Source: Castanea sativa
Lineage: Eukaryota > Streptophyta > Magnoliopsida > Fagales > Fagaceae
Assembly (NCBI RefSeq): GCF_040712315.1
Contig: NC_134013.1
Coordinates: forward strand, 40,536,501 to 40,600,500
DNA length: 64,000 nucleotides
Direction: 5' to 3'
Position 1 is the stretch's first letter. The number at the start of each line of letters is the position of its first letter. Shown here piece after piece: positions 1 to 64,000 of this stretch. The position numbers and the translations under genes were made by a program. The notes beneath the pieces were generated by a model that was not told the DNA's origin, did not search any database, and saw nothing but the letters and a program-made list of their open reading frames with translations.

Positions 1-1227
1 AGAATGCAAGAGTATTTGAGTCAGGTCAAACACTTACAATTAGGGTTCAAGTCTTTCGCCTTACAGCAAATCCCTCGAAGCAGAAATACTCATGCTGACT
101 CTCTAGCCATGCTCGCAACCTCCTCGGCCCGAGGTTTACCTTAGATTATCCTGGTTGAAGATTTGTGTAAACCTGTCGAGGTGAAGAAGGAGGATGCACG
201 GATTCATTAGATTAGGGTGGGACCTAGTTGGATGGATCCCGTGGTTATATTCCTTAAGGACGACATTTTGTCCAAGGAGAAAGGAGAGGCTGATAAAGTA
301 CGAAGAAAAGCTCCTCGGTTTTGGTTGTCCAATGATCAAAAATTGTACAAACGCTCTTTTTCTAGGCCATGTTTGTTATGTGTCCATCTCGAGGCAATAG
401 AACCCCTTTTAGAAGAATTATATGAAGGGATTTGTGGAAGTCATACGGAGGGCAAATCATTGTCCCACAGGGCCCTCACTCAAGAATATTGGTGGCCAAG
501 CATGCAAAAGGGAGCACAAGAATATGTGAGGAAGTATGACCAATGCCAAAGGTTTGCTCCAAACATTCATCAGCCTGGGGGCGTCCTTAATCCTCTCTCT
601 AGTCCCTGACCTTTTGCTTAATGGGGCTTGGACATTATAGGACCTTTCCCTAAAGCAACAGGGAATAGAAAATGGCTTTTGGTTGGCACTGATTACTTCA
701 CCAAATGGGTCAAAGCTAAGCCCCTGGCAAACATCAAAGATGTGGATGCTAAGAGGTTTATTCACAGCCTCGGTCTGTCCATTCTCCTGGGGATAAGCCG
801 GAGTTGAATATCTTTCCTTAATACTCATTTCCCTTCTCTTTGACTTATGGGGCCGAGGCTATAATTTCTCTAAAAATTGGATTCTCAATGCTGAGAACAA
901 GCTTGTTTACTCCGGAAAGTAATGACGGGTTATTAGAAAAGAGCTTGGAATTGGTTGACGAGCGAAGAGAAAATGTTATGGTTCAGTTGACATATTATCA
1001 GAAAAAAGTTTAAGCAGGGGTACAAATCAAATGTGAAGTTAAGACCATTAGCTCCTGGAGACTTGGTATTGCGGAAGGTTTTGGGTACCGCAAAGAACCT
1101 AGCATGGGGGAAGTTAGGGTCCAATTGGAAAGGGTCATACCGTATCACCTCGATAGCTGGTATAGGATCATATTTCCTAGAAGATCTAAATGAAAAAAAT
1201 GGTACCACGCCCCTGGAATGTAAATAA
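1..1227 (+). pseudogene. Ty3/gypsy pol pseudogene (second RNase H tail, integrase)
   Basis: The translation starts at the end of the archaeal-type RNase H domain (MQEYLSQVKH...) and continues through the integrase zinc finger (H-x-H-CDQCQRFA) and the first part of the catalytic core (WGLDIIGPFP). Compared with the copy at 40744-42227, the segment after about position 757, encoding the middle of the core with the second catalytic Asp and the Glu, is deleted. The C-terminal part (LRPLAPGDLVLRKV) resumes near 1033. Two clear nonsense changes, at 607-609 (TGA for TGG) and 619-621 (TAA for CAA), are C-to-T type transitions judged against the second copy. No functional integrase can be made. Confidence 0.9.
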
Positions 1228-1300
1228 CCTGTGAATGTATTACTATTAATGAAATGCATTTCTACCATATTTTATTTATGATTTTATTTGTTGCATTGAT

Positions 1301-1860
1301 TATTTGTCTAAGTATTAAATAGAACATTGGTCATGCCTGACTCCTCGGACCACATACATTAGGTAAATTAATACTTCTTTTTATTTGTCTAAGTATTAAA
1401 TAGAACATTGATCATACCTGACTCCTTAGACCACATACCTTAGGTAAATTAATAATTCTTATTATTTGTCTAATTATTAAACAGAACCTTGGTCATGCCT
1501 GACTCCTTGGACCACATACTTTGGGTAAATTAATACTTCTTTTTATTTTGTCCAAGTATTAAACAGAACCTTGGTCATGTCTGGCTCCTCGGACCACATA
1601 CCTTGGGTAAATTAATACTTCTTATTATTTGTCTAAGTATTAAACAAAATATTAGTCATGCCTGGCTCCTCGGACCACATACCTTGGGTAAATTAATACT
1701 TCTTTTTATTTGTCTAAGTTTTAAACAAAACATCGGACATGCCTGGCTCCTCGAACCACATACCTTGGGTAAATTAATATTTCTTATTATTTAACTAAAT
1801 GCTAAACAAAACCTCGGCCATGTTAGGTTCCTTGAATCACTTGCCTTGGGTAAATTAGTA
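1301..1860 (+). repeat. 81-bp tandem array in the 3' untranslated region of element A
   Basis: Seven head-to-tail copies start at about 1301, 1382, 1463, 1544, 1626, 1707 and 1788, a period of 81-82 bp; the last is degenerate. Each carries the core TCCTCGGACCACATACC followed by an AT-rich half. Tandem repeats between pol and the 3' LTR are a known habit of Tat-lineage elements and a source of plant satellites. The short ORF across the array (1603-1794) is a by-product of the repeat. Confidence 0.92.
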
Positions 1861-2618
1861 ACCAGTCTAGCTATGTTGTCCAATCAAGATCCTCATTGTG
1901 GTAATCTAAGAGAAGGGAAACACTTGTACGTCACATAAAGCATTTGCAAGTGAGTCCCCGATTAGTTCATAAGCTAATTATCATCTACCATTCTTTAAAT
2001 CTACTGCTAAAGGGAAGGCTGGGTGGAACCAAGTATGAACGGAATGCTCCACCATTCTCTGGGATCAATTAAAAGTCCAATGATATGCAGGGTCTTTTAA
2101 GTTATGCCTAATGTATGTTTGTGAAGCTGATAGTATAATTTGTTGAGATTATAAACTTGGATGTTTCTGCCAAATCTGTTGGTGATTGTATAGGAGGTGA
2201 CAACTACATTATCACTTATAAGGATAACTGAATTAAATTATATTTCGTTTTTGTTTTTGTGTGAAAGGTATGTTCTCTAAGTTAAAGTCATTTCTGGTTG
2301 AAAAATGTAAACTTGGAGAGCTTCATATATTCCTTAATTAATTATGCGAAATAGGGCAATGATGTTGTCATTTGCACAAATGATTATTAAAAAAGTTAGA
2401 TACATATACATGTGTCAATTCAGACACTATTATTCCTTATTCTTATATCAGTTAAGTGTAAAGCAAAATATAGGATATGTTAGAAACTTACATAAAACAT
2501 GTATAATAAAAACTCTATGACTGTCATTGAACCAAGCCTTGAAGAAAAAAAGGAAATTTTATTACAAATTTGGGAGGCCAGAAACAACAATTAAAAAAAA
2601 AAACTACTACTCTAAGAA
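1861..2618. other. AT-rich spacer of element A
   Basis: This stretch lies between the tandem array and the 3' end of the antisense ORF. I see no coding potential, terminal repeats or promoter-like motif. Confidence 0.6.
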
Positions 2619-5095
2619 CTACTTAATCCTAAGTACAAGTTTGTCCTTTGTTGGGGCCTTGACGAGCTGGGCAAGGGCTGTTGTTGAAGAAGTTGGGCCT
2701 TTACCCTTGGGGTCCTCCTTGGTAGGCATGGGTAGAGTGGCGAGGATAAGCTCCATATTATGGGGGGCCTCTTTCTCCTTGGAGGGGTCCTTAGGGGCAG
2801 CTGGAGGCTGGGTGACATCATGGGCCACTTCCTTGGTTGTGTCAACTTCTTTTTCAATAATTTCAGGCTACTCGGCCTCCTTGGACGGACTGCCAGAAGA
2901 AGGAGGGACCTTAGCTGGGCTGTCCTTGCCAGTATCTGCCTCCTTGGAAGCAGTGTCAGCTTTGGGGACAGAGGAGCTAGAAGCACGGATGGTAGAAGGG
3001 TAATACACACTCTCTGCTCTCCTGAGGGCAGAAGAGGCCTCAACCCCAACTTGGTTGAGGGCTTTGTTCCACACCTGGAGGCAATAGTACCTACACACCT
3101 CCAATACCTCAGCCCTGAGGGCCTCGTCGGTCTATGCCACTCCGGCCTCATACCTATCTTGCTCAGCTTGGTCCTTAGCCTTCTCGGCCTCCTCCAATTT
3201 CTTTGTTAGGACTTTTATTTGATTTTTGAAATGACGAGCTCGTCCTCGGCCTGACAAAGCTACTTGCGCTAAGCCTCCGCCTACTTCTCTGCCCCGTTTG
3301 AAGCGGCCTCGGCACTTTTCTTAGCCTCGGTTAGCTTAGTATTAAGCTCTTGTGTCCTTTTTTCTGCTAACTCAAAAGCCTTCACAGCAACAATGCGCCT
3401 AGCCTCTCCTCCTTCATTGATTTATGGGAGCTAATGACTATTTCCTCAACTCTATGTGTAGCTTGGACAGCCTTTCAAAGAAATAAAGAAAAAATAAAAA
3501 TACCCAAGTTAGAGAAGTCAAGTATAAGTACAAGTAAAAAATAAATAAATAATATAACAATAATAAGATAAAAGGGGGTAGTTGGTGGTCTTACCAGAGC
3601 GAGGTCCCTCTTCAGGCTGAGGAACACCTCATGCTTTCTCAATAACCAGCCCTCCCTTGTTAGAAATCCCTGATGGAGGCGTTAGCGGTCAGGGCAGCTT
3701 TGTCCAACAACAGAGCAGGAGACCAAGCTAGAACAGCTATCTCAGAGTTGCCTCTCTTCTCCACTACTGTCTGCGTTATTCTGGCTTGTTTGGCTCCCTT
3801 TTGGGGCTCGGCCTTCTTGGAGGAGTGGCTTTTTCCCTCTTCCACCACCTCCTTACCTCTTTGATCCCTCTTCCTTTTGAGATCAGCAGGGTAAGGTCAT
3901 TGAGCTTGGGTGGGTGGAAGGGTGGGAAGTTTGGTTTGGGCAGTTTTTTCTGCCTCATGGCTTTCTACTTGGGACTCCATCAGGTCCCGAAGACTCGATC
4001 TGGTCCTGCGTTGGATTACCATTGCATCCGAGATGGCGGGATCTTCTTGTAAGTGACTTACTTGTGCTAGGGGAAGAAGGCTAAGGTCACCAACCGGGCT
4101 TTCCGAGGAGGAGGGTAGGTTAAAAACTTCGAAATCGCCATCGAAATCTAAGACATCAATTATCTCTTCCTCCTCTTCTTCTTTGATGGCAAGCTGGGAA
4201 GAGGTGGCTTCTTCGACTATATACTGAGATGGCAGGGTTACTTCAAGTACACCTCTTAGAGTAGGGCCGGTGGTAAGGAAACCCGGAGCAGCAACACTTA
4301 TCTGGTGCTAGTGCTGATCTTTCGCCTTGATCACGCACTTTGGCACCTGAAAACTGGACGAAAGAGGGTTGTAGCTGAGGATGAGGTGGGCTTAATTGAC
4401 CGTCACTGTGAATGAAGACCTCGGCTTTAAGTATTTTTTCTAGGTCTCGCTGATTGACAAGACTTAGGTTTGGAACAACGGCGTGCTCTTATCTACAAAA
4501 CAAAGAAAATTTTTGTCAGAAAAATGGCACGAATCAAAGAAAATTTCAATTACAAACACAAACGGAGAGAAAAGGATGCAAAAGAGGTAAAAGAGAAAAA
4601 ATGGTGATTTTGGAGTAATAAACCTAGACCTAAGAACCCCACCTGGTATCCCATCCCTTGTTAGGCAGTGGAGACCATCGTGCCACTCCCTTGAGATGAT
4701 TAGAAAGTCTTTGTTCGTGCCTTTGTTGGAATCAGGGAGGCATGAGATGAGCCTAACCTCAGGAACCCTAGTTTTTAAGTAACATCCCTGCCCTTTATAG
4801 AGGTGAAGGTTGTAAATCCAGTTGACATCGTGATGGGTGAGGTTTAAGCCCATTTTCTCGTTAAGGGCATCTACGCTACCTAAAATTCTAAACATGTTAG
4901 GGGCGCATTGGGTGGGGCTAACCTATGGGCTATTAGGTAGTCCCTAGTGACTCTTTCCATGGGGATTCTCATCCCTCCCTCTATGAAAGCAATCATTGGG
5001 ATTACCACTTCTCCCTCCTGCCTCTGAGTATACCAATCCCCTTGTCTACAGTACCTAATGGAAACCCTAGTGGGATTCGGTATAGAGTCTTAAAA
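2619..5095 (-). pseudogene. Antisense ORF (aORF) of Tat-like element A, decayed
   Basis: The strand opposite to pol carries a protein homologous to the + strand ORFs at 37124 and 62417 in elements B and C. The N-terminal part (4464-5095) holds recognisable motifs (GEVVIPMIAFIEGG, LGSVDALNEKMGLNL, RLISCLPDSNKG, WHDG) but is frameshifted near 4900. An intron of 150 bp (4493-4642, GT...AG) sits at the same place as the 150-bp intron of copy B. The C-terminal part (2619-3300) is Lys/Glu/Ala/Pro-rich (VWNKALNQVGVEASSALRRAE) and ends at a stop at 2619. The N-terminal region resembles, from memory, the 'putative gypsy type transposon' domain (Pfam Transposase_28). Its molecular role is unknown. Confidence 0.8.
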
Positions 5096-5628
5096 CTCTC
5101 TAGACCCTCGATGGTGTTTACTAGATAAGCAAATCTCCCCATATATGCAAAGAAAAGTAAAGAAACTAAAGAGACGAGATGAAATGGGATAGGCCAAGGA
5201 AGAAAAATATCTAAATGAACAAAATAAAAAGAGAAAGGACCAAAGAGAAGGAAGGAAGAAAAGATTGCTAAACAAGTTATGGGAAGGAAAAAAGGCTCCT
5301 CGGACTAACTCTTGAATTTTTTGAGTACAAAAAGTGAAGTGAATGAGGTCTATGAACAGTATATATATATATATGAGAGAAAAAAGCAAGCGGGAGAATT
5401 CCCACTCGAAGTAAAAATTCCCAGTCGTTGGATCCCCATTGTATTGTAGAATGTAGGGAACATAGAGCCGCAGGAATTAATTGAGTGGCGTTTCGGATGC
5501 CGAAGTATCAGGAGCGTGCTTCTAGGCAATTGAAAAGACACCTACACAGACAAGAATGATGTGAGGGAAAAGCAGAATAAAGATTATAGTATCAAAATTC
5601 CTTTCTTTTCAGAGGAGCAAAAGAATGA

Positions 5629-5644
5629 AATTTTGAGGGGCTAT
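5629..5644 (+). promoter_or_regulatory. Polypurine-tract-like primer of element A
   Basis: The sequence ATTTTGAGGGGCTAT lies directly before the LTR that starts TGTAGGG. The same string (TTTTGAGGGGCTAT on the element strand) precedes the 3' LTR of element B, so it is the conserved plus-strand priming region. Confidence 0.75.
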
Positions 5645-6377
5645 TGTAGGGATAAAGGGCACAACAATATATATTGGGCCGTTGGCCTTGTCCGAGGATG
5701 CTTAGTGATTCAAGGACAGACAGACGATAGGGAAGACCTAAGAATCAGAGCTCCACGAGCAAACTATGACTACAAAGGTTTGGGAAGGTAGTCCAAGGGG
5801 GAATTCCTCCTTAGCTAAGCAAAGTGGAGGTCAAAAGGGTTGGTCTGCCTTCGAGGGTAATGCTTCAGAAGGTTCTATTGATAAGGATAAACATCAGGGA
5901 AACATAGGACGAAGGGAAGCTAAGAAATATCTAAGGGAAAGCTGCTACCACCGCATTGAATGCTCTGCAGCTAACCCTCTAGCCGCATTAATGTGAAGGT
6001 GATACCTAAACAATGGCCAGCAGCCTTACAGCTACTCCCAAAGACTTCAAGAAGGTGTTGATGAGACAATGATCAAAACCAACAACTTGACCTACACGTG
6101 GATGGTGGGGATGAAAAAAGACGGAGTATATAATAGAGGAAGAAGCCCCTTGCAAGGGAGTATATAAGAACTAGTCTCCTCAGACTGTGCCGATGATAAT
6201 TTTCTTTGGGCAAAACCAGTTTATTCTTGTTTTCTTATCATCTAGGCTCACTGTAATTATTATCTAATTCATTAAAGCCTAGTTTTTTTAGCTCACTCTC
6301 TACAAATTCATTGTACTGAGCTCTTTGGACCAAAAACATTTTCCTTTTGGGCTTGGGCACCAAATTGCGTCCTTACA
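5645..6377 (+). repeat. 3' LTR of element A (733 bp)
   Basis: It begins TGTAGGGATAAAGG and ends CGTCCTTACA, matching the termini of the LTRs of element B on its own strand (TGTGGGGAGTAAAAGG ... TGCACTTACA). A TATA-like TATATAAGAACTAG sequence near 6159 and a downstream C/T-rich segment fit a U3-R layout. The LTR is well diverged from those of B and C, so A is an older or different subfamily member. Confidence 0.85.
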
Positions 6378-7700
6378 GCAACAATTTTGGTAAAAAAAGA
6401 AATTGTAATTTTGCCTCATTATTTTTCTACAAATTATTTATGTTTAAGGAAACCATGATAAATATGTAATGATTAATTCACCCACTTTAAGAAGAAACAC
6501 AATAAAAAAAAAAGTAAAATATGATAAACATTATGTCCTCGCCATTCCATTTATTATTACATAGCCCCCAAATATGTATAATCGAAAATAAATAAATATA
6601 CAAAAAAAATGGGACAACATGTGAAATTCCCTAAAAAATACTTTATTGGTATGTTTGGATGCCATGGGATTTTGGCTAGGATTTGGATTTGAGGGGCCAA
6701 ATCCATATTCTTTGTTTGGGTAACTTAAAAGGAGAAGAATTTGGATTTGGCCCAAATCCAACCAGGATTCCAAGGTCCGATTAGGTCAAATTGGTCCTTA
6801 TGGAATAAATATTCAGCCATTTGTCAAATCCGTTGATTTTCAAATATCCTCACAACCGTAGAATTTGGAAATCCCTCATATGCACGTTCCTCCATTCTTA
6901 ATCGGCTTGTGTTTCTCCATCATTCTCTTCCTCGCCAAAAGCTCTTCTTCTCTCTCAACTCTTCTCTTCCTCTTTAACCTCTATATTTCTCTCTTTCTAC
7001 TAATTTTGAATCCATAAAGGGTTCTCTGTGGGTTTTTTTTTTGTGAGTTTGTTTGGGTTTCATTTGATTTGTTTTGTGGGTTTTGTTTGATTTCTTTGTG
7101 TGTTTTGTTTGATAGTATTTTCAATGATTTGTTTTGGGTTTGTCTTTATATTTGTATTTTCGTTAATGGGTTTGTAATGCAAATTATGTGTTTGATGAAA
7201 TATTTCTATGAATTGTCTATGAGTTGTGAAGTGTCCTTACTTTAGAGTTATACTATTATCTAAAAGTTGGAGTTGGAGTGTTGGAGTTCTTGGGGTGTTG
7301 GAGTTCAGGTTCAACCCCCCTTTTTTTCCCCCCAAATCAATCCACAATATTTTCTTCTCCTTTTACTGGGGGTTCAATAGTCAAACATTTTTTACTTATA
7401 TATATATAAACCGAAACCTTTGAAACTCTTACAATTTTTCACGTGAGCACAATATTTAAATAAAATTATCATTTTATTTAAAATAAAATTATTTTTGTTT
7501 AGTCCAAACTTAATAAGGAATGAAACTCTATCTCTCTAACAGTCCAACTTAAACTTAAACTCATCATTATTTTTAAACAAAATTATTTTTGTTTAATTCA
7601 AACTTAACAAAAAGTGAAACTTTATCTTTCTAAAAAATCCAACTTAAACTTAAACTCAAACTCTATTGACACCCTAATTTACAACTTACATTTAACCAAC
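6378..7700. other. AT-rich sequence flanking element A, no gene recognised
   Basis: No ORF with recognisable protein similarity was found. A pyrimidine-rich stretch (6900-7000) followed by G/T-rich sequence looks like a plant 5' leader and first intron but no coding exon follows. A run of C/T at about 7315-7334 and a short TA repeat at 7399-7408 are low-complexity. Confidence 0.5.
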
Positions 7701-7988
7701 CGGTAGATCTTCAGATTTGTGATACAAAACAAATCTTGATGCTCTAACAATCATAATGGTATGTCATGGGTTTTGATCGGATCACCTGATCAAAAGTTAT
7801 CATACAATCAATTTTCAATGATCATGGCTCACCTACACGATGGGTCTAATCACGTCCTATTTTAAACACTTAATTTTGATTGGTTCCAATAAGAATTAAT
7901 TTAAAATTAATTAAGTGTGAATTTTGATTGGATTTCATTTTTTTTTAATAAAAAATGTTTTCCTTTATGGCATCTTATCTGCTCTTTT

Positions 7989-8727
7989 GAAAAACAATTT
8001 GGAGAGAGAAAGATATGATCCATGAAAAATTTTTAAAAAAAAAAATGCTCAAAAAACGTTATTATATTCAGCAGAAACTTGAATCGCATTTTTGGCTTGG
8101 AAAACGTTGAAATTTGATTTTATCTATTTCTGGAAAAGTTGTAGAGAATTAAAGTTCCTTTCATAAAACACTAATTTTGAATCAATTAGAATTTTGAACA
8201 GAAATTTAGAGCCAAAATACGAAACAGGTGCAGAAGATAACACAAATTCAGCATCATCTTCAATTTTCTTTCAAAATTTCAAATGAGGATCAACACCCAA
8301 TCTGATCAAGCTTATCTAATAGGCTTATTTCTTCCTTTAGCTTCAGAAGAAATTTTTTGAAAAACAAGTTGGATAGGAAAACAGATACATTCTTTGAAAA
8401 AATTCAAAAAACAGAAAAACGCTCAAAAAACGTTACTATTTTCAGCGGCAACTTAAATCAAATTTTTAGCCTGGAAATCGTTGAAATTTGGTTTTCTCTA
8501 TTTATTTCAAAGTTGTAGATAATTGAATTCCCTTTCAGAAAACACTAATTTTGAATCAATTGGAATTTTGAGCAGAAAGTTAGAACCAAAATAAGAAACA
8601 GGTGCAGAAAATAACACAAGTTCAGCATCATCTTCAACTTCCTTTCAAAATTCAAATGGGGATCAACACCAAATCCATTCCAGCTCATTTAAATAGGTTT
8701 ATCTCCTCCCTTAGCTTCAGAAGAAAG
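7989..8727. repeat. Imperfect tandem duplication, about 367 bp unit
   Basis: Copy one (about 7989-8355) and copy two (about 8358-8727) share long stretches such as CTCAAAAAACGTTA, ACTAATTTTGAATCAATT and GAAACAGGTGCAGAA in the same order. They differ by scattered substitutions and small indels. The pair lies just upstream of the TATA box at 8766, within the presumed U3 of an LTR-like element, where duplicated enhancer-like blocks are common. Confidence 0.8.
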
Positions 8728-8765
8728 CTAACAACTTAGCTTTAAAGCTAAGCCATTCCTTCCCC

Positions 8766-8773
8766 TATAAATA
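8766..8773 (+). promoter_or_regulatory. TATA box of LTR-like block
   Basis: TATAAATA in the context CCCCTATAAATAGAGAAAACC. It is followed by a pyrimidine-rich leader and no protein-coding ORF. The minus-strand block at 29.7-31.2 kb has an equivalent CTATAAATAGAG near 31171. Confidence 0.6.
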
Positions 8774-9034
8774 GAGAAAACCTCTTCCATTTTCTAGACC
8801 CCGAATTCCCTCTAGAGAGCTAGTGAGAAAGCAAAAAAGAAAAGCTGTTGTGCAACCAATTGTTCTTACTTGGGTTGTAGTTGAGTACTTCCTTGCTTTC
8901 TCCCTAGCTCTTTAAGTGATCACTTCCCCCTTTTAATTTATGTTCTATGTTGGTAAGTAGTTAATTACGTTTTTAACTTTCTATACATGCTAGAATAAAT
9001 GTTTAACAAATCATTATTTGTTTCTTTCATGATA

Positions 9035-9470
9035 TGTTTAACATGCCTATATGTCTCATTGATATTCCTTTTAAATGCTTAAATGAACACTTCTAGGTTA
9101 ATACACAAATTTTCTCTTGAATGCTTAGATGAACACTTCTAGGCTAAAACACAACTTTTTCTTGAATACTTAGATGAACATGTCTAGGTAGTTGTTTTAC
9201 TTTGTTAAATGCTTGAACAAACATGTCTAAGTATTTTGATTTTCTCTAGATGAACATGTCTAAGGGATTTTCCTTTACTTCTTTTCATAATTGCTTGGAT
9301 GATCAAATGTGCTTAAATGTTTTATTTAGTTTTATTTATTTTCTTCTCTTTGGAATTATGTTGATGACAAATAACATGACAACTTTGTTTATCTTTTTTT
9401 CACATGCTTAGATGAACATGTCTAGGCTAGGAATTCTTAGTTTACATTGATTTTTTGGATGAACATGCCA
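9035..9470. repeat. Degenerate short tandem repeats (GCTTAGATGAACA motif)
   Basis: About seven spaced copies of TGCTTAGATGAACA(T/C)(G/T)TCTAGG-like sequence occur at irregular intervals of about 55-80 bp. They lie in the leader of the LTR-like block and show no coding function. Confidence 0.6.
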
Positions 9471-10047
9471 TTACCTTCAAAACACATATTTGCTTACAAT
9501 TCTTGCAAATTAACATGTTTGTATGACATATTGTTTGTATTTGTTTGACATGACATGATGTTGGCCACCTTAACCTAGGAGACCGGTTTTACTGGGCGAG
9601 ATGGGTGCTTAATCCCTTCTCATCTCTTAAATTAGCCTCCGAACCAAGATCAAGGGTTCTAGATTATGATATTGTATATGCAATTTCACATTTCTTAGAA
9701 TGTAACTAGGAAATAAAGCAATGTAATTTATTTTTCTTAGATTGTATCTAGGACAAAAAGCATTGTAATTTTTTGTTACACAATTAATGTAAATTGTCAT
9801 AAATATTAATACAACATAAGCATTTTTTATTAATGGTTTTCTTATTTTTCCATTTAAATTAAATAAGTGGCGACTCCATGTAAAACCCTCGATCTAGGGG
9901 AGAGTACATTTTACAGTGAATTCGTACATTTTGAGCATCACGATCCCACCCATTCACATGGGTTAGGCCTAGTTTAAGAAAAAATTGGCGGGCCGGGGTT
10001 GCGGTCGCTCACAAACTCAAACGTTGATAATTTATAATTAATTAATA

Positions 10048-11066
10048 GGCAAAAATGCAAAACTGACCCTCTAACTTTCACCGTTTTTCATTTCAGTCCT
10101 CTAACTTTTATTTTTGTCAATTCAGTCCTCTAACTTTCAATTTTTTTTCAATTCAAAACTCCGTTACTGCTGCCTTCAGAACCACTAAAACGGTGTTGTT
10201 TTGCTTGTGGGTTTTTTTTTTAATTCGGAATTAAAATAAGAAAAATCTGAGGGGGGGAAAAAAACATTACTTGAAATCAAAAGAAAGAAATCATTGAGAA
10301 TTAAAAATCACCCAAAGATTTGGCGAGAGAGAGAGAGAGAATGAAGGAGTCGATCCGAAGCTTTTGTGGAAGCTTAAGTTCATTCTACAATCACGTCGAG
10401 TCCAGTTGCGATGCTCTAAGCAATCCATCGATCGCCATCCCATTCCTCTCGGTCTCTCCCTTTTCTTTCCTTTTTCTTCGTTTTTGTTTTCTCTACCCTT
10501 CTTTTTATATACTATACCACGTGGTAGATTCGGCTTCATCGACCTTCATACAATCCCTCAATCGCCGCATATCAATCAAACCGACGATCTCAACCTCGAT
10601 TCCATGACTTTCGGCACCGTCTCTTTCGTAGAGCTCTTAGGTCAATGCAATGAGGTCTACAAGAAGAACCAATCCAATCCACCAAACTCGAACTTCGCCT
10701 CAAGGACTTTGGATACAATCCCGGTACAATTTCACGCTCAATTTCACACTTCCACAAAAGCTTCAGATCGACTCCTCCATTCTCTCTCTCTTTCTCTCGA
10801 GCCAAATCGTTCCCCTTAATGTTTTATTTCTTTTTCTTTTTTTTTTCAGATTTTTCTTATTTTAATTCTGAATTTTTTATTAAAAAAAAAAACCACAAGC
10901 AAAACAGCGTCGTTTTAGTGGTTTTAACGGCAGTAGTAACTGAGCAGTAACGAAGCCTTGAATTGACAAAAAATTAAAAGTTAGAGGACTGAATTGACAA
11001 AAATGAAAGTTAGAGAACTGAAATGAAAAACGGTGAAAGTTAGAAGGTCAATTTTGTATTTTTGCC
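10048..11066 (+). mobile_element. Pack-MULE (Mutator-like element carrying a host gene fragment)
   Basis: The element is bounded by inverted repeats of roughly 150-190 bp: the left end starts GGCAAAAATGCAAAACTGACC and the right end closes with the complementary GGTCAATTTTGTATTTTTGCC. Both arms contain the CTCTAACTTT/AAAGTTAGAG motif several times. It is flanked by the perfect 9-bp direct repeat TAATTAATA (10039-10047 and 11067-11075), the target-duplication length of Mutator transposition. There is no transposase. The inside (about 10290-10860) is exon-like sequence, so this is a non-autonomous, gene-carrying MULE. Confidence 0.93.
10341..10723 (+). pseudogene. Host gene 5' fragment captured in Pack-MULE
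   Basis: The coding start MKESIRSFCGSLSSFYNH is followed by a probable GT-AG intron (about 10450-10527). Exon-like sequence then reads DSASSTFIQSLNRR and, in another frame, MTFGTVSFVELLGQCNEVYKK. A frameshift sits between CDALS and QSIDRHPIPL, so the copy cannot make the original protein. I do not recognise the parent gene with confidence; it looks like the first two exons of a small coiled-coil protein. Retention of the intron shows DNA-level capture. Confidence 0.6.
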
Positions 11067-11269
11067 TAATTAATATTATAATATTAATATTGTAAATGAC
11101 ATTAATGGAGTGTTTGTATCCTAATACTAACTAGGAGGAGAAGTCTGCCATGAAATTGCCATTGTCTTTGTCGGCTTCAAAAAACAAAAAAGAATGTACT
11201 TAGTATGTTTTATCCAACGAAGTCTTTAGTTGTTTGGTCCTTTATTATAGTTTGAGTCCATGATTTTAA

Positions 11270-11547
11270 GGGCCTGTTTGGTAGAAGAGTTTAAGTAATA
11301 TTGTTTGTAGTTTTTTGAAATACGTGTGAGTGACAAAGTATGTGGAAATATGTGTAAGGTTGTTTAAAAACTTACAAGTATAAGTGCTTGAGGGGTGTGG
11401 GGGGGCAAGAGCCAGGATTCAAGTTTCCAAGAGAGAACTTCACACATATACACTTAGATTAGGCTAGAGTAGAAATTATATCTTGTATAAAAAAAAATTG
11501 TTTAAAAACTAAAAATGTGGGTTTAAACCACTCTACCAAACAGGCCC
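11270..11547. mobile_element. Tourist-like (PIF/Harbinger) MITE
   Basis: This 278-bp element begins GGGCCTGTTTGGTAGA and ends TCTACCAAACAGGCCC, a perfect 16-bp inverted repeat. It is flanked by TAA on each side (11267-11269 and 11548-11550), the trinucleotide duplication of PIF/Harbinger transposons. It has no coding capacity. Confidence 0.9.
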
Positions 11548-11550
11548 TAA

Positions 11551-12910
11551 GATCTGATTTTTTTTTTTTTCCCCCCTGAAAAGCATCTGATTGTTGTCAA
11601 CTGATAAGTAATTGTTGATTTTAGCGTTTGTATGTTGCTAGCATATAAAGCTGGTCAGGTTGTTAAGAATTATGGACTATTATCATCCTAGATAAACTTA
11701 AGCAGTGGTGGCTCTAGGATTTTCTTTAAAGGGGGTCAATAGTGTCTTGAGCTAGAATTTTGTTGTGGGAGAGTAAAAAATAAAATGATTAATTTTTCTT
11801 TTTGTATATACAATTGTTATATTACATCCAATAATCTAACATAATATTCTAAATAGTATACAATACAACTATACTGTAAAATAGTCAAAAAAAATATTAA
11901 TAGTTTAAAAATCTGTAAAAAAAACAACAATAGAATGCATATAAATAAATAACAAATCACAATATTTGTCAAATTAATAATAATTTATTATAATCATATG
12001 TAATATCAATTAAATAAAAATACATAATAAAGATGAATAGCAACACACCTTAGAGTAGGTCTGAGAGTAAACCTTAAACTAAGGAAAATACATAGTAATT
12101 CATATAAGATTTTGCTTTTGAAGTGTATGGATTTTTAACCACACATGTGGTTATTCTCTTGAAATTAGAGCAAGCACTAAAAGACTTTTTGGACTCGAAA
12201 AACCGTAGAACACTTATGAAACTACTTGATTAGATAGAAAGAAAATATAGAAGGGAGAAAGAGAGAATGAGAAAAGAATCATAGAAATACAGATCAGTTG
12301 GTAGTACAAGTGGTGTAATTTTTTGTTGATGGAAAAGAAAAGTGCAGGAAAAAAATTTTTCATTTTACCATCAACTGTAAAGTAAGCCAGAATCCATAAA
12401 GAATATTTATTTTTTAATAAATGAGCAATTTTAAGAGTACAAAACATTTACGCAATAAAATCTAGGCAAGTTGTTAAAGGTATGTAAAAAAATGATGTTA
12501 GTTATGAGTTTAGATAAAAAGTCAATATATTATAACTTGTCACTTAACCTTTATTGTAGAAAAATTGAGAAAATATTGTGAAAATAGTACTAATATGATC
12601 ATATATCATGTTTATTTCAATTGAGTTTAAACAAAATAAAGGGTTAGGGTGTTCAAAATTAAGGGTCAAAACAAAAAAAAACAAAAAATATTTTTAAAAA
12701 AATTAAGGGGGAATGATAATTTAATTATACTTAGAAAACATAACAATATTTGTGTTTTATTAGTCAATCCTTAATGAATCCTAGTGTTTGGATTCAATTA
12801 AAAAAACAAAATGTACGACACTAAAGTCAATGTATACAAGTCTCAGATTAGCTCAGATCAATCCATCTATCTTCTAATCTATATATACCTCAGGTCAATG
12901 ATTATATATT

Positions 12911-12911
<1 letters not shown>
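11551..12911. other. AT-rich intergenic sequence
   Basis: No gene, long repeat or clear transposon end was found. Short ORFs here are AT-rich chance frames. Confidence 0.55.

Positions 12912-12942
<31 letters not shown>
12912..12942. repeat. (CT)n microsatellite
   Basis: About 15 CT units directly upstream of the NFD4-like fragment. It creates the Leu/Ser and Arg/Glu runs of the surrounding spurious ORFs. Confidence 0.95.
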
Positions 12943-12944
<2 letters not shown>

Positions 12945-13002
12945 CTTCAACTGGTCTCCCTCCATCTTGTGGTTCACACCGTTTTCGGTATTTTTTATCC
13001 AA

Positions 13003-13176
13003 GCGTATGCAATATTTTGTAAGGACAAGCCGCGCACTTTCATTCTGATGCTTACTCTGTTGCCCATGGTTGCTTCCCTCTTGCTTATGTCTTTTGTGCG
13101 AATCTATAAAGCAAGCAGGGTTGATGACGAGAAGCACTTGAATGCTTTCCTTGCAATTGTGGCGGTATTTTTTTAA
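13003..13176 (+). pseudogene. Fragment of a nodulin-like / NFD4-type MFS transporter
   Basis: The frame reads AYAIFCKDKPRTFILMLTLL, then a hydrophobic segment and VRIYKASRVDDEKHLNAF. I recognise this as the end of the N-terminal nodulin-like domain of plant NFD4-like membrane proteins (about 550-600 residues). Only about 55 residues remain; the frame upstream is a CT microsatellite and downstream it runs into AT-rich sequence with a stop. There are no neighbouring exons in the window, so this is a truncated relic. The family call is from memory of its conserved KDKPRTF...HLNAF segment. Confidence 0.65.
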
Positions 13177-14052
13177 TAATATATATATATATATTTATCT
13201 AGATTATGATGTAGTTAACTATGATTTATGCTTGGGTATTTTATCTGAATTTGTTTTGATTTAGACTTAGGTTTGGGCATGTGATTTTTTGAAAGAACTG
13301 TTTTCTTCTTTTTTTTTGGTTCCTCTATATTTTTCTTTATAGAAACAGTCCAATGAATAGTGAGACTAACTTGTTCTTCCCTTTGATTTTTGAATTTGAT
13401 TGCAATTGTCAATTTTTCATATAATTACTGATATGTTTTTATTGGTTTTGTGTCTTATTGTGATAAAAGTTGAATACTTTAATAGGGTTTGTAAACTTGG
13501 GCTTCTTCCTCTAGAGGTCGAAAGTCTTTCATATTTTTCTTGTGTTTTTGGTTATTGGTTCTAGATGCACATTACTTTGTTGTTGTTGTTGTTGTTGTTG
13601 TTATTATTATACTGATGTGTAGAATTGGATCGCGGGTGAATTATAAATTGAATTCATAGATTAATGGGGTTAGATGTAGATTATTGGATGCATTGGATTT
13701 TTATGTTCCTATGTATTATGAGTTTGATACATGTATGTTCGTTGCTTTGATTTTGATTGACTCAAAAAAATATTGTATAGTTTATATCATCAATGGCCTT
13801 TTAATTGATAGGTTTTGGATCACGCTGAATTGTATGGTATCCTCCTTTCTCCAAAATTCCCAACCTTGACATAATAAGACAAAAGATCAACCACTACATA
13901 CTACCATGTTACAAATATAAAAACATATTAGAATAGTAACTCTCTTCTAACATGAATATTGCAATGAAATGAAGTTAAAATTTATATAGCTAAAATAACC
14001 GTCCCCCCTAAAATGATTCATTGATTTCACCGTTGACATGGACACCTATGCC

Positions 14053-14055
<3 letters not shown>
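13177..14055. other. AT-rich intergenic sequence
   Basis: Contains a short (TTG/GTT)n run near 13577-13602. No gene recognised. Confidence 0.5.

Positions 14056-14133
<78 letters not shown>
14056..14133. repeat. (AT)n microsatellite
   Basis: About 78 bp of TA repeats broken once by TACA. The ORF of alternating Ile/Tyr across it is spurious. Confidence 0.95.
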
Positions 14134-14141
<8 letters not shown>

Positions 14142-17100
14142 TTTTCCTCTTTTTGAAGGAACATTTATATAAGGCTCGGTAGTCATAATAGAATGAAAAT
14201 TGAAGCCGAGTTTAATTTTCCTAAATTCGTGTTTGTCGCAAGAGGATGAAAAATGAAAGAAGGATACATTTCTCATCACTTAACCCAAAGAAGGCATATT
14301 TTTAAATATTTCTTCCCAATTAAGTGATGGTATCTTAATTTCTTTTGATTACATTTTTGTTTATAGTTTGTAAAAGATCTAATGTTATAAGATTTGAAAT
14401 AATCTTTTAAATTATCATAAATAAATATGCAATATAAACAAAACTTCTAAAATTATTCTTTTCAAAATTAATTTTATTTTTAATAATTTTCTCGTGCATT
14501 ACAGGAGTTAGCGACTAATTTATAATATACTACTAATCACCTTCATTTCTTTTCCAGTTTTTCCGCACCTTATTTTTTTGGGCGGCAGCTTTCTATTTAC
14601 GAGTTTGCATTTGTGTGCTAATTTAATGAAAAAACAATTGTATGAATAAAATGGAAAAAATTAAATTAAATCATTTTTCCGGAGGAACAAGGAACAGTAG
14701 AATGCAAGTAAATTACGACCAAAAATTTCGCAATACACCACTGCACTCTTTCATTTACTAGACAAAGCAAACTTTTAAAGATAAAGTCTGGGGTCATATT
14801 CAGCACGCTAAACCAATTTTCAGCAAACATATACCGAGAACTTTTACCAAATCCTGCATGCATTGGATCACAACAGTAGCCACTACAAAATTTATATGGT
14901 TCAACTTTCAAAACAATATTTCCCTGTCTGGCATCCTTCCGGTACATGCAGTTCAGAGCCAGAGACTGCCACAATGCCTGAAATATCAGTGACCCCAAAT
15001 AATAAAACTGAAAAGGGTTGGGGTTTCCTTGGCAGATGAACATGAAGTATAGATTATCAATGCGTTTAAATGGCCAACTTTAATAGGAATCATCATCTTT
15101 GATGAATGATTTAACAGGAGTGGATAACAATATAACTACCTTTTGGGATCTCACCTTGACTGCTGCTGCACACTACTCATTTCCTAAAACATTTCTTCTT
15201 TTTTCCTGGGACGGCTCACATCGACTGGAGTCATGAAATACACTAATGCCCACAGGAATATCAGCATTAAAACATAGAAAAAGAACCCTAATGTTAAAAG
15301 CAAATCTATTTCTCCTGCATAATTTTACCTAAAATGTAACACTTGGCTCCTTAAAACAGTTGATGCCACCACATTGGTGCTATGAAATAACAGACAAGTC
15401 AGCCGCCTGGATTTCAAGTCTCATAGTACAAACGCACCAAACAATCCCATGTGCCCAATGCGATAAGTTCACAATCCATAAAAATTGTGACAGATTCCTA
15501 GCAAACCAAAAGTAATTGAAAAACTTCCTTACTAACCTGCATTCAGAAGGGATGTACCTGGCAGGACAAGCATCGAGAAACCTTTCAGACAAAAATGGCA
15601 TAGCAATAAGAGAAAGATGGCAGGCTTCTTATAATCTCCTGATTAGACTACATCAGGATATTAATCAAGTCCCAAGCATCCAGCCAAAGGGCTCAGCAGA
15701 TTTCAACACATCCAAGTTATAATTGTGGTGCATTAAAAACCACTCCTAGTAAGAGAAAGGAATAATCTAACCCACCCCTTTTCAAGCAGAAGCACTTCTT
15801 CCCGCAGAGAAGAAGCTACCAATAATTTCATAATTTTTGTTGAAATCAAGGGTGCAACTTTCATGACATCTCCAAATTTCAAGAACTAGCATACAAATAC
15901 TCCATACGGTCAACATATCAATTCCATGTTGTCAACATTTCTTTTGATGCAGACTTCTCCGGTAAGCACTGGTATGGCATCTTTCCTGACCAGTTGTAGT
16001 AGCATGCAGAGAAGAGGTTTTTATGGTCTTCATATACCATCCATAAATGGTATTAGCCTGCCATATTCCATCTTCAAACTAGCTGTAGCAGAAGAAAAAT
16101 CCTGCAAATTACAAAGTGTGAACTGATAACTGAGTGGGTTATTATAAATTAGTCTTAAAAAATACATAAAAAAGCTATAATTTCTTATACTATGCATAGC
16201 TTAATGTAACCATACTAGAAACAATTCATCCTCTTTAAAGAAGAATGGAATTATAAAATAGACCCAAGTCAAATTATGTTGTCCTACCTATCATAATGAG
16301 ATGTTACATGTATATCTTGGAAGTATAATGAATTCTAAAAATGTGAAAAGGCAACTTAGGAAATAAAAAATAATAGCAAGGGTACCATATATCAAAAAGA
16401 AGACACCAAGAATCTCCACCATGCTACACAATTTTAAAAACACCAACTTTCAGGGATTAAGCAACCAAATGTAGAAGAAAGATCAAGCCCTGAAAGATCA
16501 GATAGCAGCTTATAAACATTTATATGACCTATCTTCTATAATGTAGATCAGCAAGTGTAGAATGCATCCACAAAGACTTCCTTTAATATGTTTTAATGGG
16601 ATTAATTCTAGAGCTCACTAAGCCATATTTTCCCTCTTGTTCATAATCAAGTTTCAGAAGTCCACGTTCATTCACCTGATCACTTTACCATAAGTAACAT
16701 TGTTATGATGAAAATTCATTAACTTGGTCAAAAGGAGAAAATCAAAACATGCAAAAATTCTTCAGTTTGAGCTCCCAAGGTACTTAGTGATGCTTCAGAT
16801 AACAAAGAAGAGAATTTGGGGCATCATAAATATTAAGATCATTAAAAATTAGTTTACTAGGTAAAATACCTCCAGGAGAAACCCAAGGGTCTGATTCAAA
16901 AGATATAAAACATTAAGGTTACACCAGCATGTCATAAACATGGATAAAGTATAATAAAGAAGCTGTCAACAGCCAGCACATGGCACAACAAACACTTATT
17001 ATCTATGAATAGAAATGGGAATTAAAGAATACTTTCACACGTCATTCACATTACATAGAACTGTAAATACAAGTTTTCTGTGAGCCACTTGTGACATCTA

Positions 17101-17465
17101 TGTACAGCGCAGGACCCAAGCTTTTGTGGTCTGTGTTTATAACAACCAGTGTGATTGTAGTCACCTTAAGAAAAAATTACGCATGCTGGCATCAATAGAG
17201 GAGCTAATGCAACACATCAAATTAGCGACACATTTTGCAGCCTCCACAGATGCATCACTAGAATCTTCTTGATCACATACATAGCAGAAACATGACATCG
17301 AATCCCCACACCTTTGCAGCTTCAAAGATTGTATCACTAGAATCTTCTTGAGCAGATCCATTGCTAAAAATATAATGCAGAAAAGTCAACAATACAGTTA
17401 TCTTGTAAAATAAGGAATCCAACCCGTAACATGACTGAAGTATGAGCCTAGTAAATTACCACATA
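14134..17465. other. Region downstream of the casein kinase 1 gene; no clear gene
   Basis: From 14650 to 17465 the sequence is less AT-rich than its surroundings and could hold a long or spliced 3' untranslated region of the minus-strand casein kinase gene, or a non-coding transcript. The open frame at 14666-15043 (minus, 125 codons) has a plausible amino-acid mix but matches nothing I know. Two copies of ATCACTAGAATCTTCTTGA, about 70 bp apart (near 17257 and 17331), are a local duplication. No polyadenylation site can be fixed from sequence alone. Confidence 0.4.
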
Positions 17466-21528
<4,063 letters not shown>

Positions 21529-22080
21529 GCTCAACGATTCCGATCTCCCTATTTCTATCGGAGCTAGGGTTTTGGACTTTCGGATCGAAAAGAAGAAGAA
21601 GAACTAGAAGAGAAAATTTTATTTATTTTTTTTTATAGCTTAGCTGAGATAAAACTGAAGCCACACAGACAGAAGAGAAAAAACATGAGAGCGTGATTTT
21701 TGTCGCTGTAGAGTGGATTGTAGTAGTAGTAGTTGTTGTTGCTGAGGACTGCAGAAGGCAAGTTGAGGGGTTAGATTTGGGATTTTGTGAGTTAGGCAGA
21801 GTTTGACTTCACCACGACTCAAATTGAGCTGCGTTTGTTTGTTTATCAAAAAATAAAAATAATTTAAAGGGTTGGAATTGGAATTGGAAATTTGTGACCC
21901 TTTTGTGGCCGCCGCCCCAGTAAAAGTGGGTTTGGTAATAACAGTACTTGTGGCGATCCAATCTTGGGAGCTTTGTCATTTGTGTCGTCATCATCATCAT
22001 TATTATTATTATTATTATCATTATTATTATCATTATTATTATTTAAGAAAATGGTAGCTTTATTAAGAAGATGATAAACA
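21529..22080 (-). promoter_or_regulatory. 5' leader and proximal promoter of the casein kinase gene
   Basis: Minus-strand sequence upstream of the ATG at 21528 is rich in CT/TTC and CAA/CAG-type runs typical of a plant 5' untranslated leader, up to about 21800. A trinucleotide block of TCA/TTA units at 21987-22042 marks the start of AT-rich upstream sequence. No unambiguous TATA box could be fixed. Confidence 0.5.
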
Positions 22081-22164
22081 TATTATATCATGACTCAAAG
22101 TTAAATCAATCAAAATAAGATTTTCCTCCATTCAAGTTATATAATTATCAATATCCTTGGTACG

Positions 22165-22600
22165 TTGAGCCCGAATTGTCTTGTCTTGTCTTCTAGTATG
22201 AGTTATCTGAATTCATCAAAAGTCATGTAACTAATGACGGATCTCCTCAAATATATTCAGTATTGTTGTTGGTGGTTCATTGTGACTAGTTAATGCCTAT
22301 GAAACGATCATGGAGTAGCACTCAAAAACAACCTTACGTACACCCACATCCCAAGCAAAGTGCACCCCTTCCTCCATAGCCTTTGCTTCAATCTCCAATG
22401 GCCCCAGTGGATAGGTAATCTTCTTGCTTAGAGCTGTCGTTATGCATCTTACATTGACCCTAATGACCACACCAATCCCATAAGACTGAGTGGCTCCGAA
22501 AGTGGCTCCATTGGCATTAAGTTTATACCATGGAAGAGCTGGAGGTTTCCACTGAATGCCCTCTATAAGCGTGACCTATGGTAGCCTGAGGTTAGCCGTC
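22165..22600 (-). pseudogene. LINE (non-LTR retrotransposon) RNase H domain remnant
   Basis: The minus strand reads WKPPALPWYKLNANGA, then GIGVVIRVNVRC, PLGPLEIEAKAMEEGVHFA and VRKVVFECYSM, followed by a stop and further recognisable sequence. This is the RVT_3-type RNase H domain at the C-terminus of plant LINE polyproteins: the usual Asp of NxDGA is Asn here, and the E of xIEAxA is present. It belongs with the zinc-binding segment at 25128-25830, separated from it by an inserted block. Confidence 0.85.
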
Positions 22601-22639
22601 TAAAACTCATACAACAAAAACTTGGCCTTCTTGTGGGTG

Positions 22640-25120
22640 TAAGTGCCTGCAAACAAGTGGTTTCCTCATGGGAAGTACGCCTTGACCTTGGAGTAAACCG
22701 GGTGAAGGGTGAAAAAAGGAGTCACCACCTTGGGCCACTCACTTACATGCATAGGTCTGCATACCAGATTATGAGTTTGAAATTTGGGTATGACTTAAGA
22801 AGGTGTTTGGCACCCAATACTGCCCGGCTTATGGGCCGGCCTCCATTATGTGTTGTTAGGCCATGTTTAAATAAAGAAGCTATTAAAAGAACCATAGTCC
22901 TTAACCTAAACATACATCATGCACTTAAATAAAATAACACACAAAACATGTTAAAGATCACACAACAATGTAAAAGGAAACAAATAAAACACAATCAAAC
23001 AAATTATATTAAAAAGGAAAACTAATAATTAAATAAACACAATGAAAAAAATTCATATAAACTAAACATGGCAAAAAGACCAAATAAAATATGGAAAGCA
23101 AATAATTATAATTAATTAACCTAAACAAAGTCAAATAAAATCAAATAACATTGAAAAATAACTAAATAAATAAAAACAAGAATCTATCCAAATCTGGGTT
23201 TAGGGCATGTACACATACTTAAAAATGCGTACTCAAGTTCGAAAACATGTGTGCGCATACTCAAGTATGTGTACGCATCCTCAACACAAAAATCTGGAAA
23301 ATCACATTTTCAAGTTAAATCAATTGCATACTTGAATTTAAAACAGAGAGATTAACAAGATAAACACTAGATTAAATAAATAACTACATCACAAAACAAA
23401 TATCATAATCATCAAACAAAGCATATGTGAATACTTCTATATGTTAGAACATATTAACTTGAAATCTAAAGGCATGAACAAGAGAAAATACTAAACACAA
23501 AGCAAATTAAATCACAAGGTCAGATTCGACAACATCAATAAAATATCATAATCATTAAACTAAACAAGAACTGCCTCACAAATAAATTAAAATAAGATAT
23601 TCATGTGATTCTTAGTTAGCAAATTGAGAAATCATGGAAAGAAGATTCACCTTGCTTTAAGATCACAGATTTAAAGTTTGTTTAAATGAGCACTCAATGC
23701 CTACAACACAAAGATTAGATTGAGAGGACAAGAATAATCAAAGAACACAATAGATTTTAGAAATCACAAATCAAGAACAACTTTAATTGAAAAGGGTTTT
23801 TAAAACAAATTGTTAAATTTTAAGTTTGTAATGTTGGCAAACCATGACAAAAACTAAGTCTCATTGGTTTAGAATGGTCTACATTGAAGTCCAAGACAAA
23901 AAATCAAGTTCGGGATGAAAAAAATTGAGTTACAATCTATTTCATTCGATTGGTACTCGATCGATCGAAAGTCGTTCGACTGGTACTTGATTGGTACTCG
24001 ATATATCGAAAGTCGCATATCAGCAAAAATCAGCAAACGTAAAAATGTCATAACTTATCCGTTTGAAGCCCAAATCGCGATCCTTTTTTTTTTTTTTTTC
24101 AGTATTTAAAGGACATCACAAGCCAACCCTAGGGAGGGTTTTAAGAGTTTTTTAGAGAGATTATAGTGCATCTTGTGCGACTTTTGTAGATCTAGGGTTT
24201 TGTACCCAAAAGCTCTCTAAAGTCTTCTACCAGTGTTATTCCTTGAAGAATCTCAAGATCCGGTATTATAGAAGTTGCTGCATACAAGATCAATGTCTAA
24301 GAAGATCCAAAACCTTTGAGTGGAGTCTCAAAGTCACAAGTGTGGGTGCTTGTGTTGCAAAGGCCTAATAGAGAAGGAGTCCGTGGATTTGGAGCTTGCA
24401 CGTGGTCGTGTCAGTAAGTTCTACATGTGGTAGCAATAAAATGTTAATGGTCTAAGTTTTATTGTAAACTTCGATTCTCTATAGTGGATTTGCTTTTTAC
24501 CTTGAGAATAGCTAGGTTAAATCCTCCCCAGGTTTTTTACCGGTTTGGTTTTCCTAGGTCATTATATCATTATGTTATTTACTTTTTCGCTACTTTACAT
24601 GATATGACTTTATTGGATACACTATTTCTAGCTAGGGTTTTGATTAAAGACATAAAGTGAGTATTTATAAGTTAAAATTAGGGTTTTCAAGGCTTTTTAG
24701 AGGTCTTTGGACATTCCTAAGAGTCTAGAGGCTGGCCCACATCAAGGACTAATGTTTTGGGCCCCTAAAACTAAAGGTTTAGAGGTCTGGAAACAAAGCT
24801 ACATACACAGGGTCGAGGCTGCGTAGGCACCCTTAACCCATGCGTACGTATGCTTCCCTAAAACCCTAAATCTGACTACTCTGATGGCTCAACTTCAAAC
24901 TACCATAACTCACTCAATATAAATCCAAATCAGAAAAAATATATGTTCAAATTAAAGCCCAGGATGTCTACTTTTCAATGAAATAAGTCTTACTCAAAAA
25001 TCCTTTGTGGATCAAAAGTTATAGTTAAAATAGTGAGCAAGATCATTTTTTAGCATCGTTTTCAAATTGATTTGAGCACTTTTGAGTTGTAATTATTTCC
25101 AAACTATTGTGAACTCTTTA
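22640..25120. mobile_element. LTR-retroelement-derived block inserted in a LINE
   Basis: The block separates two parts of one LINE. At its left it carries AGGAGTCACCACCTTGG and GGCACCCAATACTGCCCGG, similar in style to the GTGGCGACTCC motif of other LTR blocks here. Between 23930 and 24560 it has a Copia-like LTR flavour: self-complementary TCGATCGATCGA motifs, TATTTAAAGGAC (near 24104), and a leader containing TTTACCTTGAGAATAGC and CCCCAGG. No coding ORF, paired LTR or target duplication was found, so the block may be two fragments joined. Confidence 0.45.
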
Positions 25121-25127
25121 ATTACCA

Positions 25128-25830
25128 TTGGCTGACACATTTCAAGCTCATCATTGGAGCCAGGGACCAAATGTTATTAATGGGAACAAAATAAACTGTC
25201 TACACTTCTCTAAAATAGCCAAACCTAGTTGCCTAGCCTTCTCTCGTCTCACCTCATTCCTGCTAAACCATATACACCACGCAACCACAAGAACTAGTTA
25301 TAGTAGCTCATCCCCAAATGCTCGACTGTATATCGAGTGCCAAAAAAAGTCTACAAATTTGGGGAAAACCAACCCTTGGGCATCAAAAGCTATACCAGAG
25401 AGGTTCCAAATCTCATAGGTCGAAGGACAGTCCCAGAAGACATGACCACCACTTTCTTCCTGTGTCCCACACTCCTCGCATGTTAGTTCATTGATTACTT
25501 TCCTATGACACAAGTTTACCTTAGTAGGGAGTATGTTTATGCTTACTCTCTATGCAAACGACTTGACTTTGTTGGGAATATTTAGCCGCCACAGTTTCTT
25601 CTAGAATTGCCTATGGTGCTGAACTTTTGAAGTTGTACCAAAATTTTTACTGCTATCAAATGTCACTGCTAACTTGTAGGCACTCCTAACCATGAAATCC
25701 CCCCTAGGCATATATGCCCACACCAGCCCGTCTTCTGGTAACTTGGAACTCAATGGGATACTCATCATTACCATAGCATCATCTTGAGTGAAGTATTGCT
25801 TTACCATCTCCATTCTCCGAGCTTGTGCAT
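25128..25830 (-). pseudogene. LINE reverse-transcriptase zinc-binding region remnant
   Basis: The minus strand encodes MEMVKQYFTQDDAMVMMSIP...DGLVWAYMPRGDFMVRSAYKLA (25601-25813), then after a frame change the zinc-binding signature CEECGTQEESGGHVFWDCPS...IW (25298-25513). This is the zf-RVT module that follows reverse transcriptase in plant LINEs. Frameshifts and stops make it non-functional. The reverse transcriptase core itself is not recognisable upstream. Confidence 0.85.
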
Positions 25831-26034
25831 GTGGATCAATTAGTAGGGCGACCTTTGGTCAATGGGGATGTCCAGAGGTCTAGAGATGAGTTTGAATGTT
25901 GATGGTTGGGGTAACCATTTGTATTGGCAAATGTTGAGAGTTTGCCCATCTGCCACCTGACAATAGTACCCTTGCTAGACACTAGATTATACTGCCATTA
26001 TACTCCAACAATTTTCACAAAATCTATATTTATA

Positions 26035-26216
26035 GGAGTAATACTATAGTCATAAACTATTTTACAATATTTTTACAAATTGTTGATATAGCTAATTATT
26101 ATTGGTTTTCATTTGGATCCACTACTAACATTACTTTTTCACTTATCAATAAGCACTTATCACATCAGTAATTTATGAAAAATGTTGCAAAATAGTCTAT
26201 AGCTCTAGCATTTCCT
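26035..26216. mobile_element. hAT-like MITE, 182 bp
   Basis: The two ends are imperfect inverted repeats (GGAGTAATACTATAGTCATA and the complement of CTATAGCTCTAGCATTTCC), each followed by the sequence AACTATTTTACAA or its complement. The 8-bp direct repeat TATTTATA flanks the element (26027-26034 and 26217-26224), as in hAT transposition. A related copy lies near 49648-49817. Confidence 0.8.
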
Positions 26217-26447
26217 TATTTATAGTTTTATAATCTATAAAAAAAAATGACATCAATGTTACATAAACTTTTTAGAACTCATAATTTACACACTATTATT
26301 TTTATATATATATTTAATTAAACTTAGAAATTTATTCCAAAATTAAACCTTTAATTAGAATTTTGATAACATCATATTTTCATTAAATAGTGGAATATAT
26401 ATAATTCTATATACATACTCAATTATCATTTAATGTCTAATGCTATA

Positions 26448-27204
26448 TGTGGGGAGTAGAAGAATCCCCGTCCAGGCCTTAAGCCCAATAACGGACTGGG
26501 CCACGGAAACAACCTGGGCCTAGCCTGTACGCTTGAAGGAAGCTGAACCATCCCCTATACCCAAGAAAGAAAAATACCACGGGAAAATGGTTCCCGTGGA
26601 AAAGGTGAGGACCTAACCTTACTTGAAGCGAGGTGCATGAATGATTCACATGTAGCTCCCAAATGGTGCTCAAAACCACAGGAAACTTCCAAAACATGCA
26701 AAAAGATTGAAGATTTTTACCTCCGCATTAATGAAGGGCCCTTACCAAACCTCTGTCGCATTAAATACATATGAGACAGTCTAAAGAGTAAAAATATCCC
26801 CTAGAAAACAAAATTTAAGGATAAGGGAGAGAAGGAAACCGATAAAGTAAGAAAAATATCCTTGAGAGTTGAGTTGGCCACAAGACAGCTATAGAAATAG
26901 GAAAAAGGAATATTCCTATAAAAAAGGAGGGAGTAAGAGAAAAAAGGGGATCTTCTTTCTTCTTGGGAAAAAGGGGTGACCAATCTGATAAGTGAGAAAG
27001 TATATATAACACCACGGGGACAGGAGAATTTTAGAGGGGGGAACATTTGAATCATACTTGTAATGTATGCAATCAATGAAATCAATTGCTTGAGTTTCCC
27101 ATTATGGAGTGTTTATTCTCAGTTGTTCAATTATGAATAGATTGTGTGAGATTTTTTAACTGTAATCCGTGGAGGTCCATGGGGCCAGTTTTTTGTCCGC
27201 CACA
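26448..27204 (+). mobile_element. Solo LTR of a Ty3/gypsy-type element (757 bp)
   Basis: The LTR starts TGTGGGGAGTAG and ends TTGTCCGCCACA. It is flanked by the 5-bp direct repeat CTATA (26443-26447 and 27205-27209). A TATA box (GTATATATAACACC, about 27000) precedes the likely R region. The absence of internal sequence and the intact target duplication show LTR-LTR recombination after insertion. Short ORFs on its minus strand (26479-27085) are spurious. Confidence 0.92.
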
Positions 27205-27209
27205 CTATA

Positions 27210-29640
27210 TAATATAAAATTCTATATATAAAAATAATCACAATAAATTCTTATTAATAACTACCATAATTATAAAATTTTATATTTAAACAATAAAAGA
27301 GAGAGAAAATTGTATTATGTTAAACATTTTTGTACCTCATGCATGTATGTAGTTCTGCTATGAGGCATATTCTATGAGAATTCTTCTTCTTCTTTTTTTG
27401 TTAAAATTATTTTATTTAAACCATCTACCTAATTCCTCAAAAAAAAAAAAAAAAAACCATTTATCTAGTCTTTTCATTAGTGTCTTGCTTCACTCTTTTT
27501 TGAAAGTGCAATATGTATTATTCATTTAATATTTCACTTAAGCAAAAATTTTAATTAATTGATCCATTAACTTTCCTTCCACCCAAGCAAAAATTTTAAG
27601 GAATTTATTCATCTAACCTTTCATCTAAGCAAACACTTAATTAACGAATTTGTTTAATAAATTATTTTATTTATTTATTTATATTTAAAAAGAGATAACT
27701 TTATTTACTTAGTATTTAATTTTTAATAAAAATGTTGGGCAACCACATATATAAAGAGTAAAACTAATGATATTGTGCACCATAAATGGCTTGTCAATGT
27801 GTAAATGCCAAGTATGTAAACTTAACATGTTGGTGATAAATTTTCAAAATAAAAAGGTGTCTAGTATATGTTACCCGAAGTTGCCAAATTTTTTTTTTTC
27901 CAAAAAAAAAAAATCACAATTTTTTTTTGAGAGATAGTTTTAACCTCTAGCACCCGCTAAGAAGCTTACCACCTTAAGTTCCCAACTAAGACTTTTATTC
28001 CACAAATTTTTATTCCAAGCCACAATAGTATAAGGTTTTGCCATGTGGTGCATTCATTAAGAAAGAAATACAATAGCCTTCACTTTTAGCCTTCCGCCTT
28101 AACAAAACTTGTAGTAATTTATTTAATTATTTTAGTATTTTTTGTAATAATTTATTTAATTTTTTATAGTATTTTTTATATTCAGTAAAAAATATAATAG
28201 TGTTTTCTTTTATGTCATAATATTAATTTATTGTCATTTTATTGATGAGGAACATGCATTCATTTATAAGTATTAAAATAATACCAAAAATAACAATGCA
28301 TGTCAATTTTTATGTTTTTTTTTAATTGAATAGAAATGAATATTAAAATTACTAAAAGTTGTCCTAAGATGGAAGGCTAAATAAAGAGTAATATACACTA
28401 ACTATACATGTCATTTCTAAGTAATTTAATGAGTCTCAAGAGTCTTGGTAATTTATATGGTTATTTTTAAAGATTTACATTAAAATCATTTGAGTCTCTT
28501 TGCTCGCTTTAGCAACAGTTGAAACAAAAACTAACAAACCACAAAACAAATATAAAAATACGCGCTATCAAAACCGTAGAAAATTATGTAATTAAATAGT
28601 CAACATAATATAATATTTGTGAGATCATTCAAACAACATGTTTGTATACCAAATTATATAAATCATAATAATTCACATTTTCTCCATTTTTAATAACGTG
28701 ATATAACTAATTCTTAAATATAGTACTACCTAATGAATATTATACATGAACTATAAAGATAATTTTTTTGCAAAATATTTTCATATGATCTTATAATGTA
28801 TTGGCACATAGCTTAAGACATCCACAGTGTTTCCAATTATCAAGTTAGCAAATTGTTTATAGTAGATGATAAAATGATTTTAGTGATATGTTCATTTGAG
28901 AACTAATGAAAACCCGTCAACTTAATTGTTGTGAAAACTATCATTACTCTTATGCCCTCACAAGTTGCATTGGGAGTGATCCTATACAACTAGTTGTTTT
29001 AGAATTTTTTTTTCAATACTCGAAACATAGCTATAAGATATTTTCTCCACTCAAATGAATGTCGAATTTTAGCATAAATTTAATTAGTGGCACCCATAAT
29101 TAAATATAATACTATATCTTATATGATTGGTTGTTTTGAAATTTTTTTAGTTTTCCCAATATAGTGACAATGTAAAACTTTATTCTCTCACATAAATATT
29201 GAATCCCATCATAAATTTACTTAGTGGCACTCATAATACACTTTTGAGAAATGCGAATATCATATCATTCAATCGTTGTATTCGAAAAATACTAAATAAT
29301 TATCCTTTTGTCTTATGCTTCATGAAGGTTACGTATCTTTAACCTTTTTTTTTTTAATAGGGAAATGACCAATTGCAAAAATTTGCGAGAACATGTTTGT
29401 AACTTAACATGGTTTCTTGGAGTCCTTTTGGTAATTTGCATCAAAATTGTAATTTTATACTAACACTTTTTTTTATAGGTTTTAGTGTTTTACCAACATT
29501 TAATTGTGATTTTCAAATTTGTATTTTAAAAATACATTTTAAAATTGTTATTTTTTGTTATTATTATTTATACATCTTTTGAAATGGCTAACCCAAATGA
29601 ACCCAGACCCTTAGTTAATTAGGGAAATTATTACATAGTC
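27210..29640. other. AT-rich intergenic region, no gene
   Basis: I found homopolymer runs, short AT-rich frames and no recognisable protein, terminal repeat or promoter. A small stretch of related sentences (TTTTAGCATAAATTTAATTAGTGGCAC at about 29067 and a similar string near 29205) suggests a local degenerate duplication. Confidence 0.5.
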
Positions 29641-29641
29641 C

Positions 29642-29677
29642 GGGACTACAAGGTCAGTAGGCTGACCTTGTAGTCCC
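29642..29677. repeat. Perfect 16-bp hairpin with 4-nt loop
   Basis: GGGACTACAAGGTCAG is followed by TAGG and then by its exact reverse complement. The stem is GC-rich within very AT-rich DNA. It could be a transposon terminal or subterminal hairpin; no partner end was found. Confidence 0.9.
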
Positions 29678-29902
29678 AACCAATTAGATACTGACACATT
29701 ATTAAAATTGGATGAAAGTGCTCTAAGAGACGGGGTCCCTCAAAAAAAAAAGATTCGAGTACCTTTTAGGGCACCTCTCTTTTTGGGTAAGTGGTATGGA
29801 GTCGCCACTTATTTTTTATGTACAAAAAATAAGAAAAACTAAATACAAATTTACATGACTAAATGTTCCATTCATTGATTGAATAAATAAAAATACAAGT
29901 TT

Positions 29903-30232
29903 GAAAGTGGTCTTCTAGACTCTCGTGACCAATGTATCAATTTATGCATGTTATGTATGATATGTTGAGCATGTGAAAGACAAAAACAAAATCATTTATG
30001 AACGAAATCTCTCCTTTTGAAAAAAATCAAATCTGTTTTAGTTGGTAAAAAAGAATCAAATCCTTTTGAAAGTGGTCTTCTAGACTCTTGTGACCAATGT
30101 ACCAATTTATGCATGTTATGTATGATATGTTGAGCATGTGAAAGACAAACACAAAATCATTTATGAACGAAATCTCTCCTTTTGAAAAGAATCAAATCTG
30201 TTTTAGTTGGTAAAAAAAAATTGATTTTGATT
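29903..30232. repeat. 165-bp tandem duplication
   Basis: Two nearly identical copies (29903-30067 and 30068-30232) beginning GAAAGTGGTCTTCTAGACTC differ at only a few positions. Downstream to 30470 the CAGAT(T/C)TGTTTT motif continues as degenerate units of about 55-65 bp. Confidence 0.9.
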
Positions 30233-30467
30233 TGTCAAAATATCAAATCTGTTTTGTAATATTTAGAAAAAGTGGTTTTTTGAAATAAAAATTCAGATTT
30301 GCTTTTGTATGTGTTAAAAGAATGATTTTTTAAGAGAAAATTCAGATCTGTTTTTAAAGAGTTAAAAAAGTGGTTTTGAGTTTTGTAAAAGATCAGATTT
30401 GTTTTGATGATGATAAAAAAATGGTTTTTTTTAACAGAAAAATCAGATTTGTTTTTATATTTGAAAA

Positions 30468-30470
<3 letters not shown>

Positions 30471-30519
<49 letters not shown>
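30471..30519. repeat. (AT)n microsatellite
   Basis: About 24 TA units. Confidence 0.95.
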
Positions 30520-30525
<6 letters not shown>

Positions 30526-31559
30526 GGAGAGGATCTCATTCATAAATGATTTCATGCTTCATATGACTCAAACAAAATAGACAACAAAACAATAATTCAT
30601 GATCTCTTTCTTTATTTTAAAAATCTGCATGTATTAGAAAGATCAGATCTGTATCTAAAGAAGATACAAAATCCGTTTTTATTTTAAGAAAAACTTAGAT
30701 CTACACCTAAGAAAGATGTAGATCCATTTTGTTTTGAAGAAAATTCAGATCTACATCCAAAAAAGATGTAGATCTATTTTGTTTTGAAGAAAAGGAGTTA
30801 ATTGCATGCAAATCTTTAAAACTAAGAAACAGATTATAGCAACAATAAAACAAGATCATATTTTCACAATTCACATTAACAAGTCAGTATGAATGTTTTC
30901 AAAAAATAAGAGAGCATGCATCATCATGATTAGAGAATATATAAGAACAAAAGGGTTAGAGAACAACCTCTTGCATAAGCACACTTTGTTCTTGAAAGGA
31001 TGTTTTAGGGTTCAAAGAAACTTGTTTAATTCTCTTTGAAACCTAAAAACCCTAATTTAGGTAGCAACACTCAGAGAAGGGATTATGAAATATGGGTGAT
31101 TTGAGAGTAAAAAACGTATGCCTCTCAGAGCGTAGCAAAAAAGGTGTCAAATTATGAGGTTCAGTCTCTATTTATAGAGGTAAAAAATCCCTAAAAAATA
31201 GGTATGGACGACTAGGGTTTGAATCCGGATGCATCCTTTTACGAAAATGTCGAAAAGAGTGTGCATTATCGTCACTCGAAGGCCATTAGGCCAAAGCTCA
31301 CACAAGGGAAATTTGACACTTTCAAAGTGCCATTCAGCACTCCAAAAGTGCCGAATTGGCCTTTGGAGTCTGAACGTGCTTTCATGTTCGAGTGCCAATT
31401 GGACTCTCTTTCTAGGGTTTTTTGGCCGATCTTTGTACCTAGACGCGTTTTCATCCTTCGTCTATGATTTTTTTTATCTCTTTTTTGGATAATTCAGGCT
31501 TTTTAAGAACACTTATCTTGAACCATTGTCCTGAACAATTATCTTATGGATAAATCCCT

Positions 31560-32160
31560 TAAAATAGATCTTGATAATGTTCAGATTATCTACAATTTTA
31601 TTGTTATCCAATCATCATTTTTATTCCTATGCATGCATCTCTATCTTAAACACTAATTATCAACTAATCACAAAATTAATTAATTAATTTTAATTGCTTG
31701 ACCAATCAGAATAAATTTAAACTAATCTTATGTGGTCGACTCTTCCTAGACACAATGCATATGGATCGTGCAAACTTGATCATGCGATATCTTTCAATCC
31801 GATGATCCGATTTAGAAACCAGAAATACTATTGTGACCATTAGAATCTCAAGATCATTTTCATGATATGTAATGAATGACATGGTGCATGTAATGCAAAG
31901 ACAAATTGGTGCATGTAATGCAAGAACAGAATGATGCATGTGATGATTTTTTTTTTGTAGATAGATGGTCATTCGAGTCATTCTCCTTGATTAAATCATG
32001 GGTACAAAATCGAGTATCTACAAGTGTAATTTTGCCACGTAAGCTAATGAAATCCTTAAAACTTCACACTGTTAGGCTTTATTTCAAATTTGAAATTTTT
32101 AATCAAAATTTTGAGCAGTGCTTTTTACGTTTCCTTAGCCAAGTCAAATCTTAAACCCGC
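31560..32160. other. AT-rich sequence, possible upstream part of the minus-strand LTR block
   Basis: Contains TTAATTAATTAATT and three copies of GGTGCATGTAATGCAA-like sequence (31882-31943). The open frames here lack similarity to known proteins. Confidence 0.4.
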
Positions 32161-32239
32161 ACAAACTTAAATCTCAAACCACAAGTTTCTCTCTTCCTCT
32201 CTCAATTGTTTCTCTCTTCCACTAAAACCCTTTATCTCT

Positions 32240-32520
32240 CATCATTCTCAATGGTTTTGGTCTCCGAGATGAGTTCCCTCTCGATGCTTTGAATCACCTC
32301 TACTAGCTTCGAGTCCAAGTCTCTACAACAACTCACTCTCCAGTTTGACTCTAGACCTCTCTGGACTGTTCAACCTCAAGCCCCTCTTTTTAGACCACAA
32401 CTCCTTTTCAAGCTCTTTTCCTATGAATATTCTTATACTCAATTGTCTCCAGGACCTTGATCTCTCTCTCGCATAACAATCTCACCGGTCTGATCCTGTT
32501 GGAGTGATCAACTGCATGAA
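32240..32520 (+). pseudogene. LRR receptor-like kinase ectodomain fragment
   Basis: In shifting frames the plus strand reads FPLDALNHL, SGLFNLKPLFLDHNS, FPMNILIL, CLQDLDLS and HNNLTG. These match consecutive leucine-rich repeats of the plant inactive-kinase-like LRR receptors (the group including At5g67200, by recall). Several one-base indels and stops interrupt the frame, and no kinase or signal-peptide exon is nearby. It is a short relic of about 90 residues. Confidence 0.75.
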
Positions 32521-32920
32521 AACCCTTTAAGGGCACACCTATCCGTAAATGGTGAATGCAAAACTAACTATTTTTGAGACAAACTTCTTACATACAACAC
32601 ATGAAACTCATTTATTGATGATTTGAATTGCATATTTTTTGGGATTAAATTTATTGTTTGAGGTTTAGGTTGCAATGTCATTAGGATTTGTATTTTTCCC
32701 CTATTAGGTCTTGTGTTTTGAATTGTACTCATATATGTTTGCTAGGGTCATATTTTATATAATTGGCTAATCCTTTGACAAACTGCATTTTACTTGTAAT
32801 TGGGTAGATTTAAGTTGGGTTTAATATATCAAAAAATATGTTGTTCAAGCATATCAAGTGTTCGTATTAAAAGACATGAAGATTGGTCCAAAAAACAAGT
32901 GAAGAAAAGTTGTTCATTAA

Positions 32921-33409
32921 GGGCATGTTTGGTAAACTGTAATAGGTGTTGTAATGTAATAGTTATTCTTATAGTTTAGTTATTCTTTAGTTTGGTTATA
33001 TTTTTATTACAAGGAAGAGTTATTCCTTATGAATAGTTATTCTTCAAAATGAGGAATAACTATTCCTCTTTAAATGGTTGTATTAGTTATTCCTTAGTAA
33101 GTGCAATAATTTCAAAAATTAATATATTTTCAAATAAAATTTTTTTCCATATACATCCAACAATTATAAAATTAAAAAATCATAAAAAATAACACATATC
33201 TCTCTTAAATTTAAAAATAACAATTTTTAAAGAGATATAATTGTATGAGAAAGATAATTCCTAAAATAAATGTTAAGTTTCATTTTAATATTATAACTCA
33301 CAACCAAACTAATGAATGCGTTTAGTTATTACATTACAACACATTTTATTCATAGTAATAAAGATTACAATTCCTATCGTAATCTCCATTCAGTGTACCA
33401 AATGTACCC
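32921..33409. mobile_element. Tourist-like MITE, 489 bp
   Basis: Ends GGGCATGTTTGGTA and TACCAAATGTACCC are imperfect inverted repeats, extended inwards by TAATAGG/CTATCGTAAT-type pairing. TAA flanks both sides (32918-32920 and 33410-33412). It appears to be inserted into a Copia LTR whose sequence continues on both sides. Confidence 0.85.
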
Positions 33410-34190
33410 TAAATCTCGACAAATAGCTCGATAGATGACTGCTATCGAGACTTAATATGAAGCTTGATAGATGGCTTGACACATCCTTGATCTATCGAGA
33501 ATTGTGATTTCAGAATTTCCAGGTTTGAAATTTGGCCCAGGCTTATGTATTTTTTTATGATTTCTTTTCTGATAACCCTAGACATGTATGAGGATTATTT
33601 TAAGAGCCATCGCATACAGATACAGAGACCAAGAAATTTATTTTCTTTGTGAGAAGCTACTGTATTTGTACGCTATAGAGTTTTGTAACCAAGTGCTTCT
33701 TGATATTCATTATTGATGAAGTGAAGAATTTTGTAGCCAACAACCTCATTCAAATTGCTGGAGCACGTACTGGGATCCGTGCAAAGGGTTAGTCATAGAT
33801 TGGAGATTTGTGCATTAAAGGAAAGAAGGCTACTACAAGATCAAGTTCAATTGGGTATTGAAGCGAAGGTTCAACTGTAGGTTGGTATTTAGGGATAGGC
33901 TAGGGTTGTGCTAAGATTCCTTATACTTGTAACCGCTTGATTGTTGATTAGTGGATTCTTGGAAGTGGTAATCTTAAAATCACCCAGTGGGGTTTTTATC
34001 TTGAGAGAGGTTTTCCCCATTTGTCAACAAATCACCATGGCAATTTACTTTACGAAGCAATTTAATTTCCGTTGCATTTAGTGTATTTGGTGATTTGTAG
34101 GTGCCTTCATGATTTGCATGCATTTGAACCTAATTAATCAACTTGAGTAAATTGAATTAATTAATCGGGGTTAAGCTATCTTAACCTAGC
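33410..34190 (+). mobile_element. Copia-type LTR remnant
   Basis: Sequence with TCGATAGATG/CTATCGAG motifs, a long leader and the string ATCACCCAGTGGGGTTTTTATC is followed immediately by a primer binding site for initiator methionine tRNA and a Copia gag fragment. The LTR probably starts before the MITE at 32921; its left end could not be set. No second LTR remains. Confidence 0.6.
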
Positions 34191-34430
34191 AAGTGGTATC
34201 AAAGCGGGCACACTCTAATTAGGTTTCAATCTTTACTTTATGATCCATTGACCCCTGTTGTTATGGATCGTGGGCAATCCCTAATTAATCAACTTGAGTA
34301 GATTGAATTAATTAATCGGGGTTAAGCTATCTTAACCTAGCAAGTGGTATCAGAGCGGACACACTTTGATTAAGTTTTAATCTTTACTGTGTGATCCATT
34401 GACCCCTGTTGTTATGGATCGTGGGTAATC
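34129..34430. repeat. 151-bp tandem duplication spanning the Copia primer binding site
   Basis: The segment starting CCTAATTAATCAACTTGAG at 34129 recurs at 34280 with few changes. Each copy carries a primer binding site (34194-34205 TGGTATCAAAGC and 34345-34356 TGGTATCAGAGC). Only the second matches the canonical site exactly. Confidence 0.9.
34345..34356 (+). promoter_or_regulatory. Primer binding site (initiator tRNA-Met type)
   Basis: TGGTATCAGAGC is the common plant Copia primer binding site, complementary to the 3' end of initiator methionine tRNA. It lies between the LTR remnant and the gag fragment. Confidence 0.85.
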
Positions 34431-34439
34431 CCTGATTAT

Positions 34440-35012
34440 TTCTCCTTTATTTGATGGTACTAACTATGCATACTAGAAAGTATGCATGAAAGCCTTCTTG
34501 CAGTCTTTAGATAAGAAAATATGGCTTGTAGTTGAAGTAGGTTGGACTAAACCTGAAAATCCTCCAGCATTGTGGGATGACTCCAAGATTAAAGTTGCAA
34601 ACTTTAACAGTAGAGCTCTAAATGCCCTGTTTAGCTCTGTGACCAATGAGGAATTTAAGAAGATCTCCTCCACTGACAATGCAAAAGAAGCATGGACTAT
34701 CATACCTATGAGGGCACAAAAGTTGTTAAAAACTCCAAACTCCATAGGCTCACGAACAGCTTTGAGGGAATAAAGATGGATGATGATGAGTCATTCGATG
34801 AATTTTATGCCAAGCTCAAGGACATATTGAATTCAACCTTTAATCTTGGAGAATAGATTCCAAAGCCTAAAATTGTTAGAAAGATTCTCAAATCTCTTCC
34901 AAACAGATTTTATGCTAAAATCACCACTATAGAAGAATCAAAGGATCTTAACTCTATTCATTGGATAGAATTGATTGGGAATTTGCAAACCTATGAACTA
35001 GGTTTAGGGAAG
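34440..35012 (+). pseudogene. Copia gag (UBN2-type) fragment
   Basis: The frame reads MKAFLQSLDKKIWLVVEVGW, WDDSKIKVANFNSRALNALF, VTNEEFKKISSTDNAKEAWT and, after a frame change at about 34725, MDDDESFDEFYAKLKDILNS and ILKSLPNRFYAKITTIEESK. These are the conserved blocks of the gag polypeptide of Copia elements. It has a frameshift and an in-frame TAG (about 34855). It stops abruptly near 35012, where minus-strand Ty3 sequence begins, so zinc knuckle, protease and pol are missing. Confidence 0.9.
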
Positions 35013-35560
35013 ACTCTGCACATGATCTCGTCCGGAACCTCTTGTAGGTGCATGAGGGTTTTAAATGACTCTAGGTGGTCAAGGGGGTCCTTCGATCCAT
35101 CATATGCTTCCACTTGTGGTATTCTAAACTTGGCTGGAAGGCGGAAGGACGTGACCAGTGCAATGAAGGGAGAATCGATACAATGGACTAGTTCGTTCAA
35201 GCTAGTGGACACCCGACCCTTCAGGGCATTCATCACCATATTAATCTTCTCTTTCATCATCTGTATCTTTTAGGGCATGCACAACGCGCTGACTTCCAAC
35301 TCGGAGGGATGACAGGTATCTTACCTGTCCAGTCTACTGACGACATTGTTTTCCTTTTGATCGTCCCTTTCTTGGTGACCATTCATTGGAGGACGATTGT
35401 TGTCGCGTTCGTCCCTATCCTATCCGCAATTCTGATCATTTAGCTCCTGATCATTTTGTTACTCTAACTGTCGTTCTGATTCATGGTTTCGCTGGGTGAG
35501 CCGTTCAACTACTGTGGGCAAGAGTTTGCACCTACCTCTCCAGTGTGTTGGGCGGGTTCC
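34991..35560 (-). pseudogene. Ty3/gypsy gag 5' fragment of element D
   Basis: The minus strand encodes SLNELVHCIDSPFIALVTSF, KFRIPQVEAYDGSKDP and LDHLESFKTLMHLQEVPDE, the N-terminal part of a Ty3 gag. Upstream (35260-35560) is a charged, degenerate leader or gag start. It is truncated at the 35012 junction with the Copia fragment and oriented with the LTR starting at 35667. Confidence 0.85.
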
Positions 35561-35640
35561 TGGTCTCTTGGTTGGTGATGGACATTGATCGTGTCAGGAC
35601 CATACAACTCTTTGACTTTGGAATGGCGATGTGGCTTATC

Positions 35641-35665
35641 ACTTGTTCCCCACAGACGACGCCAA
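35641..35665 (-). promoter_or_regulatory. Primer binding site of element D
   Basis: On the minus strand the sequence TTGGCGTCGTCTGTGGGG follows directly after the LTR end. It resembles the site of element B (TGGCACCGTCTGTGGG). The matching tRNA was not established. Confidence 0.65.
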
Positions 35666-35895
35666 CTGATGATGCACAAAAATCGTCAGTGAGTTGATCA
35701 TCCACACACGTGTCAATGGATGTACCTGAAGAACAAAAGAGAAGATTCAATCAAAGGGCACGGTGGGGTACCGGCCAAAAACCCTTCGAAGGTTAAGTCA
35801 GTGATAAAAGAATCTCCAAAAACTCAAGAGTACAAGAGCTAGGGAGAATTTATGTACCTTAAGAAAGGTAAGGTTTGCGGTTTATATAGTGGTAG

Positions 35896-36616
35896 TGTAA
35901 GTGCACAATTGCACCTGGACCCAAAGAAGATTATGGGCTCAGGCCCAATGAGCCTTAAACAATAAAATTTGTAGAGTGTGGGCTTGAAATCTAGGTTAGA
36001 GGTACTGAGAACTTGACAACAGTCTGAGAGTTACAAACACTTGTGAATAACAATTGTTAATTGCAAATAGGCCTCCTCGGACGTGAGCCGAGGACCAACT
36101 CTGTATTATTTCTCTTTCTTTCTTACAAGTTACAATCCTTAACTTCTTTTCTTTTTCTTTAGAGAGAGAGAAAGAGTGAGCGAGAGAAAGATCCCCCTCT
36201 CTCTTTTGCCTTCCTCCCCCTTAAATACCCATTTTTCTGATACTTTTTGGGACACTGACTAGAAGTTTACGCCCCTCGTTCGGGGGTCACTTCCCCATTA
36301 ATGCGGCCGGGAGGTAGATGCGAGTCTTTAATAATGCGGAGGTGGCGACCTTTGCTCTTGATATTTTCCTTAACACTAGGGCATCAAGAAGGTTCGGGTT
36401 TCCTTTAACCATTGGTCTTTCCGGGAGTTGTGCTTTGACCTTTATAATGAAGCTTTGAGCTCTCTTGGGCCTGTCCGAGGAGAATCTTATCCTCGGCTGC
36501 ATCCTCAGACCCTCGGCGTATGGGCCAATTTGTAGAGTTTAATTCTGGAGCAAGTCGGTCCTCCATGCTACAGTCCAAAGGCCCATGTGCCCACATTGGT
36601 CCTTTTACTCCCCACA
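35896..36616 (-). repeat. 3' LTR of element B (721 bp)
   Basis: On the plus strand it runs from TGTAAGTGCACAATTGCACC to TTTTACTCCCCACA. It matches the partner LTR at 46114 except for a cluster of differences between about 36268 and 36432. There all eight CAG/CTG triplets of the partner are altered, mostly by loss of the middle base. Confidence 0.95.
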
Positions 36617-36632
36617 ATAGCCCCTCAAAACT
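36617..36632 (-). promoter_or_regulatory. Polypurine-like tract of element B
   Basis: The minus strand reads GTTTTGAGGGGCTAT directly before the LTR start TGTGGGG. The same string precedes the LTR of A; C has a one-base variant. Confidence 0.75.
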
Positions 36633-37123
36633 CTATTTTTCATCATTCGAGGAGAAAAATAGGGTTTTGATCCAACGAAAACTTTCCTCACACGTTCTGT
36701 AAATAACTATACGTGTGAAGACCGTTTCGCGTTCCAGAGGATGCCACCTGGCGGTTTTATTTTTGAAAAATGCGTGCAATTATTACCGTAAGTTATACCT
36801 AGTCCCCCACGTTCAACGGTGAGATAAGCATCCAACGGTCCATGTTACTCCATGAAGATTTGGGCGGGACAAGTACAATTTCGAGGCCGCTTCCCGCATG
36901 TCGTGACGCTTTGGGAACCTGCGCCTTCATTTATTTCTCCAGAGGCTAATCCCATCAAAATATCAGCAATCACCTTTTGTCTGCAGAAATCTGTGGAAAT
37001 TTGCACAACTTGAAATTTGTAAGTTCTCATTTCTTTTCTCTTAACCCTTTCTCCTCGGACCCTGTCCTCGGCTCCTCTTATTACCATTCTCCCTCTTAGA
37101 ATTTAGCCTTTCTTTCCTTTCTG

Positions 37124-39597
37124 ATGGGAAAGTTCAAGTGTCTAGTTGATACCGCCGCTGGGATGGAAGGCTTTAGAGCCAAGTATCATATTCCCAGCGA
37201 CGTATGTTTAGAATACTGCCCGGCGGAAGCCGTGGCCGGTTCTAGGAAGGCTGGAGAGGTTATCATCCCAATGGTAGCCTTCGTAGAAGGTGAGATGACC
37301 CTCCGAATGAAGCCTGTGACCAGGGAGTACCTCCGCAACCACCGGTTGTGTCCCGATCAGTGCGCCCCAAATGTTTTTAGAGTTTTGGGTAGCGTCGACG
37401 CTCTAAACGAGCAAATAGGTCTAAACCTCACCTGGCATGATGTCGTCTTTATGTACGAATGCCACAAACTCACTAGAGTAGGCTATTACATCAAATCCCG
37501 CTCCAGCGTAGTTAGGTTGATCTCCTGTTTGCCCAAGTCCAATAAAGGCATGAAGGATGACTACCTCATCGTCTCTGGCAACTGGCACGACGGCCCCCAC
37601 TGCCCAGTTGAGTAGGGAGTTCCAGGTGCGACACCTTAGGATTAAACTTCCCCTCCCATAACTCCCTAAATCATCTAGGAATGTGCATTTGCATTTACTT
37701 GAGCGTCTACCTTTAATTTATTATATGTTTTGCGCCTCTGACCATGTTTGTTTATTTGGATGTTTTTCTTTGCAGATAAACAAAACGTGCGTCCCCGCCT
37801 AAGCCACTGCAACGTTGTAGATTTGAATCGAGTGCTCCGCTCCGAAGTGTTCGTCAGCGCAGACTTACAACTTATGGCGGCTCATTTGATTCTGGGGTAC
37901 GATCCCATATCCTCGGACTTCCAGGCAATAGAGAACGCCATCATTGCCGGTGACCGGCGGCGTAGGAAGATTCACGTAGCCAGACTACATTTCCTGGCCG
38001 ACGACGACCTCCCTGACAGCCCTAACACCATACTGTACTTACAACCGATTGTTGCGGTCCCTCTAGCTACACACTCCCAGGCAACTGTTGTCCCAGAGGA
38101 GCAAGTGTCTTCGTTGAACACGTTGGACGAGGAGATCGATAGGTTCCAACTCGAGGACGTTCCACGACCTCGCGGAAGCCCGTTCGTTGTTCTTTCCGAC
38201 GAGGAAGAAGAAGCCGCCGAGGCCTCTGGGATCGCGGGTCTAGTGATGACGCGTCCGGACGCAGAGTTCTATTGAAGAAGAGATGGACGGGCTAAAGGAC
38301 CTATATGCCGATAGAGGCGCTGAGTGGCAAAGAAGGGAGCAAGAGGGTCCCGAGCTCCCCGCCTTGCTCACCCCTCCCGACCAAGCCAAAACCTCCACGC
38401 GCGCGATTCTAAGAAGAAAAGAAAAGTGGATGCCGAGGGGCCCGTGGCGAAAGCCAAGAAGGCCCGAAACGGCGGCCACCACCCCGGCCGACGGTAGAAG
38501 GCCGGACAAGGGCAAGGGGCGCGCCCGCTCGGTTGAAAGTGGGGAGATCGGGGATGTGGCGAGGTGCCGCGGCACCGGCCAGCTTGGTCTCGACTTGACG
38601 GCGGGCCGGCGCCCCAATTCCCTGCCACTCCGACGTGGGCGGCCCGACAAGGCCACGCCCACCACTTGGCCGAGGTGTTGGAGCGTCCTCTTGCTGCCCG
38701 AGGATATGGAATCCTTGGAGAAGATGGGCCGGCCGCTGTTCCTCGTTAAAAATGGGTTTAGCTCGGTAAGTTCTATCTTTAAACTTTATATTCTATATTT
38801 ATTTGTAAACACTTGTTGCATTTAACCTCCTAACATTTTTGCGGTCCATCCGAAGGTTTCGCGGCGAGAAGTTCGTGAAGGATTCTCGGAAGCGCGGCGG
38901 GATGGAGCAAGAGCTAAGACAAGGCGAGAAGGTCCCTAGACCGAGCCATAGCGAAAACGGGAGGCTCGTGTCACGGTGGCCGACTTGAAAAGAGAAAGGG
39001 ATGGTGACAAGTCCGGCTTGAAGACGATGGAGAGCCAAGTGGAGGGGCGGCGTAAGCTTCTCCGCCAAAGGATGACGAGCTTGCCCAAGTCCAACGAGGC
39101 ACGCTCGACTTGGAAAAGGAGCTTACGCGGGCGAAGGAGGAAGCTCGCGCCCACCGGCACACACGGAGGCCACGAAGAAGGCCGGTTATCGGGGAGGGGT
39201 GACTAGAACGCAAGAAGAGGCGCGGAGGCTTTTGCGGCCTTATGCGAAATCATCGACAAGTCTGAGTGGAGGCCATGAATGCGGCGGGGGTTCCTCGAGC
39301 TTAGGTGAGGAAGCCGAGAACATCTGGCTTCCCCTAGACATACGAAATTGTATGACCCTGCGTGCTGCCTCTCCGCCCTTCCTCTGTGGTGCAAGATCAT
39401 GTTCTGCTCCTACGAGAACTCCGAAGGTTCCCATAAAGAGAAGGACGAGTGCGGTGGTGCGGGAGCGGATCCAAAGCGTAGAGCCCCCATTCCTTCAACG
39501 GACAAAGGGAAACAAGCCTTGTCTACCTTTGAAGGTGGAATTGAAGAGTACTGAGGCTGGCAGTAGCTCCCTTCAAGACCCCCCTTCCCTAGTTTAA
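37124..39597 (+). pseudogene. Antisense ORF (aORF) of Tat-like element B, intron-containing, broken
   Basis: The ORF runs opposite to gag-pol, from the 3' LTR inwards. Exon 1 (37124-37625) encodes MGKFKCLVDTAAGMEGFRAK, GEVIIPMVAFVEGEMTLRM, VFRVLGSVDALNEQIGLNLT and SVVRLISCLPKSNKG. A GT-AG intron (37626-37775, 150 bp, phase 1) leads to exon 2, which starts DKQNVRPRLSHCNVVDLNRV. A TAG at 37613-37615 replaces the TGG of copy C. From about 38270 the frame is broken repeatedly; a second intron (about 38766-38843) lacks the A of its acceptor AG. The C-terminal part is charged and coil-like. The N-terminal region resembles the 'putative gypsy type transposon' domain (Transposase_28) by recall. Function unknown; such ORFs are known in Tat elements. 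Confidence 0.85.
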
Positions 39598-40019
39598 GGC
39601 CTAGTATAGGACTTTTCTGTACTCCCCTTCTTTGTATATAATTAATGAAGAAAATTTTTATTCAACTTTCGTTCACGTTGTCTTTGTTTTACCTTATTCT
39701 TTTTGTGCTTGCCATGAAAGTTTTCAGTAACAAGTAGTTAAAAGGGAAAACAGAATAAATAAGTATAACTTCACCATGCAAACAACTATGACTTCAAAAC
39801 AGCCACATAACTTAATTTAGATATCAAATAATGTCACAGTTAGACAACTAACATGACGGTTAAACCTTTGTAATCTGACATATTGCTTTCAGTAGGATGT
39901 AAGGTCTGAAGACCATTCCTTACAAAAATTTGTTTAACACTTAATGAATGGTGAGATAATGACTTCCATAAAACGGGTGATAAGAATAAGAATAGTGACA
40001 AGATATTAAGAACAGTGAC

Positions 40020-40740
40020 AAGGTTTGTAGTCCGAGGACTAGACTTAACCAAGTTTCTGTTTGATTTTTAAGAGTAGTATCTTCAAATGTTAATTGCCCC
40101 CAAAGTAGGAGGTCCGAGGACCCGGCATAACTAAGGTTCTGTTTAACAAATGACAAGACATCAATTTCCACAAGGTTTGTGGTCCGAGGACTACACTTAA
40201 CCAAGTTTTTGTTTGATTCTTAAGAGTAGTAACTTCAAATGTTAATTTCCCCAAAGTAGGAGGTCCGAGGACCCGGCATAACTAAGGTTCTATTTAACAA
40301 ATGACAAGACATCAATTTCCATAAGGTTTGTGGTCCGAGGACTACACTTAACCAAGTTTCTGTTTGATTCTTATGAGTAGTAACTTCAAATGTTAATTTC
40401 CCCAAAGTAGGAGGTCCGAGGACCCGGCATAACTAAGGTTCTGTTTAACAAATGACAAGACATCAATTTCCATAAGGTTTGTGGTCCGAGGACTACACTT
40501 AACCAAGTTTCTGTTTGATTCTTAAGAGTAGTAACTTCAAATGTTAATTTTCCCAAAGTAGGAGGTCTGAGGACCCGGCATAACTAAGGTTCTGTTTAAC
40601 AAATGACAAGACATCAATTTTCACAAGGTTTGTGGTCCGAGGACTACACTTAACCAAGTTTCTGTTTGATTCTTAAGAACAGTAACTTCAGATGCCAGAG
40701 ATACTTATAACTTTGAAATGTTAACCAACAAAAGCACGTT
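40020..40740 (-). repeat. 151-bp tandem array in the 3' untranslated region of element B
   Basis: Five copies begin at 40020, 40172, 40323, 40474 and 40625 (AAGGTTTGTGGTCCGAGGAC), period 151-152 bp. Each unit contains two diverged halves, each with a GGTCCGAGGAC core, so the array is a dimer-type higher-order repeat. The second half (GGAGGTCCGAGGACCCGGCA) corresponds to the 81-bp monomer of element A read on the element strand. Confidence 0.95.
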
Positions 40741-40743
40741 TTA

Positions 40744-43700
40744 TTAATAATAATACCTTCTAAGGTTATTTACATTCCACGGGCGTGGTACAATTCTTTC
40801 ATCTAGGTCTGCTAATCGATACGACCCTATACCTGCTACGGAAACAATGCGATAGGGGTCTTCCCAGTTGGGTCCTAGCTTACCCCAAGCTGGGTTCTTA
40901 GAAGTGCCTACAACTTTTCTTAGTACAAGATCACTAGGTGCAAGTGGCCTTAGCTTCACGTGGGCATCATATCCCCGTTTTAGCTTCTGTTGGTAATAAG
41001 CCATCTGGACCATAGCAGCCTCGCGCCGTTCCTCAATTAAATCAAGGCCTTTCTCCAAGAGTCCATCGTTATTCTCCGGGCTAAAAGAACTCGTCTTGAG
41101 AGTGGGAAAACCAGATTCTAAAGGTATCACTGCCTCGGCTCCATAAGTCATAGAGAATGGCGTTTCTCCCTTGGACCTGCGCAGTGTGGTCCGATACATC
41201 CACAAAACATGTGGGAGCTCTTCTACCCATCTGCCTTTCGCATCATCCAACCTTTTCTTGAGCCCACTGACTATGACCTTGTTAACGGCCTCGGCTTGCC
41301 CATTTCCCTGAGGATAAGCTGGGGTGGAGTATCTATTTATGATGCCCATATCACCTGATACTTTCTAAAAGCCTTACTGTCGAACTGAACGCCATTATCC
41401 GAGACGAGTGTGTGTGGTATACCGAATCTAGTAACGATGTTTTTCCAGACAAACTTCTTGGAGTCAACGTCTCTGATATTTGCTAAGGGTTCGGCTTCAA
41501 CCCATTTAGTGAAATAGTTTGTTCCCATAAGAAGCCATCTTTTGTTTCCTACAGCCCTCGGAAATGGCCCCACTATGTCCAATCCCCATTGTGCAAAAGG
41601 CCAAGGACTGGAGAGAGGGTTAAGTACCCCTCCAGGTTGATGAATATTTAGGGCGAACCTCTGGCATTGATCACATTTTCTGGCGTAGTCCTGAGCCTCT
41701 CTCTGCATATTGGGCCACCAATAACCCTGAGTCAGGGCCCTATGGGCTAAGGACCTTCCCCCAGTGTGGCTTCCATAAATCCCTTCATGCAGTTCTTCCA
41801 GAAGTGCTTCCGTTGATTCAGGGTGCACACACAACAAGTACGGTCCTGAGAAGGATCGTTTGTACAGTTTCTCATCCTCGGACAACCAAAAACGTGGCGC
41901 CTTTCGACGTATCTTATCTGCTTCAGACTTGTCTTCAGGAAGGATGTCATTCTTAAGAAAAGATATGACCAGGTCAATCCAACTAGGTCCAGGCCTTATT
42001 AGATGGACGCGGGCCGCCTTGGCGGGGGTAAGAGTTGGCTCTAGCAAATCCTCCACAAGGATAATCCTGGGCAAACCCTGAGCCGAGGACGTTGCTAACG
42101 TAGCCAAAGAATCGGCATGGGTGTTCCCACTTCTAGAGATGTGAGCTAAGACAAAGGAGTCAAATTCTACTTGCTGACGCTTGACCTGGGCCAAGTATTC
42201 CTGCATTCTTGGGTCCCTAGCCTCCATGGTCCCCGTGACCTAGCCGACCACTAACTGAGAGTCCGAGAACGCGTGGACTTCCTTTCCACCCATCTTATGT
42301 ACCATGTTCATGCCCACCAAGACTGCTTTATACTCGGCTTCATTATTAGTAGCCGAGAATGACAGCCTTAGAGATTTTTTGAAGATAATTCCCTCAGGGG
42401 ATATCAGAACAAGTCCGACACCGAGACCTACTCGATTAGTGCCCCATCACATTACATTTTCCAAGTCAAAGGCCTACGTGTGATCACACCAAGCTGATTT
42501 TCCATCCACGTGTGCTTCTTCTAGAGTTTCTTCTAGCAATGGTTCGATAAACTGCGCACCAAGTCGGCGAGGACACTGGCCCTTCACCGAGGTGCGAGGC
42601 TTATATTTAACGTCAAAAGCTCCTAAAATGGTTCCCACTTTGCCACCTACCGGAGTAGTCGGCGGCTGCGTAACACTGCCTTGAGAGGCAATTGGGTCAG
42701 AACCACTACAGTGTGAGACTGAAAATAATGAGGAAGCTTGCGCGTGGCGTGAACTATGGCCAGAAGCGCTTTCTCCAAGAGCAGATAGCGCACCTCGGCC
42801 TCATTCAAAGACTTACTAACATAGTAGACCGGTCTTTGCACCCCGCTTTCATTCCTTATAAGGACCAGACTAACCGTGTGGACGGCCACTGTCAGATAAG
42901 CAAACAAGACCTCGTCCGCCTCGGGGCGAGACAAGATGGGTGGCCGAGAAAGATATTTCTTAAGCTGCTGGAAAGCTAATACGCAGTCCTTGGTCCATTG
43001 AAACCCTTTCCACTAATTCAACAATTGGAAGAAAGGACGGCATCGGTCAGCTGACCGAGAGATAAGTCTATTCAATGCAGCAATCATTCCGGTCAATTTC
43101 TGGATCTCTTTTGGGTTCCGAGGCGGCTGCAAATCCTGAATAGCCTTGACCTGTGCTGGGTTCACCTCTATGCCTCTGTGAGTAATCATGTATCCCAAAA
43201 AATTTCCGGACCCCACGCCAAAAGAGCACTTTGAGGCGTTAAGGCGCAGCTTGTACTTTCTTAGCACCTGGAAGGTGTCGGCTAGGTCTTTGACGTGTGA
43301 ATGTATTATTTTGCTCTTCACCACCATATCATCTACATACACCTCAATGGTTTTCCCTAATTGCTGTTCGAACATCCTGGTCATCATTCTTTGGTAAGTA
43401 GCCCCATCATTTTTCAACCTAAATGGCATGACCTTATAGTAGTAGTTCCCCGTTGGAGTAATGAAAGCAGTCTTCTCTTGATCCTCCAACGCCAAGGGAA
43501 TCTAATGGTAACCTTGGAAGGCATCCAAAAAACTCATCCGAGGATGTCCAACAGTGGCATCCACCAGTTGATCAATACGCGGCATTGGGAACGAATCCTT
43601 GGGGCAGGCCTTGTTCAAATCTGTGAAGTCCACACATACTCTCCACGTTCCATTCTTCTTTTTTACCACAACCGTATGCGCCAACCATTCGGGGTAGAAA

Positions 43701-44600
43701 ATTTCTTTAATAGCCCCGGCCCTTTTGAGTTTGAGCACCTCTTTCTTCACAGCCTCGGAATGTTCTTTGGAAGAACGACGAGGTGGCTGCCTTCTCGGGA
43801 CAATAGCTGGGTTGACGTTTAAACGATGACAAATGAAGCTCGGATCCACACCTGGAGCCTCATAAGGGTCCCACGCAAAAACATCGATATTGTCCTTCAG
43901 AAATTTCAACAACTCCACTTCTCCTGGTGCGGCAAGCGTATGCCGACTTGGAAGAACCTCTCTGGATCATCGGCTATCAAAAACTTCTCTAACTCCTCAC
44001 AGTGAGCCTCCTCTCCTATCACCACTACAGGTGCATCAGGAACTGTTAATTGCTATGATTCTTGGATGGGCAAAGGCGATGACTCGGCTTACTGTCGATG
44101 AAGCAACGCTTGCGGCCGATATGCATTGCCGAGCCACCTTGGGTGTGCCAGGGATTTCCTCGACATATTCCCCGAGAGGAACTTAACCTTAACATGTAAG
44201 GTAGAGGAAACGGCCCCAGAGCGTGCAGCCATGGCACTGGCGAGGATGGGCGTATATGGGGAGTAGGCGTCGACCACAATGAAATCCACCTCCTTCGTTT
44301 TTCGAGCCGGATTGAACGGGCAAACGGATACGCCGCCCGGCATGACGGCTCTTCCTTCAAAACTTATAAGCGGTGAATCATAAGGAGTGAGATCCTCCGG
44401 CTTCAACCTTAGCCTTAAACAAATCGAGGGTACATGATGTACGCATTTGCCACGATCTATCATCACCCTCCTTACATCATAATTCCCTATCCTTAGGGTG
44501 ACTACAAGAGCATCGTCATGGGGTTGGATAGTCCCAACCTTATCATCCTCGAAAAATCCCAAGACGGGAAAATTCAGCTTCACCCTCTTTGCTCGCAACC
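40744..44600 (-). pseudogene. Ty3/gypsy pol pseudogene: protease, RT, RNase H, second RNase H, integrase
   Basis: In order on the minus strand: protease-like segment (44089-44598; RRVMIDRGKCVHHV holds D-x-G in place of the usual DSG/DTG); reverse transcriptase (43013-43918) with SFLDAFQGYH and the catalytic YVDDMVVKS; RNase H (42647-42934, PVYYVSKSLNEAEVRY); a second archaeal-type RNase H (about 42240-42480, LSFSATNNEAEYKAVLVGM and AFSDSQLVVG); integrase (40744-42227) with the HHCC finger, WGLDIVGPFP, LVSDNGVQFDS and NGQAEAVNK, and a C-terminal LRPLAPSDLVLRKV motif. In-frame stops occur at 43502 and 43010 and before 42236, and frameshifts near 44150, 42650 and 41345. The product would copy element RNA and insert the DNA, but this copy cannot. 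Confidence 0.93.
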
Positions 44601-44692
44601 TGACTCCTCGGCCTGAGGATGTGAAACTGCCATCACCCTGGTGGGACCCGAGCCTGTCCTGCCAGGTGCAGCAAAAATAACATTAATTATTC

Positions 44693-46066
44693 CTAACGCC
44701 GGCCGAGATGAATTATTCCTCTGGTTGTTTGAGCCGGATTTGGCCTGCCTTCGCTAGGTTGGCACAAGTCTTCGCTTCGGTTTTCCTTCAACGACAAAGT
44801 TTGCTCCAAGTGGTTCCAAAGGGTACGACAGTTCTCGGTAGTGTGACCCACATCCTGATGGTACTGACAAAAAAGGTTCTGATTCCTCTTTGCAGGGTCT
44901 CCTGCCATCTTACTAGGCCATCTGAAGAAGGGCTCCTTACGAACTTTCTTCAGCAATTGATGTACTGGTTCTCGGAACACAGTGTTCACGGCCTGAGGCG
45001 CTACCGAGCCGGACTGCCCAACGTAATCTCGCCTCGGCTTGTTGTTGTGGTACCTGTTCAACCTGAAATCCCTTCTCTCCTGCGGGATAACCTTCTCCTT
45101 ACCCTTTCCTTGCTGTTGGTCTTCCTCCACCCTCTTGTACTCGTCAATACGGTCCATGAGGCGACGTACGCTACGGACGGGTTTTTTGGTCAAAGACTTT
45201 CTCAAGTCGTGATTAGTAGGAAGACCTACTTTAAAGGTATTGAGCGCCACCTCATCAAAATCACCATCTATTTCATTAAACATCTCCTAGTAACGGTCGG
45301 AGTATGCTTTCAACGTCTCTCCTTCCCTCATGGTCATGGATAACAGTGAATCCAATGGCCGAGGTACTCTGCTACACGTAATGAACCGCGAAGCGAATAC
45401 TCTAGTGAGCTCCCCAAAAGAACCTATAGACCCCGATTTAAGGCCGTTGAACCACCTCATAGCAACAGGTCCCAAGCTATAGGGGAAAACTTTACACATC
45501 AGAGCCTCGTTATGAGAGTGCACCGCCATCCTCTGGTTAAAGTGACTCACGTGCTCCACCGGATCAGTCCGGCCATTGTAGATGGTGAAGGTAGGGCACA
45601 GGTGAATCTCACGGGAAGCTTCCCTTTCTCAATCCTCCGCGAAAATGGAGATTTGGAGAGTTGGTGCAACGCCCAGGCTCATAGCATCGTTCCCCTGGCC
45701 CCCAGAAGGAAGCTTCTTCGTGCGAGGCGGTTGGTCGTCCTCCTCACAAGAGGACATTGCGCTGGGGGGTGAGTATGACCTTGAGCTGTAACCACCTCCC
45801 CGGGCTTCCTCTGAAGAAGGATCAGATGAGGACGGTGAAGGCTTACGTCTGGCACGGCGTAGTTTTCTTTTCAGACGACCAATCTCCCTCTACATGGCCT
45901 TAGCACCCTCCTCGTGGGTAGTGCTACCCCCGCCCTGAGTATGGCTAGCCCCGGGGTATTCTGTATGGACACTTCCCTCACGATCCCTTCGACGCTCAAG
46001 ACGCTCGAAAAGATCCTCCGGTTGTGATCCCTGTGATTCTACATGGTCAGAACCTAGGCCTGCCAT
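44693..46066 (-). pseudogene. Ty3/gypsy gag pseudogene
   Basis: One frame of 458 codons runs from ATG at 46066 (MAGLGSDHVESQGSQPEDLF) to the stop at 44693. It is interrupted by TAG at 45890-45892, TGA at 45629-45631 and TAG at 45287-45289. The capsid part reads TIYNGRTDPVEHVSHFNQRM, KVFPYSLGPVAMRWFNGL and LLSMTMREGETLKAYSDRY. A C-x2-H-x4-H-x4-C zinc knuckle variant (CQYHQDVGHTTENC) is near the C-terminus. Gag would form the particle and bind RNA. A Ser/Arg-rich, acidic linker follows the N-terminus. Confidence 0.92.
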
Positions 46067-46087
46067 GGTATCCTAACCTTTTCTAGA

Positions 46088-46111
46088 CTAGACTTCCCAC
46101 AGACGGTGCCA
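46088..46111 (-). promoter_or_regulatory. Primer binding site of element B
   Basis: After the 5' LTR end (CTTACA) and two bases, the minus strand reads TTGGCACCGTCTGTGGGAAG. This is a typical Ty3 primer site; I could not assign the tRNA with certainty. Confidence 0.75.
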
Positions 46112-46113
46112 AT

Positions 46114-46838
46114 TGTAAGTGCACAATTGCACCTGGACCCAAAGAAGATTATGGGCTCAGGCCCAATGAGCCTTAAACAATAAAATTTGTAGAGTGTGGG
46201 CTCGAAATCTAGGTTAGAGGTACTGAGAACTTGACAACAGTCTGAGAGTTACAAACACTTATGAATAACAATTGTTAATTGCAAATAGGCCTCCTCGGAC
46301 GTGAGCCGAGGACCAACTCTGTATTATTTCTCTTTCTTTCTTACAAGTTACAATCCTTAACTTCTTTTCTTTTTCTTTAGAGAGAGAGAAAGAGTGAGCG
46401 AGAGAAAGATCCCCCTCTCTCTTTTGCCTTCCTCCCCCTTAAATACCCATTTTTCTGATACTTTTTGGGACACTGACTAGAAGTTTCTGCCCTACTGTTC
46501 AGGGGTCACTTCCCCATTAATGCGGCCAGGGAGGTAGATGCAGAGTCTTTAATGCGGAGGTGGCAGCCTTTGCTCTTGATATTTTCCTTAACACTAGGGC
46601 ATCAAGAAGGTTCAGGGTTTCCCCTCTTTAACCATTGGTCTTTCCAGAGTTGTGCTTTGACCTTTATAATGAAGCTTTGAGCTCTCTTGGGCCTGTCCGA
46701 GGAGAATCTTATCCTCGGCTGCATCCTCAGACCCTCGGCGTATGGGCCAATTTGTAGAGTTTAATTCTGGAGCAGGTCGGTCCTCCATGCTACAGTCTAA
46801 AGGCCCATGTGCCCACATTGGTCCTTTTACTCCCCACA
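46114..46838 (-). repeat. 5' LTR of element B (725 bp)
   Basis: Plus-strand limits TGTAAGTGCAC and CTCCCCACA. It retains CAG/CTG triplets throughout and is a good reference for the altered patch in the partner LTR. A GA-rich block at 46380-46410 and a TTAAATACCC TATA-like sequence near 46439 lie within it. Confidence 0.95.
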
Positions 46839-47159
46839 GGTAGATAGCTAACCCGAATCCCTTGGCACAGGGGAATTTCCTTGTAAAGAGAAGGGTCCCA
46901 AGATACTTGAGATCACCTTTCCATATATAAGAGATCTGATTGTGTGGTAGGGCATTTGGTCGTGATGTGCAAGTAATTTCTATGTAAGGATGTGTGAGTG
47001 AGCCCCATGTAAGCCCCATGAAAACCCTAGGGGATGGGTCGTCAGGATCGAGTATTGCCTAATCTGTTGGACCATGGGCTGGTCATCCCTTTCGGGGTTG
47101 GTCGTCCCTTTTGGGGTTGATCTTCCCTTTTGAGGATTGGTAAAAAATTGTCCTCATCA

Positions 47160-47666
47160 GGAGCAAACTTATCTTGGAGACAAACCATGGAGAACTATGA
47201 GAGATAGTAGGAAGAGGGTAGGAATTGAGAGAAACTAGTGGGTTTGAGATTTGAGTTGAGTTGAGTTTGCATGGGTTTAAGATTTGATTTAATTAAGGGT
47301 GAGTGGCGGAACATGATTGGGTAGTGAACACTAGGACGACGGTGGCTGTCGTTTACGGACCACATGGCATTTGTATATGAGTTTGTCAAGCCCTAGGAAT
47401 TTTATTAAAGCGTGGTAAACTGGTAATGCAGAGTTTTCCTTCGTTTTCAAACATTACTCTTTTTTTTTTTCTTTTTTCTTTTTCTAAAATAAAACCTTAT
47501 TTTTTAAATAATAAAAAATCTCATTAGTACTCATTATGTGTATATTTTGTACGAAAATGCAAAAGCATGAATTATGACATTTCATGTATTTTTTTTGAAA
47601 AAAATATTTATGACTGGGATATAAAAAGAGAAGAAACTTGATGGTCTAATTTTTATCAAAAGAAAA
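47160..47666. other. Flank of element D, no gene
   Basis: Includes a (GAGTT)n-like stretch near 47252-47268 and AT-rich sequence. No continuation of the Copia fragment from 35012 is recognisable here. Confidence 0.45.
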
Positions 47667-48000
47667 ATGGTAAATTTCGTATTTGGTTTCTATTCTTTAT
47701 AATATATTTTTTCTCTAACTTTTTAATTATGTCAACATGGTCCATAACTTTTTAGTATCGCGCAAATTTAGTTTCTGCCGTTATCTCTTAGATGAAAATT
47801 GCAAACATGGCTAATGGGTAAAATAAAAAAATTAATTTCCGTTGATGTGACAATAGATTAATTTTTTATTTTGGTTGTTTGCCATATCAACAAATTTCCA
47901 TCCAATAGATAATATAGGGACTAAATTGACATGATACTGAAAGGTTAATGATTAAATTGAAATATAATGTAAAGAATAAGGACTAGATACGTAGTTTTCC
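47667..48000. mobile_element. Mutator-like TIR element (MULE-MITE), 334 bp
   Basis: The arms pair over about 90 bp with mismatches: GGTAAATTTCGTATTTGG and TATTCTTTATAATATATT on the left against the complement of CTAGATACGTAGTTTTCC and AATATAATGTAAAGAATA on the right. AAAAGAAAA flanks both ends (47658-47666 and 48001-48009), a 9-bp duplication, though low in complexity. Confidence 0.75.
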
Positions 48001-48149
48001 AAAAGAAAACTAAAACATAACGAAAGTTGCACCTTAATTAAAAACGGCTAAAGCTATTTCACTTCTTTTTGCCATATACTGCAAGACATGAACACGTTCA
48101 ATGCTACCCATAGTTCAACATGCAAAATAAAGTATTTCAAAAAATGCAT

Positions 48150-48507
48150 AAGAGCATTTGCATCAGTTTGTGAAAAAAAATAAATTAACGTAACTATTTT
48201 TCAAAAACATCTATATCAAATTATCTGTTATATATTCTATTTCAATGTAATATTCATTCTCTGTTTATTTATTTTACCATTTCAATAGATGGTAAAAAAG
48301 AGAGAAAAGGAGAAGAAGCAAGAGGAATGAATAAAAAATGATATGAACATAAACAGTACCCATGTATATTTACATGGCTACTTTATTTAGAATGTAAATT
48401 TGCACAATTTTAAATTTACATGAACTGTTGTGGATGATTTTTAAAGTTGAAATATGCAAAATTTACCTTTAAAGTTCTTATGTATTGATTGATGCAGTGC
48501 TCTATTA
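48150..48507. mobile_element. MITE with GAGCATTTGCATCA ends
   Basis: The left end AGAGCATTTGCATCAGT pairs imperfectly with the right end TTGATGCAGTGCTCT. The same terminal motif closes the insertion at about 60620. No coding content; the target duplication is not clear. Confidence 0.6.
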
Positions 48508-49217
48508 GAAAATGTTTTTCAAAATTAAATATGTGCTATGATAAGGAAAAATAGTATACACTTCTTACCTATATTTGATAAATTATTATGTAGAAACGAG
48601 GTAGATATAAATAGAAATAAGAAGAAAAAAAAATCTAAACATCTCCAATTAAAATTGTAACATGTAATTTTTGATATATTTGAGAAAGTTAAATAATTTA
48701 GTATCTAATCTCTATATATTAAGAAAATTAAGAAAGTTAGTTATGGCTTCAAAAAATGTCAAAAATATCCTTAATTTAATTAGATCATTTTTATTCTTAA
48801 AAAATAAAAATTAGGGTTAAAATTGTAATTCAACAAAATTAAAAAAAAAAAACTACCAAAAATTTGTTTCCTAAAAATTATCATACTCTCTATTTAAATA
48901 TATCTCACCTATGTCTAATACATATTTTTCCCTAAAAAATAGCTTACACTAAACCCAGCAAATTACTTCATTTCAAATCCTAAATTTTAGTTTCTTAAAA
49001 ATCCATTCTTGTATAACCATACTAACAATAGATATATTCAAATTGAAAAATTACTTTAAACTCAGAATTAAAAAAGAGCCTCATCACTCGTGCAGAGTGT
49101 GTGTGATAAAGCTAGTATGAACTAAAGTTCTCGACAATTTTTCATTCAATGTAAACAAATAAATTTCATGTACGTAACTCCCTTTTAGTGCATGGAATTT
49201 GAAAATTGAAAAATTAC

Positions 49218-49545
49218 ATAATTTTCACCTTAAACTATCACCATGATTGCATTTAACTCCTTGAACTGTTGAAATGTACTATTAACCCCCCAAAATTATA
49301 ATTGTGTTTCAATTTTCTCTTATTGTTTGTTTTTGTGTTTAACTCTGATAGAATTTAACATTAGAAGACCATATTATCACTCACTACAAAAAATTTTCGT
49401 TAAAATTAACAATAAAACAAAACAAATGACAAAAAGTTAAAGTGTAACATGATTTTAAAATTGAAGAGTTGATTCACATTCAATTGTGAGTTTGAAATTT
49501 TCAATAGTTTTTTTAAGGAGTTTAAGTGTTTGTGGTGATATTCAT
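49218..49545. mobile_element. Possible Mutator-like MITE
   Basis: Inverted segments on both sides (for example TTTAACTCCTTGAACTGTTGAAA against the complement of TTTCAATAGTTTTTTTAAGGAG) enclose AT-rich sequence. The ends are diffuse and no clear target duplication was found. Confidence 0.5.
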
Positions 49546-49647
49546 TGGCGGCTCCACGTTGACGTCAGGGTGGTCACATGACCACCCTAATAAAAATATT
49601 AAACACCATAACTTCGAATTCACAATAATTTGGGTTCAACAAAATAA

Positions 49648-49817
49648 AAGTAATGCTACATTCACAACTTTTTTATAATAATTTAACAACATATCCTATA
49701 TGGTAAGCTGTTATTGATTATAATTTGGGCCTAATACTAATATCGTTTTTTTACTCACTAATAGTAGCTTGTCGCATAAGATTTATTGTGAAAATATTTG
49801 GGACATAGCATTTCTCC
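49648..49817. mobile_element. hAT-like MITE related to the one at 26035
   Basis: The left end TAATGCTACATTCACAAC pairs with the right end's complement (AAATGCTATGTCCCAAA). The core AACATATCCTATATGGTAAG replaces the inner part. Flanks are A-rich and the duplication is ambiguous. Confidence 0.6.
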
Positions 49818-49982
49818 AAAAATAATTATTGTCCCCCAAACATAATCCTTAATCCCTTACACCAAAAGAAGGGGCTTAAATAACAACAATAAAAATTAGT
49901 CCAAATAATAATCAAAATAACCCAAACAAAAATAAGATTAAACCTAACAACAACAAGTGAACAAATTATTCAACAACACCTC

Positions 49983-49984
<2 letters not shown>

Positions 49985-50049
<65 letters not shown>
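49985..50049. repeat. (AT)n microsatellite
   Basis: About 32 TA units. Confidence 0.95.
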
Positions 50050-50052
<3 letters not shown>

Positions 50053-50365
50053 CTTTAATCATTCAAATTTATAAATCTCTCAACCTATTACTTAAAAATA
50101 ATCTCTAATTTCATTTATCCTTAAAAAAAAGACCAAGATTGATACTGTGGTGGTAATCTCTCCTTAGCGGTGCTAGCATTTGTACTTTCTTTGGTCACGA
50201 CAATTTTGCTCTCTATAGTGATTTTGTTTGTAGTTCACAGTTTCTCTTTTTCTTTGTTAGCAAAAAGAAATTATAATATTTCGTGTATTTGCGTGTTCAT
50301 TTTTTTGTGACATTAATATATTCAGGTATAATTTTTTTTTTAAATGAGGTAGACCAACCAAACAA

Positions 50366-51688
50366 GGATTTTTTGCCATGTAACACCATTTTATGAACAA
50401 TTTCGCTAGTTAGCAGGTTCCCAAAACTATTTAGGAAACTAGCATCTCAAGTCTTAGAGACTCGAGTTCAGTGTAAACTCGAGTTCCATATAGCTAAAAG
50501 AAAAGAAAAGAAGAAGGCGTATAGGGTATAGACCACAGAGTGAAGAAGAAGAAGAAGAAGAAGAAGAAAGAAGATGACGCTTTAAGACAACAAGGCATCT
50601 GATCCAACTTCGTTTAGGCCGAGCCCTGTCCCCACCCCTACTGCCATCGCCCGACTGCCACTTAGAGTTCTGCCGAACACCAACTCTTCGTTCTCTTTTG
50701 TCGTCACCGACACTGCCGATTGCTTTGAAAGCGATTCCCTAAGAGTAGATGAGAGCATGGAATTGGGATTAGGATTGGGGTTTGGTTCTTATTTTATTGT
50801 TGTTATTTTCTAGGATTGTTGTTGAGAGAAGAGAGTGTGGGCTTGGGCTTGGGCTTGGGCTTGGGATTAGGATTAGGATTGGAGTTTGGGATTTTTTTTT
50901 TCTTCTAAATAACCAAATCCCTCAAATAATTTCATTAGTTAGCAAGGTTTTGAAACGATTTAGCCAATCTAACAAATCGAGTCCCTTAGACTTGATTTTG
51001 CTCTTTGAAATCGTACCAAGAGGAGTGGAGTTTCAGTTGGAAATCGATTGTTTAACACTCGAGTTTCATACTCGAGAGTGAAGCACTCAAGTTCCATATT
51101 GAAACGAGCAAAAAAGAAACTCATGCAATAACAAAGATCCCACAAACCCAGATCCCACACGAACCCATAGCAAGGCAGAAAAAAACTTCCTACACGAACC
51201 CAAATCCCACACCCTGCTTTGAACCCAAATCTCCCTACAGCCAAACCCACGCCCTTTGATCTTTAGCAAAAATAACAAATCCAAACCCAGACGAATCCAA
51301 AGGGACACCGTATTTTCTGAGAGTTGAGAGAATACTTTTAAGTTTGTGAAGGTTCTAAGAAGTAGTGGAAAGGGCTCCTTCTTCCTCATGCATTTGGTTT
51401 CCTCCATTTCTATGTTTTTTAACGTGCAGAGCAGGAAATCGAGCATTTCATACTCGAGTTCCACTAGAAACTTGATACATACGGGCTCAATTTCAATAAT
51501 CAAAATTGAGTCTCTTAGATTGGATTTGTTAGATTGCTAGCACATAGAACTCGAGTCTCTATGATTCAAGTTGCTACAATAAACTCAAGTCTAAGAGAAT
51601 CGAGATGTTAGTTTTCTAAATAGTTTGGAAGCCATGCTTAACTTAAGAATGTGTTAGCATTTTGGTGTTAAATTGAAAAAAAAAATCC
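50366..51688. mobile_element. Old Mutator-like element with gene-like interior (possible Pack-MULE), 1.3 kb
   Basis: Outer ends GGATTTTTTGCCATGTAACACC and its diverged complement GGTGTTAAATTG...AAAATCC pair over about 120 bp; the arms share TAGGAAACTAGCATCTCAAG and repeated CTCGAGTT motifs. The flanks ACCAAACAA (50357-50365) and ATCAATCAA (51689-51697) agree at 7 of 9 positions, a decayed 9-bp duplication. The interior carries exon-like GC-richer pieces (50600-50740) and a GGGCTT repeat. The element ends 119 bp before the start codon of the TMEM234-like gene. Confidence 0.75.
50838..50883. repeat. (GGGCTT)n / (GGATTA)n hexanucleotide repeat
   Basis: Four GGGCTT units are followed by GGATTA units. 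It lies in the interior of the Mutator-like element. Confidence 0.9.
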
Positions 51689-51807
51689 ATCAATCAACCA
51701 TCTGATCTAGGGCTACGCACCTCGTTCCCAAAACATTCATCAAAGTCGACCTTTCAAGTGAAATAGAAATATGATTCAGACTGACCACAGTGTCTAAGTG
51801 AAACAAG

Positions 51808-52203
51808 ATGATCGGAGACGTAGAGAAGATGGTGGCGGTGGGTCTAGTGTGGGGCGCCACCAACGCCATCATGCGCCGCGGCGCTCTCTTGTGGGACCAA
51901 GCTCTCAAATCCACTCCAACACCATCGCCACAACACAAATTGCTCTCTTCCCTCAAAAACTGGTTCACCCTCCTCTCTATCTGGCAATACTCCATCCCTT
52001 TCTTCATAAACCTCTCGGCCTCCGCTACTTTCTTCGTTATTCTAAGCCACACTCCCATCTCTCTCACCGTGCCCGTCACCAATGCCACCACATTTGCTGC
52101 GACTGCCGTGTTCGGAATGCTGTTAGGGGAAGAGACCCGCTTGGCCCACGCCTTGTTTGGTACGGCCCTTATTGTTCTCGGGGTTTGGCTTTGTACGCAA
52201 TGA
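51808..52203 (+). CDS. TMEM234-like small multi-pass membrane protein
   Basis: A single uninterrupted exon of 131 codons from ATG (MIGDVEKMVAVGLVWGATNA) to TGA at 52201. The opening GLVWGATNAIMRRGA, a middle hydrophobic stretch (WQYSIPFFINLSASATFFVI), the SLTVPVTNATTFAATAVFG segment and the closing GEETRLAHALFGTALIVLGV fit the TMEM234 family. These proteins have four membrane segments and are related to one half of the drug/metabolite transporter fold. Length matches the family (about 120-165 residues). Its function in plants is not established. A Mutator-like element lies immediately upstream, so its native promoter may be displaced. The XTH gene is convergent, 555 bp away. Confidence 0.92.
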   Translation: MIGDVEKMVAVGLVWGATNAIMRRGALLWDQALKSTPTPSPQHKLLSSLKNWFTLLSIWQYSIPFFINLSASATFFVILSHTPISLTVPVTNATTFAATAVFGMLLGEETRLAHALFGTALIVLGVWLCTQ

Positions 52204-52758
52204 CTTTGTAACCCCAAAAGGGAGTTTTTTTTTTTTTTTTTTAACAAAAATTTTATGATCCATGTTATTTGGGGTTTTCAAAATGTAAAATTCATGTGGA
52301 TGTGGGGTTTGCATTGTTGGGTATTTTTTTTTTTTTGTTTCAGATTGCAATAGGTTTTTTTTTTCCTAGTCATGTGTTTGTGTCTGTAATATTAATTAGT
52401 TACTAGCTTATAATTTGAGGATAGGGAAATATCTGGATCTTATGGTTTTTATTGATTTGGTTGATGAAACAATATAATGGTTACATAAACCAAGTCCAGT
52501 GCCTTTATGTTTAACTATATAAATTGCATTGTTTCATACTTGGTTAGAAAATGAGAAAAAGCTGATTATTTCGTGTATTAGATAGTTCATAACTGACATA
52601 GACAATAACCTGTTACAAGGAACATAACATGTTCAATAAAAATAGCCAAAAAGCGACAAAGAAACCATATTTGGTATATGAACAAAAATAAAATAAATTC
52701 AATACGAATGAAACACAAACAACAATTGAAAATTTTAGCTGGATTGCTGATCCTCGTG
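52204..52758. other. Convergent intergenic region (TMEM234-like / XTH)
   Basis: AT-rich with poly-T runs (52225-52243, 52325-52339). It should hold both 3' ends; no definite polyadenylation signal could be chosen. Confidence 0.5.
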
Positions 52759-55057
52759 TTAGAATTGTTGTTTAAAACATTCGGGAGGTAGCTGTCCGTT
52801 GAACCTTTTTGTATCTTTGCAGTAGTCGTAGATCATAAAGTTGTCTCTCACCCAATTTAATTGACCAAACTTAGCATAACTCAACTGTTTGTATCCAGGG
52901 GAAGTATACCAATTAGCAGCAGTGGTGTTGGAAGCACATTGACTGATGCTGGCTAATCCTTGCCACAGGCAAGCCCTTGGCCTAAATTGACTGAATTTTG
53001 CAACAAAGGGTGAACAGGTCCAGTTGATCTTTTCAAGTCCTCCTCTTGTTGCCCAGTTATCTGCATTCCATAGGCTGGAGTAGACCCTCATCCCCTGCTT
53101 ATTGGGGTAAGCAATCCCTTCATTCCCGTAGTTTCTGAATACACGAATTGGTATACTGTCGACATACCACCTGAAAATATAGTGACAAATTCAGAGTTTA
53201 GGAACAGTTGGGTTCCTGGATTTTTATTAGGAATTATGAACCCATTGGGAGAATATAGGGAAATAAGCTCCAATGATTGGGAATGACAAAATTTGTTGAA
53301 ATTTTCAGGAGGGGAAGAGAATAAAGTCATAAACATCTGTTTGGGGGAAGCCGTTGCCATTTGGAAAAAAATGTCTTTCGTCTTATACAACAGGAAAAAA
53401 TGATTAACGGCAACCTGGTAAGTCTACTTACACTACTTCAGTGGGGTTCCAGTGTATGCTGTAGTTGTGGAAACCATCAGTTGGGTCAAACCAAGGGTAG
53501 AATTGCTGTTCCTTACTTCCATTTCCTTTTGTGTAGATGTTTGTGTGGATAATGTAAGGTTGTCCTGAAACATTCCCTAAAAACTCATAGTCTATTTCAT
53601 CGTGGTTGCTGCCACTAGAGGATAGCTGCAGACATTTGAGAAAGGGGAATTAACACTTTTTACCACACATTGGTTTTATGAAAGACATGCATGCTTTAGA
53701 GCTACGCAAAGTCTTTGGATGCAATATCTTCTCCTTCCTCCCATAAGCAAGGATAGAAGGTGAGGACATGGGTTCAATCCATATGGGGTGCATGCATGAT
53801 TGTCAAAATTCCGATCTGGATCCTACGATTTTATGATCTTACCTTTTCAAAACGATCCAAATTTTTCAAGGATCTTTGCGATCGTTCAGAATCGGTAGGA
53901 TCGTACGATTCTGACAATCCTAAATGACATTGGTTTCTTGTAATTTTCTTTAACTTGTCAGAATGCTTAGTTGGACCTAAATGAAAAATAAAATCCCAAT
54001 AGACCAAGTTTTTCCACTCTAATGTAGAGAGTGTCAGTTAGACCCAAATAAAAAATATCCCAATAGAGTGTCACATTTTGAGATTTTTTGCCTCTTTAAA
54101 TGATGCTTACAAATAAATGTACTGATGTATGATAATTATATCAATGAATATATAATTTATGTGATTATTTAACATACTAATGTGTATTTTTTGTTTTTTT
54201 CTCAAATAATGTAGGATTTTACGATCTACGATCCGATCCTACGATTTACAATCTCACCTACCTCTCACGATCTTATGTAGGATTCCGATTTTGATAACGT
54301 TGGGTGCATGTGTTGTATTTATTATAAAAAGATGTATGCTATTAATCTTATTTGACAAAGATAAAGTAATGATTTAAATGAATGAACTTACATAGTAGGC
54401 TGTCACTGTTCCAGCGGAGTTCCCAGGTACCAACTTAATGAGCATTTGAATGGTTCCAAATAAGAATGCTTGCTTTGATTGAATTCGAGTGCCTGAATAC
54501 CCAAGGCAGCATGATTGATTAATTAAGCAGAGAGAAATCATTATTATATGAGCTTTTGTATGTTCATTTCTCAGTTTCTAATATGAGATTCTATGATCTG
54601 ATCATAGGTTACATAACATGCATGTTTTGATAATTGCCAAGCTAGGAATGGACTAATTTGATTCCTGTAGATTTGGTAACTAATGGAGTAATCTGATAAT
54701 TTGGCTCACATGCAAAATTTTGTGTTTATGCTCAAGATATGCATTCGGTCTGTATTTGTTATATATGTGATTAGATGCATCAAGTGCAATGTACTTTATC
54801 TCGCAACAAAAAATTAAGCAGATAAAGCTAACAGTCAAATGTCAAATTGCATATGAGACGGATGATAAACAGATTATTTTACCTGCAGTTTTATCCAAGA
54901 CAAGTTGAAGATTATCACCATTGCCTAACATTGTAGACTGATTGTTAGCACCCGATGCAAAATACATGCTCTTAGAAAACTTGGCATTGACTAATATTTG
55001 ATTTAGTGCAATTGCAGAGATGAATACAACCATTAACAATGCTCGTAGCCTTGCCAT
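52759..55057 (-). CDS. Xyloglucan endotransglucosylase/hydrolase, 4 exons
   Basis: Exons in transcript order are 54883-55057, 54392-54492, 53432-53625 and 52759-53170, totalling 882 nt (293 residues plus TAA), all introns GT-AG and frame preserved. The N-terminus [20 protein letters not shown] is a signal peptide, probably cleaved after about residue 25. The family-16 active site is [10 protein letters not shown] (usual XTH: HDEIDFEFLG), with the catalytic Glu residues present. An N-glycosylation site (NVSG) follows directly, as in XTHs. The C-terminal XET_C region keeps four Cys (WTCSPF, RACLWQ, SQCASN, YDYCKD) and ends PPECFKQQF. The enzyme acts in the wall, cutting and rejoining xyloglucan during growth. 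Intron 2 carries a Mutator-like insertion. Confidence 0.96.
53795..54301. mobile_element. Mutator-like MITE inside XTH intron 2 (507 bp)
   Basis: It is flanked by the perfect 9-bp repeat GGGTGCATG (53786-53794 and 54302-54310). The inverted ends (ATTGTCAAAATTCCG and the complement of CGATTTTGATAACGT) are imperfect. The subterminal parts repeat TCCTACGATT/AATCGTAGGA motifs in both orientations. No coding content. Confidence 0.88.
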
Positions 55058-55079
55058 TTCAACTCCAATGAACAATTAT

Positions 55080-55620
55080 CAACTGCTTGTGTCAATCTAT
55101 GGAGTTGGAATGGGATGCTTTTTTGTCTTTGGTCTTTGAGGCTTTATATTGCTCTTAAGGGGCAACGTGCCCTGCTAATTTGAAACTTTCTTTGAGGATT
55201 CTTTATTCGGTCTAGCATATTTTGACCCCTGACATCTTGTCATGGTATCTCAGGAGGGAGACTTCGCTACATACAATGTCCAGCTTCATTCAGAATCAAT
55301 ATTCTTCAAAATGTTGGAGTTAAATATGTAAATTAGTCAAGCAAAAAAAAGAAAAAAAAAAAAAAGAAAAAAAGAAAGAAAGAAAGAAAAAAGATCATTC
55401 TGATTCTGATTTAATAGGGCCCTTCGAAATGGACGTTGACGGCTCTGATTGAATCTGATGTCAATGAGAGCAATGCTGACTTTAGAGGACTGAAAATAAT
55501 TTTAACTATAAACTATTTTATTGTTTATTTTGATAATCAATAATTTATTTGTACGTGACTAGGTGATAAGAAATGTCCATGTCAAGATTTAGGAATATGA
55601 GCAAGAATGGGGTGGGTGCG
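55080..55620 (-). promoter_or_regulatory. XTH upstream region
   Basis: Contains the XTH leader and an A/G-rich low-complexity tract (55340-55390). I could not name a TATA box with confidence. Confidence 0.4.
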
Positions 55621-55639
55621 GGGTAGGTAATAAAATGGC

Positions 55640-55850
55640 TTTCTTTCACCACACAGTGTAACTTGATGGTAAGAGTTTTTGTTTCAGTACTCAAGGAGGA
55701 GTGGTTCGAACAATAGCCTTAGTAAAGCGTGTCTGTTACATGTGGTATTATCAACCATTGATGTTTACGTGGCATGGGTTGATAAGCCACCAGAGACCTT
55801 TTTTTTTTTCTTTTTTTTTTTATTCAGAAAAAAAAAAGCTTTGCTTTCTT
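55640..55850 (+). mobile_element. Possible tRNA-derived SINE
   Basis: GTGTAACTTGATGGTAAG resembles a degraded A box and GTGGTTCGAACAATAGCC a B box, spaced about 45 bp apart, followed by a body and a long T-rich tail. The A box is weak and no target duplication was found. Confidence 0.35.
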
Positions 55851-55919
55851 TCTAAAAAACAAAGAAAAAGAAAAAGAAAAAAGAAAAAAGTATTAGCTTG
55901 GCTTTAGCTGAGACGTGGT

Positions 55920-56440
55920 GGGGAATCAGAAATTGGACTGTCGTGCGGGGGACTAAAATGGCTGATGGAAAATAATATACGCAAAACCATACAGCCTATT
56001 AGTAATAGCATTAACTACTAATATCAATAATTTTTTTTTTTTTTCAGTCTACGACCAAAAACATGAACCTGCTGCTATTTCAACCATGTCACAGTCACGC
56101 ATACAAGAAGTCAATGACTCTGTAGGACATTAACTAACCTACTAGATGGAAAGGTGCTGGAAGGAGGTCAGAAAGCTACAACCAGCTCAATACATATGTT
56201 CTGGATTCGCATTAAATATAAATAAGAAGCCAAATTCATCTTAGTACCCCCTCTTCTTTGATCATCACTTAATTGAAGGGCCTCTCACACCCAGGTTGAG
56301 GAAATTTAAAGTTGATTGTAGCTAGGGGGGGGGGGGGGGTAATGCTGGTTGGAATAAGAATCTCGTGCCCAAAGATATCATCATCTTTCTCATACTCATT
56401 ATCCCATGATAGAACAGGAGCAATAATCTATTTACTGAAA
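55920..56440. other. Intergenic sequence with poly-T and poly-G runs
   Basis: Poly-T at 56029-56044 and a G run at about 56326-56338. No gene recognised. Confidence 0.5.
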
Positions 56441-56447
56441 GGAATAA

Positions 56448-57606
56448 GACTAAAATCCAAGACTGCTCTAAGTTTTAATTTTTTTCATATCATTATTCTA
56501 AGTTTTAATTGTCATTTCAATTTTCTAAATTTCAAATTTTGTTAATTAAATATTCTATTAGGATTCTGTTAAATCTTTCCGTTTACCAACTAAAAAGATG
56601 CCGTTTTGGACTTCTTTTTATTAATTTAATTTTTTTATTTCGTAATTAAAAAAAGGAAAAACTATTATTATTATTATTTTTTTAACTAAGGGGAATGACG
56701 TCGTTCCCCTGCCCCTGCTAAAAAAAAAAAAAATCACCCCGGTAGTTACGGCTCCAGCCAAGTACAACCAAAGAAGGAATATAGAACAGCGACAATCATC
56801 TTTGAATGAAAATGAGAGCAGTTTCAAAGAAATCCATCAAACCAGTTGCAGCAGCCGGGACAGTGGAATCAAGTGTAACTAGAATGGAGAATATACAGAA
56901 CATGCCAAATAGCGCACTAGGGAACCTAACAGAAGCAGCCACAATCGCCGTTTTCAAAATCTTATCTGTTGCCAGGATAATCCCAAGCGAAATAATCAAA
57001 TGCGCATTCCTAAACACCTAACATGCATTGAAAAAAACAAATCCCATCAAGCTATAATGTCATTCAAACAAGGCCAGACTTCAGACTAGCAATGGCTCAG
57101 TGCCCATTTGATAACATGTTTCCAAACTGCCCTTTTTCATAGTACAACTTCTTTAAATTGATTTTTTCTAGGATCAAAATAATACCATTGTGCAAAAAAC
57201 TGAAGAAAAAGTCGTATCAAAAGGTTAGTGCCATGGATTGAATCATTTGGCTTAAAGAAGATAAAACACAGATTGAAAAGGCCGCCGGAGCTGGAGTTGC
57301 TAGAGTAGACCCTAACCCACCGGAGTACATCCTAGCCCATCGAAGTAGACCCTAGCCCGCCGGGAAATCCATCTACTTCTCTCTTGGTGTTGATATATCT
57401 CTTTATCTCGGTCTCAACCTCACAGTCCTTCGCCGATCTCGCAATCTCTGTCTCTTTCCCCAGCCGATCCCTAACTCTCTCTCTCTCTTTCCCCCCTCTT
57501 TCTTTCTCCCCCAATTTTCTCAGTTAGGGCTCAATTATAAAACTGAAATTTAAAAAATTGAAATGCCAAAAGTTGAAACTTAAAAGCGCAGTTTTGAATT
57601 TTAACC
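56448..57606. mobile_element. Pack-MULE carrying a PLGG1-like gene fragment (1.16 kb)
   Basis: The left end GACTAAAATCCAAGACTGC pairs with the right end's complement GGTTAAAATTCAAAACTGC, and the arms continue (ATTTCAATTTTCTAAATTTC against ATTTCAATTTTTTAAATTTC). The flanks AAGGAATAA (56439-56447) and AAGGAAAAA (57607-57615) match at 8 of 9 positions. The interior holds a gene fragment (56745-57020, minus) and a second exon-like, GC-richer piece (57250-57520) of unknown origin. Confidence 0.85.
56745..57020 (-). pseudogene. PLGG1: Fragment of plastid glycolate/glycerate translocator (LrgB-like)
   Basis: The minus strand reads HLIISLGIILATDKILKTAI, VAASVRFPSALFGMFCIFS, TVPAAATGLMDFFETALIFI and, after a TGA where Trp is expected, LSLFYIPSLVVLG. 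This is a stretch near the middle of the plant PLGG1 protein, which exchanges glycolate and glycerate across the chloroplast envelope in photorespiration. Only about 90 residues remain of a protein of roughly 500. It lies inside Mutator-like inverted repeats and was presumably copied from a gene elsewhere. Confidence 0.85.
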
Positions 57607-57859
57607 AAGGAAAAATGATAAGTGAATTTATTTTTTTGAAAAGAGGCATGGCCTCAATTTATCTATCTTTTTTTTGGAATGAAATAAATATTAGTACCAT
57701 TTATATTTTTGAGGTGAAAAACTGACAAGGCTTTAATTTGCAAATTTTTTTTTTTTTGATTTTCTCTTAATGGAAAAATATAGTAGAGTAGCATTTTGCA
57801 TATGCTGTGCACGGATTGACACACCAACAACAAGGTCTCTCATTCATGGATTGGGATCC

Positions 57860-58347
57860 GGGAAAAATAGGTGTTTTGCCCTTATTTATTTTAATCTAGC
57901 ACAATGTCTCTGTTTTGAAACTATTAAGTATTGTGTTCATGTTTTGAAATTTGATTTTTAGATAATCGAGTTTCCCATAAAACTTGATTTTATGATTATT
58001 GAATTCTAGGTAAGTTTTTGCAATGCTGGAGGGGCACCTATGGCTTTTCCCAATTTAAAAAATCCAACTGAAACTCGATTTTACTAAAATCGAGTTTTAG
58101 GAAAAGTAAAATCGAGTTTTAGGAAAAACTTACCTAAAACTTGATAATCATAAAATTGAGTTTCAATGTAACTCAATTTTTTAAAAATCGAGTTACATTG
58201 AAACTCGATTTTTAAAAATTCAAGTTACATTGAAGCTCGATTTAAAAAAATTTAAGTTTCAAAACAGGGACATGATATTTCATAGTTTCAAAATAGGGAC
58301 AATTTGCTAGATATTTTAAAAAATAAGAGTAAAAACTCATTTTTCCC
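57860..58347. mobile_element. Fold-back / Mutator-like inverted-repeat element
   Basis: About 110 bp at each end are inverted copies: GGGAAAAATAGG, CTTATTT, GTCTCTGTTTTGAAACTAT on the left and complements on the right. The centre is a series of alternating AATCGAGTTT and AAACTCGATT segments (57965-58255), giving a nested palindrome. No 9-bp duplication was found at these limits. Confidence 0.75.
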
Positions 58348-58729
58348 AAACATAAACAAGTATTAGTTGTTTTCACGTGTGTAAGTTGTTTTCACACGTA
58401 AGTTTCTAGTGGCGTTCGGTTCATAAATCTGTCGCAAAAAATAGCGTCCATGTCTAGAGGCAAGTTAGCCTACTAACAACTCATGATCTTGCTGGTTGGT
58501 GAATTGTTTCAGTAAAATAATAAAATAATAAAGTTATTTGATGACTTTCATAAACAAATTTCTGTAAAGTATACTATATATATCTTGCGATGTGCACCTT
58601 CTAGAATTCTTGACTAAACTCAAGAAGCACATTTAACAGTTTTTAAATTTTAGCCCCACAATTTTGAGTTTACAAACTTTTTTCCTTTAATAAGAGAATT
58701 TTTGTTTTTGTTTATTTATTTATTTTTTT

Positions 58730-58960
58730 TCTTGAGAAGAAAGACTTGAATATCATTAAGTTTGAAAGGCCAAATTGGTCTGAACAACATGAGCAGTATT
58801 AGGTGGCAGAGAAAAGTGAATTGAGGGATAGGAATACATTGGAACTAAGAAGCTAAACATTTTACATAAAAGATCAGATTACCATGTAATGCCAAAGATG
58901 GAAAAGGACTGATTAGATCTCTAATGACAATCTTAGAATCTCCCTCTACTGTTAGAGGGC
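58730..58960 (-). pseudogene. LINE RNase H C-terminal remnant
   Basis: The minus strand reads VEGDSKIVIRDLISPFPSL followed by degraded sequence with stops. VEGDSKxVI is the conserved strand with the catalytic Asp in plant LINE RNase H domains. The N-terminal part of the same domain lies at 60618-60740, beyond an insertion. Confidence 0.7.
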
Positions 58961-59120
58961 TAGTATTGGGGGTGTAAACAGCCTCCAATTGCTATTTTAG
59001 CAATTAAGAACCCAAAAAACGTGTTCCAATGTAAATCTTAAAAATTTTAGAATCGTGAACAGTAAGTACTTATATTTACAACTCACTGTTTATAAGTTTG
59101 TAAACACAAATAATATTAAT

Positions 59121-59158
59121 TTATTCTCTCTCTCTCTCTCTCTCTCTCTCGCTCTCTC
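59121..59158. repeat. (CT)n microsatellite
   Basis: About 18 CT units with one CG interruption, just upstream of the SINE target site. Confidence 0.95.
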
Positions 59159-59186
59159 CCCACTTCTCTTTCAAGTCTTTGAAACT

Positions 59187-59354
59187 GTGGGTTCCAGTTA
59201 GCTCAACTGGTAAAATCTCTGATAGTTGTATAAGAGATTAGGGGTTTAATCTCCGTTTACACTGAAAACTGATTGGTGTCTTGGTCTGACGATAAAGAGC
59301 GATCATTAGGAGCCGACGCCATAAGTTGAAACTCTCTCAAAAAAAAAAGAAAAG
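59187..59354 (+). mobile_element. tRNA-derived SINE (168 bp)
   Basis: The head has an A box (TTAGCTCAACTGGT) and a B box (GGGTTTAATCTCC) at the spacing of a tRNA-type RNA polymerase III promoter. The body reads TTGGTGTCTTGGTCTGACG and ends in an A-rich tail. A perfect 12-bp target duplication GTCTTTGAAACT flanks it (59175-59186 and 59355-59366), so it is a bona fide insertion. Confidence 0.93.
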
Positions 59355-59964
59355 GTCTTTGAAACTCTCTTCTCTCTTAGCTCTCTGCATCTTTGAAACT
59401 CTCTTCTCTCTCAACTCTTTGCACTTCTCCCTTAGTCTCTCTCAATCTCCGAAACTCTCTTCTCTCACAACTCTACCTCATTATCCTCGTGAATTTAGGC
59501 AGTGGGTTTCGGTGATGGCACAGATTGGAGTTTGGGTCAGTGGTGGTTGTGGTTGGAGTTTGGATTGGTCGTTTGGTGGGGTTTGGAATGGTCATTTGGG
59601 GTTGGCATTTGGGTGGTGTTTTGGTCGGATGTAGGTGTTGTTTGGGTCAAATTTAGGTGGTGTTTGTTGGTTTTGGTGGTGGGTTTCGGTGATTGCTTAT
59701 TGGTTTTCAGAGTTTGGATTGGTGCTTGCTAGTTTTGGTGGTGGGTTTCCGTGATTGCTTGGGAATTTGGATCGGTTCTTGCTGGTTTGGGTGATGGTTG
59801 TTTAGGTGGGTTTTACATTGCTGTTTTGGAGATGGGTTTCGGTGGGGCTAGGTGGTTGAGTTTTTTTTTTTTTTTTTGGGTGTAAAATGGGTTTGATTTT
59901 GGGATGGGTATTGATTAGGGTGGTGGTGGCACTTTTTTTTGGGGGTAATTTTGGTGGAGTTTTG

Positions 59965-60386
59965 CAGGGACGGACCTATAGTAGGGTAGATGGGGCCATG
60001 GCCCCCCCCCCTTCTCCCCCCATTAAAAAAAAAACTTGGTATACAAAAAGTTAAGATTTTCCCTTATATATATATTTATTTGTCTCTCCTCCTCTAAAAT
60101 ATTTAGATATTGACCTACGAGAAAAGAAAGAAATAAATAAAATTCATGCCACTTTAACTAAAAAAAAAAAAATGGACTAAACAAAAATCACGCACAAAAT
60201 AAGAAACACTTATCTTGTATGTTATACTTTGTTGACGTGTTTTATATTATGAAATTTTTAAGAAATACTTATTTTGTTTTTAGTATTTTGTTGAATATGA
60301 AATAGATGTTCGTTTTTATTTTCATAATTTTTTTTTTGTTTTTAAGCTTTGGCCCCCCTCAGGTACGAATCTTGGTTCCGTCCCTG
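59965..60386. mobile_element. hAT-type MITE (422 bp)
   Basis: It starts CAGGGACGGACC and ends GGTTCCGTCCCTG. The perfect 8-bp target duplication GAGTTTTG flanks it (59957-59964 and 60387-60394). A poly-C run (60003-60012) and its purine-poor right counterpart (GGCCCCCCTCAGG) are characteristic of this MITE group. Confidence 0.93.
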
Positions 60387-60617
60387 GAGTTTTGGGTGTG
60401 GATTTGTTGGAGAAATAGAGAAAAAGGAAAGAGAGAGGGAAGAGAAGAGAGAGAATTGAATTGTTTATATTATTTAATTTTGTAGTTTATATTAGTTTAA
60501 TAAGTTGTATATAAAAATAAAAATAAGGATGTAGGATGAGTTGTAAAATGAGATAGTAAAATAGATAAGATATATTTCTAAGGTATAAAATAGAACATTT
60601 TTGCATTTTCTGATGCT

Positions 60618-60740
60618 AATGCTCTTACCTGGTGGATCTCTGCTTCCAATGCAAACTCAACTACTCTCTTTGCTGAGACAAGGATGCTATTTTGTAATTC
60701 ACATCTTGGAACTTTAGTCAATCTCATAATTTCTCCTTCA
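60618..60740 (-). pseudogene. LINE RNase H remnant (N-terminal side of the split domain)
   Basis: The minus strand reads LVSAKRVVEFALEAEIHQ, matching the helix segment (AxREAxxFALEAG) that precedes VEGDSK in LINE RNase H domains. It joins the fragment at 58730-58960 across the inserted element. Confidence 0.55.
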
Positions 60741-61167
60741 AATTAAAAGAGAAAAAAAAGAAAACGAAAGAAAGACGAGCATCTACTTTGTGTGTCATGT
60801 AGGCCACACCAGATTTTATGTTAATTATTATATATTTTGTTAAGATTTTTAAGTCTTGGCTAATTTCATGACAAAGTTATTGTAATTTTTGGGTTTTGAT
60901 ATTATAATGTAAACAGTGGTAATGAAGGCTGAAACCTAAAAGGTTGAAAGCCTCTGTTCATTGTGCAAGAAGACAAACTCGGTTGTGTGAAATTGAAGGC
61001 ACGATCTTGCAAGATCAAACAAAAACTCTAGATCAATTGAACTATATTACGAAAATTCCGAGAAATTCTTCAAGAGTTAGTTGTGTAATCACCTCTACCC
61101 CAAATCCTACCTATATAAAACCCTTACTTCGACCCTAACTTCATAAGAGGAAGACCACAGTTGAAAA
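60741..61167 (+). other. Flank of element C, possible old LTR with TATA box
   Basis: CTATATAAAACCC (61110-61122) is a good TATA box and is followed by a short leader cut off by the LTR at 61168. The upstream AT-rich part could be U3. No coding sequence; the ORF at 60944 has no recognised similarity. Confidence 0.4.
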
Positions 61168-61909
61168 TATAAGTGCACAATTGCACCTAGACCCAAAGAA
61201 AATTATGGGCTCAGGCCCAATGAGCCTTAAACAATAAAATTTGTAGAGCGTGGGCTTAAAATCTAGATTAAAGGTACTGAGAACTTGATAACAGGCTTTG
61301 GTATGCAAACACTTGTAAATAATGAATGATAATTGCCGATGGACCTCCTTGGACGTGAGCCGAGAAACACTGTTATATTATTTCTCTTTCTTTCTTCTAG
61401 ATTACAATTCTTAAAATCCCACTGCCTTAGTTACAGACTGACCCCCTTTAAATACTTCCTTTCCTGACACTTTATCCACGTGTTGCTTAAACCCCCTCCC
61501 CCCTAGATATTTCTTCCCTTAGTGCCTTTGAATAGTGACCAAAAGTTTCAGCTCTACTGTTCAGGGGTCACTTCCCCATTAATGCGGCCAAGGAGGTAGG
61601 TGCAGAGCCTTTAATGTGGAGGTGGCAGCCTTAGCTCATGATACTTTTCTAACATCGGTGTATCTAGAAGGTTCAGGGCTTTCCCCTCTTAACCAACAGT
61701 CTTTCCAGAGTTCTGCCTTGACCTTCGTACTGAATCTACGAGTTTTCTTGGGTCTGTCCGAGGAGAAACTCACTCTCGGATGTGTCCTCGGACTCTCGGC
61801 GTATGGGCCGATCCGCAGTACTAACAAATTCTTTGCCCAAGAACAGATCGGCCCTTCTTGCTAGAGCCCAAGGGCCCAAATGCCCGCTTGGGTCCTTTTA
61901 CTCCCCACA
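61168..61909 (-). repeat. 3' LTR of element C (742 bp)
   Basis: Plus-strand limits TATAAGTGCAC (a TG-to-TA change in the terminal dinucleotide) and TACTCCCCACA. It matches the LTRs of B with scattered substitutions and keeps the CAG/CTG triplets that the left LTR of B lacks. Confidence 0.92.
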
Positions 61910-62416
61910 ATAGCCCTTCAAAACTCTATTTTTCAGCATCCGAGGAGAAAAATAGGGTTTTGATCCAACGAGAACTTACCTCATACGTTTTGTAAATAAA
62001 CTACGCGTGTGGAGATCGTTTCGCATTCCAGAGGATGCCACTTGGCGGTTTTATTTTAAAAAACGCGCGCATTTATTACCGTAAGTTACACCTTATCCCC
62101 CACGTTCAACGGTGAGATGAGCATCCAACGGCCCTTGTTACCCTTTGAAAATTTGGGCGGGACGAATACAATTTCGAGGCCGTTTTCCCGCACGTCGTGA
62201 CGCTTTGGGAACTTGCGCCTTCATTTATTTCTTCAGAGGCTAATCCTATCAAAACATCAGTAATCACATTTTTTCTGTAGAATTCCGTGGAAACTCGCAC
62301 AACTTCAAACTTGTAAGTTCTTATTCTTTTTCCTTAACCTATTCTCCTCGGATCCTGTCCTCGGCTCCCATTTTAACCGTTCTTCCTCTTAAAACTTAAT
62401 CTTTCGTTCCTTTCCA

Positions 62417-64000
62417 ATGGGAAAATTTAAGTGTCTAGTTGACACCGCCGCTGGGATGAAAGGTTTCAGAGCTAAGTATCACATTCCCAGCGACGTAGGT
62501 TTAAGATACTGCCCGGTGGAAGCCGTGGCTGGGTCTAGGAGAACGGGAGAGGTTATCATTCCCATGATTGCCTTCATAGAAGGTGGGATGACCCTCCCTA
62601 TGAAAAGCGTGACCAGGGAATACCTTCGCAACCACCGGTTGTGCCCCGACCAGTGTGCTCCCAACGTCTTTAGAGTCCTAGGAAGCGTCGACGCTCTAAA
62701 CGAGCAGATGGGTCTGAACCTTACCTGGCACGACGTCGTTTTTATGTACGAGTGCCATAAACTTACCAATGTAGGTTATTACATCAAATCCCGCTCTAGC
62801 GTAGTTAGGTTAATCTCCTGTCTGCCCAAGTCCAATAAAGGCATGAAGGACGACTACCTCATCGCCTCAGGCAATTGGCACGACGGCCCCCACTGCCCAG
62901 TTGAGTGGGGAGATCCAAGTGCGACTTAGGATCTAACTTCCCACCCCATAAATCCATATAAGCATCTTAGAATGTCATTTGCATTTATAAACTGTTTGAC
63001 TTTGATTTACCACATGTCTTAAAAGTCTGATCATGTTCGTCTGTCCTTGGTGTCTTTCTTTGCAGATAAACAACTCGTGCGCCCCCGCTTGAGTCACTGC
63101 AACGTTGCAGATTTGAACCGAGTGCTTCGCTCAGAGGTGTTCGTGAGCGCGGACTTACAACTTAGGGCGGCTCATTTGATATTAGGGTACGACCCTATCT
63201 CCTCGGACTTCCAGGAGATCGAGAACGCCATCATTGCCGGTGACCGGCGGCGTAGGAGGATTCACGTAGCCAGACCACATTTCCTAGCCGACCATGACCT
63301 TCCTGACGACCCCCACACTATATTGTACACATAGACCATTGCGGCAATCCCCCTCGCCACGCACCCTCAGGCAACAGTTGTCCCAGAGGAGCAAGTGTCT
63401 TCGTCGAACACGTTGGACGAGGAGATAGATAAGTTTCAACTCGAGGACGCCCAATGACCTCGTGGAAACCCGTTTGTTGTTCTTTTCGACGAGGAAGAGG
63501 AGCTAGCCGAGACCTCTGGGATCACGGGCCTAGCGATAGCACGTCCAGACGACAGCTCCATTGAGGAAGACATGGACGAGCTCAAGGGCCTTATGACGGC
63601 GAAAGGCGCGAGAGTGGCCAAAAAGGGTACGAGGGGGTCCCAAGTTCCCCCAGCCTTGCCACCACCCCCTCCTCCAGCCGACCCCAAACTTCCAGCTGAG
63701 GAGCCTAAAAAGAAAAGAAAAGGGGAGGCCGAGGAGACTGGTGGCGAAAAACAAAAGAAGCCACGACAACTACCACAACCAGCTCAGCAGCAGAAGCTGG
63801 ACAAGGGGAAAGGTCGGGCTCGCTCAGTCGAGAGTGGGGAGATCAGAGACATGGCCGAACTGCGCCGAGCACCGGCTACCTGGTCTCCTGACTTAAGACT
63901 GGACGGCGCACCAATCCCCTGCCACTCCAGTATTAGGGCAATCCAACAAGGCCACGCCCACCACTTGGCCGAGGCGTTGGAGCGTCCTCTTCTTCAGCCC
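62417..64000 (+). pseudogene. Antisense ORF of element C, two nonsense codons, 3' end outside window
   Basis: Exon 1 (62417-62928) starts MGKFKCLVDTAAGMKGFRAK and keeps TGG where copy B has TAG. The intron (62929-63065, 137 bp) has GT...AG borders at the same point as in A and B. Exon 2 starts DKQLVRPRLSHCNVADLNRV and continues in one frame to the window end, through a Pro- and Lys-rich segment (PPPPPPADPKLPAEEPKKKR) and RARSVESGEI. Only two nonsense codons interrupt it: TAG near 63332 and TGA at 63455-63457 (CGA in copy B). It is therefore the best-preserved copy for inferring the family protein. Function unknown. Confidence 0.88.

What the first reader, a model, noticed from the sequence alone, without database searches (positions are those of the whole stretch)
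38739..39261. 523 bp without a single CAG or CTG inside element B's antisense ORF
Reading 38739-39261 by eye I find no CAG or CTG on the plus strand (so none on either strand), although it is mostly GC-rich coding-type sequence. The preceding stretch 38341-38580 also has none. Where copy C can be compared (63640-63980), its CAG/CTG triplets correspond to CG-type or shortened strings in B, with frame loss. The acceptor of the second intron reads TTTTTGCGG where TTTTTGCAGG is expected. Selective loss at CHG-symmetric sites suggests base-calling or polishing errors at CHG-methylated cytosines in long reads rather than mutation. If so, the many frameshifts here are artefacts.
Basis: partly seen in the sequence, partly recalled or inferred. 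Interest (0 to 1): 0.75.

Follow-up and report, generated by a model that had tools for sequence, protein, structure and literature searches.

The report
Sequencing errors mimic a decayed transposon
A stretch of a plant jumping gene that lacks every CAG and CTG is most likely a sequencing artefact, in which methylated CAG/CTG sites were misread as CG, so part of the apparent damage to this gene is probably not real.

Summary
Confirmed: 38739-39261 has no CAG/CTG (CWG). Dinucleotide shuffles give 12.4 on average, and none of 2000 gave zero. CWG is the most depleted of 32 triplet classes there.

The window holds its own control. Element B is one insertion with matching 5-bp target duplications. 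In a 161-bp patch of LTR1, 8 of 8 CWG sites of LTR2 are gone. LTR2 and copy C each have 8 CWG and 2 CpG there; LTR1 has 0 CWG and 10 CpG. Outside the patch 13 of 14 CWG are kept, with 4 differences in about 560 bp.

In 38240-38735 copy C has 21 CWG; 1 is kept in B, and 14 of the 20 lost show a CpG, against 3 of 21 lost sites in flanking sequence. CWG becoming CpG is the opposite of deamination. It resembles published nanopore errors at methylated CCWGG.

Verdict: residual long-read base-calling errors at CHG-methylated cytosines, in stretches that polishing or gap filling did not correct. Methylation, platform and pipeline are inferred; no reads were available. Not a biological feature.

The parts
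35896..46838 (-). Element B: complete Ty3/gypsy-type LTR retrotransposon (gag-pol read on the minus strand), Retand-like layout
   Evidence: LTR pair 96.7% identical, TSD GGTAG on both sides, RVT_1 and Integrase_H2C2 in minus-strand ORFs
35896..36616 (-). LTR1 (3' LTR in element orientation)
46114..46838 (-). LTR2 (5' LTR in element orientation), the internal control; 8 CWG opposite the patch
35891..35895 (.). Target-site duplication GGTAG, left copy (right copy 46839-46843)
36265..36425 (.). Affected patch 1, inside LTR1: 0 CWG and 10 CpG where LTR2 and copy C have 8 CWG and 2 CpG; 28 of the 32 LTR-LTR difference columns
38240..39261 (.). Affected patch 2 (contains the finding): 6 CWG against 28 expected, 92 CpG (86.4 expected from composition); breaks up the plus-strand ORF and lacks the AG acceptor of its second intron
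38739..39261 (.). The 523-bp stretch of the finding: 0 CWG, 44 CpG
44237..44575 (.). Possible patch 3 in the protease-region ORF: 2 CWG (10.3 expected), 21 CpG (20.2 expected); weak evidence
37124..38275 (+). Readable part of the plus-strand (antisense to gag-pol) gene, ORFs 37124-37615 and 37748-38275; a further ORF 38283-38825 lies in patch 2
38766..38844 (+). Intron suggested by related proteins: GTAAGT donor; acceptor end reads GCGG without AG
61170..64000 (+). Copy C, left part of a related element (about 80% identical to B), used as outgroup; CWG-rich opposite both patches

Best explanation
The CAG/CTG-free stretch is an assembly artefact. The element is a silenced plant retrotransposon, so its symmetric CWG sites (a CHG context) very probably carry 5-methylcytosine on both strands. 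A nanopore base-caller whose 5mC training came mainly from CpG reads the methylated C of C-W-G as the C of a CG and calls CG, CGG, CCG or a shuffled string, changing or dropping the W. Most of these errors were later corrected with short or more accurate reads. They persist where CWG sites were densest, or where raw long reads filled a gap, because correcting reads could not be placed there. Shown: triplet-specific loss, CWG-to-CpG replacement, confinement to patches, an intact paired copy. Inferred: methylation, platform, training bias, polishing failure.
For: (1) 0 CWG against 12.4 expected, 0 of 2000 shuffles, most depleted of 32 triplet classes. (2) LTR1 against LTR2 of one insertion: in the patch 8 of 8 CWG lost, outside 13 of 14 kept (Fisher 2.8e-5); CWG/CpG counts 8/2 in LTR2, 8/2 in copy C, 0/10 in LTR1, and all 8 lost sites carry a CpG within one column. 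(3) Copy C against B in 38240-38735: 1 of 21 CWG kept against 27 of 48 in flanking sequence (p 3.8e-5); 14 of 20 lost sites show a CpG against 3 of 21 (p 4e-4). (4) LTR1 carries 4 differences in about 560 bp outside the patch and 28 difference columns in 161 bp inside, so the insertion looks young and decay would hardly be so local. (5) The affected stretches sit opposite the CWG-densest parts of copy C: 4.9 and 4.5 per 100 bp against 1.7-2.6 in the other four stretches compared. (6) Five other repeat pairs of the window, one of them inside B, show no CWG-to-CpG exchange; their CpG counts are 10/9, 5/5, 4/4, 2/1, 3/3. (7) Published nanopore precedents: methylated CCAGG/CCTGG made up about 70% of consensus errors with then-current ONT callers in Klebsiella (PMC6591954, passages); GCAGC and GCTGG were error motifs in Listeria (PMC10687267, passages).
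Against: No reads, quality values or methylation data were available, and the own-genome search did not complete. Patch limits were drawn after looking at the alignments, so the in/out tests are partly circular, and overlapping triplets are not independent. Six CWG survive inside 38240-39261. Six of 20 lost sites show no CpG. Other triplets are also less conserved in that patch (165 of 448, 37%) than in the other five stretches compared (47-63%). CpG in patches 1 and 2 is near the composition expectation (10 against 10.4, 92 against 86.4); it is high only relative to the copies and to most of the rest of B. Of 28 LTR patch difference columns 18 lie within 2 nt of a CWG, and 2 of 12 difference blocks touch none. 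In LTR2 the densest 160-bp window is not unique to the patch: windows from 46409 on also hold 8. In some control repeats CWG is also less conserved than other triplets (3 of 8 against 465 of 515; 1 of 4 against 125 of 153), so ordinary mutation removes CWG too, though without CpG gain. In the Listeria paper the number of 5mC sites did not differ between bad and good genomes, so that precedent is for the motif, not for 5mC.
Confidence: 0.88

Rival explanations
1. Real decay of a methylated transposon: CHG methylation raises C-to-T deamination, so CAG/CTG sites erode with time.
For: Plant transposons lose methylated cytosines by deamination (established knowledge). CWG is low in an AT-rich stretch, 8700-9900, together with CpG (3 CWG, 7 CpG). 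CWG is less conserved than other triplets in some control repeats without CpG gain.
Against: In the LTR patch 8 CWG become 8 extra CpG, the reverse of deamination, and CpG in the finding is 44 against 35.7 expected. TpG and CpA are below expectation there (21 against 32.9, 22 against 30.5), though this is partly the CWG loss itself counted again. The unaffected LTR parts differ by 4 columns in about 560, so there was little time.
Confidence: 0.03
2. Gene conversion or recombination with a divergent relative replaced the stretches, and that relative happens to lack CWG.
For: Conversion gives local tracts of divergence with sharp ends, as seen in LTR1.
Against: At least two separate tracts, one in non-coding LTR and one in coding sequence, share the same triplet-specific signature. 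The outgroup copy C has the same counts as LTR2 (8 CWG, 2 CpG), not those of LTR1. Of 12 difference blocks in the LTR tract 10 touch CWG zones that make up 32% of it; a donor would be expected to differ elsewhere too.
Confidence: 0.04
3. Composition or codon usage: the protein simply avoids Gln/Leu codons CAG and CTG, so the gap is chance plus selection.
For: Longer CWG-free gaps occur elsewhere in the window, in 2-kb bins of GC 0.26-0.34.
Against: The related chestnut protein P0122 has 10 Gln in the last 84 residues, which lie beyond the proposed intron (counted by eye). Copy C has 21 CWG opposite 38240-38735. The same loss occurs in the non-coding LTR.
Confidence: 0.02
4. A different technical cause, for example unpolished raw long reads of another chemistry with random or homopolymer errors, unconnected with methylation.
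For: Two of 12 LTR difference blocks are away from CWG; the alignment shows short length changes there. The patches look like unpolished tracts.
Against: Random or homopolymer errors would not single out CWG among 32 triplet classes or turn all 8 LTR sites into CpG.
Confidence: 0.05

Closest known systems
Nanopore consensus errors at Dcm sites CCAGG/CCTGG (Wick et al. 2019, PMC6591954; passages read)
   Same: 5mC in a C-W-G context untrained in the base-caller gives systematic consensus errors that only partly yield to polishing.
   Different: Bacterial CCWGG motif. Here any CAG/CTG in a plant transposon, and the passages read do not say whether the errors become CpG.
Modification-mediated nanopore errors at GCAGC and GCTGG in Listeria (PMC10687267; passages read)
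   Same: Errors centred on a CAG/CTG core, left after polishing, improved by whole-genome amplification.
   Different: Bacterial lineage-specific modification of unclear mechanism, and 5mC counts did not differ between good and bad genomes; the passages describe mismatches, whereas here there are also length changes.
Loss of nanopore accuracy in plants from plant methylation (PMC9749173; PMC7501810; passages read)
   Same: Plant methylation named as a likely cause of poorer base calls; polishing with Illumina reads advised (PMC7501810).
   Different: No CAG/CTG signature is described in the passages seen; 'CHG', 'CAG' and 'CTG' have 0 occurrences in the main text of PMC9749173.
Retand-lineage LTR retrotransposons (PMC11963269; passages read)
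   Same: Antisense ORF and tandem repeats between pol and the 3' LTR; LTR and internal sizes fall in the published ranges.
   Different: The lineage was not tested by RT phylogeny, and the TRP28 domain was not detected in the two exon ORFs scanned.

Membership tests
Modification-induced nanopore consensus error (CHG 5mC) | Errors concentrate at one modifiable motif, not at other triplets | tested here: met
   Most depleted of 32 triplet classes; 0 of 8 CWG kept against 118 of 157 other triplets in the LTR patch. In 38240-38735 other triplets also suffer (165 of 448 kept)
Modification-induced nanopore consensus error (CHG 5mC) | An independent copy of the same sequence carries the motif intact | tested here: met
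   LTR2 and copy C: 8 CWG, 2 CpG each, against 0 and 10 in LTR1; TSD shows one insertion. For 38740-39261 no copy in the window exists
Modification-induced nanopore consensus error (CHG 5mC) | The site is methylated in the sampled DNA | not testable with these tools
   No bisulfite or signal data; expected from transposon silencing in plants (established knowledge)
Modification-induced nanopore consensus error (CHG 5mC) | Accurate or amplified-DNA reads do not show the error | not testable with these tools
   No reads held; own-genome search unanswered
Deamination of methylated CHG | CpG loss accompanies the CWG loss | tested here: not met
   LTR patch CpG 2 to 10; CpG 44 against 35.7 expected in the finding
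Retand-lineage Ty3/gypsy element | gag-pol with RT and integrase between LTRs | tested here: met
   RVT_1 1.1e-16, Integrase_H2C2 2.2e-12; rve 1.1e-5 but below its cut-off; LTRs and TSD
[quoted passage not shown]
   Antisense ORF present; no PF04195 hit in the two exon ORFs scanned apart
Retand-lineage Ty3/gypsy element | Place in the reverse-transcriptase phylogeny | not tested
   No tree was built

The most novel reading that the evidence does not exclude
A real mutational or editing process in this plant rewrites CAG/CTG as CpG in local tracts of a retrotransposon, creating CpG sites instead of destroying them. A tamer form: the residual errors are a readable record of CHG methylation, so that CWG-to-CpG exchange between paired LTRs lets one infer CHG-methylated stretches from an assembly alone.
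Probability: 0.03. Interest if true: 0.8.

Novelty: not a real feature. Interest (0 to 1): 0.2.

Why it matters
If right, transposon ages, pseudogene calls, splice sites and LTR dating in affected plant assemblies are biased: the LTR pair here shows 32 difference columns, 28 of them in one error patch. The paired-LTR count of CWG lost against CpG gained is a simple, reference-free test that can be run on any plant assembly.

Tried and rejected
Plant DNA relatives: scans of viral contigs (31 stretches matched a pattern, none confirmed) and genome contigs (29 stretches, none confirmed) gave nothing. Only proteins came back, from unnamed metagenome contigs and from Castanea, Quercus and Lithocarpus records. 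The host is therefore Fagaceae-like; the species was not identified.

Possible patch 3 by protein comparison: with the 120 listed of 5016 relatives, conserved columns matched in 64 of 100 inside 44237-44575 and only 16 of 54 outside it. The patch is therefore not worse than its surroundings at protein level. Conserved Gln columns matched in 1 of 7, but three of the seven lie outside the patch. I keep it only as possible.

Low CWG with high CpG alone is not enough. 61921-62220 in copy C is such a stretch (2 CWG, 24 CpG), but in the stretch of B that covers its counterpart (36426-37000) CpG triplets are mostly shared with C (11 of 12 CCG/CGG), so it looks natural. 10261-10760 (1 CWG, 25 CpG) had no copy to compare.

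A first version of the alignment script timed out and was replaced. Rfam on the whole window gave 0 matches at gathering scores. One literature call failed on a sign. Passages of PMC8514461 held nothing on CAG/CTG errors.

No paper describing CAG/CTG-to-CG replacement in plant assemblies was seen in searches (listings and abstract starts, plus passages of the papers cited). This is not proof of absence, because the library lacks most subscription journals.

The explanations are not strictly exclusive (deamination may act beside the artefact), so they need not sum to one.

Full report
WHAT WAS CLAIMED AND WHETHER IT IS THERE. The stretch 38739-39261 holds no CAG and no CTG. Its dinucleotide content predicts 12.4 and its base composition 16.7; none of 2000 dinucleotide-preserving shuffles reached zero, the lowest being 4. 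The neighbouring 38341-38580 also has none (6.1 expected, 0 of 2000). Among the 32 strand-symmetric triplet classes CAG/CTG is the most depleted in 38739-39261, 38341-38580 and 38240-39261, but not in 37124-38239. CpG observed over expected is 1.23 in the finding, 1.06 over 38240-39261, 0.94 in 37124-38239 and 0.58 in 39262-40000. Four longer CWG-free gaps exist in the window, and in 1000-bp windows the strongest CAG depletion is elsewhere, at 8726 in AT-rich sequence, so depletion alone is not remarkable. The combination of CWG loss and high CpG is: the two best non-overlapping 500-bp windows of that scan are 38761-39260 (0 CWG, 43 CpG) and 38121-38620 (4, 54).

WHAT IT LIES IN. Element B, 35896-46838, is a complete LTR retrotransposon. 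Its LTRs are 35896-36616 and 46114-46838 (96.7% identical), with target duplication GGTAG on both outer sides. Minus-strand ORFs carry reverse transcriptase (RVT_1, 1.1e-16) and integrase zinc-binding (Integrase_H2C2, 2.2e-12) domains. The plus-strand gene of the finding runs antisense, between pol and the 3' LTR, next to a 151-bp tandem repeat. This layout matches the published description of Retand elements (PMC11963269, passages). Named relatives of copy C's antisense ORF and of B's protease-region ORF are in chestnut, oak and Lithocarpus records, so the host is Fagaceae-like.

THE INTERNAL CONTROL. The two LTRs of one insertion were identical when it inserted (established knowledge). Of 32 difference columns, 28 lie in 36265-36425 and 4 in the other 560 or so bases. 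LTR2 has 22 CWG sites. In the patch 0 of 8 are kept in LTR1, outside 13 of 14 (Fisher 2.8e-5; the patch limits were drawn from the same alignment, so this p is partly circular). The exchange is the more telling count: the LTR2 counterpart has 8 CWG and 2 CpG, copy C has 8 and 2, LTR1 has 0 and 10. All 8 lost sites carry a CpG; in that alignment six keep their length, one is a base shorter and one a base longer.

THE SAME IN THE FINDING'S PATCH. Against copy C, 38240-38735 keeps 1 of 21 CWG, while other triplets keep 165 of 448 (p 0.0017). Flanking sequence keeps 27 of 48 CWG (p 3.8e-5). C has 21 CWG and 26 CpG, B has 5 and 48. Of the 20 lost sites 14 show a CpG in B, against 3 of 21 lost sites in the flanking stretches (p 4e-4). 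No copy in the window covers 38740-39261. The related chestnut protein P0122 has 10 Gln in its last 84 residues, beyond the proposed intron (counted by eye). It matches copy C at 66% over 137 columns and B at only 28% over 272; P0123 matches B in three frames, two of them overlapping before the intron and the third beyond it. The proposed intron ends in GCGG at 38841-38844, without an AG acceptor.

MECHANISM. CWG turning into CpG is not deamination, which destroys CpG. TpG and CpA are also below expectation in the finding (21 against 32.9 and 22 against 30.5), but that is partly the CWG loss counted again. A methylated C followed by W and G that is decoded as a methylated CpG gives the pattern seen. 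Published precedents are the Dcm motif CCAGG/CCTGG, about 70% of consensus errors with default models in Klebsiella, often only 70-80% of them corrected by methylation-aware polishing (PMC6591954, passages), and the GCAGC/GCTGG motifs in Listeria (PMC10687267, passages), where, however, 5mC counts did not separate bad from good genomes. Papers on plant nanopore data name methylation as a cause of lower accuracy (PMC9749173; PMC7501810; passages).

WHY IN PATCHES. The stretches of copy C opposite the two patches are the CWG-densest of the six compared (4.9 and 4.5 per 100 bp against 1.7 to 2.6); in LTR2 the densest window is not unique to the patch. Dense errors would keep short reads from aligning, so polishing would fail there. 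Gap filling with raw long reads is the other route: the tanoak genome, also Fagaceae, had gaps filled with nanopore reads called with the fast model and was then polished with Pilon (PMC11075539, passages). Whether this window comes from such an assembly is unknown. Both routes are inference.

WHAT SPEAKS AGAINST. Six CWG survive in 38240-39261. Six of 20 lost sites show no CpG. The patch is also more diverged from C in general. CpG in patches 1 and 2 is near the plain composition expectation. The possible third patch 44237-44575 is supported by CWG count (2 against 10.3, CpG 21 against 20.2) but not by protein comparison. Gag-pol is interrupted at 42228-43012, where CWG is not depleted, so not every break here is explained. 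In two control repeats CWG is also less conserved than other triplets (3 of 8 against 465 of 515; 1 of 4 against 125 of 153), but CpG does not rise (10/9 and 3/3).

VERDICT. Observation confirmed, interpretation supported, not a biological feature. The decisive data, accurate reads and methylation calls, were not available; the own-genome search was sent four times and never answered.

Noticed in passing
44237-44575: GC-rich stretch of the protease-region ORF with 2 CWG (10.3 expected) and 21 CpG (20.2 expected); may be a third error patch, but protein comparison does not single it out.
   Followed up: partly
45141-45440: Another stretch of element B low in CWG with high CpG (2 CWG, 18 CpG in the 300-bp scan); no copy to compare.
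   Followed up: no
10261-10760: 1 CWG and 25 CpG; a CpG-rich stretch overlapping a 151-aa ORF; no second copy to compare.
   Followed up: partly
8700-9900: AT-rich stretch with 3 CWG (20 expected) and also low CpG (7, 29 expected), so probably a different cause from the finding, perhaps old deamination.
   Followed up: no
39947-40694 and 34129-34438: Tandem copies with the same 151-bp period inside element B and just outside it; BLAST of the element against the window listed no match of 80 bp or more between the two.
   Followed up: partly
61921-62220: Copy C stretch with 2 CWG and 24 CpG; in the matching part of B CpG triplets are mostly shared, so it looks natural, and shows that the ratio alone is not proof of error.
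   Followed up: yes
42228-43012: No minus-strand ORF of 100 aa or more between the RT and integrase ORFs, although CWG is not depleted there; natural decay or other residual errors.
   Followed up: no
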